Shown here piece after piece: positions 1 to 64,000 of a stretch of 64,000 bases of DNA. The translations under genes were made by a program, and so were the position numbers. Each line of letters begins with the position of its first letter. Within the stretch, counting starts at the first letter, position 1. The DNA lies in assembly GCA_030435675.1 (NCBI GenBank), contig CM059623.1, positions 11,688,092 through 11,752,091 of the forward strand, given 5' to 3'. The DNA is from Steinernema hermaphroditum (lineage: Eukaryota; Nematoda; Chromadorea; Rhabditida; Steinernematidae). The notes beneath the pieces were generated by a model, which ran no database searches, was not told the origin of the DNA, and saw nothing but the letters and a program-made list of their open reading frames with translations.

Positions 1-20
1 TTCGTGGTCTTCGTTGCGAA

Positions 21-1444
21 ATGGCCATCGGCGGGCAGTCGACGAATCTATCGACGAAAGTCATAATCGCCATCGCTCTCTTCTTCGCCTGTCAGCTTCT
101 ACTTCTCTGGTCGAATTTCGAAGATCTCGATGAAAAGAAGGCGTCCGTGGAGGCAGCCGTGGCTAGGCTGGAGCGCAGGAAGGATGTGCTACAGAAGAAG
201 ATCATGGATCTCGAGCGTGAATCTTATCGGATAAACAAAACGCTGCTCAGATCGGAGATACTGTGAGTTTACTGCTGTTTTATGTTTCGGTGGAACGCCT
301 CGTGCACGTGCGCTAATTTCGCAAATTGGATTTCGGTAGGTCTGCTTATAATCTCGGCGCGTGACACAACGCTTTTTATGGATAAACTTGGCACTGGAGA
401 CCGCGCCGCCTCTAATCACGTGCCTTTGAAGTTAATATGACGATTCACATGCGCGTTTCGTGCACATTTCTCCTGTGATACTGTCCCATCTGCAAGTTAT
501 TCGTAGCCTTCTTTGATATCTTAGAATTTCAGCCTGAAGGACCGGCTGCCACTACTGAAGAATTCGCGTGATCTCCCGCCGATCTTCTTCATCACGCCGA
601 CGCACTATCGTCCAGCACAGAAGGCCGATTTGACACGCCTCGCCCAAACGCTGAAGTCTGTGCCAAACCTTGTTTGGATCGTCGTTGAGGATGCAGATCG
701 TGTATCTGAAGGAGTTGCCGCTGTTATTAAGTCGTCAGGCCTCCAATACGGTCACCTCCATGCTCAGACTCCGTCGCACCTCAAGCTCAATGCGAGTGAC
801 CCAAACTGGAAAGTTCCCCGAGGCGTGATGCAGCGGAATCAGGCGCTTTCTTGGATCCGCACCAACTTCGCGGCTTCGACAAGAGGAGTTGTCTATTTCG
901 GCGACGATGACAACACTTATGACTGGCGTCTTTTCAACGAGATGCGTTCCATCCGGAATGTTGGTGTTTGGCCAGTTGGAATCGTAGGTGGCCAGCTGGT
1001 AGAGACGCCCCTAGTGAGCGCCGAAAACGGTTTGAAATTGCTCTTCTATGCACGTTTTTCATCTTTCTCTTCTCTAGGATCAGTGATCGGATTCAGCGCC
1101 AAATGGAAACCCGATCGACCGTTTCCTATCGACATGGCTGCGTTTGCTGTCAATGTATCGCTACTGCACTCACATCCGAAGACTGAGTTCTCATACGACG
1201 TTCCGCGAGGATATCAGGTACCATGGATGAGATCATACACTATTCTCATTTTGCTTCTCAGGAGTCAACTTTCCTCGTTGGACTGAATCTCGCACGATTC
1301 GATTTGGAGCCGAAAGCGGTTAACTGTACTCGAGTTTACGTGTGGCACACGAGAACCGAAAATCCCAAACTCATTGCGTCCGATCGTCGCAGATTCCAGC
1401 TGCAAAAAGATTTGACTGAAGTGGAGCGTCATTCTGTGCTCTAG
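21..1444 (+). CDS. Galactosylgalactosylxylosylprotein 3-beta-glucuronosyltransferase (GT43, GlcAT-I/SQV-8-like)
   Basis: Golgi type II enzyme that transfers glucuronic acid from UDP-GlcA onto glycans; the GlcAT-I members finish the proteoglycan linker tetrasaccharide. Four exons join in frame: 21-262, 533-1029, 1078-1217 and 1262-1444 (353 residues, normal for the family). Residues 12-31 form the signal anchor, followed by a coiled stem. Family signatures seen are [19 protein letters not shown], the metal/nucleotide motif [20 protein letters not shown] and the C-terminal [20 protein letters not shown]. The start is the first ATG, 20 nt from the window edge, so upstream exons cannot be excluded. 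Nematodes have sqv-8 plus several glct paralogues and I cannot tell which this is. It is followed on the same strand by a CCDC130-like gene 234 nt downstream, a possible operon. Confidence 0.9.
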
Positions 1445-1544
1445 ATTAATGTATCGATCTCGGTAATGTTGCCATGTTTTTCTCGGGTATTATTGTGCTC
1501 ACTGCCGCAGAAGTGTAGAGTTTATTTATTTGGCCAGTAAATTT

Positions 1545-1671
1545 GGATCCTAAACGTCCAATAAATTTTTTTTATTTTCTTGTTTATGTATCGCTGTAAT
1601 CGTTGGTTGCGGTTAGCTTATTTGTACAGTACAAGAGAGAGTGCAGATGGTTTATTGGACGTTTAGGATCC
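1545..1671 (+). promoter_or_regulatory. Intercistronic 21-bp perfect inverted repeat
   Basis: Arms at 1545-1565 and 1651-1671 are exact reverse complements, separated by 85 nt. The left arm contains AATAAA (1560-1565), the likely poly(A) signal of the upstream glycosyltransferase. The right arm contains GTTTAG, an acceptor-like site just before the next gene's ATG at 1679. In a shared transcript the two arms could pair. The processing role is inference. Confidence 0.55.
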
Positions 1672-1678
1672 AGTGAAG

Positions 1679-2855
1679 ATGGGAGAACGCAAGGGTCAGA
1701 ATCATTACTATCCTCCCGACTTCGACTATCGCGTGCACAAGAACTTGAACCGGTACCATGGCACCCATGCACTTCGAGAACGTGCCCGTAAGATGGGTGA
1801 AGGAATTCTCATCATACGGTTGGTTTCCATGTGACGGCGCTGGATTCTTATGATTGTGGCTTAGGTTCGAGATGCCGTTCAACATCTGGTGCCTCGGATG
1901 TGAAAATCACGTTGGAATGGGAGTCCGTTATAACGCCGAGAAGAAGAAAATTGGCATGTACCATTCAACGCCGCTCTACGAGTTTCGTATGAAGTGTCAC
2001 CTCTGCGACAATCACTACATTATACGAACGGATCCGAAGAATTTCGACTATGAACTCGTAGAAGGGTGTCGACGACAAGAGAAACGATTCGATCCATCAG
2101 AGATAGACAACCTAGCGCCAGTGGACAGAACGTTCAATCAGCAGTTGAATAGCAATGCTATGTTCAAAGTGGAGCACCAGCAGCAGGACGAGAAGAAGTC
2201 TGTCAGCGCGGAAGATCAAATGGCAAAATTGGAGTTCATTCAAGACCGTATGCGCGATGACTTTGCTGCAAACCAAGCTTTGCGCCGAGGGTTCAGGGTA
2301 AGAGCTACTTTCGGCAATAGTGTAAATGGGTATTGAAGCAAGAAAAGCAACACCGGAAAGAATTAAAAGCAGACGAAGACGCAGTACTTGCCAAAACCTC
2401 CCTGCAGATAAAACTTCTGCCTGTAGATCCATCCGATAAGAAATTAGCGAAGCACATGTTGACGGCGAAAGCATCAACCAGTGAGTATATCGCTAGATCG
2501 TGCTCATAATCTTGCTGTCTTCATTGTAGGCCATGAAGAGCACCAAAAGGAAAAAAGAGAGCAGATTGCCGAATCGTCGATCTTCGCGAAATCGAAGAAG
2601 GCTGGTAGTTCGGATATTCCACGAGTGGCTCTCGCGCGCCAACTGAAGCGTTCCAGTGTACCCGACTCTTTCGCGCTAACAGACCCTTCCTCTTCCACAC
2701 CTTGGCCGAAGAAACCGACGCTGACGATGTCGTCGCTCGGCATCGTACCCAAAGCAGCTACAAATCCAACAAGCCCACCTCAAGCAGCCGAAGAAGCCAG
2801 CCCAAGCCTTCCCGCCTCTCTTGTTGCATATGGGTCTTCTTCTGATTCAGACTGA
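1679..2855 (+). CDS. CCDC130: CWC16/CCDC130 (YJU2-related) splicing factor
   Basis: Nuclear protein of the CWC16 family associated with the spliceosome. Exons 1679-1818, 1865-2297, 2339-2480 and 2530-2855 join in frame to 346 residues. The N-terminus MGERKGQNHYYPPDF, the segment IRFEMPFNIWCLGCENHVGMG and a second Cys pair (CHLCDNHY) form the four-Cys zinc-binding core typical of the family. A charged middle and a Ser/Pro-rich tail ending in GSSSDSD follow. One intron is only 41 nt. A TTTAG acceptor lies 12 nt before the ATG, consistent with trans-splicing and, with the same-strand gene 234 nt upstream, with operon membership. Confidence 0.92.
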
Positions 2856-2953
2856 GCCGAACTAGATCAGATTATCACATAAACATATTCTTCATGTTAT
2901 ATAATATAACAACAACGAACTTATAACAACGTAACAACAAAGAAAGGAACGAA

Positions 2954-3911
2954 TTATGGGCGGAAAGAGTTCAGCATGTCCTCTTCCAGAGGGTGCGTCT
3001 TGCCAGGAAGCAAAAGACAGTGGAGGGGCCTTCCCATGTCCATCTCAGCCATTTCGCGGAGAGTGGAGTAAACGATCAACTGATCGTCCCATCCAACGCG
3101 AGCCATGCCGACACACATAGAATCCGCGTTGTAAGAAGGTTCTTCTCCGATCGCCTTCCTTCTGTCCGATATGGTGATGAGTTGATTGGCCGCTTCGGCG
3201 CAAGTCATGTAGCGAGGCGGTTCGTAGATTTTGCGCTTCCTCATCATGTTTTCGACAGTTTGCTCCTTCACTTTTATATCTAAACATTCTCAGTTACACT
3301 CCGAATAAGATAGGCTACGGACCGAGCAAACACAGGGTGTGCAAACCGCGATCCATGTTCGCCTTGATGCGATCGTAGTAAGAATCGGGTTGCCACGAAT
3401 CGGTCCACATAACGATGGAAACCGCTTCCCCGAAGGAGTACAACTGCAACAGCGCACAAATAATCACAAGAAGTGCGCCCAGGAAACAAACCTGCAACCC
3501 GGAGCACCCAACAGCGTTCATAATCGACGCGTTGTGGACAACCCTGACAGGAATCTTCTTCTCCTTACAGCGCAGGACGAGGTCCGAATGAGTGGTTGCT
3601 CCGAATGGGTCGCCGACGACGAGCATAGCCACGTTTTCTTCCGCGGCTCCAGCGAGGATCTCATCTGACCAACAATAAATGCTCATGCTTACTTAACAAC
3701 GCCCACCGGAGTTTTGTTCCACCATATCGCGATCGGCTTCGATGATCTGCTTCTCGAAAGCTGCCTCCAACGCCGACTTGTCCAGGCCATAACACAGGAT
3801 GCTGGTATACGCCTCCAGGTAAATCCGGGTGCAGCTTCTCGCGGCTTCCAAGCCGCGCACGGTAATATCGTTGGCATCGGCCAGTCCAAGACCGATCAGA
3901 TAGAATACCAT
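2954..3911 (-). CDS. DPH5: Diphthine methyl ester synthase (DPH5)
   Basis: Cytosolic SAM-dependent methyltransferase of diphthamide biosynthesis on translation elongation factor 2. The protein starts [20 protein letters not shown], the family N-terminus, and contains [15 protein letters not shown] (cofactor-binding region), [32 protein letters not shown] and IYEPPRYMT. Several short introns interrupt it, including one of 42 nt (3665-3706). The ATG at 3911 directly follows TTTGTTACAG, an acceptor without a matching donor, suggesting an SL site at the start codon. The gene lies 174 nt downstream of PIG-M on the same strand, so the two may be co-transcribed. It looks intact, ending in TAA at 2954-2956. 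Confidence 0.93.
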
Positions 3912-4085
3912 CTGTAACAAACACAAGGTAAACTTCGAACACACTCGGAGGGAAATATAATAGCGAGAACAGCAAACCGACAAGATCAAGCGAAAGCAAT
4001 GTAACCGTAAATAGTTTATTACACGATAAATAAGGAAACGAGGGGATCAGTGAGATCGTTCTGAGAGATGGAGAAGAGATTAAGG

Positions 4086-5823
4086 TCAGTCGTGCTTCAG
4101 CTGCTTCCAGCTAGTATCCTCCTTCCACACGTAATGCTGTATGGTGAAACGGAGGATATACACATTTGAGCCTAACATAAGCAGGGAAGACAACCACATA
4201 AAGATGAAAGAGTTGTAGCCCTGGAACTCCAGAGCATATGCCGCCAACAACCATAGCCCTTGGGAAGCAAGCCAAACGGATAGGAGCTTTGCGCAGTCAC
4301 CACCGCTAATCTAAACAGCGATATTGTTAATTCATAACAGCATGCGTTGATATCAAACCTTGAGTGATCGATGAATGACTGGGATAAAACAGAGATACCA
4401 GATGAAGTACTGCGACGTGCACACCTTGTTGAACGCCACAAACGCTACGGTCGAAATGAACCAGCAAAATGGTAGATCATGGTAAAACCTAGAGTACGCA
4501 AAGTAGGAGAAACAGTGAAGGAATGTTGATCTTACCGAAACGCAAATGCCACCACAAGCAAGCACTGCGGCAAGAAGGCTAACGTGCCAATCAGCCTCAA
4601 GAATGTGGCGTCGCCTCCATAAGAGAGATAGAACAACAGGTGATAGGGAGAGAAATTGTGTCGAATGTCAACCCTCTTGAAATGGTACAGCAGCGACTCG
4701 TCCAGGTACGTCCAGCCATAGATAAAGTAGAAAACAGCGACAAGCGAGCTGCACGAAGCCAAAGCCACGAAGGTGTACAGGTATCCCCTCCAGTTTGACA
4801 CCAGCGCTACTGCGTAGGCTTTCCAAGAGGCTTTTGAAGGTGGTTGCGGCCACTCTGCGAGTGACAAGAAGATGGACGGCAGGTATATTATCGGGTATAT
4901 CTTGAACTGCACGGCCAAACACCCGTAGACCAACGCGGATGCAACGATCTGAAAAACACTGCTGGTGACTGCAATACAGCTTAATCAGTACCCTCTTTCT
5001 TTCGAGCAAATAAAGCGACAGCATAACAGCAGCGCAGATCACAACATCCGCATTTCCTCGGGTGGACACCACGGCGGTGACAGGAAAGAAAAGCCATAGG
5101 GCTAGTGCAGCCGTGCAGCGACTGGAATAGGCCTCATCTCCACTCGTTCCCGCCTGAAAAGCAATTTCGTAGCCAAGCCACCCAACGAGAATGTCGAATA
5201 ACGAAAATATTATTTTCCCTAGAAGGTGATATGAGACAATAAAAATGCTGACGTTAGTAAATGCTCACCGCAGTCGTAGAATAAGACATTCGGGACCATC
5301 ATCCAGCTCAAGATCGGCGTGTACCTGTAGGTGGCTCTCTCGAACGGTGATTTGCCTTGCACGACGAGACGTCCAGCGTCGGAAACGACGTGGTAGTCGA
5401 CATCAGTGAAGCCGACCTGAAACTTTCGCAAGTAAGATCCGAGCAGAAATGCAATTAACAAGGTGTTAATTGTTCAGATATTCAGGCTGAGTTAGTAAAA
5501 GTAATCTGTATGTCTCCAGACACCTCATTTTAAACGTCTCCCGAGAAATCATTGTAAACGTCTACAAGTGTCTCTCCACCGACCGCTAAATGCTGTCTAC
5601 GGTAGACCAAACCGTCTGGAAAACACGTTTCTATCGACATTTTGCCACTGTGTTAACTGTTGGTGCAGGCTAATTAATGTAGACTTACGTTAAAAAAGTA
5701 GTCATGTATGTTGCCGTAGAAAACCAGAATAAGACGCGCAGCCAGTGCGACTTTCAGGACCGTTTGCGGCGACCATTTCTGGAGTTGTTCAGCCGTCCGA
5801 ACAGAATCCGAGCTGGTTCTCAT
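4086..5823 (-). CDS. PIGM: GPI mannosyltransferase 1 (PIG-M, GT50)
   Basis: ER multi-spanning enzyme that adds the first mannose from dolichol-P-mannose to the GPI anchor. Exon 1 (5823-5689) encodes [10 protein letters not shown] and the first membrane segment; exon 2 starts at 5416 with [20 protein letters not shown], carrying the lumenal DXD motif (DVD) expected of PIG-M. Further exons encode hydrophobic helices, including [15 protein letters not shown] and [14 protein letters not shown]. The last exon ends TSWKQLKHD with stop at 4086-4088. An ATTTTCAG acceptor lies 9 nt before the ATG. No frame breaks were seen. It is the likely first gene of a pair with DPH5. Confidence 0.92.
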
Positions 5824-6068
5824 AGGAAACGCTGAAAATGGCTACAGCAATGTCTGCTTAGGGATATCGAGGGAAAGCCGAGCGATACAGGACAACTTCT
5901 TTAGCAGTGCAATGTCATCGTTGCAAGACTCTTCGCCTCGTGGACAATCGACGAAAACGAACAGAGTGCACTGGGCAAACGAAGTAACACAGAATCCGAG
6001 CGAATGATAATCCTTTATCGAATAAAATCAGAAGATGAGATCCTCCTACATATTAAAAAATGCGGAAC

Positions 6069-6506
6069 TTAAGGGCCAGTTATAGTCCCGGAAACGGTTT
6101 TTTTATTTCCGTGTACATAGAAGGAAAGCATAAACTTTAGGACCTTGTCCACTTCATCCTGCCTGAAGGTCAACTGCGGCATTCCCGTGTCATAGCTAGA
6201 ATAATTCGAAATTTCTCGGATACGCGCAAATTTGCGGTCTAAATCCGTCGTTTCTACGTGCAGGGTCGGACTGTTGTCCTCTTTTTCTATCTCTTCGGCA
6301 GTCCACGAAGAGATCATTAAAAGACATTCGATATTCGAATCTCTGATTCGAACTCCAAGTTCATAATAACGACGATTGCGACGGTGGAGGTGGAGTACAT
6401 TCCTCCATGTCCCCTTCTTCAGCCTGCTAGCAAAGGAGGAGGTGAGCGTGCGCGGGTCGAAGAGCTCGACTAAGCGGTCGATGAAGATGTACGGTGCGGT
6501 ATCCAT
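6069..6506 (-). pseudogene. 3'-truncated inverted copy of an MDxVPY-family gene
   Basis: The first ~130 codons (MDTAPYIFIDRLVELF onward) are nearly identical to the start of the + strand gene at 6750 and the - strand gene at 11699. Homology stops after FYVHGN, roughly position 6107, and a short unrelated tail leads to a stop. Its ATG lies 4 nt from the hairpin at 6511, so the TATA-containing upstream region kept by the other two copies is missing. It is probably a non-functional partial inverted duplication. Confidence 0.75.
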
Positions 6507-6510
6507 TTAG

Positions 6511-6651
6511 AAAGTGGCATCGGCCCACTGGCATCGGCCTGATACTCCCTTGCAACTTCCACCCTTGCAAGATGAGCCAATATCTTATTTGGCGCAAGGG
6601 TGGAAGTTGCAAGGGAGTATCAGGCCGATGCCAGTGGGCCGATGCCACTTT
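6511..6651. repeat. 58-bp perfect inverted repeat (hairpin)
   Basis: Arms 6511-6568 and 6594-6651 are exact reverse complements around a 25-nt spacer. They sit between the truncated - strand copy and the + strand copy of the MDxVPY family, so the hairpin marks the centre of an inverted duplication. Confidence 0.9.
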
Positions 6652-6699
6652 CGCATTGGGTAGCTGGCGAAATGGGTAAAAACTTCGCATTTGAAATTC

Positions 6700-6749
6700 C
6701 GTATATAAACCACCATCGCTTTCATTTTGTCCATCAACCATCCTGTGAA
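6700..6749 (+). promoter_or_regulatory. Conserved core promoter of the MDxVPY family
   Basis: The ~80 nt before the ATG, including GTATATAAACCACCATCGCT, is almost identical upstream of the paralogue at 11699 (there GTATATAAACC on the minus strand). The preserved TATA-like element suggests both full-length copies were duplicated with their promoters. Confidence 0.5.
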
Positions 6750-7724
6750 ATGGATGCCGTACCGTACATTTTCATCGATCGGGTGGTCGAGCTCTTCGAT
6801 TCGCTGACGCTCAGCTCCTCCTTGGCTAGCAGGCTGAAGAAGGGGACATGGAGGAATGTACTCCACCTCCACCGTCGCAATCGTCGTTATTATGAACTTG
6901 GAGTTCGAATCAGAGATTCGAATATCGAATGTCTTTTAATGATCTCCGCGTGGACTGCCGAAGAGATAGAAAAAGAGGACAACAGTCCGACCCTGCACGT
7001 AGAAACCACGGATTTAGACCGCAAATTTGCGCGTATCCGAGAAATTTCGAATTATCCTAGCTATGACACGGGAACGCCGCAGTTGACCTTCAGGCAGGAT
7101 GAAGTGGACAAGGTCCTAAAGTTCATGCTTCCCTTCTATGTGTACGGAAACATTAACATCTATTCCCTTTCTGAACCATTTCTTGAGACGCAGTTCCTTG
7201 AGTGCGCCTTTGGGAAGATGTATTTCACTGTTTTGTATCTAGACTACAGCGGAGAAGCCGACAACTTTCTCAAGGAGCACATCGACAACTTTCCTAATTT
7301 GCACTCCGTCGATCTTCGTGGATCTTGGCCCGACACCATTCTGCCACACATGAAGAAGTTCATCTTCCAAAAAGGAAAGTCACTCACGGCAGGATTTACT
7401 TCGCCTATGTTTTCCGGCGACGAGATCGAAGAAATCGTGGAGTTCTGGAAGGAAAACTACGAATATGAGTTCTCCTTATGGTATGTGCCGCGCCCCGATG
7501 ACGAGCAGAGATTTTTGAACCTAATGATACCGTATAAATCCGAAACACACGATGAAGAAGATTATGAAGAAGGCGCTCACTATCTCCTGAACGTACAGAG
7601 GAAGCATATTGTGCATTACAGTTTAATGGACGAAAGAACCATCCTACAGTTTTTGCGATGCTGCTGCGACACCAGTGAAGAATGCTCCTTCAATGAGGAG
7701 CTCCCCAAGCTTCATGCATTTTAA
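6750..7724 (+). CDS. MDxVPY-family protein, unrecognised nematode expansion
   Basis: Intronless ORF of 324 residues from MDAVPYIFIDRVVELFDS. I chose the ATG at 6750 because it aligns with both paralogues and follows a conserved TATA-containing promoter; an upstream in-frame ATG at 6600 lies in the hairpin. The N-terminal ~45 residues resemble the short helical F-box-like start of large nematode families, followed by a divergent repeat-like body (repeated FxxGxIxEIVxFWKxNY-type segment). No signal peptide or membrane segment is visible. About 85-90% identical by eye to the - strand copy at 10737-11699. Function unknown; F-box-like is a guess. Confidence 0.7.
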   Translation: MDAVPYIFIDRVVELFDSLTLSSSLASRLKKGTWRNVLHLHRRNRRYYELGVRIRDSNIECLLMISAWTAEEIEKEDNSPTLHVETTDLDRKFARIREISNYPSYDTGTPQLTFRQDEVDKVLKFMLPFYVYGNINIYSLSEPFLETQFLECAFGKMYFTVLYLDYSGEADNFLKEHIDNFPNLHSVDLRGSWPDTILPHMKKFIFQKGKSLTAGFTSPMFSGDEIEEIVEFWKENYEYEFSLWYVPRPDDEQRFLNLMIPYKSETHDEEDYEEGAHYLLNVQRKHIVHYSLMDERTILQFLRCCCDTSEECSFNEELPKLHAF

Positions 7725-9542
7725 CTGCTGTTAGGGTTATGTATTACTTATACTTATAAACGGTAAACGGATTCTGCGTATTTTAAGATTTGTGTTTGTA
7801 CGGTCTAAGCATCATTTACCGTTAATTTTTGTACAATTAATTATGGAGAACTAGAAGTTCAAATGTCGTCATTGAAATCTTACAAGAAAATTGATGGAAT
7901 GAACGATATGGATTTCGTGAGGTGTTGTTTCGAAAAGGCCGTTTGTCGCCCCACAACATTTTGGCCTATTTTTGGCCATTTTGTATTTGTTAACAATTTG
8001 GCGGCAAGCGGAGCTTGTTTTCTATCTTATCATATGTATTAGGGAATGCATACTGTTTGACTCTGCTTTGGGTTAGTCCCTTCCAAATCAGTTTCGTGGG
8101 ATGCGGGTAACATCACACATTCCAGCGGAGGGTTTATTCTCTTGACGAGCGAAGCGAAAAAATATAACAAAGACACTTTTTCTGAACTTTCAGGACCCTC
8201 CTTCTCTTCACTCCCTGACCAGAAGTAAAGAGCGTCCGGTTCCATAGTTCTTGTTTTTCCGAATGCCTCCGAATGAATGATATTTTTGTAGAATTGTTGA
8301 CTTTGCTGCGCAACGATTACATCGCCGCCAACGCCCCTAAATGGGTCAGGTTTTTGCAAAAAAAGAACGCAGATTTAGGCAAACAGATTCCTATATTCAC
8401 CGCTATAAGACTGACCGAAAACGGTCTATTTACTTTAGTTCTTAACATTCGAATTAGAACTGCCATCAATCAACGCTTTATCAGTTGTGCGTCATCGTCA
8501 TGGACCTGTTTTCTTCCGTAACCCAATTCGATATGCCCTGCTTCTTATCTATTATTATCAGATGGGTGAAAGTAGCAACATACAATGCGGGAAATGTGCC
8601 AGAAACATCGACCACAACGTCGCCCCGACAACCTTGATCGTCGATCACTTCGACGGCTTTTTTGCCCATCGAATTAAGCGAGGACGCCCCGTTTAATGAA
8701 GACTTGGAGAAAGTGTGACCTGGCAGAGGTGAGAAATGACGACATCCTTTGTAGTCGAACGGGTTACGGCTTACACTGAAGAGGACGATGGTGGCGCGTG
8801 AATAAGCAGAGATCAGAGAAAGTAGAAAGTTGCGGAACAGTAATGGTGAGGAAGATCCGTTTCTGGTCCAGTGAAGGTCACGCGACACTTAAAATCGATT
8901 GATTCATGAAGTTACGTGTCCGTGTCACACATAAAATCCACCCCGCAGATAGACATATTAGTGTCTGTCTATCATGCAAACGTTACAGACTATGATAATC
9001 GTTCTGCCAAGCAGACCTCGGTGAAATCGGTCGGTTTCGGACTCCACTTTTCTGCCCGTCTTTCCATCGTTAAAATGCTGTTCATTTAAGAACTCTCGTA
9101 GTAATTTTGTAGACATCAATGATTTTCTTTGACCTTAACGCATCAATGCGTTAAAAAAGTAATCGGGGACCAACAAGACTCATGATAATCATGGTCACAA
9201 AATCATTGGAAACTGGTAAACTGTAAATGTTTCTGTACTGTACAAGAGTAATTCTAATAAACGTGGCTGTGTGCTATTTGGTGCCCATTAGACACTGTGG
9301 TCCAAGTAGCTCTGTGGGTGGTAAGACATCAGTAGCTTACCAGCGGGAAAAAAAAACGCAAATCCCATAAAATAAAAACATGTTCCACCGATACACTTTT
9401 GGATGTAAGTGATTAGAGCTGATACTTATCGAAAAAATTAGCCTGAGCCCCCTGCGGACAAGATCAGTGCTTATAGAGTCGGCTTTAGCCTAATAGTCTA
9501 ACCCGGTAGACAATTCTTGAGGCCATAGTGGCAGCTAACTGG
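7725..9542. other. Intergenic, no supported gene
   Basis: AT-rich sequence. Open stretches on the minus strand at 8039-8359 and 8481-8888 begin with non-ATG codons, lack family motifs and are not bounded by convincing splice sites. I see no RNA gene here. Confidence 0.5.
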
Positions 9543-9611
9543 TCTGTCTCTGTGGCTCATTGCAAGCATGTCTGACTAGTAATCGGTCGTTGCCGGTTCG
9601 AAGCCGGGTCC
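9543..9611 (+). repeat. tRNA-Thr-like sequence (degenerate; possible SINE head)
   Basis: It starts CTGTCTCTGTGGCTCATTGC, has an anticodon-like loop CTAGTAA and a T-arm-like GCCGGTTCGAAGCCGGG. The acceptor stem does not pair, so it is not a functional tRNA. The same 5' block recurs at 26129, pointing to a tRNA-derived short repeat family. Confidence 0.45.
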
Positions 9612-9827
9612 ATATTTTGTCTGGTTGTCTGAAACCGATCGTTCCTCGGTGATCATTCCGTCTAGACTTTGAGCTATTTCCGGTTAAACTGGAGTACCGT
9701 ATAAAAAAGCGATCTTCTATGTGACTCCACTTTCTGTGACTTCCATCAAAGACTCTGAATTAGCAACATTTTCAACTCTATCACTTATTCAACTCAAATT
9801 TTAGCATTTCAGTCATTTGAGTCTCGA

Positions 9828-10401
9828 ATGCCATTTTCGAAAAATAGATCGTTCGATGCATCGCCCAGAAACTACAATAATGTTGTTTTATCATTGTGGC
9901 GCCCGTTTTCCATCTACCATCTCGAGCAGTTGTTCAAAGAAGCGTCCCCTACATTCCTAATCGCTCCACAAAAAGTTATTTTCTTCTGCCGCCCGCCACT
10001 CCCCAACAGGTTCGCGCGTTTGTTTACGCCTCCGCGGCGCTCGAACACCGCTTGTACTCCCGAGTTCTTAAGTCATCGGCTAACCCGAAAAGAGTCACTT
10101 CGACCTAGAATAATGTTTTCGTTCTTCCGTCCCGCTTTCGGTTCTTTCGACAGCGATTCCGAGGAAGAGCACTCGTTGCCGTCGCATGCGAGAAAGTTCA
10201 GTTGGAAGGGAGACAACCCTCGGTAGGTGTGCCGTCGCAGAAGGGAGAATTTAGTGCACAGCTTCCAGGGTGTCAGGATCGGAGCGGTGGCCGAAAAGTG
10301 AAAAGTTTCGGCCTCCCGTTCGGACAGTTAGACCCAGAGAAGTTTCTAGTGGATCTCAAACGTCGCAAGAGTCTGCGGATTTCAAAAGACATCGGAGTTG
10401 A
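9828..10401 (+). CDS. Small two-exon hypothetical protein
   Basis: Exons 9828-10222 and 10269-10401, joined over a 46-nt GT-AG intron, give an open frame of 175 residues. An acceptor-like GCATTTCAG lies shortly upstream of the ATG. The second half is hydrophilic: an acidic stretch FDSDSEEEHS, then basic Arg/Ser-rich sequence ending DFKRHRS. A shorter start at 10113 (MFSFFRPAFGSF) is equally possible. I recognise no domain. Support is the in-frame splice and the composition only. Confidence 0.4.
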
Positions 10402-10453
10402 AAGGACAGGAGATAGAGATAATTTCTGGTGCAATGCTCTCAGCAATCCATAA

Positions 10454-10736
10454 AAGTGCTATTTTCGATATATGTGTGTTTTAGAATCTCTAGAATGACC
10501 TTGAAGTTTGGAAGTGCCATTACTTGGAACTATGAATTATGAACTTAGGGAGAGGAGATCGGTCTGCTAGACATCTTTGTCTCATTTGGCAGCTGACGGG
10601 TCATTTAGACGAAGAGCCTCTGATTGACTGGTAGATTGACTGGACCATAGACAGAGAAGTCAGGCTACATGGCCCCTATGACCGGGTATTTATTATTTTT
10701 TCAACTCCAAGGATCACATATAGGAACACACAATAA
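10454..10736. other. Intergenic, nothing recognised
   Basis: Short spacer downstream of the two convergent genes; no motif of note. Confidence 0.5.
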
Positions 10737-11699
10737 CTAAAATGTGTGGAGTTTAGGAAACGCCTGCTTGAACTTACAATTCTTAACTGTACCGCAGCAA
10801 CACTCCATGAACTCCAAATCATGCATCTTACCAAATTTCTTGTAGCGCACAATATGCTTCCTCTGTGCGTTCAGGAGGTAGTGAGCGTTTTCGCAGTAAA
10901 ATTCCGTTTCTTTATACGGTATCATCTGCTTCAAAAATCGCTGCTCGTCATCGGGGCGCGGCGTGTAGCATAAGGAGAACTCATGTTCGTAGTTCTCCTT
11001 CCAGAACTTCACGATTTCTTCGATCTCGTTGCCGGAAAACATTGGCGAAGTAAATCCTGCCGTGAGTGATTTTCCCTTTTGGAAGATGAACTTCTTAATG
11101 TGTGGCAGAATGGTGTCGGGCCAAGATTCGCCAAGATGAACGACGTGCAAATAAGGAAAGTTGTCGATGTGCTCCTTGAGGATGTTTTCGGCTTCTGCGC
11201 TGTAGTCCAGATCCAAAATAGTGAAATACATTTTACCAAAGGCGCATTCAAGGAACTGCGTCTCGATAAGTGGTTCGTGAAGCATATAGCAGTTAATATT
11301 TCCGTACACATAGAAGGGAAGCATGAACTTTAGGACCTTATCTACTTCGTCCTGCCTGAAGGTCAACTGCGGTATTCCTGTCTCATAGCTAGAATAATTC
11401 GAAATTTCTCGGATACGCACAAATTTGCGATCTAATTCCGTCGTTTCTACGTGCAGGGTTGGACTGTTGTCCTCTTTTTCTATCTCTTCGGCAGTCCACG
11501 AAGAGATCCTTACAAGACATTCGATGTTCGAATTTCTGATTCGAACTCCAAGTTCATAATAACGACGATTGCGACGGTGGAGGTGGAGTACATTCCTCCA
11601 TGTCCCCTTCTTCAGCCTGCTAGCCAAGGAGGAGGTGAGCGTCAGCGAATCGAAGAGTTCGACCACCCGATCGATGAAGATGTACGGTACGGTATCCAT
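10737..11699 (-). CDS. MDxVPY-family protein, full-length paralogue
   Basis: Intronless ORF of 320 residues starting MDTVPYIFIDRVVELFDS. It aligns end to end with the + strand gene at 6750-7724, differing by scattered substitutions and a few indels near the C-terminus (DEEDYEEGAHY versus FYCENAHY). Like its paralogue it has several Cys near the end and no signal peptide. A TATATA-type element and flanking promoter are shared. The direction is opposite to the 6750 copy. Function not recognised. Confidence 0.7.
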   Translation of the reverse strand: MDTVPYIFIDRVVELFDSLTLTSSLASRLKKGTWRNVLHLHRRNRRYYELGVRIRNSNIECLVRISSWTAEEIEKEDNSPTLHVETTELDRKFVRIREISNYSSYETGIPQLTFRQDEVDKVLKFMLPFYVYGNINCYMLHEPLIETQFLECAFGKMYFTILDLDYSAEAENILKEHIDNFPYLHVVHLGESWPDTILPHIKKFIFQKGKSLTAGFTSPMFSGNEIEEIVKFWKENYEHEFSLCYTPRPDDEQRFLKQMIPYKETEFYCENAHYLLNAQRKHIVRYKKFGKMHDLEFMECCCGTVKNCKFKQAFPKLHTF

Positions 11700-11821
11700 T
11701 TCACACGATGGTTGAAGGACGAAGTGAAAGCGATGGTGGTTTATATACGTAATTTCAAATGCGAAAATTTCACGCGATTAGCTGTGAAGCTGATTACTGT
11801 CAGAATACCGATAGACTCTCC

Positions 11822-13461
11822 TCAAAAAGATTTTTCTTTGGACAATGTCTTCAGCACTTCCAGGCAATCTTCCATCGCCGCTTTTCCCCTAAGTATCATC
11901 TTCTCCAGTCGGGCCACACACAACGCCTTCTCCTCTGCAGTGTCTCCTTCCATCTTTCCAAAAATTAGTACGCAGGCGAGCATGTGAAAGGCCTGGTTGG
12001 CCATGTTGATCTTATAGGCCGATGCTACCTGGACGAAAAGAATACTATTCTACTATGTACGATCTGTCCAACCTGTTCCAGGGTGAAGTCGATATCTTTG
12101 CCCCCTTCAGCTAGGAGCTTCTTCAAGTTCTCGTAGTAGAACGCGAGTATCTCGGGCTCTAGACGCCGACGAACATCGCCGTCGAGGCTGATGACGAGGA
12201 GGCGCGCGAGGTCAAAGGTGACGCAGCCGTCGTTGATGATCTGCCAGTCGAGGACGGCGTCGATTTCGTCGGAAACGGAGCCGTCGGCGTTGAGATGGAA
12301 CATCAGGTTGTTGGTCCACATGTCGCCGTGGATGAGGACTGGGGGAATGCCGAGCTCGACGCCAACTTCGGCAGTCGCATATGAGTTGAACTTGGAACTG
12401 CTGGCGTAGGGAAGGAGGGTTTGGATGCCTTCTTTGAATACGTCTGAAGTCAAGAAACACGTTAGAATGTTCCAAAAGTGAAGTACCAGGTCTGCACGCT
12501 GAAAGTTTCTTCATGAACGAAACCAGAAATTCGATACACGTCTCGGACTTGAACGTCTTATTCGCGAATTTGCCCTTCCACTCCTTCTCTGGCATCAACA
12601 GAAAGGAGCTGTGGAGTTTGGCCAGCTGAAGAATTGTCGCTTGGAGCTGAACAAGAATAAGTCACTCGTCTGAAGTGGGAAGGCTGCAGACCTGCTTCTT
12701 GGTGAGACCTTCATGGACGCTTTGGGTTGTACTTCTTCCAAGAAGACTCTCCATCAAAATGCAGCCTAACTGCTTCCCAGGAATCCACTCGATCGCCGCA
12801 AAGACTTTCACGAAGGGAACATCGAGTTTTGGGGCGAAGTTGTTGTAGAAGTAGACTTCCCGATTGTGCGACTCGGCGACAGAGGCCACTTTGGCCGGGT
12901 TTTCCTGGAATGACATCCTTTTGTGGATCGCCAGGTTTGGCTTACCTCTCCATCGAAGAGTTCTCCAAAGGACTCCACTCCAGGAACCTTCAGAATCACA
13001 TCATGAGGGCTCTTCTTGTCTTCGAATTCAATGGTTACTTTGTAGACTCGGGAAACGAATCCTTTACCGCCGCTTATGTCTTTTCCGTGAACCTAGAAGA
13101 GCAAGGGATAGGGGATAGGGGATAGGGGATAGGGGATAGGGGATAGGGGATAGGGGATAGGGGATAGGGGATAGGGGATAGGGGATAGGGGATAGGGGAT
13201 AGGGGATAGGGGATAGGGGATAGGGGATAGGGGATAGGGGATAGGGGATAGGGGATAGGGGATAGGGGATAGGGGATAGGGGATAGGGCTTACATCGCTC
13301 ACTGGTGCACCCTTTGATCTTCCAACGAAAACGTCATCTTTCTGCATCAAAATATCCAGCAACCACTTCGCCGTGAAAGGAGTATCAGCGATTCGTTTCT
13401 CACCATCGAAATCGTTTAAAACGGGTAGAACGCCGGCGCCGCTGTCGACCTTCACAGCCAT
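11822..13461 (-). CDS. CHK kinase-like (DUF1679/EcKinase-like) protein
   Basis: Choline/aminoglycoside-kinase-fold protein of the nematode DUF1679 group; true substrates are mostly unknown. Exons: 13461-13294, 13092-12947, 12905-12692, 12646-12487, 12444-12073 and 12028-11822. The N-terminal lobe has ISGGKGFVSRVYKV and EVYFYNNFAP; the catalytic loop is PPVLIHGDMWTNNLMF with the metal-binding DWQ (VLDWQIINDG) following, then TFDLARLLVISLDGDVRRRLEP. The start is the ATG at 13461. Intron 1 (13093-13293) is almost entirely a 7-bp tandem repeat. A GTCTGC donor at 12691 is non-canonical after the GT. A second member lies at 59915-61670. Confidence 0.85.
13104..13288. repeat. 7-bp minisatellite (GGGGATA)n
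   Basis: About 26 nearly perfect tandem copies of GGGGATA (TATCCCC on the coding strand) fill about 92% of intron 1 of the CHK-like gene. Confidence 0.97.
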
Positions 13462-13913
13462 CGCCAAAGACCAAAACTGGGCGCCTTTCCCGAGAAAGGA
13501 AGTGTTTTATACGAAAAAGCGATCACGTGCTCGTCACGTTTAATCTCATAAACCCCGTGACACCTGGAGCTCTGCATCGTGGGAAGCCAAAATTGCAGCC
13601 AGATTAAGCAATCTTAGGGCGTGAGGTGTTGCTAGGGTGGCTAACCAAATTGCGATCTTCATCTCCGGATAGGTCGTCTGAGATAAGGCGATTGATTAGA
13701 GCGCAAAATGTGTCTTTTGTCAAACGCTTTACACTAAATGGTATACGTAACAGGGAAAGCGGCCACTTCTTGCCATTTACATCACATTGTGTTTTAAATG
13801 GATTAGACGAGCGAACAAGCCGTTTTTTGAAAGCTCTTCTATACATGTTCAACTGTTCATCACAAAGCCGAACGGGCAAATGACTCTGTGAGACATTCGC
13901 AGGCGTTACGTCC

Positions 13914-14989
13914 TTAAAGGGACACGGTCATGGCGGAAAAAAGTTTTTTAAAAAATCTGAAAAAATTCATGCCCGTGTTTTTGAGGTTGCTGAAAACGAT
14001 GGTGAGTGGCGATTCTAAGTTCGCCAGGTAGTTTCCTAGAAACAGACCACAGCGCGCGATCTGTGGTTTGTCGATGGTCCCGTCGCGGGACGCGTGTCCC
14101 GACGCGATTTTCGCGACGAATGCGATTCGCGTACTGTAGTTTCATCATTTTCTATCGATTTTGCTAAGTTTTGAGGGACAAAGCATCTTCAAAAGCATTT
14201 GTTTCGACTTATTTCACTTCCTCAGCTTATCTCTAATGCAGAAAAAGATCTTCGCCACGATTTTGGCGATTTCGAGGGTTAGTTGCTGGATATGCAGTGG
14301 CATATACATGTGTGTGTGAAAACAATCAGTCGTATTTAAGTGTACTTTACGACAACTAGGCGAATTTCACTGTCCGATGCAGAATTTACTGCTGATTCTA
14401 TCACGTATCGATAGGGACACGTCCTAAATACAGATAGAATATCAGTTCTATGAAACGTGAAATGGCAGAAACACCTATATTGGCGCTTATAGTTTTTTGG
14501 CATTGATGTTTAGAGGATTTAAGTGTGAATTGGACAATCCACTGGCGGTTTGGCATTTCAAAACTCTCAAACTTGTAATAACATCGGACGAAAAGGAATA
14601 TAGAGCGTTTCCATGTGATACCAACCCTCGAAATCGCCAAAATCGTGGCGAAGATCTTTTTCTGCATTAGAGATAAGCCGAGGAAGTGAAATAAGTCGAA
14701 ACAAATGCTTTTGAAGATGCTTTGTCCCTCAAAACTTAGCAAAATCGATAGAAAATGATGAAACTACAGTACGCGAATCGCATTCGTCGCGCAAATCGCG
14801 TCGGGACACGCGTCCCGCGACGGGACCATCGACAAACCACAGATCGCGCGCTGTGGTCTGTTTCTAGGAAACTACCTGGCGAACTTAGAATCGCCACTCA
14901 CCATCGTTTTCAGCAACCTCAAAAACACGGGCATGAATTTTTTCAGATTTTTTAAAAAACTTTTTTCCGCCATGACCGTGTCCCTTTAA
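13914..14989. mobile_element. Palindromic TTAA-bounded non-autonomous DNA element
   Basis: Arms 13914-14280 and 14623-14989 (about 367 bp each) are near-identical reverse complements around a ~340-bp centre. The ends read TTAAAGGGACACGGTCATGG and its complement, so the element is flanked by TTAA, as expected for piggyBac-type or similar TTAA-targeting transposons. A 66-codon ORF occurs in each arm in mirror image and is probably incidental. A related element with the same end lies at 46602-47267. No transposase is encoded. Confidence 0.8.
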
Positions 14990-15028
14990 GATAGCCTTAA
15001 GAAGACGTTCCAAAAATTTACAGCGTTT

Positions 15029-15840
15029 ATGGTTGAACATCTAATTCGGCTTCCTTCTGATTCAGCAAGAACACAAAGAGAACCCAGAGACCTCGAAGCG
15101 AAGGAACGAAAGAGGCAAACTCTTTCTCTTCTCTGTGCCTGTGATTACTGTCCTCTTATGCAACTAGATCCTCTCTCCGTCGAGCCAATAGTCTTTCCAA
15201 ACCATCCTAAGCCGAAGCGTAAGCCAAGCCTGGATGTTAGGTCTCACGCAAAATGAATACGGGGCTCGGAAAATGAATACGACGTAACGTTAAATATCTA
15301 GGCATGAGCTTAAGCCTAGCTCTAAGACCAGCATTGTCGGCACACCCTTTGACGCCTCTATTCTGTTGCCCTTGCGCCGAGTTGGCCCACTGCGAGTTGG
15401 TCCCCGCGGCGAGCTGACCTGCTCATAGACGACATAGACGACCGCTTGGGAAAGAGGCGACGACTTCCCTGGTTCCGACCATCTGCCGCTTCGGCCCCTT
15501 CAGAACAAGCTCATCAAGCACCCTTAACATCTATCGTGTCCCCCGGGTCCTCGCTCTCGGGCGCAGCGTCCTTCTACTCGGGGCTCAGCAGTCCTGGATC
15601 GGCAGATCACCGGTTCTTCTACGACTTTCAGGACCGGATAGATGATTTCATAGAAGACGAGTATCCATCTCGATTACGTGATTACGTCCTACAACCTGCC
15701 CATCGACCGCCACCTTTCCCAGCAAGAGTTCCGTGCAGATATGCAGCCACGACTAAAACTGAAAGAGAAAGACAGAAAGACAATGCGAAACAAATAAATT
15801 TAATTAACCGAAAAAACGTACAATCACAGGAAATGAACAC
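15029..15840 (+). CDS. Putative hypothetical gene, structure uncertain
   Basis: An ATG at 15029, preceded by a TTTACAG acceptor, opens a short frame (MVEHLIRLPSDS) with a possible GTAAGC donor at 15219. A second open frame from about 15414 runs through LGKRRRLPWFRP, a Ser/Gly-rich stretch and RFFYDFQDRIDDFIEDEYPSRLRDYV. The second block has coding-like composition, but its 3' end would overlap the antisense end of cdc-48, so it must stop or splice earlier. No known domain is seen. Confidence 0.25.
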
Positions 15841-15841
15841 T

Positions 15842-19645
<3,804 letters not shown>

Positions 19646-19852
19646 TTATTTTCCGAATCGCATAGGACCCAAAGGACATTTGGGCCCGAGAGGACAGTTA
19701 ACTCCATGTGCTTCTACGATGTCATATGGGATGTCGGCACCTTGGACTTCAGCGTCGAAGAGGATGCCAGGAAGGGCGTTGCTGTCGACGACCGGGGCCG
19801 AGTTGACGAAGGCGATGACGAGGGCCAAAAGGGCGACGAAGAAGACTTTCAT
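19646..19852 (-). CDS. Secreted neuropeptide-like precursor, FLP-type (RFamide) candidate
   Basis: Single-exon ORF of 68 residues. Residues 1-18 are a clear signal peptide (MKVFFVALLALVIAFVNS), followed by an acidic spacer and the C-terminus NCPLGPKCPLGPMRFGK. A terminal Arg-Phe-Gly-Lys is the classic substrate for carboxypeptidase trimming and amidation, giving PMRF-amide. PLGxMRFG resembles peptides of the nematode FLP-3 group. The duplicated CPLGP with an intervening Lys could yield two peptides or a disulphide-linked one. A TATATAAAT box lies about 35 nt upstream. Alternative: an unrelated small secreted protein that ends this way by chance. Confidence 0.65.
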   Translation of the reverse strand: MKVFFVALLALVIAFVNSAPVVDSNALPGILFDAEVQGADIPYDIVEAHGVNCPLGPKCPLGPMRFGK

Positions 19853-21318
19853 GGTTGGAAGTGGATGGAGTTCAGGAGGACGATTTATATACACCGCTAG
19901 CATGGACCGAAATATCTTCTGTGAAGTGGTTTTATAAGTATGAACGAGAAGTGTCCCATTTAGTTTCAAGAAGATCAGGGAAGTGACGCTCGAAGTGGAT
20001 TTCGCTTCGAATCTCTCGGGAAATCCGAAGAGAATAGAATCAGCGCTCTTAGAATAGCGCCTTTTTTCGTGAGTCATCGACTTCCTGGCGTCCTTCCGCC
20101 ATCCAAAACTTTCCAAAACAGATCCAACTTGCCCGGTGTCCGGCTGGGAACAGTCCCTAATACATCATCTTCTGGCGACCCTTTCCCGGTTGGAACTGGT
20201 TCTAAAAAGGCTGATGTTGTCAAGGATGTTGTGACGCAGTCCTAGCGGAGTGGTCCCGTCCGTATCTCATAGAGACCACCCCGAAGCTGGCCATGTTCCC
20301 ACAAGAAGCGAATGTACCATATTCCGTGAATATTTAAGTCGGCTCTCAGAGTTACGTGATTAGGAGAAACATTCCAAAGGTCTTCCTCCTCCGCGCCTAC
20401 TTGTCCCTCCCTGCAGAGGACAGAGCCCCCGACTCCGGTTCTATTCTTAGGCCAGAGTGATGTCACTGGATCCAGCACCACCTCCTGCTTGCGGCAATTA
20501 AAAGGAGAAACTCGTAATTAGGTCCGTTGATGTCACCGACCGGCAAATACCCATTGTTGTCCCCTTCTTGACGTGGATCCGAGTCGTTTTCCAGGGCCAG
20601 AATACACTCGAAGGACTTGTGAGTCGTCAAGGCAACGGATTCCACTTCTTCTAGGACGTAGTCCTTGGAACGAACTTGGTGCGCAGAACTCGATTTCATA
20701 AAACCGTTTAGAGCCAGCACGTGGGAACGCTTTTGTTGTCCAAAGGCTCGGTTACAAACTCGTAAGAGGTCGCCCTCTCTCGCTTCCCACTCCCTTCTGG
20801 GACAAGTAGGACTGTCTCGGCCCGATCCTGTCCAGTACTTTCTCCATCGCGCGATTAGGCCAGGAAGGTCGCCTCTAGATGACTCTTTTCAGAATGGAAT
20901 ATTTCGCTTTCCAGAAATAAATCCGTTCGCGGAAGTGCTTAAAGTAGAGCTTCTCGAAACGGAGTCGTTTAAGATGATTACTTCCTGTCGTCATCAAGAA
21001 GTCTCCTAGACAGCACGAACCAATTAAAAATTGATCCCAGCATCTGGTGACCTCTATTGTAGGACGGGGACTTGTCCATCCCTGGCCCTTCCCTCCACTC
21101 CCCCTCTCACCACCGTAATCTCCTCCCCAGTTGGCCTCCGATCTCCTGTGAGCGGCTTCAAAACGCCTAATCCAATCGTCGAGAACTTCCGCGAACCCTC
21201 CGGGGACGGCAGGTTTCGCGGCGCGCCTTCGGGGCAATTAGAGGGGATTAGGAGGAGGATTACCAGCGCGCGTGCGAAAATCGGCGCCGAAAACATCGCC
21301 GCGGCGGCAAAGCTGTTT
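19853..21318. other. Gene-poor region, unrecognised
   Basis: Open stretches on the minus strand (20242-20481, 20463-20720, 20875-21237) have reasonable composition but no family motif, and I cannot link them by splice sites. Decayed mobile-element sequence is possible. Confidence 0.4.
19884..19892 (-). promoter_or_regulatory. TATA box of the FLP-like gene
   Basis: TATATAAAT on the minus strand, about 32 nt before the ATG at 19852, a compact promoter and leader like that of the secreted peptide gene at 51386. Confidence 0.5.
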
Positions 21319-21653
21319 GGCTCTATTAGAGAGAAGTGACCAAAATGGTATTTATCTTGACAAAACTGTATTTATCTTGACAAAACCGACCAAAATTGAC
21401 AAAACCGTATCTATCTTGACAAAACCGGCCAAAATTGACAAAATCGGCCAAAATTGACGGAATGGTATTTAGATTGACAAAACCGTATTTATCTTGACAA
21501 AAGTATTTTTTAATTGACAAAACTGAATTTATCTTGACAAAACCAATTTTCACTGACAAAACAGAATTCCACTGACAAAACGTTCTTTAACCGCTAACTG
21601 CAAAGATCAAAGTTTTTTATCAACAAATTTATCACAAACAGAAAAGGAACTGT

Positions 21654-22111
21654 TCAATAGTCATCCTCTTCGGGTTCTTCTTCCGGCTCTTCTTCGGACT
21701 CTTCTTCGGGCTCCTCGTCGGGCTCCTCTTCGGGCTCATCCGAGCTTTCTTCGGAGCTCTCTTCGGAGCTTTGCCTGGCCTTCTTTCTCGCCCGCCTTCC
21801 AGAAGCGGAAGGCGGGGCATGGACGTGGACCACCACCGGGATGGAGAGGTTCTGATTAAGGTGGTTGTTGCCACCCGTGATGCGCCCGCCGTGGATGTCG
21901 CCATGGCGCATGCCCCCATGGCGCATACCTCCTTGGCGGGCCCCTCCATGGCGCATCCCGCCATGGCGAGTGCCCCCGTGGCGGTACGTTCCGCCACTGA
22001 TGTCTGCGGCGACATCAGTGGCGGTGTCGGCCTCGACTTTGGAGTCGACGGTGACGTCGACTCCCGCCAGACTAGAATTATAAAGCACCGGTTACGATAA
22101 CGCTGAAGCAT
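21654..22111 (-). CDS. ORF inside the foldback element: His/Gly-repeat and acidic protein
   Basis: One frame, open to 22088 from a GTG codon, encodes repeated RHGG/MRHGG units (about residues 35-65), a basic patch RRARKKARQSS and a long acidic tail rich in Glu/Pro ending EEDDY. A second frame has an ATG at 22111 but a less protein-like product, so a spliced start is possible. Low complexity makes homology calls unsafe. Divergently arranged with the ORF at 22111. Confidence 0.3.
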
Positions 22112-22422
22112 TGAGCACCTTCTGGGAATCCGAACCCCACGAACCTAGCGCTCCCCTGTCGCAGTTACCCGATAGCTCTAGTCAGACTCGTGATCAGTCC
22201 CCGCCGCGACGTGGACCTGGCCGTCCTCGAAAGAACCAGAAGAAGAGTTCCGAAACATCTCCCGCGGCTCACAGTGGACAACTACAACCGAGTCAACCCG
22301 CCCCAGCTAATAATCGCCGTGGACGCTTCCCGAAAAACAAGAAAAATACTCGCGAACGAAGTCGCTCGCCGTCGCCCAAGAGTTCCCCGAAGAAATCGAA
22401 GAAAACCAGACATGGAGGCTGA
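22111..22422 (+). CDS. ORF inside the foldback element: AT-hook-like basic protein
   Basis: About 103 codons; the displayed first codon is TTG and the frame is open a little further upstream (to a TAA at 22081), with no ATG. It contains PPRRGPGRPRKN, a good AT-hook core (GRPRK), and a Ser/Arg/Lys-rich tail (SRSPSPKSSPKKSKK) ending RHGG. It may be a captured host exon or an element-encoded DNA-binding protein. Confidence 0.3.
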   Translation: MSTFWESEPHEPSAPLSQLPDSSSQTRDQSPPRRGPGRPRKNQKKSSETSPAAHSGQLQPSQPAPANNRRGRFPKNKKNTRERSRSPSPKSSPKKSKKTRHGG

Positions 22423-22700
22423 TTTATAATTTTGTCAGTGAAAATTGGCTGTGTCAAGATAAATTCAGTTTTGTCAATTAAAAAATACTTTTGTCAAGAT
22501 AAATACGGTTTTGTCAATCTAAATACCATTCCGTCAATTTTGGTCGATTTTGTCAATTTTGGCCGGTTTTGTCAAGATAGATACGGTTTTGTCAATTTTG
22601 GTCGGTTTTGTCAAGATAAATACGGTTTTGTCAAGATAAATACAGTTTTGTCAAGATAAATACCATTTTGGTCACTTCTCCCTAATAGAGCCAGCTGTTT

Positions 22701-25700
22701 TTGTGCCGAAGCTTGTGTAGCTTGTTCTCCGCCGCCGCCGTTTCGGCGAAATCTTTTTCGCGGCTGGAGGCGACCCGGAACTCTCGAGGACCTTGACTCA
22801 GGGACGCGTTCCAGGACGCACTTCGGGTGTTGGTCCTGCACTCTTCTGACCGTCCCTGGCCCCGAATATTCGTTTTCTTCTTGTCGCATTCCGGAACGTT
22901 CCATTGGCGGACTTTGAGGCTCGGATCGCTGTACACGGCCCGATCCAATTTTGGACATTTTGTAGCTTTGGAGAGGGTGCGGTAGGGGTCGAAGGAGTCG
23001 CTTCCTTTCTTTCATTGCCTTTACGGAGATTTCCTCTGGCTAGGATTGTAGTGGAGCTGGTGATCGTTGGCTCCTTCTCCGCGAAAACAGATTTTTGTAT
23101 TACCTGGAACGCCTCTGTTTTGACATCCTTCCCTACCCACAAGTCCCTCTGTAATCCTTCTATTCTGGGCGCAATTAAGTGCCCTCTGGAGTCACTCGTA
23201 ATCCTCTCACCTACCCGCCCTATTCTTAGTTCCCCTCGGGACCCCTCAGAATACCCGATGCCGTCAATCAACGCGTCGCGGAAGGCGATTTGTGATAAAC
23301 ATTTCTTGCGTTTCCGGCTCCGCCACACACCTTGTTTTCCAGCAAAGTCGCTTCCGTCGCCAGAGTCCTTCTAGACCTATTAGGGGTGCATCCGGCCCCT
23401 TTCAGATCGTCTGCATCGGAAGGACTACCTGGCGAATGGCGCGCCTTTAAAGGGCGGACTACTTTTACCAGTCTGTAGACATAGACATGTCACAAACAAG
23501 CGATTGTGTCTCTAATTAGATTCCGTTTCCACGACTTGCAATCACTGTCCCGAGCGCCTCTCAGGCTCAGTCATGACGGCGTCTCACGTGGAAATCGCAG
23601 AAATGCGCGCGCCATTAATCTCTGGTTTCCCACGGTTCCGCGCGGGACGCGTCGTGTTTTTGCATGTTGCTTTGACTCGATGTTTGGCACCGATCGTGGT
23701 TAGGCGAGTGCGTCTTAGGGGGTGGGTAAACCAAATAACAAAAAAGAGAAGGCTTACAAAAACATGGGACATTTCAATGGATTTCAGGGAGTGCGCGCCG
23801 AGAGTTCTCCTTGAGAGGAATATCTCTCGGTTCCTGTGAGAAACATTTCCCTTTTTCTCAAAGTTGGGAATGCTACCCAAAATGGAATATCCGAAGAGCT
23901 TGTAATGGAATATTTCTCATAAATCTTGTTGCCCTTTGCACGCCCTCTGTGGTCTTCCCCAGAGGAAACATTTCTGCATCCTCCTCCAAAAAGGAGTCTG
24001 GTGTGCAACATTCCATCTGTGTGTCTGATTGAGTTATCCCATAACTGGCTCTGCCCTGCTTTCTCTCTTCTCTGCCAGATTTGTGAACTTCTGCTCGCTG
24101 AGCACTTGGTTGTCCAGTGGACACCTCGTGATGGACGCGTGTGGCATTTAACGCCCCGAAACTACACTCAATCCTCGGCTGAGTCACCTCGCGAGCGGTC
24201 TCCGGAATATTCCTGTGACGCCTGAAGGCCCTGTGCCCTGAAAGGTCGATAAACAAAGCGCCCAAACACGGCGTGTGTCCCTACAGACCTGAAGAGTCCT
24301 TGGGCCCAATCTCGACCCGACCCAGTCGGGACCCTCGCGCGCATCCTTGGACAATCGAATGCGCCTTAAGGAACAAAAACAATTGCCTCGATTGGTGTCT
24401 CGGAGACACAAAGCGCCTCCCTTTCAGGCCACTTTGTCGACCGTCGACTAATGTCGGGTCCCGCGCGGAACGCAGTCCTAAAGTGCTTGTTTCTGGCCGG
24501 GCTCAAAAGTCCAAATTCTCCTCGTTAATCCAATTCGCGCGTTCGGCTTTTACGGCTCGTGTTTTCGGCGCCAATTAAAACCAGAACCGCTGATTGAGTC
24601 TGTTGTTCTCTGTTTCCGGCGCCATCGATCGCGGCGTGACCAAACACCGCCGCAGTTGCGCCGTCCTGAACTCGCCCTTCGGTCGACATTTACCGGACGT
24701 TTCTCGAAAGGCGTTGTTGTCTTGCACCTTCTGTTTTCCCGCCTATTGACCGTGCTGCCCTGAAACGGGCCTTCGTCCCACGACGACAACGCGCGTCAGC
24801 TCGCGTGTCGGGTCCTGCAGCGAAAATAGCTTTGTCTTCCGGTTATTCTATGAAATCTTATTAATAGGTCCCGAGTGGAGATTTATGGCCGTGTTTACGA
24901 TGGCGGTGATCGGTCCTGACGCGATCCGCCTGATCGATCAAAACTGAAACAACAAAACACACTTTGGGAGGCGGGACCGCTGAAATGGGCATTAAAGAAG
25001 ATGCCGGGGTATTCGGTTCGTTAAATCCGAATTCGATTTGCGTTTAGGGAAGAAGACGGGAAATGTGTCGAGGCCATTGGAGGCAGACGATCCGGGCCCG
25101 GAGTTCCGGGTCTCCGCTTCGTTGTGGGATCTTTTTGGATGGGGGTTGAGTCAGACTGTCCTGTCCGTTTCCTTGGCGACTTTATATATTTATACCTGCA
25201 CGGCTCAGGGCCACTTTCTCATACTTTCTCTCCCCAGAAACATTTCACTCGCTTATTAGATCTGCGCCCTCCGTCCGATCGATCTTTAAGGCAGCATGGT
25301 CCCGGATCGATCGCTTTGAATCGCTCCTTCTTGACATGGCGTGCCACTCTCTGCAAAAAGCGATTCATTAATATCGCCACTTCGCGTGCCGAGAGTCACG
25401 AAATCCACCCTAGGTGCTCCCCTAATACCCTCAGTTTGACCTCTTGGAGAACGGTTAGGCCGGCATCTGGTCAGGACTGCACCCCTCTGGCCGAAAGAGT
25501 GCCTAAGCGTGCTCTGAAAGGCAGAGATCTCCCGGAAGAGGAACTCAATCCGTGCAGGACCCGTTCACTCTGTGAGACTTCGCGTTTATTCTTTTTAGGT
25601 TCTGGTCCTACAGAGATCACCTTTTCTGCGGCCGAATCCCTTGAAACAAGTCTCCGTTGTAGGACCAGAACCTGAAAAGAATAAACGCGGCTGCGCGCGA

Positions 25701-26128
25701 ATTCGCGCCCTCTAGTTACTGAAAGCCAAGTAGACCTGCGGGCGGCAAGATTGGCGCTCATGCAAATGGCTGAAGTTGGCCAAAAAAAACTGTAAACACA
25801 CGAAATGCCTAGCGGCCTTTCGCACTTCACTGGGCATCTGGGAATCGGCAAATCTTCGGATACAGCAGCGAATCATCGTTTGCAGCACAGCGGACGCTTC
25901 TGAGCTCGAATCTGATGGTCCGTGGTCCGGGAGTTGCGTTCTCGCTGGTCCTCAGAGCGTCGGCGACCTTCAGGATGACTTCTCACACAGCTCGATTCCT
26001 GGCGTCGGACATCTTGTTGTCAGTGGTTAAAAACAGGATAAAAATAGGCCCAAAAATAAAAAACGCGTAAAAAAACGCAAGACCTACCATCTTCAGAGTC
26101 ATAGTGGAAGCAGAGTGATAGTATCTGT
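22701..26128. other. Gene-poor GC-rich region
   Basis: No recognisable protein. The longest minus-strand open frame is 22798-23328 (about 176 codons, basic) without known motifs. A 32-bp inverted repeat lies at 25581-25689. Probably degraded repeats or non-coding sequence. Confidence 0.4.
25581..25689. repeat. 32-bp inverted repeat (hairpin, 1 mismatch)
   Basis: Arms 25581-25612 and 25658-25689 begin CGCGTTTATTCTTTT and mirror each other around a 45-nt spacer. Possibly a tiny MITE; no target duplication was identified. Confidence 0.7.
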
Positions 26129-26303
26129 ACTGTCTGTGTGGCTCATTGCAAATGCGCTTTGTTTGTAAGCGGGCGGTGTCGGGTTCGGTTTCCCTCGGGC
26201 TCCTTATTTTGTGTGGGTGTTTTTCCCGTGCGCACGGAAAAACACACAGACAGGCACACAGACCAACGGATCCGTCGGTTCTGCGTTTATATATAGGGGA
26301 TAG
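26129..26303 (+). repeat. tRNA-derived SINE-like repeat
   Basis: The head CTGTCTGTGTGGCTCATTGC matches the tRNA-like start at 9543. A perfect 5-bp anticodon-type stem (CGCTT/AAGCG) follows, then a GGGTTCGG T-arm-like block. The tail contains CACACAGACAGGCACAC and TTTATATATAGGGG, recalling the tail at 36605-36650. No TSD established. Confidence 0.5.
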
Positions 26304-26371
26304 ACCAAAAATCAAATTTAAAGCGCAACGTACCAATGGGAAATCCTTGTTGATCCTTCCGGGGCGTCTCC

Positions 26372-27031
26372 TCACTGACGCGGGGCCATGCCTGCTTGAG
26401 GGCAGTTCCTGGAGATGTGGCCATAGCTCTTGCAGGAGAAGCACAGTTGTTGCCGCTGGATCGGCGCTGGAGTTCGTCCAGGGAAGCCAGGATTCGGGAA
26501 ACCGAAAAGATGCGCTTGTTGCTGAGCGAGCTGCTGATGCAGCAGTTGGTGCTGCTGACTTGCGACGATGTCCCAAGGATTGACTGCGACGGTAGGACGG
26601 GAATAGCTACCGCCGCCGCTCCGAAAGGGCCAGGCCCGCTTACGCTCCGCGGGGACACGCTGCTTTTGCGATGACGATGGCGTCGTGGCTTCTACTTTGG
26701 CGAACTCTTGAAGCGCTTCTTGTACGCACTGCGCGAATGACAGGTCCGGCTTGGCGTCCCGGTGGTTGTCAAAAAAGCCAAAGAACTCAGGCTTGGTGTC
26801 GCCCTTTTTGAGAAGCAGATTCCTTGCTTTCAACATCTCCACAGCTTCGTCTATCGCATCATTCTCGCCTCGTTCCAGGAGAGCGATGACTTCCTCGTTG
26901 AACTTCGTTTGCACCTCTAAGCGAGAAGATTTGAGCGGTTTGGACGCGCCCTTTTTGAGCAAGTCGTTCACTCGCTGGTTGTTTGCAATGACCAGTTGCT
27001 TTATTTCTTCGAGCTTGTCGGACTCGGACAT
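26372..27031 (-). CDS. CCHC zinc-knuckle (Gag-like) protein
   Basis: ORF of 219 residues from MSESDKLEEIKQLV to a stop at 26372. It is hydrophilic and helical in the first ~120 residues, Ser/Gln/Pro-rich in the middle, and ends with CFSCKSYGHISRNC, an exact C-x2-C-x4-H-x4-C knuckle. The ATG directly follows TTTTTCTAG, with a GTACGT donor about 60 nt further upstream, so a 5' exon may exist. Nucleic-acid binding is inferred. It could be an orphan retroelement Gag or a domesticated derivative; it is separated from the DIRS element by idhb-1 exons and does not belong to that insertion. Confidence 0.6.
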   Translation of the reverse strand: MSESDKLEEIKQLVIANNQRVNDLLKKGASKPLKSSRLEVQTKFNEEVIALLERGENDAIDEAVEMLKARNLLLKKGDTKPEFFGFFDNHRDAKPDLSFAQCVQEALQEFAKVEATTPSSSQKQRVPAERKRAWPFRSGGGSYSRPTVAVNPWDIVASQQHQLLHQQLAQQQAHLFGFPNPGFPGRTPAPIQRQQLCFSCKSYGHISRNCPQAGMAPRQ

Positions 27032-27267
27032 CTAGAAAAATGTACCTGAGGCAACAGGTGGAACAGACAGACACGTACCTTGAACCGTGCTTTGATTCTC
27101 CAAGCAGCCAACGACTTTTTCCTTCAAAAAAAGGAGAGAGATGCTCTGAAAATAACCAACTAATAAATTTTAGGATAAAGACTGTAATCTCTCGATATGC
27201 GCCGCGCAAAGAAAACGAAGCCGAGGCTGCGAGATAAACAAGATATCAAATCTCTTTCGGTACAACT

Positions 27268-27377
27268 CCAGTATCGAGGACTGAGTGGGCTTCCACGGAA
27301 ACTTTAACGCCAGTATCGGGGACTGGCTCAACTCGCACACCAGGCGAAAGATTTTTCCAACCAGTATCGAGGACTGT
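27268..27377. repeat. Three copies of CCAGTATCGRGGACTG
   Basis: Near-identical 16-mers occur around 27270, 27311 and 27361, spaced about 40-50 nt, upstream of the zinc-knuckle ORF. Each is bounded by CAGT and ACTG in mirror image. Role unknown. Confidence 0.6.
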
Positions 27378-27556
27378 TACCAAGCAAATCAATGACCGAC
27401 AACCAACTATATACTCTAATTCAGCCACAACTTCCGAAACGTCCCAAAGAACAATATAAGTAAGCAAGATTTAACCAATTCAAGATCTCCAAACAAAAAC
27501 TTCAAATGACCGTTGAACAGACAAGAACAGAAGCAGAACAGAAGCATGTTCATGGT

Positions 27557-30500
27557 TTAGATTCGGAAGTTCTCAATGATAGCGTCAGTAAATTCACTGG
27601 TGGAGGCATATCCTCCAAGATCGCGTGTCTTCACTTTTCCATCCTTGATAACCTTCTCGACGGCTAAGCGGAGACCGCGACCGTACTCATCAAGGTGCAG
27701 GTGATTAAGCATGTTGGAGGCAGAAAGAATCATAGCAGTGGGATTCGCAATTTGGCTAAACGAGAGCGGTGAGGACAGTTTCACTGCCTTATAGCCTACC
27801 GTCCAATGGCCTCCTGGAAAGAGTGTCGCGATCCGGGCTCGAAGATGACATAGTCGGAGCCGACGGACTGACCAGAAACGACGCCAGCACCTCCGATCAA
27901 ACCAGCAGCGAGGTTATCAATGATGTTGCCGTAAAGGTTGGGCATGACCATCACGTCGAACTGCTCAGGACGGGATACAAGTTGCATGCAGGTATTGTCG
28001 ATAATCATTGACTCGAATTCGATTTTCGGATAGAGCTTCGCCATTTCTTGGCACACCTTGAGGAAGAGACCGTCTCCTAGCTTTATGATATTCGCCTTGT
28101 GCACGGCAGTAACCTAGAAAACAGTTCGTGTGACCATCAGTTTTAGTGAGCAGCGTCCACCTTTCTGCGATTGTGCTTCGTAGCATAGTCGAAAGCAAAC
28201 TTCGCGATACGTTCAATCTTGGCACGGGTGGAAATCTTCAGGCACTCAATGAGTAGATTATGCTAGATTTATTGACGGATAATCTAGCTTTTAGTACAGT
28301 GCAAACATATTTACAACAGCATTTGCGACAACCTATCAGAGGGACCCGATTTTTCAACATCAGGAAAAAACCTTTGGAGGACAGAACTGAACGTGAGACT
28401 TTTGCTAAAGCCGCTCGGTCCTCACGCGAGAACTTGAATTTGGGATAGCGTGGGGTATGCTCCGCGCCGAGCGCCTTCCTCTCCGATTTTGAGATAAGCG
28501 TAAAGTTTGAAGTAAAGAACCACATGTAGAACGTGTCCTGAATCTGTCCAACCATCGACTAGTGATTTGACCGAAAATATATGATTCAATGTCCCTGACA
28601 GGAACAATAACAACAACAAATAAGCATAGGGGCCTCGAAAGGCCAACAACGAACAATCTGACGAAGTAAATGACCTTTACTTCTTTCCACGGCGTGCATA
28701 AACGCCTCCGGCTGTCTTCTTGCCTGGACGAGCGCGACGATCAACTTCTCGGTTGCGCTCATTTGAACGACCACGACCTGGAGAGTGATTTCTGTATCTA
28801 AAAGAAGTATTTTGAGGAAAGGACTAGTATTTTTTTTTTTTTAAAAAGGAAGATAAGTTGCTCTTGGGTCAGTGGCCAGGGTGGGAGTGTAAATATGTTT
28901 GCACTGTACTAAAAGCTAGATTATCCGTCAATAAATCTAGCATAATCTACTCATTTTAGTACAGTGCTCACATATTTACAACAGCATCGTTTAAAGCCTG
29001 AGCAACATTTACCCCAAAACCGCGTTTTGCAGGGTATCTTCCTGATCTCTATGATAAAAGCGCTCGAATGTAGACGAGCTCGCCCAATTAGCTGCCTTCA
29101 AGATTTGCTGAGCAGAAACACCTGCTAATGCAGCACGAGACGTGCTCGCGCTACGAGTCGAATGAGCCGAGAACTGCTCACTGACTCCAGCGTTTCGTAG
29201 TACTTCTTTCAACCAACGTGCGACGGTTACTGAAGACACAGAACCGTGAGGCTTGCGCCAAGACACCAACAGCGCGAAACAACCTGGATCACGCAAATCC
29301 TTAGTCATCGCTAGGTAAGCCTCCATATTTCTAATGGGACACAAGCGCTTTGAGCCTGTGTATCGCGCATAACAAGCTTCGTGCTCGGGACCCTGGCGCC
29401 TGTTCTTTGTCTTTGACAAAGAAACAATCCACTTGTTAGACGCCCTTTTGCAACGATCCATAGATAGAGCCGCTAGTTCGCTTACGCGCTTCGGAGAACA
29501 CAATGCGAGAAGCATCGCCAACTTTAAAGTCTGATTCTTCAAAGAAGAGCAATCCATGTCCTCCAAATACGCGACTACGGGCGCGACGTCCCAAATATAG
29601 TCATATTTTGGCTTACTGGGTTTTTGCCGGAAAAACCCTTTCATGGCTCGACGAACTAGCTCACGATTGATGAGCTTGTCACATTCCGCTGCCTCCAGAA
29701 AACTTAAAACGGCGGATTTATTCAGCGCGACTGTATTGTAAAGCGCTCCTTGCGATAGCATATTCGTTAAATAATTAATAAGCATCTGAGAAGTTATCGC
29801 TCTCAGATTTAACGATTCACGCTCACACCAGTCAAAAAATCTTTTAACTGATGAATCGTATTGGCCTCTAGTGGACGGCGCCCAAGAGTCAAGTAGCGCT
29901 TTCGCTGCTCCTTCGGAAAACCCAACAGCCCTCCAGACATGCGATAAATCCTCCATAGAACGAGGCGGAAGTCGGTCCGGTAGCTCAGAGGGTGATCCTC
30001 TCCCGCCGCGTTCACTAAAAAACGACTAGTTTTTGGGAGAATTATAGGCGGATAGTGAGTATAACGCAGAAGGATAGGCCAGTAAAACTGAGACGGCCAA
30101 AAGGGCGTTATGAGCAGCAAAGGCGAGCCATCCTGCTGGGCCTTGCGCAAGACTCTCCCGATAAGGCAAAACGGTGGGAAGGCATAAGCTAACCCGTAAT
30201 TCCAACTATGGGCGAAAGCATCAACAGCTTCAGCATACGGATCGGGGCGGTAACTGATAAAGCGTTCACATTGGCGAGATAGACGCGTGGCAAACAAGTC
30301 GATCGCCGGAAATCCGCAACATTCAAAGATCACTCTTGTGATCCTTTTGTCAAGTGTCCAATCATCTTTGTCAAGAAAAACTCGTGATTCACGGTCTGCC
30401 ACAACATTCTCCACTCCAGGGATGTGCGCAGCACAGAGAAAGATATTTCTTCCTCGAGCCCAATTCCAAATTGAACGCGAAAGCTCAAGAAGCGACCCGC

Positions 30501-33500
30501 TCCTGGTTCCTCCGAACCGGTTAATATAAGCGATAGCTACTGCGCTGTCCGATTCGATGAGCACTGTAATGTTAGAAGACGCGCTTGCAAAAATCTTCAA
30601 ACCGAAGAGAATTGCCTTCAACTCAAGGATGTTTATATGCAAACGACTCTCCTCGATGGACCAACGGCCACCAGTGGATATGAGACCGCAAACAGCTCCC
30701 CAACCTCTTGTTGACGCGTCAGTCTGAATTTTGAGGGAAACTGGAGCCTCCAGAAGTTTGCGAGTGCGCTCGCTTCTAACATTATCGTACCACCAACGCA
30801 CATCAGCCAGCTCGTCCTCCGTCAGAGAACAAGGTGCATCATAATCTATTGAAGAGCCGCGTTTGTTAGCTTTGCGATGCAACGAACGCTGTAAGCGGCG
30901 AGCCATTAACTTAGAAAAGTAGCAGGCAACATTGCATGCTGAGAGACGGCCTAAAAATTCAGCCAGGTCTCGTAAACTGCATGTGGCGTGCATCAAACGC
31001 CAGGCTTTTTCTCTTATCTTCTGAATCTTAGCATCCGGAATAGTTAGAGTCATCGCACTTGCATTCACAATAAAACCAAGGAACTCCAAAGTGCGCGATG
31101 GAGTCTGTGAAGACTTCTCCTCATTAATGATTAAGCCGAGATGGGCAAAAACAGAGCGCACCACCTTCAGGTCTTGCACAAGACCCTTCTTTGACTCGTT
31201 AAGGAACAACCAGTCATCCAAATAAACAATTAGACGTAGTCCTAATTGTCGCAGGTGCGTGGCAACCACACGCATCACCTTAGAATAAACATAAGGCGCG
31301 GAAGATAGTCCAAAAGGCAATGCTCGGAACTGGTAAGTGCTGCCGTTGAACTTAAAACAGAGCCACTTGCGGTCGCTAGCAGCGATTGGAACCCCAAAGT
31401 AGGCGTCCTTCATGTCCAATTTGGCTAACCAGTCATCGGGTAGCAATAACGAACGCAGCATGGAGATGGATTCCATCTTGAAATGTCTAGCTCGAATGAA
31501 CTTATTCAACGGCCTGAGGTTGATCACCGGCCTATTGCCACCATCTTTCTTAGGCACCAAGAAAACATTGGAGAACCACAGGTTTGCTCCATCTTTGACT
31601 TTCACAATGGCGCGCTTATCTAGCAAACTAGCGATCTCGTCCAGAATGGCGTTCTGCTGACACAGCGAGAACTTCCTAGCGTTTGAAACATGCACAGACC
31701 TCGACGGCGAGAGACTGCGAGAGAATTCGAGCTTATAGCCCTGAATAGTGCTCAAAATCCATTTATCGCTGGTGAGCTGAGCCCAGTTCTGGACGAAATC
31801 AGCTAGCCTGCCGGCCTGACAAGCCGACTTAATGGCTACGAACGAGGGTCGTTTCGAGGACGGCGAAGAGTCGTACACTTGATCCAGTAAAGAATCATAC
31901 CTCGATCGGAACGATTGCGAGTAGCGGGATGACTGAGCGCGAGAGGGTCGACTGCCTTCGCGTGAACGTTTCTCCAGCTTGCGAATGACCTGGCCGAAGT
32001 CAGAATCACCGGCCTTTTCCCGTGCTTCCTTGAGCAACGCCGAACCGAACAAGGGGACTCCCATCTCCCCTGCCGAAGTGCTCATTGACTCCTCTACGGC
32101 GAGCGGGGCCACCTTCAAGTTTGGCATAACCAGCTGGGGATCCTTGCGAGTTGCGGAAGCAATCGCGGCCATTCGACGAGCCGCTGTCGCCTCTTGGATG
32201 CCCCAAGACGCGATCTTACTAATCCAGTCCAAATAAGGGGTGATCTTCGACAAGCTTGCCCCCTTCTCAATACCTGCACTTGCAATGGCAGCCTGGTTAG
32301 CGATCGCCATAAAAAGTCGATGATTATCGACAAGAGCCTTCACTGGAACCACCGCAGATTGATTAGTGTTGGAAGAAGCGAGTGCGGTATCAACGAACGG
32401 CGCGACGGCCGCCAGGTGCTGCACACGGGGAAGCTGATCCAGCAGCTCCTGTCGTTGCTTGCGCGAGACATGCTCCCCTCTCACGGACTTCAGGAATTGG
32501 TCCAACTGGCGGGACTTCAGAACAACCCCTTGATCTGCAGTACGTACTTCAATCTTCGGAGCATCTGGGATATCCGGTGACGAAGACTTGCCATTACGAT
32601 TCGATGGCGTCCTTGAAGCTCGCTCGCGCGAGCGCTGGCGTTCTTCTTTTGTTTCGGAATGCGACGATTCCGAACGAAAACGTGGAGATTTTGAGGACAT
32701 GGAGCGATACGACGATCCTCCATCCTCGGGGAACGAACCTGAAGAGTCGCGACGACGGCGCCTCAAATGGCCTCTCTCATGCAGTGGTGACCGGCGACGG
32801 GAGTAGTGACTTCGGCTAGACGACACGGCTGACGGAGAACGGCGAACTGATCGGGCAGGCGACGAGCTCACTGAGCGACGAATACGGACCGGAGAAGCAC
32901 GATGAGAGACACGAGGCGACTCACCCCGGTTACGACTACCAGGGGAACGCGACAAACGGTTCGCGGAAACTCTGACGCGCGAATCCTTTTCGACGGGACG
33001 GTCAGGCGTACCGCCCGCACGCGCGCCAGAACCATTAGTAGCGGAAGGAGAACCCATTTCCGCTTTCCTGCAACAGAAATACGTCGGTCAATCACAGAGA
33101 TGTCCCTCGATGACGATTATCGAAAAAATCGGAGAGGAAGGCGCTCGGCGCGGAGCATACCCCACGCTATCCCAAATTCAAGTTCTCGCGTGAGGACCGA
33201 GCGGCTTTAGCAAAAGTCTCACGTTCAGTTCTGTCCTCCAAAGGTTTTTTCCTGATGTTGAAAAATCGGGTCCCTCTGATAGGTTGTCGCAAATGCTGTT
33301 GTAAATATGTGAGCACTGTACTAAAATGACCCCGGGAACTAATTCGTGTTCCAAGCTGGAATACTCTCCCTCTGTCTGCTCACGAACAATAACAAAATCA
33401 AGTTCCTTGCCGTGGCGAGTCTTGATTCCATCGAAACTCTGAAAGAGTGCATTAGATCAATAACGAGTATCGCACAACTCACCTTGATGTGGACAACATT

Positions 33501-34025
33501 GGCGAAGAGATCTAGTCGACGCCTCAGCTGCATGTTCATGCCGTGCAGTTCGCTGCTGTGTGGGCCATGGATAGCCTCCTGGATGACACCCTTCAGGGCG
33601 ACGTGGTTGTTGCGCGTGATGGATTCAATCGCGTCTTGGATCGTCGCCGACCGGGTATAGTGCACCTCGGAAAGGAAGACCTCCTCGAACTCGATGGGGA
33701 TGCCGGTGTTCTTGACGATGTCTTGCACTGAGTAGATCAGTTCTGGTCCGACACCGTCACCGGGGATCATCGTTACCTAAATGGAAAAACGTGTTAGAAT
33801 GTGGACGATTGTTAAGGAAATCGGTACTGTACGGATTTTGGGGGACTTTAAGCTGAACTTGCCTTAAGTTTTTGGCTGGCATCGGGTACAGGAGACGTCT
33901 AAAAATACGGATCATGAGAGATGCTTCAAAAAGCAAGTACTTACGGCAGAAACCGCCAATCCACGGACGGCTTGCTTGCCGGAAGCCACACGTGCAAACG
34001 ACGAAACGATTCGATTCCCGATCAT
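27557..34025 (-). CDS. idhb-1: NAD-dependent isocitrate dehydrogenase beta subunit, coding exon split by a DIRS element
   Basis: Mitochondrial TCA-cycle subunit. Exons: 34025-33945 (targeting peptide [16 protein letters not shown]), 33898-33863, 33776-33483 ([11 protein letters not shown]), 33438 to the insertion near 33327, then after the element 28254-28161, 28113-27800 and 27755-27557. The fourth exon reads [12 protein letters not shown] up to the element and resumes with [21 protein letters not shown] beyond it, exactly as in IDH3B, so the insertion lies within a coding exon and restores a continuous frame if removed. [17 protein letters not shown] and [16 protein letters not shown] follow. 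The intron after exon 2 starts AAG|GCAAGT (GC-AG type). With the insertion the allele is probably null unless spliced out. ATG preceded by CGTTACAG. Confidence 0.93.
28289..28490. repeat. DIRS inverted terminal repeat (3' side of element)
   Basis: From TTTTAGTACAGTGC to CTCTCCGATTTT, reverse complement of 33125-33326 with only a few changes. Positions 28255-28288 add an outer extension absent from the other end, as in DIRS-1. Confidence 0.9.
28682..28799 (-). other. Trapped host-like 3' exon inside the DIRS element
   Basis: On the minus strand a TTCTTTTAG acceptor is followed by an open frame ([19 protein letters not shown] through [14 protein letters not shown]) and a TAA. It lies between the internal complementary region and the terminal repeat, where DIRS-1 has no extra DNA. 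It reads like the basic C-terminal exon of a cellular protein that I cannot identify. Capture of flanking host sequence is inference. Confidence 0.4.
28884..28990. repeat. DIRS internal complementary region (ICR)
   Basis: The first ~60 nt are the reverse complement of the 28.25-kb outer terminus (through AATCTACTCAT); the rest (TTTTAGTACAGTGCTCACAT) equals the outer end at 33326 read on the minus strand. It is thus a copy of the joined ends, the template proposed for making circular DIRS DNA. Confidence 0.9.
29009..29956 (-). CDS. DIRS tyrosine recombinase
   Basis: ORF of 315 residues from [20 protein letters not shown]. The N-terminal core-binding region contains [17 protein letters not shown]. 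Catalytic signatures are Arg in [12 protein letters not shown] (about residue 157), HSTRSAS (about 265; H-x2-R), the Trp in [14 protein letters not shown] and its Tyr nucleophile. This enzyme would integrate the circular cDNA, explaining the lack of an integrase. Its start overlaps the end of the upstream RT ORF by about 148 nt in another frame, a usual DIRS layout. No internal stops; it looks functional. Confidence 0.92.
   Translation of the reverse strand: MEDLSHVWRAVGFSEGAAKALLDSWAPSTRGQYDSSVKRFFDWCERESLNLRAITSQMLINYLTNMLSQGALYNTVALNKSAVLSFLEAAECDKLINRELVRRAMKGFFRQKPSKPKYDYIWDVAPVVAYLEDMDCSSLKNQTLKLAMLLALCSPKRVSELAALSMDRCKRASNKWIVSLSKTKNRRQGPEHEACYARYTGSKRLCPIRNMEAYLAMTKDLRDPGCFALLVSWRKPHGSVSSVTVARWLKEVLRNAGVSEQFSAHSTRSASTSRAALAGVSAQQILKAANWASSSTFERFYHRDQEDTLQNAVLG
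29809..33057 (-). CDS. DIRS Gag-like / reverse transcriptase / RNase H / methyltransferase-like polyprotein
   Basis: Single ORF of 1082 residues. Residues 1-170 are Arg/Ser-rich; about 170-450 form a helical, Gag-like part with conserved [15 protein letters not shown]. The reverse transcriptase (about 480-700) has [47 protein letters not shown] and the catalytic YLDDW near residue 614. RNase H (about 775-920) carries [30 protein letters not shown] and [16 protein letters not shown]. The final region ([41 protein letters not shown]) matches the DAM-like methyltransferase segment of DIRS elements. No frame breaks, so the copy may be active. Confidence 0.92.
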   Translation of the reverse strand: MGSPSATNGSGARAGGTPDRPVEKDSRVRVSANRLSRSPGSRNRGESPRVSHRASPVRIRRSVSSSPARSVRRSPSAVSSSRSHYSRRRSPLHERGHLRRRRRDSSGSFPEDGGSSYRSMSSKSPRFRSESSHSETKEERQRSRERASRTPSNRNGKSSSPDIPDAPKIEVRTADQGVVLKSRQLDQFLKSVRGEHVSRKQRQELLDQLPRVQHLAAVAPFVDTALASSNTNQSAVVPVKALVDNHRLFMAIANQAAIASAGIEKGASLSKITPYLDWISKIASWGIQEATAARRMAAIASATRKDPQLVMPNLKVAPLAVEESMSTSAGEMGVPLFGSALLKEAREKAGDSDFGQVIRKLEKRSREGSRPSRAQSSRYSQSFRSRYDSLLDQVYDSSPSSKRPSFVAIKSACQAGRLADFVQNWAQLTSDKWILSTIQGYKLEFSRSLSPSRSVHVSNARKFSLCQQNAILDEIASLLDKRAIVKVKDGANLWFSNVFLVPKKDGGNRPVINLRPLNKFIRARHFKMESISMLRSLLLPDDWLAKLDMKDAYFGVPIAASDRKWLCFKFNGSTYQFRALPFGLSSAPYVYSKVMRVVATHLRQLGLRLIVYLDDWLFLNESKKGLVQDLKVVRSVFAHLGLIINEEKSSQTPSRTLEFLGFIVNASAMTLTIPDAKIQKIREKAWRLMHATCSLRDLAEFLGRLSACNVACYFSKLMARRLQRSLHRKANKRGSSIDYDAPCSLTEDELADVRWWYDNVRSERTRKLLEAPVSLKIQTDASTRGWGAVCGLISTGGRWSIEESRLHINILELKAILFGLKIFASASSNITVLIESDSAVAIAYINRFGGTRSGSLLELSRSIWNWARGRNIFLCAAHIPGVENVVADRESRVFLDKDDWTLDKRITRVIFECCGFPAIDLFATRLSRQCERFISYRPDPYAEAVDAFAHSWNYGLAYAFPPFCLIGRVLRKAQQDGSPLLLITPFWPSQFYWPILLRYTHYPPIILPKTSRFLVNAAGEDHPLSYRTDFRLVLWRIYRMSGGLLGFPKEQRKRYLTLGRRPLEANTIHQLKDFLTGVSVNR
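33125..33326. repeat. DIRS inverted terminal repeat (5' side of element)
   Basis: Mirror image of 28289-28490. It probably holds the element promoter, as it precedes the Gag-RT ORF start at 33057. Confidence 0.9.
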
Positions 34026-34351
34026 GTCACCTGTAACGAGAGTTTAGTTTGGGCTGCAAACAAAAAACGCGAATCTGGCACTTGAATCGATCGCAAATCG
34101 CTGTGATCGGCACTGCAAACGATTCCAATCAACGACACACCGCGCTGCCGATCGTTTCGAGTAGGAATTGCAGGCAAAAGACGTGAACGAAACCCATTTG
34201 CGAAAATCGTGCGCTAGCAGACAACGCGCGCATGGCTCACGAAAACGGAAAACAAAAGAAGAAAGACACTTCGTGGTGGGACCATCCGTAAAGTTCAGAC
34301 GCGCGTTTTGAGGACGGACAGAGCACCATTGCCTTGGCTTCATTTAGTACT

Positions 34352-35280
34352 GACTAGATTGTCCCACGGAGATTTAACCTCTTTTCAAAGTTATTTTAAT
34401 AATTTAGACACATTTGCAAAGTTTTATATTTTTTGAATTGGGGAATAACTTGTTTTTAAAAGGATTTTACTATTCAGATTAAACGATTCAGATTCTTTAG
34501 AGGGAGTTGGAATTAAATACAGATTTTATCTGTTAAATAGGTGCCTTCAGAGCAGCTCATTTCTCCTATATGTCTTCATATTAACGGTTTGTTATATTTA
34601 GAGTTCTCATAGGATCTTCACCAAGGCAGATTCTGGAAGTCTCTGACTCTCATAGGGTCTTCATGGAGGCAGTCTTCCTATCTTTGGAGTCGCGCGGGGT
34701 TTTGTTTTCATTGAGACCTTCAAAGAAGTCAGCTTTCTCCTCTCACTCTCATAGGGTCTTCAGAGAAGCTGACTTCTTTAGCTGAATTCACAGGAAGTTC
34801 TGTGGCTCTCATAGAGTCTTAACGGAGGCATTCTTCCTATGTTTTGGAGTCGTGCGGGGGTTTGTTTTCATTGAGACCTTCAAAGAAGTCAGCTTTCTCC
34901 TCTCACTCTCATAGGGTCTTCAGAGAAGCTGACTTCTTTAGCTGAATTCACAGGAAGTTCTGTGGCTCTCATATGGTCTTAACGGAGGCATTCTTCCTAT
35001 CTTTGGAGTCGCGCGGGGTCTTGTTTTCATTGATACCTTCAAAGAAGTCAGCTTTCTCCTCTCACTCTCATAGGGTCTTCAGCAAGGCAGATTCTGGAAG
35101 TCCCTGACACTCATAAGATCTTCATGGAGGCATTCTTCCTATCTTTGGAGTCGCGCGGGGTCTTGTTTTCATTGAGACCTTCAAAGAAGTCAGCTTTCTC
35201 CTCTCACTCTCATAGGGTCTTCACGGAGACAGATTCTTCGGATGAAGTCGCACATATTTTTTTAAAATTGAAGTTTCGAT
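34352..35280. repeat. Repeat block C, copy 1
   Basis: Starts GACTAGATTGTCCCACGGAG and matches 36651-37640 in direct orientation at an offset of about 2,299 bp. Inside are 3-4 imperfect ~150-bp units with TTTGGAGTCGCGCGGGG and CTCTCATAGGGTCTTC. No coding potential. Confidence 0.85.
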
Positions 35281-35320
35281 GAGCTAACATCTTTTTATGT
35301 GGAAGTCGGGCGTGCTTTCC

Positions 35321-35915
35321 CTTTGAGACACTTGCTTACTTTTGTCTGAACATGTGACATTTCCAAGTTTGTTTGTCGCATTACAGCTAACGTGCTGACA
35401 CAACTCAGCACTTCTTAAGATGCGTTTTAGGCACTTTTCAAACACTTGCATGAACGTATGACATTTACTAAAATTTTGGTCTCACCACGACAAACATGTC
35501 TACATAGGTTAATAGTTCATAGGCTTCATTTTAGGCACTTTTCTGGCAGTCGTCTGAACGTATGACATTTCCTAAAATTTTGTTCTCGAAACGACGAACA
35601 TGTTAGCGTAGTCTAATACTTCATAGGTTTCGTTTTAGGCACTTTTCAAACACTTGCATGAACGTATGACATTTACTAAAATCTTGGTCTCACCACGACA
35701 AACATGTCTACATAGGTTAATAGTTCATAGGCTTCATTTTAGGCACTTTTCTGGCAGTCGTCTGAACGTATGACATTTACTAAAATTGTAGTCTCGCGAC
35801 GACGAATATGTTAGCGTAGTCTAATACTTCATAGGTTTCGTTTTAGGCACTTTTTCAACACTTGTCTGAACATGTGACATTTCCAAAATTTTTGGGTCTC
35901 ACCACGATTCATTTT
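35321..35915. repeat. 104-bp satellite with alternating subtypes
   Basis: TTTTAGGCACTTTT recurs at 35425, 35529, 35633, 35737 and 35841, exactly 104 bp apart. Alternate units are more alike (A-B-A-B), a 208-bp higher-order repeat. Units contain GAACGTATGACATTT, also found in the satellite at 42.9 kb. Confidence 0.9.
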
Positions 35916-35995
35916 CCAGAAGTTTCAAGAAGTTTCGAGAACATTCTGGAATGGACGAACCTGTGACATTTCCTGTGTTTAAACATGGCCACTTA

Positions 35996-36494
35996 CAAGG
36001 GAACATCCCCAAGTGCCCGACGAGTTAGGAGCTGAGATGTGGCGCGGCTTGTAGACGGTCTTCTAACTAAGAAAACGCACATAGTCTCACCGGCCATAAA
36101 TCAGTCGGGCTACCATAAAGATGGTCATGAAGTTGCAAGGTCTCCTGGTGCGATGTCCCTGACTAGTCAGAATATACGGTATTTTTGTCCGATTTTGGAC
36201 GGGGTTTTTAAGGATTTCGGCATTTAGAGCCAAAATTAACATTACCAGTTAACAACCATGTTCTTTTAGCAAGAAAAGGGGTCAAAAAATGACAAAAACT
36301 GACATGAAAACCGTATATTCTGACGAGTCAGGGACATCGCACCAGGAGACCTTGCAACTTCATGACCATCTTTATGGTAGCCCGACTGATTTATGGCCGA
36401 TGAGATTATGTGCGTTTTCTTAGTTAGAAGACCGTCTACAAGCCGCGCCATATCTCAGCTCCTAACTCGTCGGGCACTTGGGGATGTTCCCTTG
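35996..36494. mobile_element. Foldback MITE, PIF/Harbinger-like
   Basis: Arms 35996-36180 and 36310-36494 (185 bp each, about four differences) are inverted repeats starting CAAGGGAACATCCCC. Direct TTA repeats at 35993-35995 and 36495-36497 form a 3-bp target duplication, as for PIF/Harbinger or Tourist elements. No transposase. Confidence 0.8.
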
Positions 36495-36604
36495 TTAGCC
36501 CATTTTGTATAGGATGACAGCGAAAAGACCCGGTGCATTTGATAGAGGTCAATGAGCTCTACAAGATGGCATTAACACCGAAGTCAACGGATTGATTTTG
36601 TTTC

Positions 36605-36650
36605 GGACAGACAGACACACCCGTCCCATCTGCTTTATATAGGGGCGGTC
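36605..36650 (+). repeat. SINE-type tail
   Basis: GGACAGACAGACACACCC followed by CTGCTTTATATAGGGG resembles the tail at 26240-26303. The matching tRNA-like head is not evident upstream. Confidence 0.35.
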
Positions 36651-37640
36651 GACTAGATTGTCCCACGGAGATTTAACCTCTTTTCAAAGTTATTTTAATA
36701 ATTTAGACACATTTGCAAAGTTTTATATTTTTTGAACTGGGGAATAACTTATCTTTAAAAGGATTTTACTATTCAGATTAAACGATTCAGATTCTTTAGA
36801 GGGAGTTGGAACTAAATACAGATTTTATCTGTTAAATAGGTGCCTTCAGAGCAGCTCATTTCTCCTATATGTCTTCATATTAACAGTTTGTTATATTTAG
36901 AGTTCTCATAGGATCTTCACCAAGGCAGATTCTGGAAGTCTCTGACTATCATAGGGTCTTCACCAAGGCAGATTCTGGAAGTCTCTAACTCTCATAGGAT
37001 CTTCATGGAGGCAGTCTTCCTACCTTTGGAGTCGCGCGGGGTTTTGTTTTCATTGAGACCTTCAAAGAAGTCAGCTTTCTCCTCTCATTCTCATAGGGTC
37101 TTCGGAGAAGCTGACTTCTTTAGCTGAATTCACCGAAGTTCTGTGGCTCTCATACGGTCTTTATGGAGGCAGTCTTCCTATTTTTGGAGTCGTGCGGGGT
37201 CTTGTTTTCATTGAGACCTTCAAAGAAGTCAGCTTTCTCCTCTCACTCTCATAGGGTCTTCAGCAAGGCAGATTCTGGAAGTCCCTGACACTCATAAGAT
37301 CTTCATGGAGGCATTCTTCCTATCTTTGGAGTCGCGCGGGGTCTTGTTTTCATTGAGACCTTCAAAGAAGTCAGCTTTCTCCTCTCACTCTCATAGGGTC
37401 TTCAGCAAGGCAGATTCTGGAAGTCCCTGACACTCATAAGATCTTCATGGAGGCATTCTTCCTATCTTTGGAGTCGCGCGGGGTCTTGTTTTCATTGAGA
37501 CCTTCAAAGAAGTCAGCTTTCTCCTCTCACTCTCATAGGGTCTTCAGCAAGGCAGATTCTGGAAGTCCCTGACACTCATAAGATCTTCATGGAGGCATTC
37601 TTCCTATCTTTGGAGTCGCGTGGGGTTTTGTTTTCATTCT
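36651..37640. repeat. Repeat block C, copy 2
   Basis: Direct copy of 34352-35280 with more internal unit repeats: the CCCTGACACTCATAAGATC unit occurs three times in succession from about 37270. Confidence 0.85.
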
Positions 37641-38240
37641 TCGATTGATTTGTACTTTCCACTAAAATCAAACCCAATAAAAGCTATCTATACAAACTAA
37701 AGGACTAATGCATTCTTCGATCTCGTCAAAAAATATGCCTTCTATCACTGTGATAGCTATCGTAGTTGATGAAATCTACTTAAGTACTGTATGTCATCTG
37801 GATGTCTTCGACAATATCGTTCGGCTTTCTACTAAAACAAAACTGTGCAGGAGCTATTGGAAGATGAAAGGCTTTATTTTAATACGTTATTTCGTTGATT
37901 TACCTCCTTATTTATGTCACGAAGCCCATAAATCTTTCTTTATTGCTATAAAAAGTAGTAATGGCAACGAAAAAAATGTCAAAAGTCTCACTTATATCTA
38001 TGGTACATCTTCCGTGTTGCCGTAGGTCTTGTAGAAGTAGAACCTTCTGTAGTAATACCTGTTAGCAACTATGCGAAAGTGTGAAGCTTACTGGGTTACG
38101 GTAAAACGACTCTGGAAGTCTTCTACTATACGCTCATTCGACTATAGATTTCACTGAATAATAAAGCCAACTATGTAATGAATTCTGCTTATACTTTAAG
38201 CTTACATTGATGTTATCTTTGATTTCCTCGATGTAATGTC
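37641..38240. other. Intergenic AT-rich, no supported gene
   Basis: An open frame at 37708-38025 (105 codons) has no recognisable motif and AT-biased composition; it is probably chance. Confidence 0.4.
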
Positions 38241-38249
38241 GTACAGAGT

Positions 38250-41065
38250 CTCGTTTGTGTAGCGGTGGAGAGCGGTCGGTTATCCCCCTCTCCTCTGGGT
38301 TTTGAGCGGTCGGTCATCCCCCTCAGCCCACACTGCCAGCGGACCCCGTGACCCAGTAGCCTTGGAACAGCAGGGTCACGAATGTTCCAACCCAAAGAAG
38401 CCGGCCGACTCGCAATTGGGACCCTGAACGTGCGCCGCCTATCGTCAACGGACCGTCTGGTGGAGCTTCAACAAGAACTTCGAGGGATCAACATCGACGT
38501 CCTCGCGCTAACCGAACTCCGGTGGAGAGGAACAGGTTGCCTTGATCTGAGTGATTCTGAGTTCCGTTTCTACCATGCGGATGACAGTCAAGATGTATCC
38601 GGGACGGGATTCCTGGATAGCCGGCGAACTCAACCCTTTGTGGAAGCCTTCAACAAGATGACGCCGCGCATCTCCAAGCTGGATCTGAAGTTCGGACGGC
38701 AAGTACTACGTCTCTACGCAGTGTACGCGCCTCCTACAACGTCAACTAGCAGAGGAGCCGAAGACGACGATGAAGAAGATGCTGAAGAAGACTATGAAAG
38801 CCTCTTGGAGACCCTCCGCTCAGAACTAGGGAGAACTGGATGTCCCCTGACGGGCGCACGAAGAACTGTATAGACTTTGTGCTTGCTTCCAGGCTCATCA
38901 GATTCCAGTCAGCGACCGCCCTTGGCTCTCACAACGCCTGCTCCGACCACCGTCTCGTACGTGCAATCATCCAGACGCCTGGCCGGGAAGCTCTCCACCA
39001 CGAAGAAAAGAAGCCGAAGGAAAGACATCGATTAAATCGAGATCTTTACCGGATGGCTCTGAACATCGCGCCTCCCGTCTCCGCTTCACCAACAACGTCC
39101 AGTGGATATGCAAATCTAGCGAAGATCATCCACGAAGCCGCCGAATTCGCCAGAGAAGACGTAAGAAGAGAGCCTCGACTTTCGCCGAACACTGAAGATC
39201 TCCTGAAGCAGCGCCGCGTGCTCAAGAATAGACGATCTACCGCAACCGACCGGATCGCTTTCACTGAATTCAACAAGATGGTCCGCCGAGAAATCCGGAA
39301 GGACCTCGTGAAGCATCACCAACGCTTAGTCGAAGAAGCGGTCGAAAGCAACCGAGGACTACGCACGGTGAGGAGAGAAGCAGCAACTGGTCGACGAAGA
39401 CTTATCCGGCTGCGCGACAATGACGGAAACGTCTGCACGACAACGACGGATCTCCAACGGACAGTAAAGGACTTCTACGAGACCCTCTACTCCTCCACCG
39501 TCAGAGTCGAATTCAACGAGCCCGAGTCCGCCGACGAATGTCCAGTACTGCTGCAGAGCGAAGTCGAAGAAGCGCTAAGGAAGATGAAAAACAGAACAGC
39601 GCCCGGAATCGACAACATCACCGTGGAAATGATGAAATTAGGAAAAGATGTGCTGGTGCCGGAATTGACGAAGCTGTTTAACGCCTGCCTGCAAACTAGC
39701 TCGATGCCGAAGAAAATGGGTGATTCGTCGACGATCCTCCTCTTCAAGAAAGATGACCCGCTGGACCTGCAGAACTACCGGCCGATCTCGCTCCTTTCCT
39801 GCGTTTACAAGTTGCTCACGAAAGTGCTCAATCAGCGCATAGAGCGAGTTCTGGACTCGGAGCAACCAGTGGAGCAAGCAGGTTTCCGGAAGAACTTCTC
39901 CACCACCGACCACCTGCATGCAGTCAACGAACTTGTGGAGCGATCGCGCGAATATCGGCTCCCGCTCTTCATTCTTTTCGTCGATTACGAGAAGGCGTTC
40001 GACAGCGTGGAGACGAATGCAGTGTGGAATGCTATCCAGCAGCAAGGAGTCCCGGCACAGATCATCAAGCTCCTGCAGAAGATTTACAGCGAAGCCAGAT
40101 CGCTCATCAATATCGCTGACCGACTGGTGCCGATCGAAATCAGACGCGGAGTGCGACAAGGTGACACCATTAGTCCAAAGCTGTTTACAGCAACTCTGGA
40201 GCACGTATTCCGCCAGCTGCAATGGGACGACGTTGGAATCAACATCAACGGAAGCCGCCTCTCCAATTTGCGGTTCGCCGACGACGTCGCCCTCATTGCT
40301 GACAACGCGCAAGAGTTGCAAAAGATGCTCGACGAATTGGATGAGGCATCCCGCCGATTCGGGCTGAAGATCAACGCCAGGAAGACGAAGATGATGACGA
40401 CGGAAGAAGCCACGATTCTGCTCAACGGAAGAGAAATCGACCAGGTGGAATTTTTCATCTACCTGGGCCAAGAAGTCCGCCTGCTACGGGACCACTCGAG
40501 GGAGATCAGTCGACGAGTCCAGAGCGGATGGAACGCCTTCAGACAGCACAAGGACTTTCTAACCAGCCGGACCGTCAATATGCGATGGAAACGACGTCTT
40601 TTCAACATGTGCGTCCTTCCCGCTATGCTGTACGGATCCGAAACCTGGTCTCTCACGAAGTCAGCGAGGAAGAAACTTGCAACCGCTCAACGACGGATGG
40701 AGCGCAGAATGATCGGAGTGCGTCTGTTAGACAGGAGGACCAACAACTGGCTCAGAGGCGTCACGAAGGTGATGGACATCACTGAAGCAGCGATGAAGCG
40801 AAAATGGACGTACGCGTGGAAGATGGCACATGACGATGAAATGAAATGGTCCAGGAAGATCGCCGAATGGAGACCACCCACAAGAAGACCTCTTGGCAGA
40901 CCCCGAACCAGATGGCGAGACGAATTCAAGAAGGCGACGAGGTCACACACGTGGCAGACCCATGCGAGAAGAATGCAGCTGCACCAATGGTTGGAAATGG
41001 GATCCGCGAATTGTAATAATTCTGATTCGGAATAAACAGTTAACAGTTAATAAACAGTTAATGTC
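38250..41065 (+). mobile_element. RTE-clade LINE, copy 1 (endonuclease broken)
   Basis: The 5' ORF from ATG 38382 starts an AP-endonuclease (IGTLNVRRLSSTDRL, LALTELRWRGTG, YAVYAPP), but near 38830 about 260 bp are missing relative to copy 2 and the frame shifts to a stop at 38873. The second frame (about 38840-41035) carries the endonuclease end (SDHRLVRAII) and the RT: DDPLDLQNYRPISLLS, FVDYEKAFDSVET, RRGVRQGDTISPKLF and FADDVALIAD. After the stop come short AACAGTT/AATAAACAGTTA repeats, the microsatellite tail typical of RTE. Non-autonomous because of the deletion. Confidence 0.9.
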
Positions 41066-42185
41066 GTACTTGTTCCTCTCCTGTAAAAATGTTCTTTAAA
41101 TCGTGTATAAAGGTCTAATTTTGTGTCGTACAGATAGCTATTTTATATCACTGTCTGGTATCTTATCGCTAAACTGAAAATTTGCTGTTTTGTAAGGTAA
41201 TTCCTCTAATTTTCGTATTTTGCATCTCTACTTTCCAAAACAAAAGAGCTCTCTTGACTGCAAACACAATGCCTGCATTTATTCTATGTGTCTTTTTCAT
41301 CTTTACTTAAAATATAGCCCACAATTGAGACTGGAGATATTACCTTGTCGGATACTGCGACTTCTTGGCGTCGAGCTTCTTTTTTCATTTCTAAATACTC
41401 TGCTTGAGACTATATCTGATATGCTGCTGCCTACCGTAATACATTGGGAATCCTCTGAAAGATATTTAATTTTAAGGCTTTTATCGGCATCTAAATTGAT
41501 CCATAATGAGGTGTGTTTGGCGAGGTTCAGCCTACCGTAATATGATGAAAAGCCTCTAGAATGTCTTCTACTTCTAGCGTTTTTAGACGCTTCTAAAATA
41601 ATCTGCATAAGATTTTGTTCAAAATGCTGTAGCCTACCGTAAGAATACGGTAGGAATCCTCTGGAAGCCGCTTTTATTTTGAGGCTTCTTTTCGGCTTTG
41701 AAGCTAAAAAGGTTCATATTAGGGTGTGTCTGAGTAGTTTCATCATACCTTATCATCACTTCAAGCCTCCGAGGCTAACTAAGGCCTTCAGAAGATTTTT
41801 TAGCTGTTTCATGAGACTCTAAAATACTTCGTTTAAAGAGTGTATGGTGAATTTCTGTTTACCGTAGCTTCATGAACAGCTTCTGCAAGATCTTCTTTTT
41901 TTCTTTTCCCTTCTTAGGTGTATCTAAACGATCTGTATTACGGAACTGGCTGAGAACTTTATGTTTACCTCAATTTGGCAGACGTGGTCCAGGCTGCCGT
42001 GACCTCCCATTTTCAGTCTTCGTCGTTATCATCTACAAAAAAAGCATTGTAGACGACAGATCCAAACAGATGAGCATTACCTCTCAGAAGACAGAGGCCA
42101 CAGCACGGAATCCGAGCGTCGAATCCGGCGAGCCTTCTTTCTTGAGATAATACAATCAAGTCTTCACGGTAGTCAACCGCTGCAG
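41066..42185. other. Intergenic, no supported gene
   Basis: Several CTACCGTAA-containing imperfect repeats (about 41430, 41530, 41634) separated by ~100 bp suggest an old repeat. Open frames on both strands near 41.9-42.2 kb show no recognisable motif. Confidence 0.4.
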
Positions 42186-42386
42186 AAACCACAGGGCTAC
42201 CCATACCACTGGCAGAGCTTCCCTGGCGCGCTCATGACGCCAGGGTGCGGCCGTGTGGACTTCGAGCCCCGTGTACCGCAAAAACCACACTACCAGCAGA
42301 CGGCAGAGCCCGAAGGCGGCCAACTGATAGAGGGCTTTAGACTAAACGGGAACATGGAAATCGAGCCGGAAGGCGCGAAGTCATGA
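42186..42386 (+). CDS. Possible C-terminal exon of an unidentified protein
   Basis: After a CGCTGCAG acceptor an open frame reads KPQGYPYHWQSFPGALMTPG, then CGRVDFEPRVP and EIEPEGAKS before TGA at 42384-42386. Composition and codon choice look coding, but no upstream exon or family can be assigned. The opposite strand is also open here (ATG at 42204), so the call is weak. Confidence 0.25.
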   Translation, partial: KPQGYPYHWQSFPGALMTPGCGRVDFEPRVPQKPHYQQTAEPEGGQLIEGFRLNGNMEIEPEGAKS

Positions 42387-42654
42387 ATCCCCGACTGTTC
42401 CGCCGCAGCGGTACGATACCTCTTAACCCAGACGAACAGAGAAACGCACGCTGAACTGTGCGCAAAGAAAACTCATGAACTGTGAGCTTGTCTTGTGCGG
42501 GTTACTGCAGATACTGAATGTACATTAAAAACGAGTCCAGAAAAAGGGTCCCTTCTTCGTGCTTCGACGCGAAAAGTCTGAAAAAGTGATGTTTATTCTT
42601 AATTTTCAATGTGATATAATCAAATTGCTTGTGAGCATTGCCGAAAGTTCTGTC

Positions 42655-42725
42655 TGTGTGGTGCAGTGGCTGGGCTGCAGCCTATCAGTCCTCGGTCACG
42701 GGTTCGAGTCCGAATGATAATGTTT
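42655..42725 (+). repeat. tRNA-like sequence, degenerate
   Basis: Begins GTCTGTGTGGTGCAGTGG and has a B-box-like GGGTTCGAGTCC. Acceptor and anticodon stems do not pair properly. Possible SINE head. Confidence 0.35.
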
Positions 42726-42871
42726 TTTCTGATATTGCATAGATCTTTTTTTCGATTGTATAGATCTTTTTTTCGACTGTTTCTTTTTTCCCTTAACTTT
42801 TGAGTTCGTCCTTCTGAGTTCGTGCAAGGACATAGCGCTGTCTATGTAAGTATCGACTAAAAATTCTGCGC

Positions 42872-43375
42872 TTTTCAAATTTAAACCTGTTTTCAATTTT
42901 AAGCTCGCGGACGAACGTATGACTTTTCCAAATTTGAACCTGTTTTCAATTTTAAGCTCGCGGACGAACGTATGACATTTCCAAATTTGAACCTGTTTTG
43001 AGTTTTAAGCTCACGGCCGAACCTATGACTTTTCCAAATTTGAACCTGTTTTGAGTTTTAAGCTCACGACCGAACATATGACTTTTCCAAATTTGAACCT
43101 GTTTTGAGTTTTAAGCTCACGACCGAACATATGACTTTTCCAAATTTGAACCTGTTTTGCATTTTAGGCTTATGGCCGAACCTATGACATTTCCAAATTT
43201 GAACCTGTTTTCGATTATAAGCTCACGGCCGAACTTATGACTTTTCCAAATTTGAACCTGTTTTGAATTTTAAGCTCACGGCCGAACTTATGACTTTTCC
43301 AAATTTGAACCTGTTTTCGATTATAAGCTCACGGCCGAACATATGACTTTTCCAAATTTGAACCTGTTTTAAAAA
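42872..43375. repeat. 53-bp satellite
   Basis: About nine tandem copies; TTTCCAAATTTGAACCTGTT recurs every 53 bp (42925, 42978, 43031, 43084 and on). Each has CGAAC(G/A)TATGACTTTTCC, related to the block in the 104-bp satellite. Confidence 0.92.
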
Positions 43376-43436
43376 ATTTTGGGCACAGAGCTAAACATGA
43401 TGGAGTAGAGAGATATAACATTGTGTTGGCCCAAAA

Positions 43437-43635
43437 TGAACAAAGGAACAAAAGTGAGGTTAGTGGAACCTGTTTTCTTAGGATCGTGGCGGGAGCCAGG
43501 GGTGTCACTATTTTTCCAGGCATATATTACCGATCTTGTCATCTTGTCATCTTGAAAAATAGTGACACCCCTGGCTCCCGCCACGACCCTAAGAAAACAG
43601 GTTCCACTAACCTCACTTTTGTTCCTTTGTTGACG
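43437..43635. repeat. Palindrome with ~80-bp arms
   Basis: Left arm about 43437-43520, right arm about 43553-43635, almost perfect inverted copies (GTGAGGTTAGTGGAACCTGT and complement) around a ~30-nt loop with (CTTGTCAT)n. It abuts the 5' end of RTE copy 2. Confidence 0.85.
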
Positions 43636-43649
43636 TCGATTGACGTTGA

Positions 43650-46310
43650 CGTCGAACAAGATGACGTCGCGCATCTCCAAGCTGGATCTGAAGTTCGGCC
43701 GGCAGCTACTACGTTTCTACGCAGTGTACGCTCCTCCGACAACATCAACTAGCAGAGGAGCCGAAGATGACGATGAAGAAGATGATGAAGAAGACTATGA
43801 AAGCCTCTTGGAGACCCTCCGTTCAGAACTAGGGTCTGTTGGTGTGCCTGGTTGGGAAAGGTGTGCCAGCAGTTCCCGACGGGATGCAATCGCGCCAAGA
43901 TTGCGGGTGTATCCTGTTCTGCTCGGAGACTTCAACGCTAAACTTGGAAGAAGAGAAGATGAAGAAGAAGTGCTCGGAAGCTTTGGATATGGCGAGCGAA
44001 ACGAACGCGGACAGCGGCTGATGAATTTCTGCGAAGAACATCAACTACGGGCGGTGAACTCCTTCTTCAAGGCGAGACCAGGGCGGAAGTGGACATGGAT
44101 GTCTCCTGATGGGCGCACGAAGAACTGTATAGACTTTGTGCTTGCTTCCAGGCTCATCAGATTCCAGTCAGCGACCGCCCTTGGCTCTCACAACGCCTGC
44201 TCCGACCACCGTCTCGTACGTGCAATCATCCAGACGCCTGGCCGGGAAGCTCTCCACCACGAAGAAAAGAAGCCGAAGGAAAGACATCGATTAAATCGAG
44301 ATCTTTACCGGATGGCTCTGAACATCGCGCCTCCCGTCTCCGCTTCACCAACAACGTCCAGTGGATATGCAAATCTAGCGAAGATCATCCACGAAGCCGC
44401 CGAATTCGCCAGAGAAGACGTAAGAAGAGAGCCTCGACTTTCGCCGAACACTGAAGATCTCCTGAAGCAGCGCCGCGTGCTCAAGAATAGACGATCTACC
44501 GCAACCGACCGGATCGCTTTCACTGAATTCAACAAGATGGTCCGCCGTGAAATCCGGAAGGATCTCGTGAAGCACCACCAACGCCTCGTCGAAGAAGCGG
44601 TCAGAAGCAACCGAGGACTACGTGCTGTAAGGAGAGAAGCAGCAATCGGACGAAGAAGACTTATCCAGCTCCGCGACAATGAAGGAAACGTGCGGACGGC
44701 AATGACGGATCTCGAACAGATTGCAAGAGCATTCTACGAAACGCTCTATGCCTCCCGCGTCAACGTCGACTACGACGACCCAGAGTTCGCGGATGAAACT
44801 CCAGCTCTGCTGCGAAGTGAAGTAGAAGAAGCGCTGCGGAAGATGTGTGCGCCAGGAATCGACAAGATCACCGTCGAAATGTTGAAGCTGGGAAAGGACG
44901 TTCTGGTGCCGGAACTAACGAAACTGTTCAACACCTGCCTGCGAACCTGCTCGATCCCAGAGAAGATGGCTGACTCGTCGACGATCCTCCTCTTCAAGAA
45001 AGATGACCCGCTGGACCTGCAGAACTACCGGCCGATCTCACTCCTTTCCTGCGTTTACAAGTTGCTTACAAAAGTGCTCAACCAGCGCATGGAGCGAGTT
45101 CTGGACTCGGCGCAACCAGCGGAGCAAGCAGGATTCCGGAAGAACTTCTCCACCACCGACCACCTGCATGCAGTCAACGAACTTGTGGAGCGATCGCGCG
45201 AATACCGGCTCCCGCTTTTCATTCTCTTCGTCGATTACGAGAAGGCGTTCGACAGCGTGGAGACGAATGCAGTATGGACGGCCATCCAGCAGCAAGGAGT
45301 CCCTGCGCAGATCATCAAGCTCTTGCAGAAGATTTACCGCGAAGCCAGGTCTCTCGTCAACATCGCTGACCGACTGGTGCCGATCGAAATCAGACGTGGA
45401 GTTCGACAAGGTGACACCATTAGTCCAAAGCTCTTTACAGCAACTCTGGAGCATGTATTCCGCCAGCTGCAATGGGACGACGTTGGAATCAAGATCAACG
45501 GAAGCCGCCTCTCCAATCTGCGGTTCGCCGACGACATCGCCCTCATTGCCGACAACGCGGGAGAGTTGCAAAATATGCTAGATGAATTGGATGAGGCATC
45601 CCGCCGATTCGGACTAAAGATCAACGCCAGGAAGACGAAGATGATGACGACGGAAGAAGCCACGATTCTGCTCAACGGAAGAGAAGTCGACCAAGTGGAA
45701 TCCTTCATCTACCTAGGTCAAGAAGTCCGAATGGTCCGAGACCACGCTAAGGAAATAAGCCGACGAATCAAGAGCGGATGGAACGCCTTCAGGCAGCACA
45801 AAGACTTTCTCACCAGCAGGACCGTCAATATGCGATGGAAACGACGTCTTTTCAACATGTGCGTCCTTCCCGCTATGCTGTACGGATCCGAAACGTGGTC
45901 TCTCACGAAGTCAGCGAGGAAGAAACTGTCGACCGCTCAACGACGGATGGAGCGCCGAATGGCCGGAGTGCGTCTGGTAGACAAGAAGTCCAACAATTGG
46001 CTCCGAGGCGTCACGAAGGTGAAGGACATCGCTGAAGCAGCGATGAAGCGGAAATGGACGTACGCCTGGAAGATGGCCAACGAAGATGAAACGAAATGGT
46101 CACGGAAGATCGCCGAATGGAGACCTCCCACAAGAAGACCTCTTGGCAGACCCCGAACCAGATGGCGAGACGAGTTCCGAAAGGCGACAAGGACACACAT
46201 GTGGCAGACCCATGCGAGAAGAGTGCAGCTGCACCAATGGTTGGAACTGGGATCCGCGAATTGTAATAATTCTGATTCGGAATAAACAGTTGAACAGTTG
46301 AATATTACCG
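43650..46310 (+). mobile_element. RTE-clade LINE, copy 2 (5'-truncated, long ORF open)
   Basis: Homology to copy 1 starts at about 43650, so the first ~90 codons of the endonuclease are missing. A single ORF then runs to 46285: YAVYAPP, LLGDFNAKLG, NSFFKARPGRKWTWMSPDGR, CSDHRLVRAII, then RT motifs QNYRPISLLS, FVDYEKAFDSV and FADDIALIAD, and a C-terminal RPLGRPRTRWRDEF. A 9-nt in-frame deletion relative to copy 1 removes residues before APGID. The 3' end has a short AACAGTTG repeat. Truncation on 5' is the usual LINE outcome. Confidence 0.9.
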
Positions 46311-46601
46311 ATGAGAAACATGATGGTGAAGGTGGTTTGGCACCAGGTGCTCACAGTTTAAAAAGCCAGCGTGACGGACGAACATGACAGAAAACCCAAA
46401 AGTGATTTATATATTCGGTTGGGCAGATATGGGTTTTTGTGAGGAATAATGCGTTTTGAATGCATGATTAGGCAGATGCCGACGTCGAAAACGGGCGTTT
46501 TGTGGATTTAAAATTGGGACTGTGAAGCCCGCCGATTCTGAAATGAATCTCTGGACGATTCTATCAGGGAAACATTCGCGTTCACGGCAGAGTTGGCTAT
46601 A

Positions 46602-47267
46602 TTAAAGGGACCCGGTCATGGATAAAAAAAGTTTTTTAAAACTTCTGAAAATTTGTGTACCCTTGTTTTCGGGGTTGCTGAGCACGGTGGTGAAGTCGGT
46701 TTCCCGGGAAACGTCATAGTTTCCGAGAAATACCGCAAAATAGACAAAAAAAACGTCGTACAAACTTTGCTGCCTAACGCAAGGCAGAGTTCGCTGTTTG
46801 TTTCGAACATAGTTCAATTCCTTGTTTTAGAGGTTGCCCAACACAATGCTGAAATCAGTTTCTCAGAAAACGTGATAGTTTTCGAGAAATAAGCCTTAGG
46901 GCGCAGAATGAACTTTACTGTCTAATTCTCGGTCTGCCGGTCTCGACACGAATTCCATGACAGACACAACCGTATTTCCCGCGTTTTCTACGTACTTATC
47001 CAATCTAGGCGCGCCTAGGCTCATTCGACGCGCCAGAAGCTGCTGAGCAAAATGTTCCTAAGCGCGGACATGCAAGTCACTTATTTCGGACAAAAAGAAT
47101 GAAAATATTGCGCAAATCGTGCCGCGCCGGACAAATCGTGACGGGACCCTTAGTAAAACACATTCTGCGCCCTAAGGTCTGTTTGTGCTCAGCGACCCCG
47201 AAAACAAGGGTACACAAATTTTCAGATGTGTTAGAGAACTTTTTTTATCCATGCCCGGTCCCTTTAA
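46602..47267. mobile_element. TTAA-bounded palindromic element, second copy
   Basis: Ends TTAAAGGGACCCGGTCATGG and TTAAAGGGACCGGGCATGG (complement strand) with ~85-bp imperfect arms, related to the element at 13914. Internally a segment GTTTCYCRGRAAACGTSATAG is duplicated. No transposase. Confidence 0.75.
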
Positions 47268-47399
47268 GAGCAGAACTACAGTTCTTTCAGCTTAAAAGGC
47301 CTCTATCGAGTAATTTTATCAAGTTTTTACAATTTATTCCTTCCAAACTACCGTCTCTCAACGCGAACGATCACTCTTTCAGCACTTTGCATGACTCCG

Positions 47400-49936
47400 T
47401 CATTCTTTATGGGGATGGTGTCCTGCAACGACACATGGAGACTGACCAAAGAACCATGTGATTACCTCAGATTCCTCTCCGAATACGATTTTGTAGCGCA
47501 TGAGCATCTTCGCCAGCGCGTACTTGTACTCCATCTCGGCAAAACGCATGCCTATGCAGTTCCGGGGTCCCGCGCCGAACGGTATCCACGACATCGGGTG
47601 GTAACTCTTGTTGTCAACGAACCGTTCGGGGAGGAACGTCTCGGGCTCGTGCCAGTTCGCCGGATCATAATGCACGCCTAGCACATTGACTCCGAACTGG
47701 ACGCCCTTCTCGAAGGCGATTCCATCGACGGTGCAGTCTTCCGTGCACGTCCGGTTCACAAAGCTGAACTTTACCGATTGTGGTTACGTGCTGATAGCCT
47801 ACAATGTTATCGGCGAGTACATTCGAGTGGCCTCGTGGAAGACGGCGTCCAAGTAGGGGAGCTTCATGATGGTCGAGTACCATTCGTCTTTGGGCTGAAG
47901 TGGGTTCTTTTCCGGGACTACTCTGTCGGGCCTACCAGATCCTTCAGACCGTCGATAAGTTCTTGTGCCAGAATATCCTGCTTGTCTTGGTGTTTGGCCA
48001 ACAGCCACGTGCTGAAAGCCAGCGCGGTGCTCGTGGTTTCGTATCCGGCCAAGAGGAACACAAAGCTGTTGTTGGCAATCTCCCAGTGGGTCAGATAGCG
48101 ACCGTTTTCCTGAAGGGTTTTCGAATAAGAATTAGAGAACTCAGGGCATTTCTATAATCCATCTCAAGGTCAGCCACCTACTTAAGAGTGAACATCCATG
48201 TTCTGACTCTAATGAAGCTCCTAACAGTGTTTAGACTCACTACTAGGATACTCAAAGCCTTGCGGAGTGCAGAAAACAGGCTTCTCTTACTGCGTGTTCA
48301 GGTGAATTAAATAATGGGACCACAAATGAGTCTAGAGACAGTTGAAGGGGGAGAGTATAGGAGCCGATCAGGGGGCAACTCAAAAAGAAGTACTGTTCTA
48401 CTGAAATCGCGTCATTGATCATATCATATGTTATCATGCAAAGAAAGAATTCAAGGAACGCTTTGATCTGAGAATAGATTACCTTGTCCTTCGTGGCTAT
48501 CACATTTACCTATGCGGGCTTGGCGAAAAGTGACCATTAGAGCAATTTAAAGGCACAACTAAAATGGTAACTACATAGAGCTCAGGGTATATCAGGTAGG
48601 ATGGGTGGACAAAATAGTCGATAACTGTGTATCCTGTGTATCTCACCCTGTTTAAGATCCTACAAACTCTATCTGCTTCTTTTAGTAATCAAGCCCTAAT
48701 TTCGATAATTTTTCCAAATCATCCTTTACCAAAAAGGCACTTACATCAGCTGTTTGGCTCTGATCCAGAAGCAGCTTGAGCGTGTCGAAATAGTCACTAT
48801 TCGGGTCCTAGAGTGGATGACCGTCATCGTCTGTGTCCTACAAAGACCTACATGAGTGGCGGCACGCTCCTTGATCACATTGCTGAGAACGTCGAAGAGC
48901 CACGCCTCGGCCCTCCCCTGTTTCGCCGTCTTCGACCACCAGAGTCCACAAAGGGGACCGATTTCTGGGAAAAGTACTGCGAGCATCACGGTGAGGTTCT
49001 TGCTCGGCGACGGCATCTCGTTGAAGTACTTCCTGACGTGCACGAAGAAAGAGTCCTCCGGATCACCAATACAGTTCGTGTCGAGACCAAAGGCGACTTT
49101 CGCGATAACGTCAAGAGTCATTCCTTTGTAGATCTCGAAAATGTCGAAACATTTTCCTATATTCGCGTGTTTTTCCAGTTCGTTTAGAACGTTGTCGATC
49201 TTATGGGATACGGTAGCGGTCATCTGAAAGACGAAAAATGGAATAAAATCGCATGCCTCATGCTGGAATCCAACCAGCGACCTTCTGTTTACTAGACAGA
49301 CGCTCTGCCCCTGAGCCAATGAGGCGTGGTTATGTCAGCCAGTTCGATTGCATGTATAGGTTATACCTCTTACCTTTTTGATCTTTCCAGTGGTAAAAGT
49401 AGGACTCAACGTCGAACGCATATATTTCCACTTTGAGTGCTCAACTACGAGAAGACTTTCGCTCAGAGCTCCACTAATCATTGGCATTTGCTGAAGTTTG
49501 ACCATAAAATGGTTCATTGCAGGAAAGCTCTACCATTCGGTCAGTGAAACAGTCGAATCTCTTGACGAGAACGCTTTGAATCAGGTCCAGATTTTTGGAC
49601 ACCACGAAAAGGTCCCGACCGCTGAGGTATCCAAATGTTTCTCCGTACTCTTCGGCCCATTTTTGGAACACTTTTCCCATCAGCATGCCGTTCTAAATGG
49701 CCTACTAAACGCTAAAGTCATACGCTACCTACCTTTTTCATCTCTACCCCCAAATCACCCAAATTTCCAACGATGGCCTTAGGTTCTGGTCCTTTGAGAC
49801 CCATACGATCTCTTCGCTGGAAACATCGTTGTCGGTGCCTAAATATGGAAATTCACCCTGATAGACAGCCGATATCATACAGGTAAAGAGCCAAAAAGAG
49901 GCAGCCTACACAGCCTAACACCAGCTCAACCAACAT
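47400..49936 (-). CDS. Cytochrome P450 (CYP13-like)
   Basis: ER-anchored haem monooxygenase. The start exon (49936-49881) encodes the anchor MLVELVLGCVGCLFLALYL; a 42-nt intron precedes GLKGPEPKAIVGNLGDLG, the Pro-rich hinge. Further features: FGYLSGRDLFVV, WKYMRSTLSPTFTTGKIKK (C-helix), I-helix FLLAGYETTST, K-helix EATRMYSP (ExxR), FLPERF and the haem loop FGAGPRNCIGMRFA with the Cys ligand. At least ten exons; several introns are 39-43 nt. The C-terminal stop is at 47400. The N-terminal half resembles nematode CYP13/CYP25. One intron (49224-49373) contains a tRNA-Thr-like sequence. No breaks were seen. Confidence 0.9.
49254..49325 (-). tRNA. tRNA-Thr (anticodon AGT), one T-loop change
   Basis: 72 nt folding into a perfect cloverleaf: acceptor GCCTCAT/ATGAGGC, D stem GCTC/GAGC, anticodon stem TCTGT/ACAGA with loop CTAGTAA, T stem GCTGG/CCAGC. 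The T loop is TTGGATT instead of TTCGATT, altering the invariant C56 and the Pol III B box. It lies in a P450 intron in the same orientation. It could be a functional gene, a young pseudogene or a SINE-related copy. Confidence 0.55.
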
Positions 49937-50170
49937 CGCAATTAAAGAGGAAATCGATGAGATGGCGCCGTCGCTATTTATTTACCACAAAAATGGAGAA
50001 CGTGTGGTTAGTGGTTTGTGGCCGAGCACGAAAGCGACGTTGAGCCGAGGCGACACGCGCCAGATGACTGATTTGGGCGTCGGAAAACAAGAAATTAAAG
50101 ACCACCAAAGGTCAGGGATCATATCTGTACTATATTGGACTATAGATGAATCGCCGAGAACCGTAGCTAA
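49937..50170. other. Short intergenic spacer
   Basis: 5' flank of the P450; nothing recognised. Confidence 0.5.
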
Positions 50171-50244
50171 GCCGCCATAGCTGAGTCGGTTAGAGCGTTT
50201 GTCTAATAAGCCCAAGGTCGCAGGTTCGACCCCTGCTATCGGCA
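50171..50244 (+). pseudogene. tRNA-Ile(AAT)-like pseudogene
   Basis: T arm GCAGGTTCGACCCCTGC and D arm GCTGAGTCGGTTAGAGC are good, and the loop CTAATAA gives anticodon AAT. The acceptor stem has two mismatches (GCCGCCA against TATCGGC) and the anticodon stem (TTTGT/GCCCA) two, so it is probably inactive. Confidence 0.5.
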
Positions 50245-50360
50245 AATACCTTTGTGATTTTGGTGGAAAACTTCTCCGTTTCTTTTGTTTGACGATAGCA
50301 TTGACGATTTCTTCAAAAAGCATAAGCAACATTACATGCTGATTTGTAAAAATCACAAAA

Positions 50361-50432
50361 TGTCTCATGCTGGAATCGAACCAGCGACGTTCAGTTGACT
50401 AGACGGACGCTCTGCCTCTGAGCCTATGAGTC
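50361..50432 (-). pseudogene. tRNA-Thr(AGT)-like pseudogene
   Basis: A diverged copy of the sequence at 49254: T arm GCTGGTTCGATTCCAGC intact, one acceptor-stem mismatch (A2-A71), one anticodon-stem mismatch and loop CTAGTCA. Confidence 0.5.
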
Positions 50433-50620
50433 TTGTCGTTTTGCACACTCCAAGTGGAGAAAGTACAAAACGAATTTTCCAGGAGAGCACCTCCGATTAC
50501 GGAAGCTTTGGAGCGTTACTATCGCGCGTTCACATCGTCCTTCATCCTGATTCCGCCACTGATTGACCTCTTGCGTGTTATTTATGTGATGCAATCGCGC
50601 GAATCGCTCTCAATTCGAAA

Positions 50621-50946
50621 ATGTTTTTCGTCTTCGTTTGTTCCGTTCTTCTCCTCGCGGCACACGTTCGAAGTAAGTGTACTTGTTGCTAGTGCTTTGT
50701 TGAGTGATCTGTGCCAAACGAGTAATCAGTCCTAAAGTGAAAGTGTACGCTTCAGTCGCTTGCTTCTGTGATGCCACAAGGAGAAAGCGCACTTGTGGTG
50801 ATAGCGGAAGCGAAACAAAGTGCGTGAATGTAGTCTTGCTGATTGTTTTGAAGGGGAAAGGGTTTAAACTGATATTGACAGTTAATCCACTTGCGTTCTG
50901 TAAACAAGTGAGCTTCTGCAAAAAAGCTCGAAAATCATGCATTTGA
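50621..50946 (+). CDS. Small secreted Cys-rich peptide (putative, two exons)
   Basis: Exon 1 (50621-50672) encodes a strong signal peptide, MFFVFVCSVLLLAAHVR, ending at a GTAAGT donor. Exon 2 starts at 50756 after CTTCAG and reads IACFCDATRRKRTCGDSG onward to TGA at 50946, with seven Cys and a basic C-terminus. The phase joins correctly over an 83-nt intron. The hydrophobic middle of exon 2 is unusual and may mean the real end lies earlier. No family recognised. Confidence 0.35.
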
Positions 50947-51101
50947 AACGGTATCTTCCTACTGAATCAGGCAGTCAGACTCCAATCACCCATTTAATCA
51001 CGCGAAATAGGTTCTTTTCGATACCTTCCCTGCAAGTGACACCAGTACCCTAGCGTTTTCCAGCATCAAAAATTTATTCAGATCCAGAGAACAATCCACT
51101 A

Positions 51102-51386
51102 CTAGGCTCGAACGCAGGGAGAGTTGATGTCGCCGGCCTTCTTGAAGCCGGTGTTACAGACGCACATGGGGAAAGCGCCCTCGCGGCCACAGTGGGAGTT
51201 GGGAACGCACTTGTAGGGCATCGTTAAGATCTGGCCGCCGAGGCAGGCCTTCAGCGAGCCACAGTCGTCCATCAAGTAGCTGACTCCGGGCTGGTAGACG
51301 CGACCGTTGGAGGCGTCCTTGCAGGGGGTGGCGGTGACGAAGACGGCCAAGGTGGCACAGAAGACGACAAGGGTGAAGGCGTTCAT
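51102..51386 (-). CDS. Small secreted Cys-rich protein
   Basis: Intronless ORF of 94 residues. Signal peptide MNAFTLVVFCATLAVFVTA, then a mature domain with eight Cys spaced as CKDASNG, MDDCGSLKAC, YKCVPNSHC, MCVCNTGFK and SPCVRA. The CxCxxGF pattern near the end recalls EGF-like or trypsin-inhibitor-like folds but is not diagnostic. A CTATAAAAC box lies about 35 nt upstream on the minus strand with a short leader. Probably an extracellular or secreted effector of unknown role. Confidence 0.75.
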   Translation of the reverse strand: MNAFTLVVFCATLAVFVTATPCKDASNGRVYQPGVSYLMDDCGSLKACLGGQILTMPYKCVPNSHCGREGAFPMCVCNTGFKKAGDINSPCVRA

Positions 51387-51416
51387 TGTCGGATGGATTG
51401 TGGCTTGCGTGGTTCC

Positions 51417-51425
51417 GTTTTATAG
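51417..51425 (-). promoter_or_regulatory. TATA box of the Cys-rich secreted protein gene
   Basis: CTATAAAAC on the minus strand about 30-40 nt upstream of the ATG at 51386. Confidence 0.5.
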
Positions 51426-51582
51426 CGGAACATTCCGACTCTGATCGCCGGATGCACGCCTGAACAAACGCGGATTGTGCCCGGATAAGGGGACATGAGC
51501 AGGTGTTGAAACGCTGATTCATTGTGTGACTGTAGGCGTTTATTGGGAAAGGGACATTTCAATGGCACCAAAAATGAACTTC

Positions 51583-54500
51583 CTCTGTTCCAGCCCAATG
51601 CCTCGAGGCTCAAGAAGGTAATCGACTCCGCTCCAGCAGTCCTTCAGTGGTAGAAGGGAACGCAGAGAGCCGACTCATTCAGACCCTCCAGGACTACGCG
51701 AACCGCCTGGACAACTCGTCCCGCCCAGAATTCGACCTTCTTGTCGTCGACATCAACGACCGGGTCATCGCCAACGAGTCCATGTCCATGATGTCCATCG
51801 TCACCGTATCCGCCTACAAGCTCATGGACTACATTGTTCGCCATCCTGAGCAGCGCGAGGCCGTCCAAGAAATGAACTTGGGAGACTGGGGCACCGTCAG
51901 GGACCTATTCGTTGTGGGAGCCAAAGTGAAAGCTGAAACAGTGGAGAGCGTCATTTCCAACGTAGACGGGAAATATGCTCTCCTGGAAGCTCTGGAGGAG
52001 TCGAAGTCGACGTTTCCTAACGAGATCGAGAGGATTCGAATCGACGAGTTGATCTCGGATCTGGAGACTCAACTGGCTCTTACGAAGGTGCCTCTGACGA
52101 CGCGGATGTCCCAGATACACCAAGTCTTCTCGGAGTGGTTCGCGAGGTGAGAGACTGTTTCTGTTAAGTGCAAGAGATACGGTAAGGGGAAGGGGAAAGG
52201 GGAGGGGAAAGACTGGTCGCTTTCAGACAGTTTCGATATATGGACGCCAAATGGACCCCTGTAGATGCCTAAAATGTGAGAATGTGGGTTTCTTTTAAGT
52301 GTTGGAGATACGGTAGGAGCAGCGCTTTGCTGTTCTTTGTTCTAGAGTGGACATTCGATAAGCTCTATGGGACGAAATGTGATATTGTTTACAAGACACA
52401 CTTTTCTGTTTTTCTCCAAACAAAGTTACACCCTCAGATGGTTAAACGATCCAAAATTTCCAGATTCATCCACCATCGCTATTCAGATACGCCTACCTCC
52501 GACCGTATCTCCTCGACCAGACCCCGTCGATCGACCGATGGGGTAGTCTCACGGCCTTCCTGGACGTCGCCGGCCACTTCTACCGCGTCCACACCATGAA
52601 TGACATGTTCGCCCCGAACGGTACGATGGACTCTTCGGTGGTGAACATGCTCCAAGAAGGGGTGGACTCCACTCCCGTCCTCACTCGCGCTGAAAGGACC
52701 GTTTTCCGCGACTTCACCTCAAAAGTGAAGCTCGTTGGCGATGACCCCACCATGCTGGGTCCCAAGAAGCTCATCATCATCAGGGACGAACTCCGAAAGC
52801 TCCTAGTGACCAAGAAGATCCGCTCCGTGAGACTCAGCGACGAGTTCGGAACATTCGGCGACCTCCTAGACGTCAACAACTTCATGTCCTGCTCCAGCAA
52901 TGCAAGTAGTCTCGGGCACCAGGCGTTGGACCTCCGAAAAAGGAGGGACTCGAGCGCGCACCTGGCTTCGAGGCCCGCAACCGGAGGCGACTGTGAACTC
53001 ATCGCCAGCCTGCTCAAGCGCTCTTCCCAACTGACGGCGCCTCAAATGATCAAACTCGACGTGGTGCTCTTCAAAGTGAACAGGACGATTCTGAACGACG
53101 AGAATCTTAACCGGACAGAAGCACTGGCGCGGTCCGTGTTTCGGATTCGCGAAGCTATCAGGAGAATCGATGGACTGAGTGACAAGTTGGAGTTTGCGGA
53201 TATCGGTCAGTGGGGCACTCTTCACGAACTCTTCGTCACGGCTACGGTGGTGAGTTTTCTTTGTAACAGTTCTGTGACCCTAACAAAGCTGAGAAGATGG
53301 GAGTCAATGAGGAAAAATTCGCACTTTCGAAAGCTGTAGGGGATCGGTTGGAAAACAGAAAACGATTTGAATCCCATACAAAGCTTGCATTTACTGGTTC
53401 AGATCAAATCCGAAACCATCGAATTCGCCTTGGTACACCTGGTCACAACCCTCGAGCAGTTCTCCGCCACCATTCCACCGGAGATCGGCGACGACACGAG
53501 CAAGATGATCAGCGACATGATGTCCATCCTAGCAGCTCCCACAGGCGCCGGATCAGGGCCTGAAGCTAGGTACTCTGTGACCTATCTCACTCTGCACGAG
53601 TATCTCATCCGACATCCTGAGGTGTACGAACGACTGAGAGACGCAAAGATCCCCGAGTGGGGAAATGTCGGAATGGTTCTCGACGTTCTTGCTGAAGTAG
53701 GCGAGCGGTTTTCATTCAGAAGTACCGCATGATTCAGTACTATCGCCTGAGTGTCCTGGACAAACTCTTCCAATTGGAAAGTCGCCAGTCGGCGCTGGCT
53801 CGGGATTTGGTACCTGTCTACGGTTTGGCGCCCGATTTCATCAATAGGGTGTCCGAAATCGCGTCCGACACGTCAGTTATGGACTTGTGGAAGTTAGAAA
53901 TGATCGTCAGAGAATTTCGATCACTTCTCGCCGAGCAGCCGGATCTAAATACCAAACTTCGAGTCGTCCCTATTGGTGGCACTTTCCTTTTCGGAACGTT
54001 TGGAGACCTCATCGATCTCTACTACTTCGTAGGGCCTCCGCCGCTCTCCAATTCGATACTGAAACGTTTAGAAAACGATGAAAGCAGGCAATGTCAGGAG
54101 CAGAACTAGAGTGAATCGGGTGGAAAGTCCACCTTCTTCGGAAGCTCCTGTCCAAGACAACGACGTCCCCGTCTTTCCTGACAACAAGGTCACTCACCAA
54201 GACGTCCCTGTTCCTGGAAAAGGCGACTGTGAAGAGGTCCAGCAACTCTTCGATCGGGGAAGTGACCATTTCTATCCTCTGGTAGGTACTATAGACAGTC
54301 AAAGGAGCAGTTTGTGGATCCAACGGTTGGATTCGAAGTCCGTTGCCCTCACAAAGAGAGTCCTGAACTTCCCAACAAGAGCCAATTTCAGACCCGATCC
54401 CTTAGCGTCGCCTCAGACCAATTCGAACGTCCCCAGAGGAACCACTTCCGCTCGATAATCTCCCGGATCCACAATCGACTTCTCGTCTCGCAAGCACTGT

Positions 54501-54637
54501 CTAGCGACGAAAAGTTGAAGCTGGTCAGGAGAGATCTGAAGGAGTACATCGGCTTCAGTCTCGCGCGGTCCAATCTGATCTCAAATATTCCTCTCGGAAG
54601 TTGGGGAACCGTTAAACAATTGTTTGCTTGTCAATGA
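51583..54637 (+). CDS. Unrecognised multi-module protein with repeated WGT motif; frame breaks present
   Basis: A chain of exons: about 51583-52146, micro-exon 52227-52260 (QFRYMDAKWTP), 52464-53249, 53403 to about 53689, then 53713 on, and a last part near 54313-54637. Each ~120-170-residue helical module ends in a similar signature: MNLGDWGTVRDLFVV, IDRWGSLTAFLDVA, EFGTFGDLLDV, IGQWGTLHELFV, IPEWGNVGMVLDVL, LFGTFGDLIDLYYF and LGSWGTVKQLFA. No signal peptide, and the start exon is unclear. Between 53689 and 53713 the frame is kept only by a 23-nt intron or a frameshift, and near 54080 another shift is needed, so it may be a decaying gene or contain sequence errors. Function unknown. Confidence 0.55.
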
Positions 54638-54688
54638 CATTTAAATACAGTTTTATTTCTTCGATTATACTGGACAAATTAGGGAACT

Positions 54689-55287
54689 TCACTCGTCCCA
54701 CATTCCAAGCCGCTCCTCTTCCTCTCGCTTGATTCGATCGCGCTCACTACAGTATGATGTCAGAACTGAAGTGTTCCCGTGGAACCTACCGTCTCTCCAG
54801 CTTCGCCTTTTTGACGACCTCCTTGACGTTCTCACGCTCCGCCTCCGGATGCCAAACGGTCTCGTCGGGAATCCGTGGATCCGCCTCGTCTTTCCATTGC
54901 TCTAGCAAACCCGGAAGACGTCTCTCTAAGGATCGTACTTCCTCGATGAAAAGAAACATTGCGTCGCTTTTCGAGAGCCCCAGGCACTTGTTCCACGCGT
55001 GCCACTTTCGATTCCCCTTGATCCAACCCCACATCCACGACTTCTCCTCGGGGTCCATGTAGTCTTTTTCTGAAAGGTGGATCTGATCGATCAAGAAGAC
55101 GGCACTCACTGGGTACGTTGATGTTTCCGACGACCGTCTGCTGATAGAGACCCCAAAGGGGGTAGGTCTCCTCTTCGAAGCGCACGAAGAACTCGAACTC
55201 TCCCTTCAGGACCTGGCGCTGATCGAATCTAGCACGGAGATATTTCCACTTGTTCACAGCTTTGATGAAACTCTGAGAAAAGGCCAT
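54689..55287 (-). CDS. Acyl-CoA-binding protein (ACB domain)
   Basis: Binds medium/long-chain acyl-CoA esters. Exons 55287-55110, 55069-54790 and 54746-54689, with introns of 40 and 43 nt. The ACB domain covers MAFSQSFIKAVNKWKYLRA, LWGLYQQTVVGNINVP (YKQAT-like helix) and WGWIKGNRKWHAWNKCLGLS, followed by SDAMFLFIEEV. A charged coiled C-terminal extension ends RIKREEEERLGMWDE, longer than in the ~87-residue soluble ACBPs. The last exon is short and restores frame at the splice. It lies 444 nt downstream of ufd-3 on the same strand. Confidence 0.82.
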
Positions 55288-55731
55288 GTGTACTGACACG
55301 ATGAGCTGAACAGACCTCTTCCATTCTGGCGAATAGGACAACAATGCCGCATAGGAAGAATGCGAGCGATGTGCGGGAGATGATGATTAGCTGTCATGAT
55401 CAGTTTCTATGTGCTCTACTCGAGCCATGTTCTAATTACCTTCATTGCTGTCCCGCCCAAAACTGGACGGTCTATTGATCATATACATGGGCTAATCGTT
55501 ACAAGTTTCGGCTAATCGAAAGCTGCCAACAAAGACGTCTCCTTCGGGTCGTTAGGGTCGCTAGATTTTCGGCTCGCAGAATCCTCCTGGAACGTCCCTT
55601 CTTCAACCCTGATTTCCCTTAATAAATTCCCTTTCCCCTTTCCCATAACATAACGCCCAATTTATACACGTTTATAGTACCTTTAATTCCGCTTATCCGT
55701 TAAACAATAATTTACACTATAGCTCAGCCAT

Positions 55732-58700
55732 TTACACCGATTCGACCATACAGATGATCTCCCGAGCAATTATCTTTCCATCCTCCCCGGCAATGCAGTC
55801 GACCATGTTTCTGGCCAGATTCGTGATTCCGTTTTGTTTTGCCAGCTAAAAACAGGAAGCATAGACGGTGGACCCAATCCCTCATCTCCGTACCTTTATA
55901 AGCTCTCTATCTCCCCAGAGCAGGGACACCATGCTCTTCAGGATATTGGTCATCGCATCTTCGTTGATTCTGAAGGCTCCTTCGTTACTGTCCATCTCTC
56001 CTTCGAAGGCCTGATTGGTCTCCATGAGGATGGAGAAGAGGGCGTCTTCCCGGGGTCCGACGTTATCGTGTTTCCCGGTGTATGACGACAAGTAGTATGC
56101 GTAGTTGGTGAGCGCACAGCTGGCGGCCACTTGCGCTGTGGGCCACTGGCGCATGACAGATCCGACCTGAAGATAATAGGTCTCACTAACAAGTAGGTGG
56201 ATAATGCAAAAGCCCGGCTTTTTTGGAAATTCCGAAACCCAATGCTTTTATTCCTCTAAAACTCACCAAAATCTTGATCCAGTTCTGGATATCATTAGTC
56301 ATGGCGTCGCGTCCTTGAGGGTGCTTGAACGCGTTGCACAAAACCCGGCAAACAGTCATGACGACGTTCTGTTCGCTGGACGTCAGAAGCACAGCCCTCA
56401 GGGCGGCCAGCGTCTCCTTCCTAGCAGCGAAGAAGTGTGCGTGGACCTTGGGTCGGAGAACGGCCAGACGAAGAAGGTCGACGATTGGGAGTTTGTTCTG
56501 AAGAGGCCAGTCGAGGCCCTTCTCCAGCGCCCGGATTAGGGTGGCATCGTCGGGTTCGCCTTGTTTGAACAGAGTGGCAAGAGAGGACAACTAGAAAAGG
56601 TACTCATAAGGAGTTGGAAGAAGTCAGCCGTTACCTCAGCCTCGTCGAGTCTCAGTCCGTCTTCTTGAGCATCGTTGAATTCCTTCAACTTGCCGACAGC
56701 CTTGTCAGCGCTCACCGGGCACTTCTCGAAGTACATCGGCTCTCGCAGAGGATACAGATGGGAGACTGGACGGATTGGGTTGTTCTCGGCTAAATTTTTC
56801 TCACATACAAGGTTCTTTGGGTCAGATCTACTTACGGGTATCATCAGGAACGTATCGATTGCTACCAGTGAGGGGGTCGGCGCCGTTTGTCGACTGGGCT
56901 GCACTAGCAGGGAATTGGCTTTTCAGCATTGAACTCAACTAAAATAGACCTTCCCTATGAAGGAAAAGACACTGTGCAACTCACATGTGGACCCATGCTG
57001 GGAGGGATGCCGTGTTTCTTGATGAAACGCTGCGCGGCCATGTCGTAGTCCTCACCAGAGTTGTAGCCGATTTTGACTTCTTTTCCGCCCTCCAATGTGA
57101 CATCGAGTGAGAAGTCGTAAACCTAAGAGGTGGCTATATTTCAATGATATTTCAAGGTCATGTTGATCCTCTAGAGTCCTCATCAGGTATAGTGTAGGGA
57201 CATAGAAAGATGAATCTTTGAACGTTGCCTGGTTGAACTTCAGAAATCTCTAACAAAACTAACATTCCGGACTAAATCCAGAATGCATATGTGTGTCTTT
57301 GCAAGGGATTAAGCTTGAACCAGCGGTTACCTCCCCATCGATGTAGACGCGATCCTTCTGCCGCTTGGAAGCAGGTTCGTCCTTGGCATAGTCCGGAACG
57401 TTCCGTTTAATGAATTCGACAATGTCCAGGAAATGCTGCTGGGGGAGGTTGTTCTCCAGAATGAACTCTTGAGCAGCCACTGCAGGATCTGTGCCCTTCC
57501 GGTAGCGCAGATCGAGCGGCGGAGCGTCTTCTGCCAGAGACACCTTGATGGTGACGTTCTCGTCAGCGTCCTTCTTGCGGAGACGGTCACTCTCCGTCGC
57601 CTTCATCTTCTGCTGGAAGGAGGCCTGCACCTCTGGGTCCGTCTTAAACTCCTTGTTGAAGGAGTAGACGTAAACACACTTGTCGCTGGCGCCAAAAGCG
57701 ACCTTATCCTCTCCGATAACCTGTACGGACCAGACGCTGCTAGTGGGCAATTGGAAGACCTCAGTCGAGGAAAGGCAGTCGTTCTCGTCTCTGGCGAAGA
57801 TCTCCACGTGTCCACCTTCTCCACACGTGATGAGATATTTCTGTCCGTTGGCGAGGTCCACAGGCTTCATCGAATACATGAACTCTCCCGAGAGGGTGTT
57901 ATACTTGGCGAGCATGGAACCTGATTCCAGGTCCCAGAGGCCGACTGAACCCGAGTTGAAGAGTGTGTAGAAGCGGTTGTTGGGGAGCCTTTCGATCGCT
58001 CGGACAATGTCAGGGGCTGAAATGTGTGTATAATAGAGGATGCGATAAAGGAGGTCCAGTAAGGAGAGTGTTATATGGAGAAGCTTCACCTCTTACGCCT
58101 AAGAAGATGGGTTTCAAGCTCACCTGTCATCGATTTCAGAAGAGTTTCTCCTTCCCAATACTTAATAGTCTTGTCGGCAGATCCAGTGAGGAAGCGATTG
58201 GGACTGAAAGCCGAAGTTACGGCCCACACAGACTGCTGATGTCCCCGCAGAACAATCTTCTGAAAATTTCATAATTGGCCTACTACAAATGGCTTTTCTT
58301 CTGAATACCTTGCACTCCCCTATGAGTCCGTCGTAGAGACCACTAAGGTCCCAAACGATAGCCGTTTCGTCCCACGATCCGCTGATAAGAATGCGAGCCT
58401 CTTGATCAACGTAGAGGGCGCAAACGTTGGCCGTGTGCTGGGAAAGTGTGCAGCAGATGGCGCCGGTAAGAGGGGAGATACATGCGATTGACCCGGAGCT
58501 GAGGCCGACGAAGACGTTCTCCTGACCGTCGTGGCGTTTCATGACGGCGACAGCGTTGGCACCGGCTCCTGTTTGGGTGATTGGTTGGACAAGGAAACGA
58601 TTGGATCTGAAAATGATTGTTGCAGTTTTTAGGCGATTTTTGGTCCGAAAATGAGAGAGACTCCTTCTAATCTCTCAGATCAGGCTCTGATTCAAGTCTC

Positions 58701-58886
58701 ATAGATTCAGATGATCCAAAGACCAGGCACGGATATTGCTTACCCCGTAGATTCCCATCGAAAAACGGATCCGTCACGTCCAACCGACGTGAAGCCTCCG
58801 TTCTGCCTTGCGATCGCCTTGACATCGGCCGTGTGTGCCGCCCCGACGTCGCAGAGGACAAGTCGAGATTCGTTGGTATCTGACAT
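55732..58886 (-). CDS. ufd-3: Phospholipase A2-activating protein (PLAA/UFD-3), CDC-48 cofactor
   Basis: Ubiquitin-binding adaptor of p97/CDC-48 (yeast Doa1/Ufd3). Ten exons: 58886-58744, 58606-58309, 58259-58124, 58016-57331, 57122-56985, 56938-56836, 56789-56635, 56590-56267, 56166-55894 and 55845-55732. WD40 repeats occupy the N-terminal half (SVGRDGSVFRWES, ILISGSWDETAIVWDLSG, FLTGSADKTIKYWEGE). The PFU ubiquitin-binding domain follows (AAQEFILENNLPQQHFLDIVEFI and VYDFSLDVTLEGGKEVKIGY). The C-terminal PUL domain starts around LATLFKQGEPDDATLIRAL and ends ICMVESV. The ATG immediately follows CTTTCCAG, a likely SL site. Intact. Confidence 0.94.
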
Positions 58887-59914
58887 CTGGAAAGCGACTG
58901 TGGCTATGACGGTCGAATGGAGAAAATGGCGCGTTCGATATGAATAGACGTTAATATTCCAAAAAGCATCGCATGGTGGGGACTGCATTGCAAGAGGTGC
59001 TCGATTGTGGTGATAGTAAAGAGCGAGAAAAACAGGACAATGACACATTTCTTCTTTCATTTCGTACTCAGCTTAGTCCCCGAGTCATTTGTTTACTTCT
59101 GGAGGACTGGCACCTAATCCTCACCTTGACGACCAACAACTCTGTCGAGTGCTACCTTAGGATAGGGTTCAAAGTACATCCCTCGTTCTACTTGATGTTT
59201 TTCGAGCGAAATTACCACAATGTGGGATGCTTTACATGACTGGAACAAAAAGATAATACCTACCGAACGATAGCGGATCTGTGCAAAAGATACCACTCCA
59301 CAATAAGCCAAAAGGTCACTGTATTCTTCATGTTTATCTGGGCAGATGGTGCAGATGTCTTGAGATGTGGCTATAGGATCTGAACATAAACTGATTGAGT
59401 TTTGTAAATAAATATGGAGTGAGTTTGATAGAATTTGAGCGAAAATTCGTGTTAATTTCGAGGAACTTGTGGCTGTGGATATGGTACTTGTCATCTACCG
59501 TAATATTACTATTCCCGTAATTCCACAAGATTCGTCCCTTAGTTAAGTCCACTTTTTGGTCGTTTGTTCACTTCTCGTTCTGGAGCGACGCCTAATGAGA
59601 GTAGTAAGCGCCTATCGCTTTCAAAAAGCGCCGAAGATGGCCGATCTTGCCGTGAGCGTCATCCCATTGACTTGTTTATAGCCTCGAGAGGAGTTGAGGC
59701 ACGAGGCATCGGATTTCGGCGCTCTCCATGGCGACGCCTAATCAGAGTAATAAGCGCCTCTCGGCGCCTCGCGGCGAGGGATAACACGCAATGGCACAAC
59801 TCGGCCCCAGGTTGCCCTCCGCGCGCTCCTTCCCGTGACGCGCCTTTTTAGTGCCAACCGACGACGCACGCGTTTGCGCCCTTATTTATCAGTGTTCTGA
59901 TTTTCAGGTTAACA
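58887..59914. other. Divergent intergenic region between ufd-3 and the CHK-like gene
   Basis: No supported gene. Two copies of GCGACGCCTAAT(G/C)AGAGTA lie at about 59585 and 59732 (147 bp apart), each followed by TAAGCGCCT. Confidence 0.5.
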
Positions 59915-61670
59915 ATGCAGATTATAGGCGAGAGCACGTTCACCGTCGGATGGCTTCTGAAGGCGCTCGAGAAGAGGGACGCGACGTATGTGAAGCTGGC
60001 GGAGAAGTCGCCAGTTTCTCAGGTGAGTGAATATTTTCGAAAAGGGCGGGAGAGTGTCTCGTCCGAGACGTGGAAATAGACAGACGGACGGACGTCGAGC
60101 GATGAGCGTCGCTCTGTTTGTCTCTCTGTCTGTCAGCCATTTGGAATTTTCAGACTGTCTGTCTGTGTTCGAATTTGGGTGACCTTTCGGCAACGACCTG
60201 TTATATCTAGACAGATGGGGATAATGATGACACGTTTAAACAGTCCAAAAGACAGACATAGACAGTACTCTTCTTGTAGACAGAGCCTTGGTTCTGCAAT
60301 TTGCAAATTACTGGGAGTTAAACATGAATTTCACTCCAATTTTCCGCTGTGTTGAATGTTTCCCCTTCAGGTCAGATCCGCGGACATCAGCGGCGGTCAG
60401 GGCTTCGGATCGAACGTCTACCAATGCCTGATATCCTTCGAAAATGAAGAAACCTATTCGGTGATGCTGAAGGTGCCCCGCGCAGACAAAATTGCAGAGG
60501 AGTCAAAGCAGCACGATGTCAGGCTTCCTTTCCGTCTCGTATCTATGGGTTTTTCTGTTTCAGGATGCCGATCTAGCCATCGCCTACGACGTGCACAACA
60601 GGGAATGCTACTTCTACGAGAACTTCGCCCCACTTCTGCAAATCCCGCTCCCGAAGGTGTACGCTACGCGCGAGTGGTACGGCAAGGACGAAGGCTGCAT
60701 TCTGATGGAAAATATGGGTAGATTCGCGAGCACAGCGAAGATCCAGCATGGGTTCGGCAGAGAAGAGGTGTTTATTCTGTGATCTGACCTGAATTACGTT
60801 CGATTTCGCTCAGATCATGGCCATAGCTGGCTATCTGGCGAAGCTCCAAGCTCACTTCCTTTGCGAACCCAACGAAGAGTGGAAGGAGAAGTTTAACGGT
60901 GACGTCTTCAACACTGTCCACGCGAACCGCTTTTTCAGTGATATTTTGGACATGTTCTTGCAGAAAAATCCAGGTGTGGTGAATGTGATAGCGCATTGTG
61001 TTTGAAAAGGGCTGTTTTCAGATCACAGTGTTGCCGTTATGGTTATGAAGTCGCTTATCAAGCGTCAGAAATCCCTGGATTATGTATTTACTGTGCATGC
61101 CAGAGAGATCGGACTGCCTGTGTCATTCGTGCACGGAGATCTGTGGACACACAATGTCATGTGGAAGGTCGACGATGAGGGAAAACCAACCACAGAACTG
61201 GGAGCGATTCTCGACTGGCAGATGATCCACTCAGGTCGATGAGCTCTATACCAACGACACCATGGCCATTACGTGATTTCAGGCAGTCCAACGTTTGATT
61301 TGGCCCGCTTCATGGCAATCAGTGTGGACAGCGATGTCCGTCGCGAGCTGGAGCCTGAAGCCTTGGCTCATTTCCACAGGACTTTGCTATCGGAACTCCA
61401 GAAAAGGGACAATATAATCGAAATTAAGATGAATCACGTATGTCGCTGTTCTCTTTCTCTGCAGCGACTAAAACCGTACACTTTTAGCTGACTGAAGCCT
61501 ACAAGATCAACTTCATTCACCAAGCTCTCCATATCGTTGGACTAGTTGAGTTCTTCCCCGACGCTAGGGATGTCCTTGAGAAAAGAGCGACTGCTGCCCT
61601 GGCCGATGTTTTGAAGATACTGAGGTACATGCCTTTTGAAGTGACTGACAGAATTCTTGTTGATAATTAA
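59915..61670 (+). CDS. CHK kinase-like (DUF1679/EcKinase-like) protein
   Basis: Paralogue of the - strand gene at 11822-13461. Exons 59915-60022, 60371-60517, 60564-60767, 60814-60973, 61022-61234, 61283-61437 and 61488-61670. The start MQIIGESTFTVGWLLKALEK follows TTTTCAGGTTAACA. Motifs: ISGGQGFGSNVYQC (glycine loop), NRECYFYENFAPLL, catalytic VSFVHGDLWTHNVMW, AILDWQMIHSG, and TFDLARFMAISVDSDVRRELEPE. The donor at 60518 is GTCAGG, echoing the GTCTGC donor at the corresponding site of the other copy. Intron 1 holds CAGACAGACGGACG-type simple sequence. Substrate unknown. Confidence 0.87.
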
Positions 61671-62034
61671 TTAGGTTTTATGTTGTAAATACATATGCGT
61701 TCTTTGCTACCAGCGTTGCTCAGTAGCTACCTTAAACTTGGGGAAAATTGGGCATGCGAAAGATGAAACTGCAATGACAACTCTAGGCAAGGATGAGAAC
61801 AACCAGTTCACAGCAACGCTTGGGGACGAGTGAGGTCGCCTAGAAACACTGAGAACGTGCGCACATCCACCCAGTTACTCAGAATGATACCAGCGCTGAC
61901 CACGCGCAGATGTCAATGTCTAGACATCAGCACCCGACAGACCTCAGGGACCAGCAACCCTCCAAACCAAACAAAAAAGAACATACAAACAATACAATAC
62001 GGTTCATTTGATATTCATGCTTCGAAAAAAATGC
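61671..62034. other. Intergenic, nothing recognised
   Basis: 3' flank shared by convergent genes; no ORF or repeat of note. Confidence 0.5.
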
Positions 62035-62521
62035 TTATTCTGATGGTCGAGGTTCCTGGAGATGTCTTTGCAGGGTGACGAGCTGGGTCGATCGCTGCGG
62101 CCCTCCAACGATCTTCGTCATGTTGACACGCTGATGCTGTGCACGGGATCCGAGCTCCATACGGTCGCAGTTCATGAGCTGGTGGATGAGCTCGTCCGAG
62201 AGTCTTCGGCTGTAGATGCATCCGTCCATCGGCGAGGGCTGGTGACTGAAAAAGAACCCTGCACAAGAGAATGATGCTTGGAACTCACTTCATTCCAGGC
62301 GGCGGACCAATGGGGCGATAGTGCCCACCTGCATGAGTTCTTTCAGGAGGCTCTTGCACGACCACACCACGTGGGTTTTCGGTTTCTTTGATCTTCATGT
62401 TGTTCATCCCCTTGAGCACATCCCGCTGCGCGGGGAAATGAATGCCCGCGTGCCAAACGGGGTCCTGATAAGGGGCGGTGCTGCTGCTGGTGGCTTCCAG
62501 GCCACGGAATCGAGACGTCAT
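62035..62521 (-). CDS. Conserved-looking hypothetical protein, two exons
   Basis: The first exon from ATG 62521 encodes MTSRFRGLEATSSSTAPYQD, VWHAGIHFPAQRDVLKGMNN and VVVQEPPERTHAGGHYRPIG. A GTGAGT donor at about 62289 and a TTTTTCAG acceptor near 62247 join it in frame to HQPSPMDGCIYSRRLSDELI and on to HLQEPRPSE with stop at 62035. No signal peptide or membrane segment. The ATG follows CCCTTTTCAG by 9 nt, consistent with SL trans-splicing. I cannot assign a family. Confidence 0.6.
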
Positions 62522-62991
62522 GTTGTAGCTGAAAAGGGGAGCATAAATAGTGGTACCAACGAAAATATGCAATGAAAGCAACAAAAGCGAAGCAGTGGAT
62601 GACAGAAGGGATAAGATACACAGTAGTCATGAAGAGGAAAAGCTCTCGCCTCCGCAAAAAGATCAAAAGTGTCACAGCGTGTGAACGGTGCAGGGAGACG
62701 TGAACATCTACATTCATTACGGTCGTATCCCTGATCGCTCTGAGACACGAACCAACATAGGTTTAATAAAACCCGGAAAGGACCACTGAAAGTCTTAAAA
62801 CTTGGCTGTTCAGTCGTCTCTCTGACTAAGCATATCCAGAACTTCTCAAAATTAGGTACGTGAGCACGCCTGTTTCACAAAGGTAGGGAGAAGGCACATA
62901 CAACCCTTTAAATACTAAATACAACAAAGAAGAAGTAAGGACAAAATATACATGAGTATGAGGTGCTGGCCCGGCCAGTCTTACCATGGAG
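62522..62991. other. Intergenic between two minus-strand genes
   Basis: No coding evidence. It is the possible intercistronic region if the kinase and the hypothetical gene are co-transcribed. Confidence 0.5.
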
Positions 62992-63842
62992 CTAGAAGTT
63001 CCTCCTGTAGCACTTAGGGACGCGTCTCTTCATGGGGTCGTGGCGGAGGATCTGGCGAAGGAAGTGGAAGTCCGTGCTGGTGAGGCGCTTCCATCGGAGA
63101 TTGATCTGGACAAGGGCAGAGAGGTCACCGCGCTGGAAGGCCTCGTACTCCGGATCGTCCATGCTGGCCGCATTCCAGGGGTCTTTCCCGATGAGGCAGA
63201 AGGCGAGGATCATCCCAGCGCCCCATTGGTCCATTTTGATGCCATTGACAGCGCTGATGATATCCGGGGGGTGGTATCGGCGAGTTCCTCCACGTGGCAC
63301 CTTCTTGGATTCGAAGTCCATCGGCAGTGACGACCCGAAGTCGCCGATTTTGCATAGCTCTGGAATGAGGCGCGTTGGGTGGTGGAAGGAATAAAGAGGC
63401 ACTCACGCCGACTAAAGACAAGCACGTTCTCAGGCTTCAAGTCGCGGTGGCAATAGTCGTCCGATGTGTGCATGCAGTGGAGAGCGCCCATGATCTGGTT
63501 GTAGTAGCAATGAGCGGTGTGGCGACGGCAGAAACCGTGCTTATCGACGACTTGGCGGAGGTCGCCGTAGGGCGCCAAGTCGAGCAGCAGCCGGAAGCCG
63601 TCGTTGGACATTTTGCCGGCGTGGCACTTCAGCACGTTCGGGTGGCACTGGAACCGCTGAAGGGCGTGGAACTCTCGGCGTCCGATGTCGCCAAACTCCC
63701 AGCACTTTGTTGTTTTCATGGCGAACGTTCCCTCTTTGGAAGTGATCTTGAGGACGGTGCCGAATCCGCCACTGCCGAGGTAATCCACCAGGTCGTAGTC
63801 GTTGTCGAAAAACCACTGAAACGGGCGTGTGAAGAGGGCCAT
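62992..63842 (-). CDS. Serine/threonine protein kinase, compact single-domain
   Basis: Exons 63842-63407 and 63359-62992, about 267 residues, little more than a catalytic domain. Glycine loop YLGSGGFGTVLKI, ATP-anchoring Lys in FAMKTTK, catalytic HRDLKPENVLVF, metal-binding KIGDFGSSL, APE-region RGGTRRYHPPDII and MDQWGAGMILAFCLIG. All catalytic residues are present. A Cys/His-rich segment HGFCRRHTAHCYYNQ precedes the loop. The ATG follows TTGTTTCAG by 3 nt. The subfamily is not certain: the WGAGMILAFCLIGKDPW region recalls PSK-H/CAMK-type kinases and the family may be nematode-specific. Confidence 0.85.
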
Positions 63843-64000
63843 GACCTGAAACAATAGGGAAGCAATGAGTTAAGAAATCAAGCACGGCGCGGACGCGACA
63901 CCCTCACACAAACCACCGATGAAATACTGAATAGATGAGGAGAAAATAACCCAAAACGTAAGTCCCACCAACAAACACCAAATAAGTCAGTGTATACTAT
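63843..64000. other. Upstream flank of the kinase
   Basis: No feature recognised before the window end. Confidence 0.5.

Follow-up and report, generated by a model that had tools for sequence, protein, structure and literature searches.

The window analysed here is a 64,000-nucleotide stretch of the Steinernema hermaphroditum genome (90.6 Mb), C3:11688092-11752091, and its minus strand carries idhb-1, the isocitrate dehydrogenase beta gene, with exon 4 split by a retrotransposon. Exons 1-3 (34025-33945, 33898-33863 and 33776-33483, within 33483..34025) and exons 5-6 (28113-27800 and 27755-27557, within 27557..28113) were carried over by alignment from an uninterrupted copy of the gene on C1. 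The two parts of exon 4 were placed by the same alignment and by the exon boundaries: the upstream part, 33330..33438, ends in ...ELVPGV, and the downstream part, 28161..28252, takes up the reading with I/ECLKISTR.... An earlier note on this DNA had read ELVPGV, then the element, then ECLKISTR on the minus strand, which was confirmed, and the C1 alignment bears out its placing of the element inside an idhb-1 coding exon. The element occupies 28253..33329 on the minus strand (5,077 bp), as delimited by the empty site in the C1 copy and by a second element copy elsewhere on C1; a five-base core, AATGA, can be assigned to either end, so that 28248-33324 is an equivalent pair of coordinates. The boundaries first proposed, 28255..33326, were right in location and 5 bp short (5,072 bp), AATGA being common to target and element. 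The claim that the frame is exact once the element is removed holds with the corrected 5,077-bp cut only, since the shorter cut leaves 5 extra bases and breaks the frame.

The element is bounded by inverted terminal repeats of 202 nt, the left one at 33125..33326 (5' when the element is read on the minus strand) and the right one at 28289..28490, which agree at 200 of 202 positions (99%). Past the right repeat lies an extension, 28253..28288, and in it the TCTAG/CAT acceptor (28263/28262) on which the NCBI gene model relies. Internal complementary regions were found at 28888..28987: 28248-28315 and 28888-28955 form a perfect inverted repeat of 68 nt, 28951-28987 and 33293-33329 a perfect one of 37 nt, and these complements of the two element ends meet at 28951-28955, overlapping at the circle junction AAAATGAGTAG. 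Both element ORFs are open on the minus strand, as had been stated before. ORF 1 (29809..33087, 1092 aa) comprises an SR-rich gag-like N-terminus, reverse transcriptase, RNase H and a methyltransferase-like region. Searched whole at E up to 0.1, it gave RVT_1 as the sole Pfam match (2e-25, residues 511-674). Its RNase H gave a weak RVT_3 match in Pfam (0.024, below cutoff), and the homologs of ORF 1, which span residues 440-1060, are a further basis for this domain. The match to Dam is also weak (E 0.16; 12.1 bits, the cutoff being 28.1; about residues 906-986), but the distance from reverse transcriptase to Dam equals that in two homologs with better Dam scores, namely P0035 (RT 514-676, Dam 910-1011, 1.8e-7) and P0011 (RT 395-558, Dam 791-904, 2e-5). 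The gag-like region (window:32002-33087:-, the N-terminal 362 aa) matched no Pfam family at E up to 10 and showed no zinc knuckle. ORF 2 (29009..30025, 338 aa) encodes a tyrosine recombinase (Phage_integrase, 1.2e-9) with R180, H288-S-T-R291 and Y324 at the positions expected for catalytic residues, which we take to be the R, HxxR, Y pattern of tyrosine recombinases. The assignment to the DIRS1 type made in the earlier note is upheld by the inverted repeat layout.

The C1 copy of idhb-1 (L009) aligns to window positions 27540-28252 and 33325-34147, the two pieces overlapping by 5 nt, AATGA, in L009 coordinates. The empty site is preserved exactly in that copy, and by comparison with it there is no target-site duplication: the AATGA core alone (plus-strand letters) is found at both ends, at 33325..33329 at the upstream idhb-1 junction and at 28248..28252 at the downstream one. 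The circle junction AAAATGAGTAG in the internal complementary regions, present within the element as the plus-strand complement GTACTAAAATGAGTAG, accounts for both observed junctions when recombined with the target sequence CTCAATGACCC, the integration products being CTCAATGAGTAG and CTAAAATGACCC. The second element copy sits in a different target, which shares two bases, AA, with the circle junction. The junctions have the pattern expected when a tyrosine recombinase integrates a circle and duplicates no target site, a mechanism that would apply here by analogy with the DIRS family. The empty site is the ancestral state, because the predicted protein P0122 of S. carpocapsae and the DNA of a more distant idhb-1 paralog on C3 (L010) are both uninterrupted at the insertion site.

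When the IDHB protein was compared with the genome, 21 exon-level matches were obtained; by reading, these belong to the window gene, the C1 copy, the C3 paralog L010, and farther relatives on C5 and C2, which are presumably paralogs or further IDH subunits. The suggestion in the earlier note that a second copy might explain the broken gene, with its proposal to search the assembly for one, was borne out: an intact copy lies on C1 and an older paralog on C3. The C1 gene has six exons with splice sites and encodes 374 aa with no internal stop; the donor of exon 2 is GC, as it is in the window copy. Seven differences separate the two copies over 1,531 bp, introns included, and the alignment pieces are 99.4-99.7% identical; those at window positions 28084, 33564 and 33572 would tell C1 transcripts from C3 ones. 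L010, 356 kb from the window gene, shows about 77-81% DNA identity and is the older paralog. No protein of its own represents the C1 copy among the 120 homologs listed out of 7,704; it may lie inside a 90% cluster or be unannotated.

The flanks and the substitutions bear on which copy is the original. Each flank of about 400 bp of the C1 copy has one match in the genome, itself, and similarity between a 10-kb C1 stretch and the window is confined to the gene. The low-side flank of the window copy is a repeat with at least 10 matches, itself and short pieces included, and its four other 99% copies all cease to match at window position 27524. The high-side flank, from 34163, is a different repeat with at least 29 matches, itself included; both counts are lower bounds. 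The C1 copy is favoured as the probable original because its flanks are unique and those of the window copy are repeats. At one position the window copy encodes Ile, as does L010; the C1 copy has Met there, and so do the other 119 of 120 homologs listed out of 7,704 hits. At a second, variable position it has Ile against Phe in C1 and S. carpocapsae. A synonymous difference at 33564 is derived in C1, as L010 has the base of the window copy. Judged from the flanks and from this small sample of substitutions, the C1 gene is probably the original, constrained gene and the C3 gene in the window the derived copy. Repeats invading an original C3 locus at a later time would also fit the flanks. Any loss of constraint in the window copy is read from one or two substitutions. 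Gene conversion from L010 as the source of the window Ile was considered and is unsupported, the codons being ATA in the window, ATT in L010 and ATG in C1.

A second copy of the element, L042 (C1:9861826-9866894), has the same ends as the window element and different flanks. Over about 5 kb there is a single substitution between the two, which gives the L042 recombinase a Phe in place of Val; in length they depart from each other by 4 bp in a T run and by 6 bp, in frame, in a GA run. Both copies share the same pair of differences between left and right terminal repeats. The insertion is very young, because L042 differs by a single substitution, which agrees with the recent date that had been argued from the near-identical terminal repeats. 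It also appears to postdate the gene duplication by far, because one substitution between the elements stands against 7 in 1,531 bp between the genes; by substitutions, element divergence is about 20-fold below gene-copy divergence, a ratio in which the single event is a poor clock.

We therefore consider it highly probable that idhb-1 was duplicated, that the element then struck the C3 copy, and that this copy is now a young pseudogene while C1 supplies the enzyme subunit. The duplication would have involved a DNA segment of about 1.5 kb with its introns, one copy remaining on C1 in what appears to be single-copy DNA and its sister lying among C3 repeats, with the C1 copy as the presumed original. 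Afterwards a DIRS1-like element would have entered the C3 copy in exon 4. Reverse transcription would have yielded a circle, which the element's own tyrosine recombinase would have joined to the target at a short core common to the circle junction and the target, and no target-site duplication would have arisen on joining; the junction structure is observed, and the mechanism is borrowed from what the DIRS family does. The C3 copy would then very probably be a young pseudogene and the C1 copy the presumable source of the enzyme subunit. Given the C1 copy, the heterozygosity, somatic excision or splicing over the element that had been offered to account for a broken TCA-cycle gene are not needed.

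The C3 gene might still be expressed as a chimera of idhb-1 exons, element reverse transcriptase and idhb-1, or with the element skipped through the acceptor in its right extension. QR680_014204 (P0061, 873 aa; NCBI) is predicted as just such a chimera, with 144 IDHB residues, 525 aa of the element ORF, and then HNLLIECLK... to the IDHB end; it uses the TCTAG/CAT acceptor within the element, and in silico five GT/AG combinations around the element ends preserve the frame. Splicing of a chimera into the element would start from the donor 33384/33383. However, of the five in-frame donors close to the junction none looks strong when judged by eye, and the chimera lacks 18 IDHB residues, from EQTEG to VPGV. 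Moreover, QR680_017418 (P0004) joins the L042 element to an OTU-domain gene through that same acceptor inside the element, as though the gene predictor were prone to such fusions. Both models are taken as predictor joins, and expression in either of these forms is improbable. In a wider sense, the C3 gene would be unsilenced either by an acceptor-borne, in-frame chimeric or element-skipping IDHB or by exact excision of the element restoring the gene. Exact excision is conceivable because the junction cores stay in direct orientation after a tyrosine recombinase has integrated an element, and we give an unsilenced C3 gene, by either route, a similarly slight and if anything smaller chance.

A heterozygous or segregating insertion, with the element in the assembled haplotype and an empty C3 allele elsewhere in the strain or population, deserves more weight, since an element this young is expected to be polymorphic in wild populations. 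Against it, heterozygosity is not needed for viability given the C1 copy, and S. hermaphroditum is self-fertile, so that the reference line is probably largely homozygous; we regard it as possible, though clearly less likely than not. The presence of the element and of the gene in two near-identical copies each could also have confused the assembly, yet element and gene meet precisely where the element ends, at the recombination core, L042 has other flanks, and the C1 gene has flanks of its own that match nothing else in the genome search. An assembly join is unlikely because the junctions fit recombinase integration and L042 has the same ends at a different target, and we consider an artefact the least credible of these accounts, to be very nearly dismissed.

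On the preferred account of duplication followed by insertion, the apparent loss of a TCA-cycle gene becomes a hit on a spare copy, and the public record QR680_014204 turns out to fuse a housekeeping enzyme with a retrotransposon. The locus is also a clean natural example of apparent recombinase-mediated DIRS1 integration in a nematode kept in the laboratory: the element has a second, almost identical copy, its empty site survives exactly, and the circle junction is still present. Strain PS9179 is the one used in PMC12629237. The addition of intact DIRS1-like elements to Chromadoria is of modest novelty, as a range extension.

Further DIRS-like sequences occur in the same genome. L044 (C3) and L045 (C4) share the inverted arms and a perfect internal complement of 67 or 69 nt, and L045, whose arms are separated by only 1.7 kb, is probably truncated; in L043 (C3) no such layout was found in the 9.5 kb examined. 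The recombinases of all three are, in contrast, just 52-57% identical to that of the window element. A midpoint-rooted reverse transcriptase tree was built from 116 sequences, the window element plus 115 hits out of the 120 listed (801 in total). Two fused models, a duplicate S. hermaphroditum gene-name record and a second N. brasiliensis record were excluded, and one more hit was removed for its short aligned span; its 70% coverage points to P0117 of Panagrolaimus superbus. The window and C1 elements group with two further S. hermaphroditum sequences (support 0.997), and a group of 27 sequences (0.975) holds the window element and all 13 nematode-named hits kept, with poorly supported order inside it (0.498, 0.658). 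The named hits among the 120 listed of 801 come from Panagrolaimus, Nippostrongylus, Heligmosomoides and Plectus. The tree is made up of hits to the window reverse transcriptase alone, most of them nameless. In the available sections of Szitenberg et al. 2014, which covers 34 nematode genomes, DIRS1-like elements are given for Enoplia and Dorylaimia, and for Chromadoria one partial, marginal element in Pristionchus (PMC4157794); the 2011 survey of 12 nematode species reports, in its available part, no well-conserved DIRS copies (PMC3266345). The sequence hits suggest that DIRS1-like elements may be commoner in Chromadoria than the 2014 survey showed, some of the named hits possibly being PAT-like. 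In the open-licence literature, these two surveys (PMC3266345, PMC4157794) were the only papers found on Dirs1-like elements in Nematoda, no DIRS paper was found for Steinernema or Panagrolaimus, and none of the matches listed from 2015 on contained DIRS.

The PAT-like elements, the tyrosine recombinase retrotransposons first known from nematodes, resemble the window element in reverse transcriptase, tyrosine recombinase and nematode host. They differ in repeat layout and Gag, for the available text of PMC4157794 describes split direct repeats (A1-B1-A2-B2) in PAT and a zinc finger in the Gag of Pat1, whereas the window element has inverted terminal repeats and an N-terminal region without Pfam match. 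By the definitions in that text (PMC4157794), the repeat layout makes the window element DIRS1-like, not PAT-like. Its weakly recognised methyltransferase domain and SR-rich N-terminus set it apart from DIRS1-like elements, but it agrees with them in RT-RNaseH, tyrosine recombinase, the lack of a target-site duplication and of a detected zinc knuckle, and in the inverted terminal repeats and internal complementary regions that overlap at the circle junction.

On the low-coordinate side of the idhb-1 duplicate, the terminal part of a repeated element (window 26301-27524) was found in four further copies at 99% (L051-L054), each of which stops at 27524, and only 15 bp separate this repeat end from the point where the duplicate begins. 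The repeat and an ORF of 219 aa that encodes a CCHC zinc knuckle (26372-27031) overlap. Some genome copies of the repeat carry a 55-bp direct repeat with a spacing of about 3 kb. The 5' border of the duplicate was composed of repeats with minisatellite arrays (window 34163-37638; periods 142, 160 and 104/208), which could be found at many further locations in the genome.

The DIRS1-like element within idhb-1 has an almost identical second copy, L042 (C1:9861826-9866894), which adjoins an OTU-domain gene, and the NCBI model QR680_017418 is a fusion of the two. The gag-like region of the element has an Arg/Ser-rich (SR-like) N-terminus (window 32700-33087). Reading of the sequences showed SR-like N-termini also in the proteins P0010, P0013 and P0014, and they recur among gag-like regions of nematode DIRS-type polyproteins, where they may possibly be linked to RNA processing factors.

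A third, older idhb-1 paralog, L010 (QR680_014131, C3:11358620-11359777; protein identity 89%), is located 356 kb from the window copy, both on C3. Exon 2 of the window copy (33863-33898) is closed by a GC splice donor (AAG/GCAAGT), as in L009, the uninterrupted copy on C1, whereas L010 has GT at this donor.
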